From the NCBI GenBank assembly GCA_947476955.1, contig CANJSS010000020.1, positions 1 through 32,068 of the forward strand: DNA of 32,068 nt. Direction: 5' to 3'. The position numbers and the translations under genes are program-made. The notes beneath the pieces were generated by a model that saw only the letters and a program-made list of their open reading frames with translations, made no database searches and was not told the origin of the DNA. Of the stretch, positions 1 through 32,068 are shown one piece after another. This DNA is from Flavobacteriales bacterium (GTDB lineage: Bacteria > Bacteroidota > Bacteroidia > Flavobacteriales_D > Crocinitomicaceae). Positions within the stretch are counted from its first letter, which is position 1. Every line of letters begins with the position of its first letter.

Positions 1-256
1 ACGGCTGATCCGGTAAATTTTTCAGCACATCCAAAAGTATTTTTGCAGGAATAGCTATTTTACCTGTTTCGTTTGCTTCGATTTCCAGCGTCGTGCGCAT
101 GGTAGTTTCCAAGTCAGAAGCGGAAACGGTAAGTTGGCCGTCCACTATTTCAAACAGAAAGTTATCTAAGATTGGCAGCGAGTTACTCGTGCTTAAAACG
201 CCAGAAATACTTTGTAAATGTTTAAGTAAGGTGGTGCTTGATATAATAAAATTCAT
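1..256 (-). CDS. dnaN: DNA polymerase III beta subunit (sliding clamp), N-terminal part, cut by window edge
   Basis: The minus-strand frame from the ATG at 256 to the window edge encodes 85 residues of the clamp's N-terminal domain. It opens with MNFIISSTTLLKHLQSISGV and continues with SNSLPILDNFLFE, the usual Bacteroidota DnaN start (strand 1, helix 1 and the 'LPIL-NFLF' turn). Later come SASDLETTM and a KIAIPAKILLDVLKNLPD block, all typical of the family. The protein is the ring-shaped processivity factor of the replicative polymerase. The gene is downstream of gldF-gldG-DUF4340 on the same strand, about 170 bases after the DUF4340 stop. The rest lies outside the window, so completeness cannot be judged. 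Confidence 0.93.
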   Translation of the reverse strand, partial: MNFIISSTTLLKHLQSISGVLSTSNSLPILDNFLFEIVDGQLTVSASDLETTMRTTLEIEANETGKIAIPAKILLDVLKNLPDQP

Positions 257-302
257 CGCAAGTAATTTATTCCAAATCTAACGAACTAACGATAAATTCT
301 TC

Positions 303-434
303 CTATACTACGATTCTTTTTTTACACTTTTTATTAACAATTCCATGAGAATCATAAAAAATAATCTTCATTTCTTGCAGCCGTTCCGTGCTTTCAATTA
401 CTTTGAAGGATATTTTGCACTTTGGACCTAATTT
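303..434 (-). other. Coding-like open stretch without a start, between the DUF4340 gene and dnaN
   Basis: A minus-strand frame is open from just after a TGA at 435-437 to a TAG at 303-305 (about 43 codons). It reads KCKISFKVIESTERLQEMK, then IIFYDSHGIVNKK, with alternating hydrophobic and charged residues that look protein-like. There is no ATG before codon 22. It overlaps the last codon and stop of the DUF4340 gene in another frame. It could be a frameshifted C-terminal extension of that gene, a remnant, or chance. I cannot name a family. Confidence 0.25.
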
Positions 435-1459
435 TTCACTTTTTCACCCAATAGAAGAGGGAAATATATATGTCCTAAAAGGATTGGATTAAAGACGAAA
501 TATTGGCATTTTACCATCTCACCATTTGGCAATTCGCACCAGAATTTATTCATATCAACACTTACAACATCTCCAAATTCATTGACTTGGAAATCATCTG
601 TTTTGATGCGAAACATACGTAATTTTGTTTGTTTTTTATCTGTTTCCGTCACCGTGAGAACGATAAATGGTGTTGTGTGTTTCATACTGTCGATTTGCTT
701 TTCGGATAATTCAAAATTTGCAAGATCGAAGTGAATTTTCTTATAGTTGTGCAAGTATCTAAAAATCATTGCGGTATCCACTTTTTGTAATTTCCTTCCT
801 TGTTGATAAACATCTAATTTCGAACCTTTTTTTGTAACAGTAAAGCTGTGTTTTGGTGCTTCGTAATTTTTAACTTCCACGCGGGAAATACGATCTAGTG
901 GAACTGCAAAAATATTGGTACACATCCATTTACGCTTGTCTGCAAAGAAGCGTGGTTCAATAATCCCCTGCATTCCTTTTATTTTCATCATCACCGGAAT
1001 ATCGCTTTTCCCTGACGCATCGGAATCTAGCAACATTATTTGTCCGTAATGATCGGCTGATGGTGGACCGATATACCATGTTTTTACCCAATCCCCATTT
1101 TGAAAAATCTCTACTTTTGTGTGCTGCGTAGTCATGACTTTCGTAAATTGTTTTTGCGCATTATCCGGCAAATAACCTTTGAATTCAATATTCTTGAAAG
1201 CTTCCAGCATAAAGTTGGCATTTTCTTGCATAATGCAAGCTCCACCAATGTCTGTCCAACGATTTCCTTCTCTAATAATTTCTATTTTATTGGAAAAGGC
1301 ATCGGTAACAATAATTTTATCTACCGCACTTGTATCTGCAATTGAAAACTCAATGAGCTCCGTATCTGATTTGCCCTTATTTTCCATAAGAGTAATCGTA
1401 TACCAGCCAAGAATACCTAGCGTAGCAAGGGCAATAATTAAAATTATCAGTTTCTTCAT
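428..1459 (-). CDS. DUF4340 domain-containing membrane-anchored protein
   Basis: A 343-residue protein with an N-terminal membrane anchor (about residues 3-24) followed by an extracytoplasmic domain, and no further membrane segment. The C-terminal part has the block 'FWCELPNGEMVKCQYFVFN', which I associate with DUF4340 proteins of Bacteroidota. These proteins commonly sit beside GldG-type (ABC_transp_aux) genes, as here: only 4 bases separate the gldG stop from this ATG, so the two are surely co-transcribed. The role is inferred from this link to be an accessory of the GldF/GldG transporter-like complex; no catalytic motif is visible. A start-less open stretch in another frame begins right at its C-terminus (see 303-434), so the true end may deserve a check. 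Confidence 0.8.
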   Translation of the reverse strand: MKKLIILIIALATLGILGWYTITLMENKGKSDTELIEFSIADTSAVDKIIVTDAFSNKIEIIREGNRWTDIGGACIMQENANFMLEAFKNIEFKGYLPDNAQKQFTKVMTTQHTKVEIFQNGDWVKTWYIGPPSADHYGQIMLLDSDASGKSDIPVMMKIKGMQGIIEPRFFADKRKWMCTNIFAVPLDRISRVEVKNYEAPKHSFTVTKKGSKLDVYQQGRKLQKVDTAMIFRYLHNYKKIHFDLANFELSEKQIDSMKHTTPFIVLTVTETDKKQTKLRMFRIKTDDFQVNEFGDVVSVDMNKFWCELPNGEMVKCQYFVFNPILLGHIYFPLLLGEKVKN

Positions 1460-1463
1460 GGTG

Positions 1464-3248
1464 TTATTTTTGGACGTATTTTCGTTTGCGGATATAACTC
1501 ATCACAAGTGCAAAAAGCAAAACTAAAACTACCGGAAGGAGTAGGTTTATAATTTTATAAAACGTAGCATCTGATTTGATTTTTTCTTTGTCTATTGCAT
1601 GAATATCGATTTGTCTGCTTCGAATATCAATTACGGAATGGTCACCCAACATGTAATCCGCAAGATTTTGGAAAAATTCCTGGTTACCAAAATAGAGTGG
1701 AACGCCGACTTGTGCCAATTCCGCATCCATTCTTAAATCATTGAATTCAGTTGGTCGATACATAAAATCAATACCATTTTTTGCTTGCATCGAATCGTAA
1801 GAATTAGCTATAAATCTGCCGTTTCCAATCAATAGAACTTTTCCTTCTTTTGTACTTTGATCTTTGTATTTAGCAACAGGATTATTTGCAAATTCTTCTA
1901 CGATCCTATTTTTAAAATAGGATTTAAATTTCCCTTCCGCTAAACCTGCAAGACATCTCTTATTAACTTCCGCGGTTGGATTACCAATTAATTCTGGGTT
2001 TTTGCCATAATTCAAAGGCATTCCTAAATTTACCATTGGCGCCAAACCTGTGACATTTGAATTAGCGGATGAGGTTAAAACTGGGGTCAACGTATTCGTG
2101 CTATTTCCAACGAATTGAATTTCGCTGGCATATTTTAAGGAAACTGGTTCAAGATTTCTAGAAATCGGATGTTTTGTTGGTGATGCCAATACGTGGAAAA
2201 ACCATGGAATCATAGATTGTTTTGCAAATGGAACTGGTTTCGGTGCGCATCGAGCATCAACAACATAATTATCATTCAATTTTAAACCATAGTCAAACAA
2301 CATGCGCTCTAATCCTGTTTCATTGCGCGTAGTATGCGTCATTCCATTTTTATTCAAGGAATCTTCGTCTAAATTTAAAGCGTCAAGAAAACACATTAAT
2401 CTTCCACCACGCATAACAAATTGGTCAATAATATACAGTTCCCGATCACTAAATTTTTGCGTTGGTCGGGCAATTATCAATCCGTCAATATTTTCTAATG
2501 CGGCAAGAGAATCGTTAATTGCAACATCAGCAATAGCATAATATGGAGCGATGAGTGAACGTGCGCGTTGTGTTTGTGCAAAAGTTAGTTCTCCATGACC
2601 TTGCAGAAAACCAACCCGCGGTTTTGATTTTTGAGTTGCACGGCGCAATGAACTGATGAGCATGTATTCCATATTATTTATGGAATTTTCAATCATTTCT
2701 GTAATGCCATTTAAATCGTATGGTTTTCCGGGTGTTGTACCAGGTAAAAATTGAATTGTATTTACAGTTGATCCGCCATAATCTATTACTGCGCCAGGCC
2801 AAACCATCATTTGACTTTGCGAACCATCTTTCATATAAACAATATCCATCGGAAGAATTCCTTTTCCTTTTCCGTAGAGCGATTCAAAAAGTGCTTGTTG
2901 TTCATTTTCAGAACCAACATTCGGATCAATAAACTGGTATTCTATACGATCACCTGCATATTGTTTGAATTCCTTCAGCTTATCTTCGATAGCATTTCTA
3001 AAATGCTTTAGCTCTGCAGGAAGTTTTCCGTCGAAATAAATTTTTAGGCTAAGTCGATTTTGAAAATTATCCGGATTTTCTAAAAAATCAATCGTTCCAG
3101 CTGATAATGAATAGCGCTTATCTTCCGTCATATCAATTCTTTTGTATAGGAAGGAACTGATGATATTGAGTAAAATCACTGCGACAATTGCAATAGCGAA
3201 AAATGACCAGTTGAAGATGCCTTTTGAGAATTTTTTCTTTTCCGCCAT
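1464..3248 (-). CDS. gldG: Gliding motility-associated ABC transporter auxiliary protein GldG
   Basis: A 594-residue protein with a membrane segment near each end (about 13-35 and 565-585) and a large extracytoplasmic domain between. This is the architecture of the ABC_transp_aux/GldG family. Recognisable features are the 'RIDMTEDKRYSLS' motif just after the first helix, 'KIYFDGKLPAELK', 'VGFLQGHGEL' and 'GLIIARPTQKFSDRELYIIDQF'. In Flavobacterium johnsoniae GldA, GldF and GldG are thought to form an ABC transporter linked to gliding. No gldA-type ATPase lies in this window. The gene follows gldF by 3 bases and precedes the DUF4340 gene by 4, so it is mid-operon. Whether this organism glides cannot be told from these genes. 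Confidence 0.92.
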   Translation of the reverse strand: MAEKKKFSKGIFNWSFFAIAIVAVILLNIISSFLYKRIDMTEDKRYSLSAGTIDFLENPDNFQNRLSLKIYFDGKLPAELKHFRNAIEDKLKEFKQYAGDRIEYQFIDPNVGSENEQQALFESLYGKGKGILPMDIVYMKDGSQSQMMVWPGAVIDYGGSTVNTIQFLPGTTPGKPYDLNGITEMIENSINNMEYMLISSLRRATQKSKPRVGFLQGHGELTFAQTQRARSLIAPYYAIADVAINDSLAALENIDGLIIARPTQKFSDRELYIIDQFVMRGGRLMCFLDALNLDEDSLNKNGMTHTTRNETGLERMLFDYGLKLNDNYVVDARCAPKPVPFAKQSMIPWFFHVLASPTKHPISRNLEPVSLKYASEIQFVGNSTNTLTPVLTSSANSNVTGLAPMVNLGMPLNYGKNPELIGNPTAEVNKRCLAGLAEGKFKSYFKNRIVEEFANNPVAKYKDQSTKEGKVLLIGNGRFIANSYDSMQAKNGIDFMYRPTEFNDLRMDAELAQVGVPLYFGNQEFFQNLADYMLGDHSVIDIRSRQIDIHAIDKEKIKSDATFYKIINLLLPVVLVLLFALVMSYIRKRKYVQK

Positions 3249-3251
3249 GTC

Positions 3252-3983
3252 TTATTTTTTTAATGTTTTAATAACGGTTAAGGCGGCAAAAATAAAGAGT
3301 CCAATTATGGAGAAGAAGTAAACCAAATCACTTGTATCTATAACGCCTCTTTTGATTGCATCAAAGTGGAATGCTAAACTCGAATATTGAATTATGTAAT
3401 CAAATTTCCCCATCAGGTTAAACGAGCCAATTAGTTTTAAACCATCGTAAAAAAACCAGCATAAAAACATCGCAACAATAAAAGCAACAATTTGACTGCT
3501 CGTTAAGGAAGAAGCAAAAATTCCAATTGCTACAAATGCTGAACCAAGCAGAATCAGCCCAATGTAGGAGGTGAAAGTTGCACCACCGTCAATTACACCA
3601 ACTGGATTACCGAGGAAATACATGGAAATATAATAAATCAACGTTGGTAACAAAGCGATTACCATCAAAGTCACACCAGCAAAGTATTTCGCTAAAAGAA
3701 TTTTTAAATCCGATATTGGACGCGTAAACAATAATTCGATTGTTCCAGTTCTTCTTTCATCTGCAATAGAACGCATCGTAATTGCAGGTATAAGAACAAG
3801 GAAAATTACAGGTGAAAGGTTGAAAAACGGAATTAAATCTGCTTCTGCTCCTTCTAAAAGATTGGTGTTATAGGAAATTATCCAGTGAAATAATCCGGAT
3901 GCTATCAGGTAAATTAATATAAAAATATATCCAATTATTGAACTTAGGAAACTTTTTATTTCTTTGAAATAAAGTGCTCTCAT
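3252..3983 (-). CDS. gldF: Gliding motility-associated ABC transporter permease GldF
   Basis: A 243-residue polytopic protein with about six membrane segments, matching ABC-2-type permeases of the GldF family in length and layout. The cytoplasmic signature 'RSIADERRTGTIELLFTRP' between the second and third helices is the classic conserved loop of these permeases. It begins MRALYFKEIKSFLSSIIGYI, a typical GldF start. It is the first gene of the gldF-gldG-DUF4340 run and is separated by about 200 bases from the cold-shock terminator upstream, so its promoter should lie in 3984-4125. The ATPase partner (GldA-like) must be encoded elsewhere. Confidence 0.92.
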   Translation of the reverse strand: MRALYFKEIKSFLSSIIGYIFILIYLIASGLFHWIISYNTNLLEGAEADLIPFFNLSPVIFLVLIPAITMRSIADERRTGTIELLFTRPISDLKILLAKYFAGVTLMVIALLPTLIYYISMYFLGNPVGVIDGGATFTSYIGLILLGSAFVAIGIFASSLTSSQIVAFIVAMFLCWFFYDGLKLIGSFNLMGKFDYIIQYSSLAFHFDAIKRGVIDTSDLVYFFSIIGLFIFAALTVIKTLKK

Positions 3984-4124
3984 GTTTGTTTTTTAGTTTT
4001 TCAGTATTCAAAATTAAGATTTCCTTTTGAATCTTTCATAAGTATTTCCATAAGCTGCATGATTATTTAGGCAACGGTGGAATTGAAACTCAAAATTCTA
4101 TCAGAAATAGGGAGGAGAATAAAC

Positions 4125-4160
4125 AAAAAAGTCTCGCTGACGAATCAACGAGACTTTTAA
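4125..4160 (-). terminator. Rho-independent terminator of the cold-shock gene
   Basis: An AAAAGTCTCG arm (4127-4136) pairs perfectly with CGAGACTTTT (4149-4158) around a 12-base loop. Read on the minus strand the stem is followed by a T run, as expected for a terminator 25 to 60 bases after the csp stop. The A/T flanks are nearly symmetrical. Confidence 0.85.
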
Positions 4161-4185
4161 GAATTAATTAATGAAATATTATTAG

Positions 4186-4377
4186 TTAAGCTAATTTCAC
4201 ATTCATTGCATTCAATCCTTTTTTGCCTTCTTCAAGCTCAAATTCTACTTCGTCGTTTTCTTTGATTTTGTCAATAAGACCAGAAACATGCACAAAATAC
4301 TCTTTACTTGATTCTGAATCGATAATAAAACCGAATCCTTTGGTTTCATTAAAGAATTTTACAACACCTTTACTCAT
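4186..4377 (-). CDS. Cold-shock domain protein (CspA family)
   Basis: A 63-residue single cold-shock domain. It starts MSKGVVKFFNETKGFGFI, containing the RNP1 motif KGFGFI at residues 13-18. RNP2 is YFVHVS at 27-32, a mild variant of the usual (I/V)FVH(Y/F)S. The acidic middle (ENDEVEFELEEGKKG) and the ending 'NAMNVKLA' are usual. Such proteins bind single-stranded RNA/DNA in the cytoplasm and act as RNA chaperones; some are cold-induced, others constitutive, and the sequence does not decide which. The gene is monocistronic, with its own terminator and a possible Bacteroidota-type promoter about 30-55 bases upstream. Confidence 0.95.
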   Translation of the reverse strand: MSKGVVKFFNETKGFGFIIDSESSKEYFVHVSGLIDKIKENDEVEFELEEGKKGLNAMNVKLA

Positions 4378-4404
4378 TACTCTTGATATTAATTTTACGT
4401 TAGG

Positions 4405-4434
4405 TAAAGATATTATAATATTTTATAACGCAAT
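4405..4434 (-). promoter_or_regulatory. Possible Bacteroidota-type promoter of the cold-shock gene
   Basis: On the minus strand TATCTTTA (4405-4412) approximates the TAnnTTTG -7 element. An ATTG (4431-4434) stands 18 bases upstream of it, approximating the TTTG -33 element. This would give a short leader of about 20 bases before the ATG. Neither box is perfect and the region is very AT-rich, so this is tentative. Confidence 0.3.
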
Positions 4435-4485
4435 CTATTTTTTAAAATAAATGCTTTTTAAGCAATTTAAACCAGCCTCTTTTTC

Positions 4486-4794
4486 TTAAGAATTGATTTT
4501 GAAGCCATTGAAATACTCCGCTGCGCTCCAAGCTTCAGCTCTTTCAGCGAACCAGGGCTTTATTATTAACCAAATCTGAGTAAATGTTTCAGAAGTTCGA
4601 TAATTTTCAAGTGCTTCCTCACCGCTCCAATGGCTGTAAGTAAACACAATGTTAGGTTGGTGCAAATCTTGCAATAATTTCATGCCATGACACCCCTCAA
4701 AATTGGCAACATCGTATTTTATTGTATCGAAAAAAGAAAGAAATTCCTGGATTTTATCTTCCTGAAAATGGAGTTTCACAATTCGAATTACCAT
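4486..4794 (-). CDS. ABM-domain (antibiotic biosynthesis monooxygenase-like) small protein
   Basis: A 102-residue protein of the dimeric ferredoxin-like ABM fold. It starts with a beta strand (MVIRIVKLHF) followed by a helix 'KIQEFLSFFD'. It then has the family hallmarks 'EGCHGMKLLQD', 'FTYSHWSGEEALENYRTS' and a helical C-terminus ending 'WSAAEYF'. Members include quinol monooxygenases and heme-degrading enzymes, but many are of unknown substrate, so no reaction is assigned. Its ATG overlaps the stop of the upstream SAM-hydrolase-like gene by one base (TAATG on the minus strand), so translational coupling is likely. The functional link between the two is unknown. Confidence 0.8.
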   Translation of the reverse strand: MVIRIVKLHFQEDKIQEFLSFFDTIKYDVANFEGCHGMKLLQDLHQPNIVFTYSHWSGEEALENYRTSETFTQIWLIIKPWFAERAEAWSAAEYFNGFKINS

Positions 4795-5651
4795 TAGAAA
4801 AGAGATTCTAGCGTATTTCGAGATCCGCGCGGCGTAAATTCGATGCGAATAATATCGCCAATACGCACGCCAAATAATTTTTCAGCACCGCCATTGCTCA
4901 AATTCGCACCGCGGTTGATTGCAATTTCTAATTGCCCGTTGCTATTGAAAAGTGCAATTTTTTCTCCGCTAGGAACGGCATTGTAGGTGGGTGAAATCTC
5001 ATCGATGTGGTAATCGCGGTTTCTGTAATAAATTGTAAATGGCGTGTCCTTTCCAAATCGATCGAATAAAGTCTGGTGTACATTGGTAATGAGGTTTCCA
5101 TAATTATCAATGTGAATTACATTTCCTTTAATTAAATTCGTTTCAATCACCGCAGTTAACGCAAACGCCTTTTTATAAGTAGGAAAAACGGAGGCGAAAG
5201 AATCAACCGCTTCGCCATTCAAAAGCCTGCATGCAGCTGGAACGAGCATGTTTTTTGTTGGAAATTTAAATAAATCCTGCCGTGATAATACATCGTCGAT
5301 TCTATAAAATGAATCTGGTTGTTCATCTTGTAAAAAAGCGCCAAAAAAACCATTGTCGTTCGATACAAAATAATGTCCTTTGTAAACTAAAACGGAAGGA
5401 AAGGAACCTTCAGATCCGCTAAAATTAATCATCGGTTCACTATCTACGCCTACAACGTGAACTGTTCCTTCCGGAAAATCTTCAAAACAGGAAGCTAAAT
5501 AATACGCTGCTTCTGCAATATCAAAAGGTTTTACAGTATGCGAAACATCAACGATTCGAGCGTTTGGTGTTAGTCGATAAATAGCTCCTTTTATCGCCGC
5601 AACGTAATGATCTCGAACGCCCATATCGGTCGTAAGTGTAATTATTTGCAT
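4794..5651 (-). CDS. SAM hydrolase / SAM-dependent halogenase-family protein (DUF62)
   Basis: A 285-residue protein, starting MQIITLTTDMGVRDHYVAAI, the signature of the SAM hydroxide adenosyltransferase/fluorinase-chlorinase family. Further marks are 'ARIVDVSHTVKPFDI', 'VHVVGVDSEP' and 'VSNDNGFFG' in the N-terminal domain, and 'GNVIHIDNYGNLITN' in the C-terminal beta domain. Ordinary members hydrolyse SAM to adenosine and methionine; halogenation is confined to a few specialised members and is not suggested here. I chose the ATG at 5651 because it opens directly onto the conserved first strand and has AAAGGA a few bases upstream. A TTG at 5681 would add ten poorly conserved residues. It is divergent to phoH and coupled to the ABM gene. 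Confidence 0.9.
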   Translation of the reverse strand: MQIITLTTDMGVRDHYVAAIKGAIYRLTPNARIVDVSHTVKPFDIAEAAYYLASCFEDFPEGTVHVVGVDSEPMINFSGSEGSFPSVLVYKGHYFVSNDNGFFGAFLQDEQPDSFYRIDDVLSRQDLFKFPTKNMLVPAACRLLNGEAVDSFASVFPTYKKAFALTAVIETNLIKGNVIHIDNYGNLITNVHQTLFDRFGKDTPFTIYYRNRDYHIDEISPTYNAVPSGEKIALFNSNGQLEIAINRGANLSNGGAEKLFGVRIGDIIRIEFTPRGSRNTLESLF

Positions 5652-5715
5652 ATCCTTTCTATCAGTCGATGGTTGAGCCAATTTATTTCCTAATTTTGAT
5701 CAAAAATAAGGTTAT

Positions 5716-5731
5716 TCGAGATAAATCTCGA
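5716..5731. promoter_or_regulatory. 16-base palindrome between divergent SAM-hydrolase and phoH genes
   Basis: TCGAGAT-AA-ATCTCGA is a perfect inverted repeat (7-base arms, 2-base spacer). It lies 24 bases before the phoH TTG and 65 bases before the ATG of the divergent gene. It could be an operator or a small RNA hairpin in the phoH leader. The sequence matches no regulator site that I can name. Confidence 0.4.
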
Positions 5732-5754
5732 TAATCGTTCAAGAAATTAACGAA

Positions 5755-6720
5755 TTGCAAGAGAAAAATATTGAGATCAAAGGGATAAACCCTGTTGAAT
5801 TGTTTGGTGTAAACAACGCTAAATTAAAGCATATTAAAAGTTTCTTTCCGAAACTTCGAATTACGGCTCGTGGAAATGTTTTAAATATTGCCGGTGATGA
5901 AGCGGAGATGAAAGCATTCGAGAAAAAATTCAATCTTATTTTGTTGCATTTTCACAAATACAACGCCGTTTCAGAAAACAACATTGATAACTTGATGTCT
6001 GCTGAAGGATTAAAAATGATTTCCGATGTAGATGGATCAGAAATTCTTGTGCATGGAAATGGCGGTGCAAAAATTACTGCGCGAACAGTCAACCAAAAAA
6101 AACTAGTACAGGAAGTTACCGAAAAAGACATGGTTTTTGCCGTTGGTCCAGCCGGAACAGGAAAAACATATACCGCCGTAGCTTTAGCAGTTCGAGCGCT
6201 CAAAGCGAAGGAAGTGAAACGAATTGTGTTAACACGTCCAGCGGTGGAAGCAGGAGAAAATCTTGGTTTTTTACCAGGTGATTTAAAAGAAAAACTAGAT
6301 CCTTATTTAATGCCTTTGTACGATGCATTGCGCGACATGATTCCTCCCGAAAAACTTGCAGACATGATTGAATTTGGCATCATTGAAATTGCGCCATTGG
6401 CTTTCATGCGCGGTAGAACTTTGGATAAAGCGTTTGTAATATTAGACGAAGCACAAAATACCACTTCTATGCAAATGAAAATGTTTTTGACGCGCATGGG
6501 CATGACAGCAAAATTTGTCATTACTGGTGATATGTCGCAAGTAGATTTACCGAATCGTCAAAGATCTGGATTATCTTATGCTTTGGATGTTTTAAAAGAT
6601 GTTTCGGAAATCGGAGTCGTTCGACTTGGTCAAAATGATGTAATCCGACACAGTTTGGTAAAAAAGATAATCGAAGCATTTGAGAAGGTAGAAGAGGAAA
6701 AAAACAAAAAAAACCAATAA
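5755..6720 (+). CDS. phoH: PhoH-like ATPase
   Basis: A 321-residue protein with an N-terminal KH-like region that begins '[18 protein letters not shown]', followed by a P-loop ATPase domain. Walker A is GPAGTGKT at 131-138 and Walker B is VILDEAQ at 228-234. '[17 protein letters not shown]' and '[12 protein letters not shown]' are the family's other signature blocks. It is close in length to other PhoH-like proteins of this phylum. The protein is an ATP-binding, probably RNA-related enzyme (PhoH2 relatives act on RNA), but its exact role is not established. The start is a TTG; there is no in-frame ATG upstream of it before a stop at 5722. It is followed by purC after 43 bases. Confidence 0.93.
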
Positions 6721-6763
6721 TTCCTTTCGAAGGAAGGGAAAAATTCATAAAACAAGCAACAGA

Positions 6764-7711
6764 ATGAGCAACGCAATTATTAAAACAGATTTCAATTTTC
6801 CAGGACAAACAGCTGTTTACAAAGGAAAAGTTCGCGATGTATACACCTTGGAAAATGGAATTCTTGTCATGGTAGCATCGGATAGAATTTCGGCTTTTGA
6901 CCATGTTTTACCGAAAGGAATTCCCTTCAAAGGACAAGTCTTGAATCAAGTTGCAACCTTGTTTTTAAATGCAACCCGAGATATTGTACCAAATTGGTTG
7001 GTTGGAACTCCAGACCCGAGTGTTGCAGTTGGTTTGGCGTGCGAACCAGTGCGTGTTGAAATGGTTATTCGCGGTTATTTGGCTGGACATTCGGCGCGCG
7101 AATATAAAGCAGGAAAGCGGGAATTATGCGGTTGTGTTTTGCCGGAAGGAATGAAGGAAAACGATAAATTTCCCGAACCAATTATCACACCTGCATCCAA
7201 AGCGGAGGAAGGACACGACGAGGATATTTCTCATGAGGAAATTTTATCGAAAGGAATTGTTCCGGAAGAAATTTACCTTCAAATGGAAAAATACACACGT
7301 GCTTTGTTTCAACGAGGAACAGAAATGGCCGCCGCAAGAGGATTGATTTTGGTAGATACAAAATACGAATTTGGAATTCGTAATGGCGAGGTTTTATTAA
7401 TAGATGAAATTCATACGCCAGATTCTTCCCGTTATTTTTATTCAGAAGGGTATCAGGAACGTCAAGATAGAAACGAACCGCAAAAGCAATTGTCGAAAGA
7501 ATTTGTGCGCCAATGGCTGATTGAAAATAATTTTCAAGGTTTAGAAGGTCAAATCATGCCAATTATGCCAGATGAATTTGTACAAACGGTTACAGATCGT
7601 TACATTGAATTGTACGAAATGATTACGGGTGATATATTTGAAAAATCGGACACAAGCGACATAGAAGGAAGGATTAAACGTAATGTGGACGCTTTTATAG
7701 CAACGCTGTAA
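6764..7711 (+). CDS. purC: Phosphoribosylaminoimidazole-succinocarboxamide synthase
   Basis: A 315-residue SAICAR synthase, which joins CAIR and aspartate with ATP in purine synthesis. Family blocks seen are '[20 protein letters not shown]' then '[12 protein letters not shown]', '[19 protein letters not shown]', '[18 protein letters not shown]', and 'LVDTKYEFG' with '[15 protein letters not shown]'. The length is that of the longer PurC form (about 300 residues), not the roughly 240-residue E. coli form. It follows phoH closely and precedes a CoA-binding protein gene by 27 bases, so the three plausibly share a transcript ending at the terminator at 8138. Confidence 0.97.
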
Positions 7712-7738
7712 GTTTTTGTAATTCAAAATTGCTCTGAA

Positions 7739-8098
7739 ATGAAAAAAACGCTCGTTATTGGTGCAAGCACAAATCCGGATCGTTATTCCTTCAAAGCAAT
7801 ACATAGTTTAAGGAATTACGGCTATTCCGTTGTTGCTTTTGGTTTACGAAATGGAAGCGTTGGCGATACGGAAATTGCAACAGAATGGAACCCTAAGTGG
7901 GAGATTGATACAGTAACAATGTATGTAAATCCAAAATTACAAGTTGCTTTTTATACCGAAATTATTGCTTTAAAACCAAGAAGAATTGTATTCAATCCAG
8001 GAACAGAAAATTCTGAGTTCGTAGCACTTTTAGCGGCGAATTCCATTGCATTTGAAAACGCATGTACATTGGTTTTGCTTTCGATAGGTGAATACTAG
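7739..8098 (+). CDS. CoA-binding domain protein (YccU/CoA_binding_2 type)
   Basis: A 119-residue single-domain Rossmann-like protein. It begins MKKTLVIGASTNPDRYSFKA, the glycine-containing nucleotide-binding start typical of the CoA_binding_2 family. It ends with 'IVFNPGTENSEF' and 'IAFENACTLVLL', which correspond to the family's usual 'qpG' and 'ENaCtl' regions. Its physiological role is not known. It is the last gene of the phoH-purC run and is followed 39 bases later by a strong hairpin terminator. Confidence 0.88.
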   Translation: MKKTLVIGASTNPDRYSFKAIHSLRNYGYSVVAFGLRNGSVGDTEIATEWNPKWEIDTVTMYVNPKLQVAFYTEIIALKPRRIVFNPGTENSEFVALLAANSIAFENACTLVLLSIGEY

Positions 8099-8135
8099 TT
8101 TCAATCGAATACACCATCATATTTATTTTAAACTA

Positions 8136-8167
8136 AAAAAGAGACTGCCTAAAAACAGTCTCTTTCT
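8136..8167. terminator. Bidirectional rho-independent terminator
   Basis: AAAGAGACTG (8138-8147) pairs perfectly with CAGTCTCTTT (8156-8165) across an 8-base loop, flanked by A and T runs on each side. It sits between convergent genes (CoA-binding protein on plus, hsp20 on minus) and can serve both. Confidence 0.88.
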
Positions 8168-8190
8168 AATTACAGAAGGAGCTACTCGGC

Positions 8191-8643
8191 TTATTTAATT
8201 GAAATATTTTTAACCGATTTAGGATAGCTTATCTGTTTTTTTGCAACGTCAACATGCAAGATACCATCTTTGTAAGTGGCTTCTATTTTGTTTTCATTTG
8301 CATTTTCCGGCAACGTAAAGGAGCGAGAAAAAGATTGGTAATTAAATTCTTTTCTGTAATAATTTCCAGAATCCTCTTTTTCTTCTTTTTCCTTTTGTTT
8401 TTCGGAAGAAATAGTAAGTACATTATTTACTAGTTCAATATTAATTTCTTCCTTCTTTAATCCAGGAGCAGCAAGTTGAATTTTAAAATTCTTTTCTGTT
8501 TCCTCAATATTTACCGATGGTAAAGAGTTGGAAGTTGGTAATAAACTGCGACTTTCGAATGGTAATAAATCATTCATTAATAAATCGTCAACTAATAAAT
8601 TAGTAGCTGGGAAAAACCCATTTCTTTTTAATAATAAGCTCAT
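8191..8643 (-). CDS. Small heat-shock protein, Hsp20/alpha-crystallin family
   Basis: A 150-residue cytoplasmic ATP-independent chaperone. A short N-terminal arm (MSLLLKRNGFFPATNLLVDD) is followed by the alpha-crystallin domain from about residue 40. The domain has 'NFKIQLAAPGLKKEEINIEL', the basic/acidic loop 'EKQKEKEEKEDSG', 'YYRKEFNYQSFSRSFTLPE', and the A-x-x-x-n-G-(I/V)-L motif as 'ATYKDGILHV' at 122-131. The C-terminal tail ends 'SVKNISIK'. No IxI/V motif stands clearly apart in the tail. A related shortened gene lies 157 bases upstream on the same strand. Confidence 0.95.
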   Translation of the reverse strand: MSLLLKRNGFFPATNLLVDDLLMNDLLPFESRSLLPTSNSLPSVNIEETEKNFKIQLAAPGLKKEEINIELVNNVLTISSEKQKEKEEKEDSGNYYRKEFNYQSFSRSFTLPENANENKIEATYKDGILHVDVAKKQISYPKSVKNISIK

Positions 8644-8800
8644 GTTTTCTTTTTTTAAATAATTAAATTGTTACTGGTATTCAAGCGATTAAAGATTATT
8701 TAACCCCTATTTTTTGACTGCATTTTGGTTAAGTGATTTCATTTTTCACTGATTAAATGCATCGTATTCTTTCTAATATTTAGACAAAATTTTCTGATCA

Positions 8801-9103
8801 TTAACAGCATACGGAAGCGCGATTTATCCAATAAATGCTTCCTATTTGAAATTCCTTACTTTTAAAATTTTGTTCCGCAACTTTTTTTGTTGGTTTACCG
8901 CAAGAAACTTGAGGCTTGTTTTTCGTTAATTCAATTTTAATTGTGAATTCTATTGGTGTTTCTTGCATTCTCGAGAAGGACTGATTGGAATAAAAAACGC
9001 CCATATTTGTTCCATCACACTTGAAAACACTGTTCAAGTAAAAATCATTTACCAAAATGTTTGCTGAAGGGAAAAACACTTCTTTTTTTGTTGTTAAAGT
9101 CAT
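8801..9103 (-). CDS. Short protein resembling a shrunken Hsp20 paralogue
   Basis: A 100-residue open frame whose first 24 residues align without gaps with the neighbouring Hsp20: M-L--K---FFP--N-LV-D---N is shared, about half the positions. A second block, QSFSR at 41-45, matches QSFSR at 103-107 of Hsp20. The stretch corresponding to the centre of the alpha-crystallin domain is missing, and the G-I-L motif is absent. It ends in ASVCC. It reads like a tandem duplicate with an internal deletion and heavy divergence. It could be a decaying gene or a small protein retaining the Hsp20 N-arm. The ATG and the frame are intact. Confidence 0.5.
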   Translation of the reverse strand: MTLTTKKEVFFPSANILVNDFYLNSVFKCDGTNMGVFYSNQSFSRMQETPIEFTIKIELTKNKPQVSCGKPTKKVAEQNFKSKEFQIGSIYWINRASVCC

Positions 9104-9118
9104 ACCTTTTTTATTAAA

Positions 9119-9379
9119 TTATACATTGATTATGAATTGCTTAATTAAGTAAGAGTGGTTATTTAGTTGAATTAATCGCAAACCAATCCGATAATATTTA
9201 GCGCTAAAGTCAATACATCTTGTTTCACAATTAAAATTGATTTTAGTTGTATTTGAATACTGAACGAATCTTTTGTTGTTATGCTTTTTGCAGGAATTCA
9301 AAAAAAATAAAGCGGCTAAAACCACTAAAATAAGTGGAACAACTTTGCGAAAATTCTTTGAAGTTGGTGTTTTTATCAT
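9119..9379 (-). CDS. Small putative lipoprotein of unknown function
   Basis: An 86-residue frame with a basic N-terminus, a hydrophobic stretch at about 13-28 (VVPLILVVLAALFFL) and a lipobox-like 'FLNSCKK' with the cysteine near residue 30. This is the usual look of Bacteroidota lipoproteins, although NSC is not a perfect L-x-(A/G)-C. The mature part is short, with two further cysteines (NCETRC) and a hydrophobic end. I recognise no domain. It is 15 bases upstream of the shrunken hsp20-like gene on the same strand, so they may be co-transcribed. Confidence 0.4.
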   Translation of the reverse strand: MIKTPTSKNFRKVVPLILVVLAALFFLNSCKKHNNKRFVQYSNTTKINFNCETRCIDFSAKYYRIGLRLIQLNNHSYLIKQFIINV

Positions 9380-9384
9380 TTTCG

Positions 9385-9519
9385 TTATTTTTTGAATTTG
9401 AGGAAACTTTTATATGAAATTAATTCATCTTTTCGTTGGTGGGAATTTATCTCAATGAACGGATATAGTTCTTCAATGAATGGTTTTAATACCTCTGCAG
9501 AATCTAGTACTTTCTTTAA
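9385..9519 (-). pseudogene. Possible C-terminal gene remnant
   Basis: A minus-strand frame is open from after a TAA at 9520-9522 to a TAA at 9385-9387 (44 codons). It contains VLDSAEVLKPFIEELYPFI and, a little further on, 'HQRKDELISYKSFLKF', a helical, charged composition unlike random AT-rich translation. It has no ATG and is preceded by stops in its own frame. It ends 5 bases before the ATG of the small lipoprotein gene. I cannot name a parent family. The rest of 9520-9676 holds nothing I can support except the upstream region of ccsBA. Confidence 0.25.
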
Positions 9520-9676
9520 TTAGTCACTGATTTTGATGCGTCTGAATTAAAAATGGAATACAAGCACTTTCAACTGATTTTGTTACATGTTATATTAATG
9601 CATTTAATTTTGTTTTTCCCTTCCATTTCATCCTTTCATTGCGTACTTTTACACCTTAAATTTTAAGAATAAAAAG

Positions 9677-12600
9677 ATGGAGAATTTTGCAAGGGCTTTT
9701 TTTTCAATGCGCATGATGGCAGCGGGAATGGTTGTTTTCTTAGTTGCGATTGCTGCAGCCACTTTTTTCGAGTCCGCGTTCGATATTCAAACTGCTAAAA
9801 TCATTATTTATAACGCACTTTGGTTCGAACTTTTATTAGTCTATTTGGGCTTAAATCTTATTGCAAATATCTTTCGTTACAATATGTTGAGACGTGAAAA
9901 GATTGCAACGCTGTTTTTTCACCTTTCTTTTATTATTATTTTAATTGGGGCTGGTGTAACGCGATACATAAGTTTTGAAGGTTTAATGATGATTCGAGAA
10001 GGAGAAAAATCAAATTATATATACTCTTCTGACCCGCACATTTGGTTTCGTGTAAACGATGGGAAAATACAATACAGCTATAGTGAAAAATTATTTATGT
10101 CGGAAATTACCGATAATGATTTTTCAATCAATGTAGATTTTCCGAAACATAAAACTCCGATAAAAATTGAATACGTCAATTTTCAAAAGAAAATGATTGA
10201 TTCTTTGGTTATTAATGACTCCATTCAAGGCCTTGCGTTGGAAATTATAACGGATGGAATGAAATCAAATTTTTTAACAAAAGGAGGATTCATGTTATCG
10301 GGAGATGTAGCAATTTCTTTTGAGAAAAAAGATGCGATGCCTGGAATCGAATTGATTCAGAAAGGTTCAAAAATCATGGTACGATCCCAACAACAAATGC
10401 GCTATTTGCCAATGTCTCAAATGCAAGCTGCACGCCAAAGTGGAAAAGAAATTGCAGATTCCTTGTATGTTGTGATTCCAGCAGATTCGCTTGTGCCTTT
10501 TCAAACTACAACATTGTACCAAGTTGGCGGACAACAAATTGTGTTTAAGAAAATAATTAATCACGCTAAAAAGATGTTGATATCATCTGGGAAGAAAAAA
10601 GAAGGTTCGGATTATTTGACAGTAAGGGTTACGGATGGCAAAGAATCCAAAATCATTCAGCTGGAAGGTGGAATGGGTGCGATTCCAGAGCATGAAGTTT
10701 TTTCACTTGGTGGATTAATTTATGAAATGGAATATGGTTCCGCTAAAATAGATGTGCCTTTTTACATCGCTTGTAAGGATTTTCAATTGGATAGATACCC
10801 AGGTACGCAAGCTCCTTCTTCTTTTGCAAGTGAAGTTTCCATAATTGATGAAAAAAATAAATACACACGAAACCAACGAATTTTCATGAATAATGTAATG
10901 GATTATGGTGGATTTAGATTTTTCCAATCCAGCTACGATCCAGATGAAAAAGGCACGAGATTGAGCGTGAATCACGATTGGTGGGGAACAAATATTACGT
11001 ATTTCGGATATTTGTTGATGTCGATCGGAATGCTACTTTCCTTATTTGCTCCAGTTGGCAGATTTAGAGAATTAAATGAAAAGTTACGCAAGTCACGGGA
11101 GAAAAGAGATCAGTTGTTGAAAATTCTAATTCTTGTTTTTACATTCGGAATCTCTGGATTTGGTCAAGCGCAGGAATCCCATGAAGGGCATGACCATGCA
11201 ACAAATTCTACATCTGATCAAACCCAGCAATCAGCAACTCCTCCAAGAGGAAAACCTGTTTTTGGTATCATGTCCAAAGAACATTCCGATGAAATCGCAT
11301 CCTTATTGGTTCAGGATTTTGAAGGAAGAATTGTGCCGATGCATACCTTAGGTGTTACTTTGTTAAGAAAGATTCACCGAGCAGATAAATTTAAAGATTA
11401 CAACGCTGTGCAAACAATTGTAAGCATGCACATGTATCCAGATTATTGGTATGATCAAAAAATTGTTTACGTTTCTTCCAACTTGAAAGAAAGTTTAGGT
11501 ATTAGCGAAAATTATGCTTCGATAGGTGATTTACTCAATGAAAAAAATGAATTCAAATTAGCCAGAGAACATGAATTGGCGCACCAAAAACTAGAATCTA
11601 AGCGCAATGAATTTGATAAAAATCTAATTAAATTAGTGGATCGATACCAAGTAATTCAAAGTTTTACATCTTGGAGTTATATGCGTTTAATTCCATTGAA
11701 AAAAGATTCTACAAATACATGGTATAATCCAATTGACGAGAGAGTTTACCAGTCGGATTCTATCGCATTTTTTACCACATTGAATTATTTTAAGGAATTG
11801 TTCATTGCATCAAATTCAAACGATTACACCAAAGCAAACGCCGCACTTGTCACCCTTAAAAAGATGCAACGCGACATAGCTGCAACTATTGTTCCTTCCG
11901 AAACTGCTGTAGGTGTGGAAATAAGCTACAATAAAATGAGCATTTTCAAGAATTCCTACCGCATGTATTTATTTCTCGGATTCATCTTATTGGTTATTTT
12001 CTTCGTCAAGATTTTTGTAAAACCATCGCCATTAGTGCTTAAAGTTTTTGCAATAACAACGAAAATATTTACAGCATTGATGATTGTTGCGTTTGTATAC
12101 CATGGAATCGGACTTGGATTTCGTTGGTTTATTTCTGGTCACGCACCATGGAGTAATGGCTACGAAGCTGTTATTTTTATTGCTTGGGTAACCATGATTG
12201 CTGGATTTGCCTTTACACGAAAAAACCCGGTTATTTTGGCTGGAACAGCAATTCTAGCAGCATTGATGATTTTTGTAACGGAATTGAATCTTTTAGATCC
12301 TGAAGTAACACCATTGCAACCAGTTTTGAAATCGTATTGGTTAATGATTCACGTTGCAATTATTACAGGTAGCTATGGATTTCTGGGCTTAGGAGCAATC
12401 CTTGGTTTACTGAATCTGAATCTTTTCATTTTCCGAAATAAAAAGAATGGAAAATTAGTCACACTGAATATTAACGAATTAACGTATGTCTCAGAAATGA
12501 CGATCACGGTTGGTTTATTTATGCTGACAATTGGCACTTTTCTTGGCGGAATTTGGGCGAATGAATCGTGGGGAAGATACTGGGGATGGGATCCCAAAGA

Positions 12601-13120
12601 AACTTGGGCGCTAGTTTCTGTTTTAGTTTATGCGGTGATATTGCACGTCCGTTACATTCCAGCATTGCAGAGTAAATTTTTATTCAATACGCTAAGTTTG
12701 TGGGGGTATTCCGCAATACTATTTACATTCTTTGGAGTAAATTTCTACTTGGTTGGTTTACATTCCTACGCGCAAGGAGACGGTTTAGGTTCAATTCCTT
12801 CTGGAATTATCGTTGCTGTAATTGCATTCATTATGCTTACTATTCTTGCTTCGGATAGAAATAGGTTGTATTTAGAAACGTATAAATCAAAAAGTTGGTC
12901 GAGAATATTTTTTGATTACCTCGTGTTCAAGGTTCTTCTTCCGTATGCAGTATTTCTTTATTTTTCATCCAATTTCACAAAGCAAATGTTGGAAACCAAA
13001 ACAGTTTCTAACACTGTTTCCTTCTGGACAACAACCTTGTATTGGTTGGTTGTTTTTGGAGTAATATTATTAGCGTATGAAATAGTAAAAAAATTCCTTG
13101 TAAAGAAAAAGAGTAATTAA
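9677..13120 (+). CDS. ccsBA: Fused cytochrome c biogenesis protein CcsB(ResB)-CcsA
   Basis: An 1147-residue System II cytochrome c synthase, which exports heme and attaches it to CXXCH motifs outside the membrane. The N-terminal ResB half has three membrane segments (about 10-33, 42-66, 75-95), an extracytoplasmic domain and a fourth segment near 435-458. A further hydrophobic stretch (about 480-497) is followed by a histidine-rich 'ESHEGHDH' near residue 500 and a second soluble region to about 755. The C-terminal CcsA half has several helices. Its heme-handling WWD motif is at about 957-975 (WANESWGRYWGWDPKETWAL), with conserved histidine regions such as 'HGIGLGFRWFISGHAPWSNG' near 807. This long fused form is usual in Bacteroidota. 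It should mature the CcoO and CcoP hemes encoded downstream. Confidence 0.95.
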   Translation: MENFARAFFSMRMMAAGMVVFLVAIAAATFFESAFDIQTAKIIIYNALWFELLLVYLGLNLIANIFRYNMLRREKIATLFFHLSFIIILIGAGVTRYISFEGLMMIREGEKSNYIYSSDPHIWFRVNDGKIQYSYSEKLFMSEITDNDFSINVDFPKHKTPIKIEYVNFQKKMIDSLVINDSIQGLALEIITDGMKSNFLTKGGFMLSGDVAISFEKKDAMPGIELIQKGSKIMVRSQQQMRYLPMSQMQAARQSGKEIADSLYVVIPADSLVPFQTTTLYQVGGQQIVFKKIINHAKKMLISSGKKKEGSDYLTVRVTDGKESKIIQLEGGMGAIPEHEVFSLGGLIYEMEYGSAKIDVPFYIACKDFQLDRYPGTQAPSSFASEVSIIDEKNKYTRNQRIFMNNVMDYGGFRFFQSSYDPDEKGTRLSVNHDWWGTNITYFGYLLMSIGMLLSLFAPVGRFRELNEKLRKSREKRDQLLKILILVFTFGISGFGQAQESHEGHDHATNSTSDQTQQSATPPRGKPVFGIMSKEHSDEIASLLVQDFEGRIVPMHTLGVTLLRKIHRADKFKDYNAVQTIVSMHMYPDYWYDQKIVYVSSNLKESLGISENYASIGDLLNEKNEFKLAREHELAHQKLESKRNEFDKNLIKLVDRYQVIQSFTSWSYMRLIPLKKDSTNTWYNPIDERVYQSDSIAFFTTLNYFKELFIASNSNDYTKANAALVTLKKMQRDIAATIVPSETAVGVEISYNKMSIFKNSYRMYLFLGFILLVIFFVKIFVKPSPLVLKVFAITTKIFTALMIVAFVYHGIGLGFRWFISGHAPWSNGYEAVIFIAWVTMIAGFAFTRKNPVILAGTAILAALMIFVTELNLLDPEVTPLQPVLKSYWLMIHVAIITGSYGFLGLGAILGLLNLNLFIFRNKKNGKLVTLNINELTYVSEMTITVGLFMLTIGTFLGGIWANESWGRYWGWDPKETWALVSVLVYAVILHVRYIPALQSKFLFNTLSLWGYSAILFTFFGVNFYLVGLHSYAQGDGLGSIPSGIIVAVIAFIMLTILASDRNRLYLETYKSKSWSRIFFDYLVFKVLLPYAVFLYFSSNFTKQMLETKTVSNTVSFWTTTLYWLVVFGVILLAYEIVKKFLVKKKSN

Positions 13121-13151
13121 AATTTAACTTGAATGGTTTAATTCCGAAGAT

Positions 13152-13877
13152 ATGAATCTTGAAAAAGTAGATATTTTAGCATTCGCAGCACATCCAGATG
13201 ATATTGAGTTATCAGCTTCTGGAACTATAATGAAACACATTGCCGATGGTAAAACTGTTGCAATTGTTGATTTGACGCAAGGAGAATTAGGTTCCCGCGG
13301 AACGATTGAAACGCGTTTTGAAGAAGCTAAAGCAGCTTCCAAAATAATGGGCATATCTTTTCGAACAAATTTGAAAATGCCCGATGGATTTTTTGACTTA
13401 TCCGAGAGTAATAAACGATTGATAATTGAGCAAATCCGCCGTTTTCAGCCAACTATCGTTTTGGCAAACGCATACGAAGATCGGCATCCAGATCACGGAC
13501 GCGCATCCAAACTGGTTTCTGAAGCTTGCTTTTTAGCAGGATTAATAAAAATAGAAACAACTTGGGAAGGACTTTCACAAAAACCTTTTCGTCCGGCTGC
13601 GGTTTATCATTATATTCAAGATCGCTATATTGAGCCAGATTTTTTAGTAGATGTAACTAACTTTATAGAGCGAAAGTTTGAATGCATTAATGCTTATAAA
13701 ACGCAATTTTTCGACCCAAATTCAACCGAGCCACAAACGCCAATCTCAGGAGAGGAATTTTTTGATGTTTTGAAAGGGAAGATGCAAATATTAGGAAGAA
13801 CCATTGGAACGAAATATGCCGAGGGTTTCACTGTTGAAAGGCAAATAGGCGTTCAAAGTTTCTTCGATTTAATTTAA
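13152..13877 (+). CDS. bshB1: Bacillithiol biosynthesis deacetylase BshB1
   Basis: A 241-residue zinc-dependent LmbE/PIG-L deacetylase that removes acetate from GlcNAc-malate in bacillithiol synthesis. The metal motif AHPDD is at residues 13-17 and the second metal site HPDH is at 112-115. 'DLTQGELGSRGT' and 'RHPDHGRAS' are characteristic of BshB1 as opposed to other PIG-L members. Length matches the family. The gene follows ccsBA by 31 bases. The first glycosyltransferase of the pathway (BshA) and the ligase BshC are not evident here; the glycosyltransferase at 16246 lacks a reason to be called BshA. Confidence 0.93.
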   Translation: MNLEKVDILAFAAHPDDIELSASGTIMKHIADGKTVAIVDLTQGELGSRGTIETRFEEAKAASKIMGISFRTNLKMPDGFFDLSESNKRLIIEQIRRFQPTIVLANAYEDRHPDHGRASKLVSEACFLAGLIKIETTWEGLSQKPFRPAAVYHYIQDRYIEPDFLVDVTNFIERKFECINAYKTQFFDPNSTEPQTPISGEEFFDVLKGKMQILGRTIGTKYAEGFTVERQIGVQSFFDLI

Positions 13878-13971
13878 TATCCATCCTGAGACAACTATAA
13901 AATTAAAAATAGAGTCTATTAAAAAGTTAAAAAGAATTTTAAAAAATATAACACTTACACAGAATAAAAAA

Positions 13972-15804
13972 ATGAAAAATTATCTTGTATTTTTAACGTT
14001 ACTACTCTTAAATTCAACCGTTAAATCCCAATGCAATGGCACAGAGCCTATTATTGATCTTGGAAACGATACTGTATTGTGCGTTGGTCAATCTTTGACC
14101 CTTTCAGTAGCTCCAGGATATGATTACTACAACTGGACGAATGGAAGTTTTCAAACTTCAACGGTTGTCTCAGCAAATGGAACGTATGCAGTAACAGCTG
14201 GTATTCTTGGTCAAAATTTAGTGTTGAACGGCAATTTTCAAGGTGGAACAACCGCTGCATCTAATAATTTTACCTCTGCTTATTTTCCAGGAACAGGCGG
14301 AGCGTTTGGCTTATTGTCGAGTCAAGGCCAATTTGCTATTGCAACTTCTCCTTCTTTGACACACATTAATTTTATTAATTGTGCAGACCATACAACAGGA
14401 ACTGGAAATATGCTTGTTGCAAATGGCGCATCTATTGCGAGCACAAACGTTTGGACACAAACAATTTCGGTCACTCCAAATACAAATTATTTGTTTTCCT
14501 TTTGGGAAATGAATGTTTTGAATTCGCCACAAGTTTCTAATTTGCAGCTATTTATAAATAACGTTCCAATATCTTCTATTGTTCCAACACCAACTACCGC
14601 TTGCAGCTGGATTGAAAACAGCGGCAACTGGAATTCCTTAGGCGCTACACAGGCAGTTTTATCCATTGTAAATCAAAGTACCGTTAATTCTGGAAATGAT
14701 TTCGCTATTGATGATATTTATTTTGCAGCTATTTGTATTGCAACCGACAGTATCACTGTTTCTTACGATACTATACAAATCAATGCTGGTGCGGATATTT
14801 TGTTTTGTGCGAATGAATCTGAAAATTTACTTGGGTCTGCAAATGTGCCAATTTCTTCTTATTCTTGGAGTTCAGGACAAACAACCCCTCAAATTACGCC
14901 ACTTACTGCTGGAACGTATACATTGACAGGAACATCCTTGAATGGTTGCACAGCAAGCGATAATGTGAATGTTGAAATTACGCCAATGAACTGGAACATC
15001 AATGATATTTTAATTGGAAACACAGAATGCAACCAAAATAATGGCTATGTTTCCGTGCTTACAAGTGGCACATTTCAAGTTCCTCCATTTTATAATTGGA
15101 CAGGACCAGGTCCAAATAGTACGAATTTTATAAACGCTTCTGTTTGGGATAATTTATCTATTGGTTGGTATTATTTGTCTATTGAATCGAATGGATGTTT
15201 CCGCTATGATTCGGTTGAGGTTTTGCCAAATAACCCGCCAAGCATTACCTTAAGTGCTGCTCCTTTATCCGGTAATTATCCATTAACTGTTGGATTTCAA
15301 AGTACCAGTCAAAATGCAAATCTTTACGAATGGGATTTTGGAAATGGAACCTCATTTTTAGATTCTAACTTGACAAATCAAACACAGGTTTACACAACAG
15401 CTGGAGTCTACACAGCAATGGTTATAGCTGTAAATGGTGAATGCTCCGATACTGCTTTTGTCACAATTACAGTCACGAGTCCACCGATTGATCCAGTTGA
15501 CCCCATCGATCCGATTATTCCTTTGCCGGTTTCACTGGAAACAGCAAATGTTTTCACACCAAACAACGATGGAATCAATGATGTGTATGTATTTAAACTG
15601 GAAAACATTGTGGAATTGGATCTGCAAATATTGAATCGTTGGGGACTTTTGATGTATACCAGTTCAGCAATTAATGCTTCTTGGAACGGAGAAAGTAATT
15701 CTGGAATTCCAGCAGATGATGGCGTCTATTTTTATATTTTCAATGCAAAAGGAGTTCAAGGCGAATTGTTTAATGGACATGGATTTGTCCAATTGATTCG
15801 TTGA
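13972..15804 (+). CDS. Secreted multidomain protein with PKD domain and T9SS type B (CHU_C-like) sorting domain
   Basis: A 610-residue exported protein. The signal peptide is at about 1-20 (MKNYLVFLTLLLLNSTVKSQ). Next come an Ig/PKD-like segment ('DLGNDTVLCVGQSLTLSV'), a jelly-roll-like segment at about 83-255 ('NLVLNGNFQGG' to 'DFAIDDIYFAAIC') and a second Ig-like repeat ('GADILFCANES'). A PKD domain is at about 424-506 ('YEWDFGNGTS'), then a D/P-rich linker (IDPVDPIDP). The C-terminal sorting domain spans about 522-610: 'ANVFTPNNDGINDVY', 'LQILNRWGLLMY', 'DDGVYFYIFNAKG'. Such domains route proteins through the type IX system to the cell surface. The ligand is unknown; the arrangement suggests adhesion or glycan binding. 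It ends 2 bases from a convergent gene's stop. Confidence 0.88.
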   Translation: MKNYLVFLTLLLLNSTVKSQCNGTEPIIDLGNDTVLCVGQSLTLSVAPGYDYYNWTNGSFQTSTVVSANGTYAVTAGILGQNLVLNGNFQGGTTAASNNFTSAYFPGTGGAFGLLSSQGQFAIATSPSLTHINFINCADHTTGTGNMLVANGASIASTNVWTQTISVTPNTNYLFSFWEMNVLNSPQVSNLQLFINNVPISSIVPTPTTACSWIENSGNWNSLGATQAVLSIVNQSTVNSGNDFAIDDIYFAAICIATDSITVSYDTIQINAGADILFCANESENLLGSANVPISSYSWSSGQTTPQITPLTAGTYTLTGTSLNGCTASDNVNVEITPMNWNINDILIGNTECNQNNGYVSVLTSGTFQVPPFYNWTGPGPNSTNFINASVWDNLSIGWYYLSIESNGCFRYDSVEVLPNNPPSITLSAAPLSGNYPLTVGFQSTSQNANLYEWDFGNGTSFLDSNLTNQTQVYTTAGVYTAMVIAVNGECSDTAFVTITVTSPPIDPVDPIDPIIPLPVSLETANVFTPNNDGINDVYVFKLENIVELDLQILNRWGLLMYTSSAINASWNGESNSGIPADDGVYFYIFNAKGVQGELFNGHGFVQLIR

Positions 15805-15806
15805 TT

Positions 15807-16253
15807 TTATAGAAGTTGAATTATTCGTGTAGGTTTTCCATTGAATTCGATGGAATCCTGCACTTTTTTTCCCACTAATAACTTTCCGACGGGAGCATTG
15901 GGAGTGATGCAAAAAAGGGTATTTCCACTACTATTTAAAATACCAATTCCAACGGAAAGATAAAACCATCCACTACTTGTTTCAACCAAGCTTCCCAGCT
16001 GAATACTATCGGAAACAAATGTTGGATCTATGCGTTGCAAAATAGCATGAAGTTTCGTCATTTCAATTAGCTGTCCTCCAATTTTTTCCTGCTCTAATTG
16101 TGCCATTGCACGGCTCGTTTCGTGTTTGTCGCCAGCAGAGCTTTTCGATTCGTTTGCAGTGGCATCGAATGCATCCTGCAGGAGTTCGTTCAACTGGATC
16201 ATTCGCCGAGTAACTTCCTGCACAACCGAAGCATGAACGCTCGTTTTATCCAT
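15807..16253 (-). CDS. GreA/GreB C-terminal-like protein
   Basis: A 148-residue cytoplasmic protein. The N-terminal half is helical and charged (LNELLQDAFDATANESKSSA, then 'HETSRAMAQLEQEKIGGQL'). The C-terminal half has an FKBP-like fold resembling the C-domain of transcript-cleavage factors: 'IQLGSLVET', 'APVGKLLVGKKVQDSIEFNG', compared with SPLGkaLlGkkvGD in GreA. The acidic tip residues of true GreA coiled coils are not obvious. Homologues in Flavobacteria are, I believe, often annotated as 3-oxoacyl-ACP synthase, which this sequence does not support. It overlaps the end of the upstream glycosyltransferase gene by 8 bases. Confidence 0.65.
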   Translation of the reverse strand: MDKTSVHASVVQEVTRRMIQLNELLQDAFDATANESKSSAGDKHETSRAMAQLEQEKIGGQLIEMTKLHAILQRIDPTFVSDSIQLGSLVETSSGWFYLSVGIGILNSSGNTLFCITPNAPVGKLLVGKKVQDSIEFNGKPTRIIQLL

Positions 16254-17373
16254 TGAATTTTTGGTAAAGATTTTTTAATTGCTGTAGCACGGTTTCGTCA
16301 GAAAATTGAGTGGCGTATTCCCGAATCAAATTGGAATTGAATTCCATACCATTCAACAATTTTTCTAATGCGATAGCTAATCCAAGACTGTCTTTTTGTT
16401 TTACCTCTATTCCAAGATATTCGGGCATACGTTGTGCAATTCCCACTGGTGTTGTAATTGTCGGAATTCCGCAAGCCCATGCTTCTGTCAGAACAATTGA
16501 AAAAGTTTCATAGTCTGAAAAAAGAACAAAAGCATCACTCTTTTGGTAATATGAAACTAAATCTTTCTGATGTAAAGGTCCAACGAAACTCACCAACTGT
16601 TCAATTCCCTTTTCTTTTGCTATTTTTTGTAATTCTAGAGAAGATTCATCGCTGATAATTGTAAATCTATAGTTCGTATACCCCTTATCGTACAACAATT
16701 CAATAGCATCAAGTATTCCAACCGGATTTTTCACAGAAGTGTCGAGAGTAGAAATATGTAGGAATTCAAAAGTTTCTTTTTTACTCTTTTCAACTGGAAA
16801 AAAAAGTGCAGTATTTGTTGGGTTTGGGATAATGATAATTTCTTCCGTATTGAAATAAACCTGTAAATCTTGTCGGAGAATTTCAGAAACTGCGACCAAT
16901 TGGTCTATATTTTTACGAACTAGTTTCAGTAAGAATTTCTCTTTCAAATCCCATTTTTTTCTTTTTTCCTTTCGGAAATACGAGCCATGTTCCGTAATTA
17001 TTAGTGGACAATTGAACTTGTTTTTTGCTCGAAGAAATAAATAGCAATTTGGCAATAATACATGGCCATGAATCAGGTCAACATTTTCAATGGATTGTAA
17101 ACCCTCTAAAAAAGCAGCATCCCGTTCTTTTTTTCGCGAAAAGAAATGCGTTCCCTTTGGGTGGTAAATTATTTTTTCCGTTAGATTTTCTCGTTCGGTA
17201 ATATTCCATTCTCGCACTGAAATTGTAGAATCTGCCACAACATATAAAACAGTTACCTTGAAATCTTTTGCCAGAATTTCAGCCTGTCGTTGCACAAAAT
17301 TACCAAGAAATGGTGCAAATCTATTTGGATACCAGGAACTAAGTAAAAGTATGTGTTTTCGATCGTTTTCCAT
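16246..17373 (-). CDS. Glycosyltransferase family 4 (GT-B) protein
   Basis: A 375-residue GT-B glycosyltransferase. The N-terminal acceptor domain opens 'HILLLSSWYPNRFAPFLGNF', a typical start for family 4, and includes 'DLIHGHVLLPNC' and 'IITEHGSYF'. The C-terminal nucleotide-sugar domain includes 'FLHISTLDTSVKNPVGILDA', 'VSFVGPLHQKDLVSYYQKSD' and the E-x7-E-like region 'EAWACGIPTITTPVG' at 297-311. Substrate and acceptor cannot be told. It follows a nitroreductase gene by 22 bases and overlaps the GreA-like gene by 8. Confidence 0.88.
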   Translation of the reverse strand: MENDRKHILLLSSWYPNRFAPFLGNFVQRQAEILAKDFKVTVLYVVADSTISVREWNITERENLTEKIIYHPKGTHFFSRKKERDAAFLEGLQSIENVDLIHGHVLLPNCYLFLRAKNKFNCPLIITEHGSYFRKEKRKKWDLKEKFLLKLVRKNIDQLVAVSEILRQDLQVYFNTEEIIIIPNPTNTALFFPVEKSKKETFEFLHISTLDTSVKNPVGILDAIELLYDKGYTNYRFTIISDESSLELQKIAKEKGIEQLVSFVGPLHQKDLVSYYQKSDAFVLFSDYETFSIVLTEAWACGIPTITTPVGIAQRMPEYLGIEVKQKDSLGLAIALEKLLNGMEFNSNLIREYATQFSDETVLQQLKNLYQKFNG

Positions 17374-17395
17374 TTAATAGGTAGTTTGAAATAAA

Positions 17396-18118
17396 TTATT
17401 TTACAAAAACTACTTCTTCGAAAGGCACTCTGAATCTCGGCCCCCAAATTCCTTCTTGTGTTCCTTTTCCAACCGATATAATCATATTGATTTCTGCACC
17501 GTGCGGCAAATTTAGCGCTTTTTTCACTCTTTTCTGATCAAACCCTTCCATTGGACACGAATCAAAACCTTCCGCAGCGATAGATAACATAAACGTTTGT
17601 GCTGCAAGTGCGCAGGATTTATGAACGGTCACGCGCTGATCTGCCTTGCCTCCAAAGCGCATGAATGGTTTACGAAGACCCATGAAAAAACAAATTGTCC
17701 TACGAATAAAAGTAAGGAATCCAACACTATCATTTCGGTAGAGTAGAGGCATAACTTTTCCATAATAATCTAGTCCGCCTTTTTCCAGTTTTGTAGGTTC
17801 GCCGGTTGCAGTTTCTCGAATCCGATCAATATTCCATTTTGCCCGTTTTTTCCAAAGGTCTTTTCTGGTAACGAAAACAACCATTTCTTTAGCCGTTTTT
17901 GCTGCAGATTGATTCAAACACAAAGGAATAAACTTTTGTTTCTCTTCTTCCGAATGAATCCAATAAAATTCCCATAGTTGCATATTACTGCTGTTTGGGG
18001 AAAGAATAGCTCTTTTCAAGCTGTTTTTTATGGCATCCTCTGGAACATCGACAGCAGAATCAAAAGTTCTGTTGGAGCGTCTATGTTCTATAATTGCTTG
18101 AAATTCTTTAGCGTACAT
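17396..18118 (-). CDS. Nitroreductase-family flavoprotein
   Basis: A 240-residue protein of the FMN-dependent nitroreductase fold. It begins 'YAKEFQAIIEHRRSNRTFD' with the usual FMN-binding R-R-S near residues 13-15. It continues with 'RAILSPNSSNMQLWEFYWI', and 'LAAQTFMLSIAAEGFDSCPM' and 'MIISVGKGTQEGIWGPRFR' in the C-terminal half. Members reduce quinones, nitroaromatics or enones with NAD(P)H; the real substrate is unknown. A 15-base palindrome lies directly before its ATG and may be an operator. It is the first gene of a run with the glycosyltransferase and GreA-like genes, though a common function is not evident. Confidence 0.88.
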   Translation of the reverse strand: MYAKEFQAIIEHRRSNRTFDSAVDVPEDAIKNSLKRAILSPNSSNMQLWEFYWIHSEEEKQKFIPLCLNQSAAKTAKEMVVFVTRKDLWKKRAKWNIDRIRETATGEPTKLEKGGLDYYGKVMPLLYRNDSVGFLTFIRRTICFFMGLRKPFMRFGGKADQRVTVHKSCALAAQTFMLSIAAEGFDSCPMEGFDQKRVKKALNLPHGAEINMIISVGKGTQEGIWGPRFRVPFEEVVFVK

Positions 18119-18121
18119 ATT

Positions 18122-18136
18122 TATACTATTAGTATA
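18122..18136. promoter_or_regulatory. Palindrome TATACT-ATT-AGTATA before the nitroreductase gene
   Basis: A perfect inverted repeat with 6-base arms and a 3-base spacer, 3 bases upstream of the nitroreductase ATG. It resembles the TACT...AGTA type of site bound by HxlR/YodB-family redox regulators, which in Bacillus control nitroreductase genes. The link here is an analogy. No HxlR gene lies in the window. Confidence 0.35.
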
Positions 18137-18298
18137 TATGAAATTAGTTTTTTTTATAATCGAGTAGAATGGAAAAGGAATAAAATCATAGCACTTAAAG
18201 ATAGAAAAAGCAATCTATTTTATAGACCTATTTATATAATCAGTTAATTAATTTAGATCATTAAAAAATAAATCATAGAAAAAAATCAATACTGTAAT

Positions 18299-19438
18299 TT
18301 ACACCAATATTTTTTCAAAAACTACTTTCACTTGTTCCAGCGCAAAATCAATTTCTGCTTTTGTCGTATATCTAGAGAAAGAAAAACGCACATTTGGACG
18401 AGTCATATCTGCGTGAATTCCTTCCAAAACGTGCGAGCCTTTAGAAGCACCAGAAGTACAGGCAGAACCGCCGCTTACTGCTACACCTTTAAGGTCGAGA
18501 GTAAACAATAACATGCCGGCTTTTTCAGTCTTAGGAAAACAGACATTTAAAACGGTATACAACGATTTTTCAAGAACAATTTCACCATGAAAAGAAACAT
18601 CCTCAATTATTTCCCTTAACTTCTCAATCATGTATGACTTTAATCCTTGCACATGTGCTTGATGCCCTTCCAAATCTTCGTAGGCCAATTCCATTGCTTT
18701 TGCTAAACCAACTATACCAGTAACATTTTCTGTTCCGCCGCGCAAACCGCGTTCTTGAGATCCGCCGTGAATAAAAGCGTCTACTTTTCTATTTTTATTA
18801 ATATACAAGAATCCGATGCCCTTAGGACCATGAAATTTGTGCGCAGCACACGTAATAAAATCAATATCCAATGCTTTCAAATCCAAGAAATAATGACCAA
18901 TGGATTGAACGGTATCCGAATGAAAATAAGCATCGTATTTTCGACACATTTCACTAACTGTTTTTAATGGAAGCAAGGTTGAGATTTCATTGTTTGCGTG
19001 CATTAAAGAAACCAACGTTTTTTCGCCAGTTTGAAGCAAGCGTTCTAAATCTTCCAAATCGACCAAACCACTTTTAGAAATTTTTACGTAACTTATTTTT
19101 GCAGCACCCGATTTAGCTATTGCCTCTGCAGTATGACCAACAGCGTGGTGTTCTATTTCAGAAGTGATAATATGCGTTACACCCAATTGATGCACCGAGG
19201 AAAATAGCGCCATATTATCTGCTTCCGTTCCACCTGAGGTGAAAATAATTTCGGAAGGTTGACAGTTCAGCAGTTTAGCAATCGTTCTGCGGGATGTTTC
19301 TATCCATGCTTTGGATTGTCGGCCATAGTAATGTGTCGAAGATGGGTTTCCAAATCCTTCTTTTAAAATTGGAAGCATTGCTTCTACAACTTCCGGAGCT
19401 ATTGGCGTTGTTGCAGCATTATCAAGATATACGCGCAT
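18299..19438 (-). CDS. Cysteine desulfurase (IscS/NifS family)
   Basis: A 379-residue PLP enzyme that takes sulfur from cysteine for Fe-S clusters or thiolation. It opens VYLDNAATTPI. The PLP lysine is K201 in CAAHKFHGPKGIGF, and the catalytic cysteine is C327 in SGGSACTSGASKGSHVL, on the flexible loop of IscS-type (class I) enzymes. 'HSDTVQSIGHY' and 'RGGTENVTGIVG' are further conserved blocks. No iscU or regulator is adjacent. Upstream are about 250 bases with a minus-strand terminator for the preceding gene. The annotation as IscS in function, rather than a second desulfurase, cannot be settled from sequence. Confidence 0.95.
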   Translation of the reverse strand: MRVYLDNAATTPIAPEVVEAMLPILKEGFGNPSSTHYYGRQSKAWIETSRRTIAKLLNCQPSEIIFTSGGTEADNMALFSSVHQLGVTHIITSEIEHHAVGHTAEAIAKSGAAKISYVKISKSGLVDLEDLERLLQTGEKTLVSLMHANNEISTLLPLKTVSEMCRKYDAYFHSDTVQSIGHYFLDLKALDIDFITCAAHKFHGPKGIGFLYINKNRKVDAFIHGGSQERGLRGGTENVTGIVGLAKAMELAYEDLEGHQAHVQGLKSYMIEKLREIIEDVSFHGEIVLEKSLYTVLNVCFPKTEKAGMLLFTLDLKGVAVSGGSACTSGASKGSHVLEGIHADMTRPNVRFSFSRYTTKAEIDFALEQVKVVFEKILV

Positions 19439-19639
19439 AGAATTAATTTTGGCGAAGATACAAATTTGTTACTTAAACGAACACTAATTTATAACCAATT
19501 CTACTTTGTAAAAGTGTTGTAAAATTTGCTTAGCGGCGCACTAATTTTTCAAGATAGGGGAGTTGGATAAATTTAAAATTTGTTTCTCAAAACAGGTGTG
19601 ACAGAAATTAAGAAAGAGAAAAAAGTTCAGTAAAAGGCC

Positions 19640-19672
19640 ATAAAAAAAAGCGATCTATTGTGACCACTTTTT
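19640..19672 (-). terminator. Minus-strand rho-independent terminator
   Basis: On the minus strand AAGTGGTC (complement of 19662-19669) pairs with GATCGCTT (complement of 19648-19655) around a 6-base loop, with two G-U pairs, followed by a T run. The wobble pairs become mismatches on the plus strand, so it works in one direction. It lies 23 bases after the stop of the helical protein gene. Confidence 0.7.
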
Positions 19673-19694
19673 TAGCTTTATTTACAGGTTTTTT

Positions 19695-20078
19695 TTACAT
19701 CCATTTTGCTGCAAATCGGTTAAAATCCGACCGCAATTGATTAAAATTTTTCTCGAAACTCACAATAATATCTTTTTCTTTGGTATGGTAAATTATTTTT
19801 CTATGGTCTACTGCAATAGGGTTTTTATCCACCTCTTTTTCCAATATTTTTTCATTGTTTTTAATCAAATGAAAGATTTCATTAATTGCATTTTCTTGTA
19901 TCATCAATTGATTTTGAAACCTTTCCGTCTCCACCATTGCTTCGGCGGATGTGTTTTTTGAAGCAATTTCTTTTAAACGGCCAGTTAATATTCGTACTTC
20001 ATCCTTGTAAAAATCTAATTTGTTAGACCATTCTGTGTTTTCTTCGTGTTGCGTGTAAACCGACTCTTTTGTTTTCAT
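19695..20078 (-). CDS. Helical coiled-coil protein of unknown function
   Basis: A 127-residue soluble, highly charged and helical protein. There is a likely coiled coil over about 15-70 ('WSNKLDFYKDEVRILTGRLK', 'VETERFQNQLMIQENAI') and a second helical stretch at about 105-127 (FEKNFNQLRSDFNRFAAKWM). No signal peptide, cysteines or catalytic motif are seen. I recognise no named family, although short helical proteins of this kind occur in Bacteroidota. It appears monocistronic with its own terminator; its upstream region carries an 8-base inverted repeat. Confidence 0.6.
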   Translation of the reverse strand: MKTKESVYTQHEENTEWSNKLDFYKDEVRILTGRLKEIASKNTSAEAMVETERFQNQLMIQENAINEIFHLIKNNEKILEKEVDKNPIAVDHRKIIYHTKEKDIIVSFEKNFNQLRSDFNRFAAKWM

Positions 20079-20146
20079 ATTTTCAAATTTTTAAGATAAA
20101 AAATCACTTATCACAAAGGTTTTCAAATCCTACTAAAAAAAATATG

Positions 20147-20197
20147 ATTACCATCATACTAGCGATTGATATCTATCACTTATTCCGTTATGGTAAT
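20147..20197. repeat. Inverted repeat with 8-base arms upstream of the helical protein gene
   Basis: ATTACCAT (20147-20154) and ATGGTAAT (20190-20197) are perfect complements, 35 bases apart. The spacer contains GATATC. It may be a leader hairpin or chance in AT-rich DNA. Confidence 0.25.
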
Positions 20198-20221
20198 TGG
20201 TGTTTTGAGATTCTTTTTTTA

Positions 20222-20310
20222 AGGACGTTTCCCTCCGGGTCGGGCTTTTCGTTGCAATCTTTTACTTTTGAAATAAAGTAAAAGGATTTTCTCTTCACTC
20301 CCTAACGCAA
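20222..20310 (+). repeat. Hairpin-bearing intergenic repeat of Bacteroidota type
   Basis: The segment runs from GGACGTTTCCCTCCGGGTCG through a central hairpin to CTCCCTAACGC. The hairpin has CTTTTACTTT at 20259-20268 and AAAGTAAAAG at 20275-20284, with perfect 10-base arms and a 6-base loop. The end motifs (CGTTTCCCTC-GGGTCGGGCT and CAATCC-like/TCACTCCCTAACGC) are what I remember from a dispersed noncoding repeat in flavobacterial genomes, where the central stem varies. Only one copy is present in this window. It stands 10 bases past the stop of the SafE-like gene and could also stop its transcript. Confidence 0.6.
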
Positions 20311-20320
20311 ACTAATATTT

Positions 20321-21061
20321 CTATTTTGCTGGTTTGTGGCAACAACTCATTTCTACCACTGGCGTTTGTCTAACGCGTGTTTTGGTGACGGAAACCTTTG
20401 GACTTAAATAAGGTATGTCTAGGTTCATTCCGCGCAGTATTACCAGTAAACCTATAGCAGTCAAAATATACGGAACGATTTTGGAAAACTTTTGGCGCAT
20501 TTTAGCATCTATTCTATTTGCCGCAAATCCAACTGCAATCATAGCTGGTAAAGTTCCAATTCCGAAGGCTATCATTGCAGAGGCGCTACCAATTAGATTT
20601 CCAGCTAAAACAGAATTTAGCAGCGCTGCGTATACCATTCCGCATGGTAAAAGGCCATTTAATATACCTAGAATCCCAATTTTGAATGGAGATTGTGAAG
20701 TAATTACCTTCCCAAGATTTTTACGAATGAAAACGTGGATACCGAAAGTAGGAAATTCGGAGAATATTGCTGACTTATACCATTTTTTCCAAGCAAACAA
20801 AATTAAAAATAGACCTGAAACAATACTTAAACCTTGTAAAAATCCCAATGTTTGAATCGTTAACCCAATGCTTCCCACAATCAATCCAAGAAACGAATAG
20901 CTTAGAATTCTGCCAAAATTGTAGTGTAAAACGCCATTTAAAATCGTCCAATTTGAAGTTCTTTTTACGGGAATAGCCAATGCAATAGGACCACACATAC
21001 CAATGCAATGTATGTTGGAGGTAATTCCTAAAATAAATCCTAGGGCTAATACTGTTTCCAT
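20321..21061 (-). CDS. SafE/TauE-like (DsbD_2) membrane protein of the cbb3 oxidase cluster
   Basis: A 246-residue protein with about six membrane segments. Paired motifs HCIGMCGP (C19, C23) in helix 1 and LLPCGMVYAAL (C140) in the middle mark the DsbD_2/SafE-like family that accompanies cbb3 oxidase genes (CcoH2-like annotation). The C-terminus carries 'SCCHKPAK', a possible metal ligand cluster. From position and cysteines it is inferred to help copper handling during oxidase assembly; sulfite export, suggested by the family name, is not supported. It is the last gene of the operon, 1 base after fixH. Confidence 0.85.
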   Translation of the reverse strand: METVLALGFILGITSNIHCIGMCGPIALAIPVKRTSNWTILNGVLHYNFGRILSYSFLGLIVGSIGLTIQTLGFLQGLSIVSGLFLILFAWKKWYKSAIFSEFPTFGIHVFIRKNLGKVITSQSPFKIGILGILNGLLPCGMVYAALLNSVLAGNLIGSASAMIAFGIGTLPAMIAVGFAANRIDAKMRQKFSKIVPYILTAIGLLVILRGMNLDIPYLSPKVSVTKTRVRQTPVVEMSCCHKPAK

Positions 21062-21062
21062 A

Positions 21063-21485
21063 TCATATGATTATTTTCTCTTTCTGTAAACAAGGTTTCT
21101 TATTGTGTTTAAAATGAAGTTGGATGGAATAATTACCTTTCTCTAATACTTTTTTGGGGACCAAATAGGTTTTAGTTCCATCGACTTGGAAAAGTTTATC
21201 CAATTTGGTATTGTTTGGCCGAAAAAATCGAATTTCTACCTCCGTTATTTGCGTTTTTTCTGGTAATTGAAACACCACGAATTCCGAGTTGGAAAAAACT
21301 ATAATTCTAGTGTTTATGGCATTGAAATTTTTCATTGCCGTGATTTCTTTTTCGTAATTGATTTCTTTTTTGTAGTAATCTTCGCTTTCCAAATCAACGG
21401 TTTGAAGCAATATGTTTACTACTAAAAACAGGATAAATCCCATGAAAAGTGCCATTGCGATAATTATTCCTTTTCCCCAATTCAT
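21063..21485 (-). CDS. fixH: FixH-family cbb3 oxidase assembly protein
   Basis: A 140-residue protein with one N-terminal membrane helix (about 6-28) and an extracytoplasmic domain, the FixH/CcoH layout. The 'DLESEDYYKKEINYEKEI' stretch right after the helix is the family's best-conserved part. FixH/CcoH is needed for cbb3 oxidase assembly, alongside the copper ATPase. It sits 18 bases downstream of ccoG and 1 base upstream of the SafE-like gene, matching the ccoGHIS-type neighbourhood. Confidence 0.9.
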   Translation of the reverse strand: MNWGKGIIIAMALFMGFILFLVVNILLQTVDLESEDYYKKEINYEKEITAMKNFNAINTRIIVFSNSEFVVFQLPEKTQITEVEIRFFRPNNTKLDKLFQVDGTKTYLVPKKVLEKGNYSIQLHFKHNKKPCLQKEKIII

Positions 21486-21503
21486 GCTTTTTCTTTCTTT
21501 TTT

Positions 21504-22901
21504 TTATAATGTTGGCCCGATGAATTTTGTTTTCACCGTTTGAATTTCTTTACCATTTCCGAAAACTTTAATGGTAAGAATGTGTTTGTCTTCTTTCACT
21601 TTATTGTAAGGTATTTTAACCACAAAGCGCTCTTTCATTTGCGCCTCTTTTTTGAGTTTCATAGATTTCACTGCTGTTTCTATTGTACCAATATTTCCCT
21701 CGAGTTTAAGCGTTACTTCATATTCTTCTTTGGTCTTGTTCAATAAATTTATCTCATAAATATTACTCACAGTTCCATCGTTTGTGATTTGATATGTTGT
21801 GCCGCGTTGCCGCATAATGTACGTTTCAAAATCATTTCGTGTGGCTAATAAAATGGTTAAAATGCCTAGCATTCCAATTAATAAAAATGTATATGATTTT
21901 ACGCGCTTTGTCCATTGGAATCGTGTTCTGTTTTTTATACCGTTTTCAGAAACAAGTCGCACTAATCCTTCCTCAAACCCTACAGATTCCATAATGTGGT
22001 CGCACTCGTCCATACAAGCTGTGCAATTAATACATTCTAATTGCGTGCCATTTCGAATATCAATTCCCGTTGGACAAACATGCACACATTGATTACAATC
22101 AATGCAATCTCCTTTTCCGGCAGCCGCGCGATCTTCTCCTTTTTTAAATTTTGCTCTTGTTTCTCCACGTTTATAGTCGTATGCAACAACCATGGAATTA
22201 TGATCCAATAATACGCCCTGCAATCTGCCGTATGGACAAATTGTAGTACAAACTTGTTCGCGTAATCGAGCAAAAACTAAATAAAATACGGTGGTAAACA
22301 AGGCAATTGTGATTAATCCACCAAAATGCTTTCCAAGTGGGTCGGTTTGAATATGATAAAGATGATCCGATCCAATGATATAAGCCAAAAATGTATTGGC
22401 AATCAAGAAGGAAATCAGCCAGAAAATAGTATGTTTTACTATTCTTTTTACTATTTTTTCCCATGTCCAAGGCGATGCGACTAATTTTTTTTGGTAGGTC
22501 CAATCTCCATCAATCCAATATTCGATTCTTCGGAATAGCATTTCCATAAAAATTGTTTGTGGACAAACCCAACCACAAAATAAACGGCCATAAATAATCG
22601 TAAATAATATAATAAAAATTAACCCTACGATTAAAGTTAGCGCAAACAAAAACATATCTTGTGGCCAAAATACAACTCCAAATAGGATAAATTTTCGTTC
22701 AATTAAATTGAATAAAAGCATTTGTTGTCCACTAATCTTAATATGTGGTGCAGCAAAAAGAAATACAAGTAGGAAATAGCTGACTATTTTTCGTTTGTTG
22801 TACCAGGGTCCTTTCGGTTTTTTAGCAAATACCCATACGCGCTTACCTTTTTCATTAACTGTGGCGATTCTGTCTCTAAAAGTTTCATCTTCTTCGCTCA
22901 T
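21504..22901 (-). CDS. ccoG: cbb3 oxidase accessory protein CcoG (FixG/RdxA)
   Basis: A 465-residue membrane iron-sulfur protein with several membrane helices. The N-terminal region has 'GRLFCGWVCPQTIFMEMLFR', the family's C-x3-C-P segment. Two [4Fe-4S] ferredoxin motifs lie in the loop: 'CIDCNQCVHVCP' and 'CINCTACMDEC'. The C-terminal Ig-like domain ends the protein. CcoG in other bacteria reduces Cu(II) to Cu(I) for the oxidase. It follows ccoP by 100 bases and starts the ccoG-fixH-safE run. I see no clear Fnr box directly upstream, so read-through from ccoP is possible. Confidence 0.95.
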   Translation of the reverse strand: MSEEDETFRDRIATVNEKGKRVWVFAKKPKGPWYNKRKIVSYFLLVFLFAAPHIKISGQQMLLFNLIERKFILFGVVFWPQDMFLFALTLIVGLIFIILFTIIYGRLFCGWVCPQTIFMEMLFRRIEYWIDGDWTYQKKLVASPWTWEKIVKRIVKHTIFWLISFLIANTFLAYIIGSDHLYHIQTDPLGKHFGGLITIALFTTVFYLVFARLREQVCTTICPYGRLQGVLLDHNSMVVAYDYKRGETRAKFKKGEDRAAAGKGDCIDCNQCVHVCPTGIDIRNGTQLECINCTACMDECDHIMESVGFEEGLVRLVSENGIKNRTRFQWTKRVKSYTFLLIGMLGILTILLATRNDFETYIMRQRGTTYQITNDGTVSNIYEINLLNKTKEEYEVTLKLEGNIGTIETAVKSMKLKKEAQMKERFVVKIPYNKVKEDKHILTIKVFGNGKEIQTVKTKFIGPTL

Positions 22902-23001
22902 GAATTATTTTGTTTTTCCGCAGATTACTTTGTTAAAATCGCTTGATTTTTCGAGACCTTGTCGTGCTTTGATGTTCCTAAATTCAAATACTAAAATGCT
23001 T

Positions 23002-24438
23002 CTATTGGATTGCTAGGCCGTCCTTATTATACTCGATTCCTTGTGGTTCTCTTCCTTCTGCATTCACTAACGAAAGAACATAAGATGCAACTTGTTGTAT
23101 TTGAATTGGATTTATTTTAGAAGCATGTTCTGGCATCCCATTCGCCGTCCCAAATTTGATTATCTTGAAAATATTTCTCACATCAGGCCCATAAATCCAA
23201 TAGTTGTCTGTTAGATTAGGCCCTATATTCCCTTCTCCTTTGGCATTATGACACAGTACACAATTTGTTTCAAAAATAGTTTTACCGGAAGATAAATCTT
23301 TTGCATCGGTTAATTGAGTGGCATTTGTTTCGTCCACATTCATAGCCATTTTATTTAAATAAGCAGTAATATCTATTTTCGATTGCGCTATTTCTTTATC
23401 ATATTCTTTAATTTGAAGATCGGCTGTTTTTAGAACATGGTAATTAAATATATATACAACTGCAAAAATGATTGTAGCATAGAATCCCCAAACCCACCAT
23501 GGTGGTAAATTATTATCTAATTCTTGAATACCGTCGTAATCATGGTGCATTAAGATTGTGTATTCTTCTTCAATTGGAACAACATCCGTTAAAATTTTGG
23601 TCATTTTACGAGTGGTACTGTTTGCTGCAACAACTTGAATCGCCTTTGGTGTCTTCACCATTTCAAGAAAATCTTTGAACATGCGACGCACATACAATAA
23701 CACACCGAGCAAGATGAAATTTACTGCCAACATCAGATAGATATCGCTGGTTTCTACCAATAGCCACGGCATATCTTTTTCTGCCTCACCCGGTTGCATA
23801 AATGTTAATGCATAGGAAGGAGAAGACAATAATAGTGTTCCAAAAGAAATTAAAACTACTAGAAGTGTTGTCGAATTATTTTGTGATTTTTCAGCTAATT
23901 TATTTTTGAAAAAATCAGATTTTATAAATGTGGAAACTGTTGTGGAAAGTATTACAATTGCGATTAGCAACAGGATAATTGTGAAGGAAAGCCAGTAAAA
24001 TAATGTAAGGTTTTCAATGTAGTTGGGCACAATCTTTTTCGCGGCTAAGTTACTAGCACCAACAGTATCTGCTACAGGTGCAATTGCAGCTGTGTAATTA
24101 TCAACATATGCTAATATTGCATCGACTTCTGCATTCGTTACAACTTGTGCTGTCATAGCTGACGCACTGTAATTTTTAATTGCGTTAGCCAATTGACTAG
24201 TTCCACTAGTAATAAGATTCTCAGGATTTTTAACCCACTCATAAAGCATTTCTGCTTCTCCGGCGTCTGACCATTTTTTAAATACACCTTTTAGAAGTGG
24301 TCCTGTGGAATTTTTATCTACGATATGACACACATTACATTTTGCTTTAAACAACTGTTCTCCATTTTGTGCATGTATTTGTTGCTTACAAAATAATAAT
24401 GCAAAGGCGAACAAACTTATAGTGAAATATTTTTTCAT
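23002..24438 (-). CDS. ccoP: cbb3 oxidase subunit III with two separated cytochrome c domains
   Basis: A 478-residue c-type cytochrome. After an apparent signal peptide (1-24) comes a first heme site CNVCH (C34, C37, H38). Then follow membrane segments at about 147-171, 191-212 and 229-249, a fourth near 311-330 preceded by the CcoP-type 'NNLPPWWVWGFY', and a second heme site CVLCH (C393, C396, H397) with an axial-Met candidate in 'GMPEHAS'. Classic CcoP has one or two N-terminal helices and both hemes after them, so here the hemes flank the membrane part. That layout is, I believe, usual for Bacteroidota. It follows ccoQ by 21 bases. Confidence 0.93.
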   Translation of the reverse strand: MKKYFTISLFAFALLFCKQQIHAQNGEQLFKAKCNVCHIVDKNSTGPLLKGVFKKWSDAGEAEMLYEWVKNPENLITSGTSQLANAIKNYSASAMTAQVVTNAEVDAILAYVDNYTAAIAPVADTVGASNLAAKKIVPNYIENLTLFYWLSFTIILLLIAIVILSTTVSTFIKSDFFKNKLAEKSQNNSTTLLVVLISFGTLLLSSPSYALTFMQPGEAEKDMPWLLVETSDIYLMLAVNFILLGVLLYVRRMFKDFLEMVKTPKAIQVVAANSTTRKMTKILTDVVPIEEEYTILMHHDYDGIQELDNNLPPWWVWGFYATIIFAVVYIFNYHVLKTADLQIKEYDKEIAQSKIDITAYLNKMAMNVDETNATQLTDAKDLSSGKTIFETNCVLCHNAKGEGNIGPNLTDNYWIYGPDVRNIFKIIKFGTANGMPEHASKINPIQIQQVASYVLSLVNAEGREPQGIEYNKDGLAIQ

Positions 24439-24459
24439 GATTTTCTTATTTTATAATCA

Positions 24460-24675
24460 TCAGTCGTTAATAGGAGTTTGGCCAGCAAGTTTGACATCCT
24501 CTGCAGCTTCCTCCGAAAATGGAATATCACTTAACTCTGCAACTTGTGATTTTGACATGCGTATTACGCGCACTAAAACAAGGGCAAAGAATAAAACGAA
24601 AATTAATAAAGACAGCATTGGAAAAATTTCTACCCCGTCTATAGTTGTCAAATTATGTTTAATGAATCGTAACAT
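24460..24675 (-). CDS. ccoQ: Small cbb3 oxidase subunit (CcoQ-like)
   Basis: A 71-residue protein with one hydrophobic helix at about 18-38 (IFPMLSLLIFVLFFALVLVR), followed by an acidic cytoplasmic tail. Sequence similarity within CcoQ is weak; the call rests on size, the single helix and position, 2 bases after ccoNO and 21 bases before ccoP. CcoQ is thought to stabilise the complex. Confidence 0.8.
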   Translation of the reverse strand: MLRFIKHNLTTIDGVEIFPMLSLLIFVLFFALVLVRVIRMSKSQVAELSDIPFSEEAAEDVKLAGQTPIND

Positions 24676-24677
24676 AG

Positions 24678-26873
24678 CTATTCGTATTTAGCGGTTGAAT
24701 TATCCGCTTTTTGTTTCACTTTAATATCCATTCCAAGTCTTTGTAAATAAGCTATCATTGCTACAATTTCTTTTTTCTTCAGATAGGCTATTTCTTTGGG
24801 AATATCTAACCTTTTCTGAACTTCTTTTGGTAGATTTTTAACGATATCTGTGGCTATCCATTCTGCTTGAATCTTAAGATCTTTCAGTGCTATTTTATCG
24901 TATCCTTTTGGATAAGGCACACCAAGAGTTTGCATTGCTCGGATTTTTCTATCTAAAATGGAGACATCCAAATCATTTGTTTTCATCCAAGTATAAGCAG
25001 TCATTATAGAACCTGGTGAAACTTCTTTTGGATTTACCATGTGCCGGTAATGCCAATAATTGCTTCTCAACCCTCCTTCGCGCGCCAAATCTGGACCTGT
25101 GCGTTTTGAACCCCATTGGAATGGGTGATCGTAAACAAACTCACCCGATTTAGAATATTCACCATAACGAGCTGTTTCAAAGCGTAAGGGTCGAATCATT
25201 TGAGAGTGACAATTGTAGCAGCCTTCTCTTATATAAAGATCTCGACCTTCTAATTCCAAAGGCGTATACGGTTTCACACTTGCTATTGTTGGAACATTAC
25301 TTTTCACAATGAGCGTTGGAATTATTTCTACTAATCCACCAATAGCGACAACTACGATTGCCAAAACCATAAATCGAATTGGTTTTCTTTCGATTGTTCT
25401 GTGCCAATATTCACCTTTCACGGGCACATAATCTATTTGTTGCAACATTGGTGCTTCTGCAGCCTCATTCTCAAGGAAATTTCCGGATTTAGCTGTTTTA
25501 ATTAAGTTATAGAACATCATAATTGCTCCAACTATATACAAAAGTCCACCTAAAGAACGCAACATATAGTATGGTTTCATAGCGTCTACCATTTTTAAGA
25601 AATCAGCATTTACCAATGTGCCATCCGGGTTGAAATCTTGCCACATTAAACCTTGCATGAATCCAGCAATATACATTGGAACAGCATACAGAATAATTCC
25701 TAGTGTCGCAATCCAAAAATGTTGATTCGCTAATTTTTTAGAGTACAATTCAACACGGAACATCTTTGGAAATAACCAGTAGAGCATTCCGAAAGTCATC
25801 ATTCCATTCCAACCTAATCCGCCAACGTGCACGTGCGCAATTGTCCAATCTGTAAAGTGCGAAATCATATTTACATTTTTCAAGGATAACAGAGGCCCTT
25901 CGAATGTTGCCATTCCATAACTCGTTAATGCAACTACCATGAATTTCAATAATACATTATCGCGCACTCTATCCCACGCACCGCGCATGGTTAAAAGTCC
26001 ATTTAGCATTCCGCCCCAAGATGGCGCAATCAACATTATTGAAAAAACCACTCCTAAACTTTGCGCCCAATCGGGCAGTGAAGTATATAATAAATGGTGG
26101 GGTCCTGCCCAGATATAAATAAAAATTAATGCCCAAAAGTGAATTATAGATAAGCGGTATGAATAAACCGGACGCTGGGCTGCTTTTGGAACGAAATAGT
26201 ACATTAATCCCAAATACGGAGTGGTTAAGAAGAATGCTACAGCATTGTGACCATACCACCATTGCACTAATGCATCCTGCACACCAGCATACCAAGAGTA
26301 ACTTTTAAAAAAAGAAACGGGTAATTCAAATGAGTTGAAAATATGTAAAATGGCAACCGTGACAAACGTTGCAATGTAAAACCAGATTGCCACATATAAA
26401 TGTTTTACGCGTCTGGCAAGAATTGTAGCAAACATATTCCAACCCCAAACCACCCAAATTCCAGCAATCATAATATCTATCCACCATTCCAATTCTGCAT
26501 ATTCTTTTGAAGAAGTAATGCCGAATGGGAGCGTTGCAACGGCACAAACGATTATTAACTGCCAGCCCCAGAAATTAATGTAACTTAATTTATCACTCCA
26601 CATTCTTGCTTTTAATAATCGCTGTAAAGAATAATGGACTCCCATAAAGATTCCGTTTCCTACGAAAGCAAAAATCACTGCGTTCGTATGTAATGGTCTA
26701 ATTCTGCCGAAAGATAAAAAGCTAAATCCCAAGTAATCATTAAAAAATTCTGGAAAAGCTAATTGTAAGGCAGCAATTAATCCCACTGTCATTCCTACAA
26801 TTCCCCAAATTACGGTTGCGTATGCGAAATACTTTACGATCTTATTGTCGTAACTAAACTTCTGAATTTCCAT
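24678..26873 (-). CDS. ccoNO: Fused cbb3 oxidase subunits I and II (CcoN-CcoO)
   Basis: A 731-residue fusion. Residues 1 to about 460 are the 12-helix CcoN. Heme/copper ligands include H62 in RPLHTNAV, H209 in WWYGHNAV, H259/H260 in AGPHHLLY and the helix X pair H347/H349 in AHVHVGG, with the likely cross-linked tyrosine Y319 in SYGMATFEGP. A linker of about 40 residues leads to a new membrane anchor (about 500-520) and the CcoO cytochrome domain, with C552-x2-C555-H556 (GCYNCHSQMIRPL) and 'GPDLAREGG'. Separate genes are usual in Proteobacteria; the fusion is typical of Bacteroidota. It overlaps the ccoS end by 20 bases. Confidence 0.97.
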   Translation of the reverse strand: MEIQKFSYDNKIVKYFAYATVIWGIVGMTVGLIAALQLAFPEFFNDYLGFSFLSFGRIRPLHTNAVIFAFVGNGIFMGVHYSLQRLLKARMWSDKLSYINFWGWQLIIVCAVATLPFGITSSKEYAELEWWIDIMIAGIWVVWGWNMFATILARRVKHLYVAIWFYIATFVTVAILHIFNSFELPVSFFKSYSWYAGVQDALVQWWYGHNAVAFFLTTPYLGLMYYFVPKAAQRPVYSYRLSIIHFWALIFIYIWAGPHHLLYTSLPDWAQSLGVVFSIMLIAPSWGGMLNGLLTMRGAWDRVRDNVLLKFMVVALTSYGMATFEGPLLSLKNVNMISHFTDWTIAHVHVGGLGWNGMMTFGMLYWLFPKMFRVELYSKKLANQHFWIATLGIILYAVPMYIAGFMQGLMWQDFNPDGTLVNADFLKMVDAMKPYYMLRSLGGLLYIVGAIMMFYNLIKTAKSGNFLENEAAEAPMLQQIDYVPVKGEYWHRTIERKPIRFMVLAIVVVAIGGLVEIIPTLIVKSNVPTIASVKPYTPLELEGRDLYIREGCYNCHSQMIRPLRFETARYGEYSKSGEFVYDHPFQWGSKRTGPDLAREGGLRSNYWHYRHMVNPKEVSPGSIMTAYTWMKTNDLDVSILDRKIRAMQTLGVPYPKGYDKIALKDLKIQAEWIATDIVKNLPKEVQKRLDIPKEIAYLKKKEIVAMIAYLQRLGMDIKVKQKADNSTAKYE

Positions 26874-27054
26874 CTATTTGCTTGTTTTCTATTTGATTAT
26901 TTGAATTTTGAGTTGATTCGTCATCAAAGAGAATGCGCACAGATGGCGTATAGTCGTCATCAAATTGTCCTGATTTTGTAGCCCAAAAGAAGGAAGCCAA
27001 AAAAAACAGTGCAATTACTAGACTAACGACGAGCATAATATAAATCATTCCCAT
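26854..27054 (-). CDS. ccoS: cbb3-type oxidase assembly protein CcoS
   Basis: A 66-residue protein with one N-terminal helix (about 4-26). The family motif follows: 'FFWATKSGQFDDDYTPSVRI', the usual G-Q-(F/Y)-D-D after W-x-x-(K/R). CcoS is needed to insert cofactors into the oxidase. Its tail is longer and N/Q/E-rich compared with minimal CcoS. The reading frame overlaps the ccoNO start by 20 bases, indicating coupled translation. It is the first gene of the ccoS-NO-Q-P run, with an Fnr-like box 58 bases before its ATG. Confidence 0.93.
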   Translation of the reverse strand: MGMIYIMLVVSLVIALFFLASFFWATKSGQFDDDYTPSVRILFDDESTQNSNNQIENKQIDGNSEV

Positions 27055-27111
27055 AGGGCAAATGTCATGAGTTTGTCACAAGGAAATAATGACACTAGTA
27101 AGTTAAAAAAG

Positions 27112-27125
27112 TTGATTTCTATCAT
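27112..27125 (-). promoter_or_regulatory. Near-perfect Fnr box upstream of ccoS-ccoNO
   Basis: TTGAT-TTCT-ATCAT matches the Fnr consensus TTGAT-N4-ATCAA at 9 of 10 positions. It lies in the 108-base gap between ccoI and ccoS. Its centre (27118.5) is about 65 bases before the ccoS ATG. No strong TAnnTTTG element is seen at the expected distance. Confidence 0.6.
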
Positions 27126-27162
27126 GTTTTTTCAACAATAAATAACTTTTCGGGTTGCTAAT

Positions 27163-29538
27163 CTATTTTTTAAAATAGACTAAAAAAGTACTTATAATAA
27201 CTACCGTAATAGAACTTATCGGCATCAATATTGCAGCGATCAAGGGAGTAAGATTTCCAGAAATGGCAAAACTTAATCCAATGAGATTATACGTAAGGGA
27301 AAACGCAAGACAAATTTTTAAAACAGTTTGTGAAAAATTGGAAAGTAGGAGCAATTTATCGAGTTGCCAGAGTTTTGTTGCCTCAATTATTGCATCTGAG
27401 GAAGGGGTGAAGCGAAAAACATCTTCAGAAACTGCAATGCCGACATCTGCTATACCCAAAGCACCGGCATCATTTAATCCATCTCCAACCATCAAAACAT
27501 GCTTCCCTATTTTTTTTAATCCGTCAATATAATCCAATTTATTTTTTGGTGTTTGCTCAAATAAAAGCCTACTATTCTTTGGGAAAATTTGTTCTAATAA
27601 TACTTTATCTTTATCGCGATCACCAGATAAAACGTGCAGGTTATACCCGGATAATTTATGCATTAAATCTTCTATACCATCGCGCAATTCTGAAGTAAAA
27701 ACAAATCTTCCTTTGGAAATATTTTCTCCGTTTTGGATCAATATAAACGTTGAGGTTTCATTTGAATCAAGTTCTTTTTGATTCGTAAATTCCGCATTTC
27801 CAATTCGAATGGCGCACGCATTAATACTACCAGAAATTCCTTTACCGCTTATTTCAGTGAATCCATGAATGGGATAGTTGGAAACAATTTTCTTGGAACG
27901 TAAATACTGCACAATTGAACGTGAAAGTGGATGCGTGGAGGAATTTGCCAAACAATATAATGCATCAAATTGGGGATTTGTTAAATTATCACCAACAAAT
28001 TCTATATGCTGATTGGCGCCATTTGTTAGTGTCCCAGTTTTATCGAAAACGATATCTGTTATGGTATTTAATTTTTCGATAACAGCAGTATTCTTCAAAT
28101 ACAAACCTTTTCTACCAAGTAATCGCATTACATTACCGAAGGTAAAAGGAGCAGATAAAGCCAGTGCGCAGGGACAAGCAACAATCAAAATTGCTACGAC
28201 AATTTGTGTAACACGCGTTAAATCAATAAATACCCAAACACCTGCGGAAATTGCAGCAATTATTAAAAGAATGGAAAGAAAATAAATAGAAAGTTTATTT
28301 TGGTAAAGGAATCCGGAGGTTTTCTTTTTTGTCGTTTTTATATCGTTCCATAGTTGCGTTAAATGGCTGCGATTACTTTCCTTCTCTACTTTTAATTCAA
28401 TGCGTTGGCCTAAAAGTTTACCGCCGGCATAAATGAAATCTCCTTTTTGCTTGTGAATAGGATTGGATTCACCTGTTACGAAACTATAATCAATCTTTGT
28501 ATTTTCAGAGAGTAACGTACTATCGCAAGGGATTATTTCTTCATTTCGTATGATGATTTTATCGCGTTCTTTTAATTCTTCAATTTCTATAATTTCTTCC
28601 TTTTCACCTTTGTCAAACTGCACTAATCGTGTTACGGCAACAGGGAAATAGGAGGTGTAATCTCTTTCGAAGGAAAGGGTTTTGTATGTTTTGTTTTGAA
28701 ACCATTTTCCGATCAATAGAAAAAATATAAATCCGGCAAAAGAATCCATGTATCCAGGGCCATCTCCAATGAGGATGCTATATGTACTTTGCAAATACAA
28801 CGCTATTATACCGATTGTAATTGGAACATCTAAGTTCAAACTTTTATACCGCAAAGCCTTAAATGCAGAAATGAAATATTCGCTTGCGGAATAAAATATT
28901 ACTGGAATGGAAATAGCAAAAGATAAATAGGAAGTGAAGTTTCGGATTGCCGGATCGTCTGATTTCACACCTAAATATTCTGGGAAACTCCACAGCATTA
29001 TGCTTCCGAAGGCAAAACCTGCGATGCCAAGTTTGTATAAAAATTGCTTATCTATCTTTTTCTCTGTAGCCGAACGGTTGCCAAAATTTGGTGCATACCC
29101 AATTCTATCTAGTAATAGTGCTAATTTCGCTAAAGTTATTTTTTTTGGATCGAAAATAATTGCTACTTCCCTTTTTGCAAAGTTAACTTGACAGGATAAT
29201 ACCGTAGGTTCAATTTTAGTTAAATTCTCTAATAGATAGATGCAGGAGGAACAATGAATTTGCGGAAGAAATAGCGTTACTCGTGCCGATTTTTCGTCTT
29301 TATAATCCATAAATTTGTCTCGGATTGTTTCCACTTCAAGGAAAGCATATTTATGTTGATTACTCAGCGTTGGTTTTGCCCCAGCATTGGATTCCATCCT
29401 ATAAAAATTAGTAAGATTGGTGTCTTTTAGCAATTGGTAAACCGATTTGCAGCCATTACAGCAAAAGGATTTTTGATCGAAAATAATTCCTTTTCCAATC
29501 ACTTCATCGCCACAGTGATAACAGGTTTTTTCTTTCAT
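27163..29538 (-). CDS. ccoI: Copper-translocating P-type ATPase for cbb3 oxidase (CcoI/FixI)
   Basis: A 791-residue P1B-type ATPase. An N-terminal cysteine segment (C6-x2-C9, C26-C27-x2-C30) precedes a heavy-metal-associated domain with C96-x2-C99. Membrane helices follow, with the TGES actuator motif at 355-358, the metal-transport CPC at 455-457, phosphorylation site DKTGT at 499-503, and 'GDGLNDAGALG' in the hinge. The N-terminal zinc-ribbon-like part plus CPC is typical of CcoI/FixI, which exports Cu(I) for oxidase assembly. Its ATG overlaps the hemN stop by 4 bases (ATGA), so it is translated from the hemN transcript. Confidence 0.95.
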   Translation of the reverse strand: MKEKTCYHCGDEVIGKGIIFDQKSFCCNGCKSVYQLLKDTNLTNFYRMESNAGAKPTLSNQHKYAFLEVETIRDKFMDYKDEKSARVTLFLPQIHCSSCIYLLENLTKIEPTVLSCQVNFAKREVAIIFDPKKITLAKLALLLDRIGYAPNFGNRSATEKKIDKQFLYKLGIAGFAFGSIMLWSFPEYLGVKSDDPAIRNFTSYLSFAISIPVIFYSASEYFISAFKALRYKSLNLDVPITIGIIALYLQSTYSILIGDGPGYMDSFAGFIFFLLIGKWFQNKTYKTLSFERDYTSYFPVAVTRLVQFDKGEKEEIIEIEELKERDKIIIRNEEIIPCDSTLLSENTKIDYSFVTGESNPIHKQKGDFIYAGGKLLGQRIELKVEKESNRSHLTQLWNDIKTTKKKTSGFLYQNKLSIYFLSILLIIAAISAGVWVFIDLTRVTQIVVAILIVACPCALALSAPFTFGNVMRLLGRKGLYLKNTAVIEKLNTITDIVFDKTGTLTNGANQHIEFVGDNLTNPQFDALYCLANSSTHPLSRSIVQYLRSKKIVSNYPIHGFTEISGKGISGSINACAIRIGNAEFTNQKELDSNETSTFILIQNGENISKGRFVFTSELRDGIEDLMHKLSGYNLHVLSGDRDKDKVLLEQIFPKNSRLLFEQTPKNKLDYIDGLKKIGKHVLMVGDGLNDAGALGIADVGIAVSEDVFRFTPSSDAIIEATKLWQLDKLLLLSNFSQTVLKICLAFSLTYNLIGLSFAISGNLTPLIAAILMPISSITVVIISTFLVYFKK

Positions 29539-30899
29539 ATAGTTTGTGAAAACATACGCTCTAATTTTATTTCCTGCTGAAGATCCTGGTCAAATGCCAT
29601 GCAGCAATTTCTCACAAATGGAATTCCAGAATTTGTTATTGAAACGGTATCGTTTTTTAAAATTACTAAGCCGTCTTTTTCCATTCCAACAAGCTGCTTT
29701 TTTATTAATTCATGGATAGATTTAAACGGCGAATCCATTTTAAAAGTTGTTTGAAATTGGCACATTAAATCGAGAATATAACCACGGATTTCGGTGTCTA
29801 AATCACTTAAAACGTGACCGCGAAAAACGGGTATTTCACCTTTGTTTATGCGCAAGAGATACCCTTCAACCGTTTTTTCATTTTGGGCAAAACCAAACCA
29901 ACTGTCCGATATAGCCGACATTCCCAAACCGATCAATAGTTTGGTGACTTGTGTTGTATAACCCATGAAGTTTCGGTGCAATGTTTTGTTTTTAAATGCA
30001 ATTGCTAAATCATCGTGTTTTAAAGCAAAATGATCCATGCCAATTTCAAGGTAACCATTTTCTTCTAATATTTTTTTTGCTGTTTCGTATAGCTTTCGTT
30101 TCTCCTGATTTTTTGGCAAATCGGATTCGTCATACCCACGTTGTCCATTGCCCTTGATCCATGGCACATGCGCATAGCTGTATAAAGCAATTCGATCAGG
30201 CTTTAAAAGTAGAGTTTTGGTTACCGTATCTTCAATGTCAGCGACTGTTTGTTTTGGTAATCCAAAAACCAAATCGTGGCTAATGGATTGGTATCCGATT
30301 TCTCTTGCTAAGTCATGGATTTTTTTTACATTTTCAAAAGGTTGAATCCTATGTATCGCTTTTTGAACCGTTGGGCTATAATCTTGAATACCTAAACTTA
30401 ATCTCCGAAAACCGAATGCAAATAATTTGCGCAAGTGTTCTTCTTTTGTATTGTTTGGATGTGCTTCGAAGCTCAATTCTACCTGATTAGGATCTATTTT
30501 TTTTGATTTAAAAAGGTATTCTGCTACTTGCACAAGCGCGTCCGCTTCAAAAAATGTTGGTGTTCCTCCTCCAAAGTGTAATTCGCGAATAGCGGGATAA
30601 AATGGAATTTTTTGTAAGTATAAATCCCATTCCATGCAAATTGCTTCTATATATGGTTTTTCAACCAGGTGATTTTTTGTAATACGTTTGTGGCATCCGC
30701 AGAAGGTGCATAAACTTTCACAATAAGGAAGATGGATATATATACTGACTGCGTTAGAATGGAAATGTGCCGCATTTTTCAGTATCGTACTCAACCATTC
30801 TTGGTTATTTAATGAATCATTTTTCCAAAATGGAACAGTGGGATAGGAGGTGTATCTCGGTCCGGGAACATTATATTTTTCGATTATTTGACTGTCCAT
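29535..30899 (-). CDS. hemN: Oxygen-independent coproporphyrinogen III dehydrogenase
   Basis: A 454-residue radical SAM enzyme that makes protoporphyrinogen IX without oxygen. The [4Fe-4S] motif is C60-x3-C64-x2-C67-x-C69 in HLPYCESLCTFCGCHKRI. 'LHFGGGTPTF' is the glycine-rich SAM site. The opening YNVPGPRYTSYPTVPFW is the HemN (not HemW) signature. I place the start at the ATG at 30899. A longer TTG start at 30920 would fall inside the TAnnTTTG promoter element and adds seven residues absent from the family. It is coupled to ccoI and divergent to the Fnr-like gene, with an Fnr box between. Confidence 0.95.
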   Translation of the reverse strand: MDSQIIEKYNVPGPRYTSYPTVPFWKNDSLNNQEWLSTILKNAAHFHSNAVSIYIHLPYCESLCTFCGCHKRITKNHLVEKPYIEAICMEWDLYLQKIPFYPAIRELHFGGGTPTFFEADALVQVAEYLFKSKKIDPNQVELSFEAHPNNTKEEHLRKLFAFGFRRLSLGIQDYSPTVQKAIHRIQPFENVKKIHDLAREIGYQSISHDLVFGLPKQTVADIEDTVTKTLLLKPDRIALYSYAHVPWIKGNGQRGYDESDLPKNQEKRKLYETAKKILEENGYLEIGMDHFALKHDDLAIAFKNKTLHRNFMGYTTQVTKLLIGLGMSAISDSWFGFAQNEKTVEGYLLRINKGEIPVFRGHVLSDLDTEIRGYILDLMCQFQTTFKMDSPFKSIHELIKKQLVGMEKDGLVILKNDTVSITNSGIPFVRNCCMAFDQDLQQEIKLERMFSQTI

Positions 30900-30917
30900 T
30901 TCAATGATTTTTAGCCA

Positions 30918-30925
30918 CAAATGTA
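30918..30925 (-). promoter_or_regulatory. TAnnTTTG -7 element of hemN
   Basis: On the minus strand TACATTTG is a perfect match to the Bacteroidota -7 consensus TAnnTTTG. Transcription would start near 30914, about 15 bases before the ATG at 30899. The Fnr box centre would then be near -40, the class II activation position. Confidence 0.55.
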
Positions 30926-30948
30926 GGTGCGAACTTGAAAGTAAAAAA

Positions 30949-30960
30949 TGATATTAATCA
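30949..30960. promoter_or_regulatory. Fnr box between hemN and the fnr-like gene
   Basis: TGAT-ATTA-ATCA is a perfect palindrome with the Fnr core TGA-N6-TCA and lacks only the outer T and A of TTGAT-N4-ATCAA. It sits 50 bases from the hemN ATG and 53 from the fnr ATG, so it can serve both divergent genes. Confidence 0.65.
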
Positions 30961-31012
30961 GCTTTAAAAAGATTGCTTAAAAAGTATAACTTTACGAAAG
31001 AAAAAACTAGGT

Positions 31013-31708
31013 ATGACTATGTTGGATAAATCGCACAAACATGTTAATTGTCAAACATGTGGCGCACGTAAAACTTCCCTTTTTGCAAACAATTGTGAAA
31101 ATGATGTTGCCTTAGTTGATGAACAAAAATCGTGTGCTTTCTACAAAAAGAACCAACCACTTTTTATTGAGAACAGTTTTCCACGTGGTGTGTTTTGTCT
31201 GAATCAAGGTAAAGTAAAAATCTTTGCAAGAGGAGATGAGGGAAAAGAGCAAATTATACACATCGCTAAAGAAGGAGAAATAATTGGTTTTCGTGCAATG
31301 TTTAGTGGTGAACCATATAAGGTTTCTGCATCTACTTTGGAGGAGTGTAATATTTGCTTCATTGGGAAGGAGGATTTCTTAAATATGATTGAAACAAATG
31401 CAACTTTGCGAAATGGCATAATGAAGGAATTATCCAAAGAATTAGGGGATAGGGCAATTTTCATAACTAACATGGCACAGAAGTCAGTGCGTGAAAGATT
31501 AGCTTTTGCACTTTTAATTCTTGGTGATGTCTATGATAAGGAAGAAATCAATCTAACGCGGGAAGATTTAGCGAATTTTGTTGGGACAGCAACGGAAACA
31601 CTTATCCGTTTATTAAAAGATTTCAAAGAGGAAGGCATAATTGAAATTCACACTCGAAAATTAGAAATTATAAATAAGGATAAATTACTGCATCTAGCAG
31701 GTAAATAA
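31013..31708 (+). CDS. Crp/Fnr-family transcription regulator, Fnr-like
   Basis: A 231-residue regulator with a cyclic-nucleotide-binding-fold sensor, a long dimerisation helix and a winged helix (about 180-215: LTREDLANFVGTATETLIRL). N-terminal cysteines at 13, 16, 28 and 41, plus C112/C115 at the place of E. coli Fnr C122, make an oxygen-labile [4Fe-4S] cluster plausible. The recognition helix keeps E195 and R199 (E209/R213 in Fnr), with isoleucine instead of S212, which fits TGA-N6-TCA sites with less demand on the outer T. Two such sites lie in this window. The start is the ATG at 31013; a second ATG lies two codons on. It probably controls hemN-ccoI and the cco operon. Confidence 0.9.
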   Translation: MTMLDKSHKHVNCQTCGARKTSLFANNCENDVALVDEQKSCAFYKKNQPLFIENSFPRGVFCLNQGKVKIFARGDEGKEQIIHIAKEGEIIGFRAMFSGEPYKVSASTLEECNICFIGKEDFLNMIETNATLRNGIMKELSKELGDRAIFITNMAQKSVRERLAFALLILGDVYDKEEINLTREDLANFVGTATETLIRLLKDFKEEGIIEIHTRKLEIINKDKLLHLAGK

Positions 31709-31716
31709 CTTGAAAA

Positions 31717-32068
31717 CTACCATTTAGCATGTGAATATTTGTTTGGGAGAAATTGCATTTCTGCTAGTATGTATCCCATAAATTCAGAATGATTTCCGTT
31801 TTTACCTCCAAAAACCTGGTAATTATTTTCCGGAAGTATTAAATGTGCCATATATATAATTTCTTTTATTTTTTGCAGCCAAAGAGGTTGTATTGCTGAC
31901 AAATCTACTCCAACTTCTAGCTCTTTCATTGTTTTGTCTGTTGCATTTTCATGAAAAAATTCTTGTGAGTATTTCCAAAGAGTATCCAGCGCATGTTGCG
32001 TTTTTTGATTGGCAAGCGGTGTTCCATCGCCTAAGCGAATCATCCATTCAGAGCTTCTTCGCAAGTGG
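31717..32068 (-). CDS. paaC: Phenylacetyl-CoA epoxidase subunit PaaC, C-terminal part, cut by window edge
   Basis: The minus-strand frame is open to the window edge (about 117 residues) and ends with a stop at 31717. It reads HLRRSSEWMIRLGDGT at the edge, then 'QHALDTLWKYSQEFF' and a C-terminus 'NGNHSEFMGYILAEMQFLPN'. These match the PaaC end blocks as I know them (RLGDGT..., ALDALWPYT-ELF, LLAEMQ). PaaC is the structural, ferritin-like subunit of the PaaABCE oxygenase that epoxidises phenylacetyl-CoA. The stop lies 8 bases from that of the convergent fnr-like gene, so the paa operon is to the right of the window. Confidence 0.88.
   Translation of the reverse strand, partial: HLRRSSEWMIRLGDGTPLANQKTQHALDTLWKYSQEFFHENATDKTMKELEVGVDLSAIQPLWLQKIKEIIYMAHLILPENNYQVFGGKNGNHSEFMGYILAEMQFLPNKYSHAKW

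Follow-up and report, generated by a model that had tools for sequence, protein, structure and literature searches.

What is the hairpin that lies just past the last gene of an oxidase cluster in a Flavobacteriales bacterium of the Crocinitomicaceae, and what does it do there? The locus belongs to a 32,068-nucleotide stretch (contig CANJSS010000020.1), analysed as a whole and called here the window, in which genes for a COX1-FixO fusion, FixP, a FixG-like protein, FixH and a DsbD_2 protein make up a cbb3-oxidase cluster before the element. A first-pass annotation had placed the hairpin directly after this cluster, quoted its two ends and a perfect 10-base stem, and assigned it to a dispersed, noncoding repeat family of Bacteroidota whose role is unclear. 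All of this holds. The quoted ends and the stem are present in the sequence, the latter as CTTTTACTTT at 20259-20268 and AAAGTAAAAG at 20275-20284 around a 6-base loop, and the element begins 9 bases past the stop codon (20321-20323) of the DsbD_2 gene. The family can also be named, as Rfam RF01705 (Flavo-1): the hairpin shares its sequence, core pairs and strand, and matches it (minus strand, 20317-20234, 54.5 bits, E 2.4e-9) above the gathering score of 42 bits. For this analysis we made two models of our own, R1 and R2. R1 gave 16 matches in 400 kb against 12 by a stricter hand-written pattern detector and was used in its place, and R2, which sets the limits used here, recovers the whole element (Table 1). 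The copy stands in sense orientation between two co-directional genes. The folding energy of this stretch is ordinary (z -1.60 for the minus strand and -0.40 for the plus strand), so that support beyond chance comes from family membership and covariation and not from energy.

Table 1. Coordinates of the Flavo-1 element, its parts and the flanking genes in the window
Feature	Positions	Strand	Basis
Whole type I Flavo-1 element	20220..20311	-	R2, 84.3 bits; RF01705 on 20234-20317, 54.5 bits
P1 5' arm GCGTT (minus-strand reading)	20304..20308	-	pairs with 20225-20229
P1 3' arm AACGT, one G.T pair in the window copy	20225..20229	-	sequence; covariation of relatives
P2 5' arm GGG	20300..20302	-	pairs with CCC 20242-20244; alignment of 30 copies
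P2 3' arm CCC	20242..20244	-	alignment of 30 copies
Purine-rich core, 5' side; two core pairs broken in the window copy	20285..20299	-	cmscan non-standard pairs
Core, 3' side ATTGCAACGAAAA	20246..20258	-	sequence, cmscan, alignment of 30 copies
Variable terminal hairpin including the perfect 10-base stem	20259..20284	-	sequence; wholesale stem variation between copies
P4 mini-hairpin CCC-GGA-GGG, GNA triloop	20231..20239	-	sequence; loop counts in relatives
DsbD_2 family gene (PF13386), upstream of the element, last of the cbb3 oxidase cluster	20321..21061	-	Pfam match
127-aa gene downstream of the element, same strand, without Pfam match	19695..20078	-	ORF and Pfam search

Comparison of the copies revealed one core common to two types of arms. 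Type I, to which the window copy belongs, runs GCGTNA-GGG-core-variable hairpin-core-CCC-GA-P4 hairpin-N'ACGC, while type II runs TAGCCC-core-variable hairpin-core-GGGAAATAGCTCC; the ten best-scoring copies from 24 pattern-selected genomes were all type II, as judged by eye. The two sides of the core are repeats of each other (GATWGNARYGGAWA), and in the folded strand its Watson-Crick pairs are interspersed with purine mismatches. The Rfam model already contains the core pairs, but its consensus joins them to one arm type only (TAGCC..); the window copy carries the second, GCGTNAGGG ... NACGCCC, with P1 and the P4 mini-hairpin as additions to that model. Among 126 copies no P4 hairpin was formed in 23, GNA accounted for 28 of 40 triloops, and GNRA or UNCG occurred in none of 17 tetraloops. 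GNA triloops are typical of DNA, and we count this loop usage in favour of a DNA rather than an RNA element.

Covariation of the stems, which the first-pass annotation had proposed as a check, is strong. A pattern for the right half of the element gave 129 matches, 110 of them unique with a left half that could be parsed independently of the pairs. Among these 110 relatives, the N:N' pair was formed in 107 (shuffled mean 54.5), R:Y' in 108 (87.1) and Y:R' in 92 (55.6), and the reverse complement of a copy's own P1 arm was found downstream in 97, against 28.1 with the arms dealt anew. In the alignment of 30 copies, 97.3% of 743 cells were paired, compared to 86.2% in shuffles, with changes on both sides in 15 of 25 pairs; note that the P1 pairs were pre-selected in the parsing of this alignment (A4), so that for P1 the 110-copy count is the independent test. 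In the core, the mismatched purine positions are conserved, not corrected to pairs, and are flanked by pairs that co-vary. This bears on templated (quasi-palindrome) mutation, in which template switching within a hairpin rewrites both arms together and covariation is kept without selection. The variable stem, which at orthologous sites is replaced wholesale and yet still pairs, is what such a process would produce, but conserved mismatches with co-varying pairs alongside are not, and we consider templated mutation most improbable as the source of the covariation. At the orthologous sites compared, it was chiefly the variable hairpin that was swapped; at one (genomes G068 and G090, loci L201 and L279), the variable hairpin differs throughout, together with four co-varying pairs, between conserved flanks. 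The exchange of the interior at this last site resembles a swap by conversion or re-insertion.

The window copy is one of nine in its genome, a number on which Rfam, R1 and R2 agree; the single copy that was to speak against a repeat family is thus not what was found. Matches occurred in 17 of the 60 genomes searched as relatives (own included), five of them among the 25 other members of the genus, and Rfam matches in 23 of 24 further genomes picked by a pattern-scan match, the eleven Flavobacterium among which hold from 31 to at least 127 copies each. Copy number is therefore patchy, from 0 to at least 127 per genome. The pattern scan of genome contigs returned at least 118 stretches, and the names among the matches listed are those of Bacteroidota save two Treponema, one Limnohabitans MAG and one uncultured bacterium; one of the two Treponema genomes had no Rfam match. 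In E. coli genomes, the joined ends of the element gave no match.

Single sites also gain or lose the element. A DsbD_2 homologue is present in 15 of 26 genomes of the genus, and with R1 and R2 the element was found beside it in two of these 15 loci (the window genome and G018) and was absent in 13, where the sole other match was weak (L253, 12.2 bits, E 0.37); in four of the element-free loci the next gene also appears conserved, as read by eye. At another site (L209), the element is absent in G112 and G090, whose orthologous flanks are too diverged to define insertion junctions. As to the state of the window copy, cmscan marked two of its core pairs as non-standard, and since both are kept in the orthologous copy of G018, the window copy may be decaying.

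The position behind the DsbD_2 stop codon had suggested a terminator, and we asked what the element would do as a bidirectional transcription terminator or 3'-end stabiliser of the oxidase operon. No terminator was called within 20220-20311. On a 2.0 Mb Flavobacterium contig, R1 gave 72 matches, of which 71 were used (one overlapping opposite-strand match was dropped) and three lie inside called ORFs; the other 68 lie between co-directional genes (30 antisense, 14 sense), divergent genes (19) or convergent genes (5). Convergent gaps therefore hold 5/68 copies versus 96/730 in the background of gaps of at least 100 bp (457 co-directional, 177 divergent, 96 convergent). In the many-genome sample, in contrast, 106 of 150 copies had both neighbours, with 38 antisense, 25 sense, 17 divergent and 26 convergent, and 26/106 is slightly above the 52/283 convergent gaps among those of 150-600 bp; in the window genome, gene ends make up 11 of the 16 known flanks of copies. 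The expected clustering after stop codons is thus missing on the contig and slight in the wider sample and the window genome, which leaves room for a mild lean toward gene ends in some genomes. Since a terminator needs neither the core nor P1 and P4, and none is called inside the element, we regard a terminator or stabiliser as a highly unlikely explanation even with the stop codon only 9 bases away. A terminator-like signal, with a small hairpin and a T-rich tail, was called on the plus strand at 20362-20376, outside the element and within the 3' part of the DsbD_2 gene.

The same contexts bear on whether Flavo-1 is a structured RNA, that is, an sRNA or UTR element acting on a transcript. This is how the family entered the literature: Weinberg et al. 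described the motif in 2010 as a structured-RNA candidate (PMC2864571), Rfam types it as 'Gene; sRNA', the text available to us of a 2022 review counts it among the abundant sRNA families and gives no function (PMC9029176), and RF01705 is also mentioned in PMC3765529 and PMC7682815. The strong covariation fits an RNA, the window copy would be sense in a transcript between two co-directional genes, and according to the sections available of PMC9723704, a number of the F. psychrophilum copies coincide with 5' transcripts. Those same sections, however, describe sense and antisense as indistinct in RNA-seq and many matches as lying outside transcripts, and the study came upon no clue to Flavo-1 function. 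We count this indifference to strand for a DNA element. Moreover, copies occur in all four gene contexts, and between co-directional neighbours antisense copies outnumber sense copies by 68 to 39 when two sets with at least one copy in common are pooled (p=0.0065; 38:25 in the many-genome sample and 30:14 on the contig, the latter with p=0.023). An RNA role is, in our judgement, unlikely. On the one contig, 40 of 58 copies have the folded strand as leading-strand template (p=0.005), with the origin placed by GC skew only, no dnaA found on the contig and 13 copies in a region of unclear skew excluded; this bias partly follows gene direction.

A different kind of evidence came from plasmids. When a composite copy was blasted against plasmids, 45 records were returned, none with more than 80% of the query and many with short matches, and a blast with a Shewanella element returned 52 plasmid records, from Vibrio (27), Shewanella (14), Photobacterium (10) and Aliivibrio (1). 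Thirteen plasmid records were fetched, some only around the match, so that copies elsewhere on those could be missed. R2 found copies on plasmids of Moraxella (M. bovoculi 4, M. ovis 2, M. catarrhalis 1 and one deleted), of Vibrio and Photobacterium (V. vulnificus pYJ016 2, V. alginolyticus 4, V. chagasii 2, P. damselae 2), of Shewanella (Shewanella sp. 3, S. baltica pS22303 3) and Chryseobacterium (2), and on those of Paraclostridium (2), B. ovatus (1) and P. vulgatus (1). The occurrence of the same fold on plasmids of Moraxella, Vibrio, Shewanella, Photobacterium and Chryseobacterium is new here, and with it the family reaches beyond its description in Rfam, to plasmids of Gammaproteobacteria and Clostridia. 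The deleted copy of M. catarrhalis (L298:7865-7923; 19.4 bits, E 0.068) has lost an internal part and kept both ends.

Eleven of the fetched plasmids carry two or more copies, and on 10 of them every copy has the same orientation (26/26, including the weak deleted copy); the exception is Paraclostridium (L292), whose two copies are opposed. MOB-suite classed the ten concordant plasmids as conjugative (two), mobilizable (six) and non-mobilizable (two, both with a relaxase and tra genes). In all ten the folded strand is directed away from the annotated relaxase/tra block, according to gene tables read by eye; in the Chryseobacterium and P. damselae plasmids the gene named relaxase is presumably one. 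Six of the plasmids have their copies upstream of the relaxase gene; three of F type (L404, L407, L428) have them beyond the 3' end of traI, and in two of these a lytic transglycosylase gene adjoins. The single copy of P. vulgatus (L427) is directed towards the relaxase. According to ORF calls, 23 of 30 plasmid copies have on their 5' side an oppositely encoded gene whose start faces the element, at 179-332 bp in 16 of these, and 7 copies, including both of M. catarrhalis, do not. The strand that would be sense in an RNA is thus mostly opposite to the gene in front, which is a further argument against that role. The plasmid neighbours include ArdC/zincin-like, antirestriction, ParB-like and DUF3560 genes. 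Note that the plasmid copies are not independent, because segmental duplications are possible within a plasmid (M. bovoculi) and several of the plasmids are related. The copies may occupy the leading region, and the folded strand of these plasmids would be the transferred strand.

Phages add a smaller set. Four pattern scans of 2.9 million viral contigs returned 33 stretches, of which about 15 look like true copies by eye, so that single-stranded phages carry Flavo-1 only rarely. In an ssDNA microvirus (capsid PF02305, E 2.7e-102, and a replication protein) and in a filamentous phage (PF05707), the element is on the coding strand. The hairpin site of phiX174, which we take to be n'-pas, a PriA site, offered itself for comparison: it too is a hairpin of the viral strand, with a GAAGCGG motif like that of the Flavo-1 core, which presumably resembles PriA-site motifs. 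Homology was rejected, however, as neither R1 nor R2 matched in the phiX174 stretch and the fold differs, the phiX174 motif lying in a perfect stem. Likeness to integron attC sites, prompted by the GTTAGGG end, was likewise set aside, the inverted ends being opposite in polarity to those of the attC consensus.

The plasmid relatives suggest that the active form of Flavo-1 is folded single-stranded DNA, and that it is neither an RNA nor a terminator. Flavo-1 would act as DNA whenever the strand described by Rfam, the minus strand in the window, is single-stranded; this strand would then fold, in the cell, into a multi-branched hairpin made up of P1, P2, the purine-rich core and the variable hairpin, to which type I adds P4. 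In conjugative plasmids, as in single-stranded phages, this structure would most likely recruit the replication or transcription machinery to the incoming or packaged single strand, in a role analogous to that of single-strand initiation sites (ssi) or of Frpo single-strand promoters. The folded strand is the one expected as ssDNA in both, which is the logic of ssi and Frpo sites, and we count the chromosomal antisense lean (68:39) as pointing in the same direction as the plasmid pattern. The tens to more than 100 dispersed copies of some Bacteroidota chromosomes, and the one in the window, could descend from such elements or share their role, and the window copy is best read as a dispersed, partly decayed relative of the plasmid and phage element. 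Tentatively, then, and with slightly more doubt than confidence, we propose that on mobile elements Flavo-1 would serve as an initiation site or promoter on single-strand DNA, with the chromosomal copies as dispersed relatives.

Several observations speak against this proposal. The window copy belongs to the sense minority, and two of its core pairs are broken. Most copies on the one contig have their folded strand on the leading-strand template and not on the lagging-strand one, where ssDNA is most exposed. The F-type copies lie past the 3' end of traI, the P. vulgatus copy points towards the relaxase and the Paraclostridium copies disagree with each other. Finally, the distance from a chromosomal copy to a gene start is not fixed, and the element is rare in single-stranded phages.

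Chief among the alternatives is a selfish repeat that is non-autonomous and, broadly taken, REP- or MITE-like. Some enzyme recognising the folded strand would copy it, so that the structure would serve spread with no gain to the host. The first-pass annotation had likened the hairpin to a REP element and proposed a search for a REP-type transposase gene. As in Flavo-1, REP/RAYT systems are described, in the portions available of PMC6006769 and PMC3733652, as dispersed intergenic hairpins with strand-specific structure, the former also placing atypical secondary structures beside Bacteroidetes subclass 2.6 genes. Flavo-1 is longer, and the RAYT association is absent in the genomes that we tested. 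Y1_Tnp is present in 19 of 23 Flavo-1-bearing genomes, but unmatched in the other four, which hold 96, 40, 70 and 76 copies, and Flavo-1 is unmatched in a Treponema genome that has 17 Y1 matches. The window genome does have one Y1_Tnp (RAYT-like) gene (L037, contig G000:C30, about 999-2031), yet this is bordered on both sides by the inverted repeat GCGCTGGATCTCCCGATCCTGCGC of a separate REP-like family and not by Flavo-1. Among 31 Y1 loci (this one and 30 of 84 matches, two from Treponema without Flavo-1), a clear copy was nearby in two and a marginal one in two, with about 3.5 expected at the density of the Flavobacterium contig. Mobilisation by RAYT was therefore rejected: four genomes lack Y1, the window's own Y1 gene has a different repeat, and two loci in 31 is no more than the density of copies would produce.

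Selfish spread by other means fits much of the turnover, including the high and patchy copy number (0 to at least 127), presence and absence at the same site (two DsbD_2 loci against 13, and the L209 site), flanks that differ between the M. ovis copies, and the orthologous site with a replaced interior and kept flanks. No target-site duplication was seen, however: among 33 type II copies in which both ends could be parsed, a 5-mer was common to the two flanks in 4, against 4.3 when the flanks were randomly reassigned, and in G068 flank duplications were no more frequent than chance. Nor did a mobilising gene emerge; the Y1/RAYT test failed, and when the 25 largest protein clusters from 164 loci were read by eye, the only recombinase-like one was Xer-like, at four loci and with no fixed position. 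Moreover, selfishness alone does not predict the one-way orientation on several plasmid types. We hold selfish spread to be a real possibility, although we would doubt it rather than accept it.

Among known systems, single-strand initiation or promotion on plasmids has a close counterpart in Frpo, whose logic in conjugative plasmids is set out in the available text of PMC11541004 and PMC9849209. As described there, Frpo and ssi sites share with the plasmid copies several same-way copies, usually upstream of oppositely encoded genes, of which one strand folds. A likeness in sequence to Frpo was not found, as judged from the Shewanella-element blast with its Vibrio, Shewanella, Photobacterium and Aliivibrio records only, and in one Shewanella element searched by eye for a -35/-10 pair, none was seen. 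In its widest form the idea would be a putative family of hairpins that serve initiation or promotion on single-strand DNA and bear no sequence relation to Frpo. Across Bacteroidota, Gammaproteobacteria and Clostridia, conjugative plasmids would have this family in common with a few single-stranded phages, and it would have colonised Flavobacterium chromosomes, where it may let RNA polymerase or a primosome load wherever its strand is single-stranded; so much taken together is conceivable, and we put it forward as rather speculative.

Flavo-1 has been a candidate RNA since 2010 and is still without a role in the literature that we found, and in the literature searched we found no link of it to plasmids or ssDNA. 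If the single-strand DNA role is correct, plasmids outside the F group would gain a recognisable signal for early expression or priming, the missing sense preference of the transcript study would be explained, and the tens to more than 100 matches annotated as 'sRNA' in each Flavobacterium genome would become DNA elements. A long-open question thereby becomes testable on laboratory plasmids.

Other observations concern individual copies. In three genomes of the genus to which the window belongs, the same genes flank a conserved variant copy (L018, L028, L036). In the viral contigs L158, L159, L156/L161, L164 and L323, Flavo-1 lies directly after a terminase-like gene, on the opposite strand; this terminase-like family, one of the 25 largest neighbour clusters, was recognised by eye in five viral loci, and one of four such proteins tested gave a weak terminase match. 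Finally, several Flavo-1 copies (L038, L061, L063, L072, L076, L113, L138) contain, by eye, a second repeat inside the variable hairpin, with an end like GCAATGACG that presumably resembles the published CGTC-type repeats, and the tip of the hairpin thus seems tolerant of insertions.
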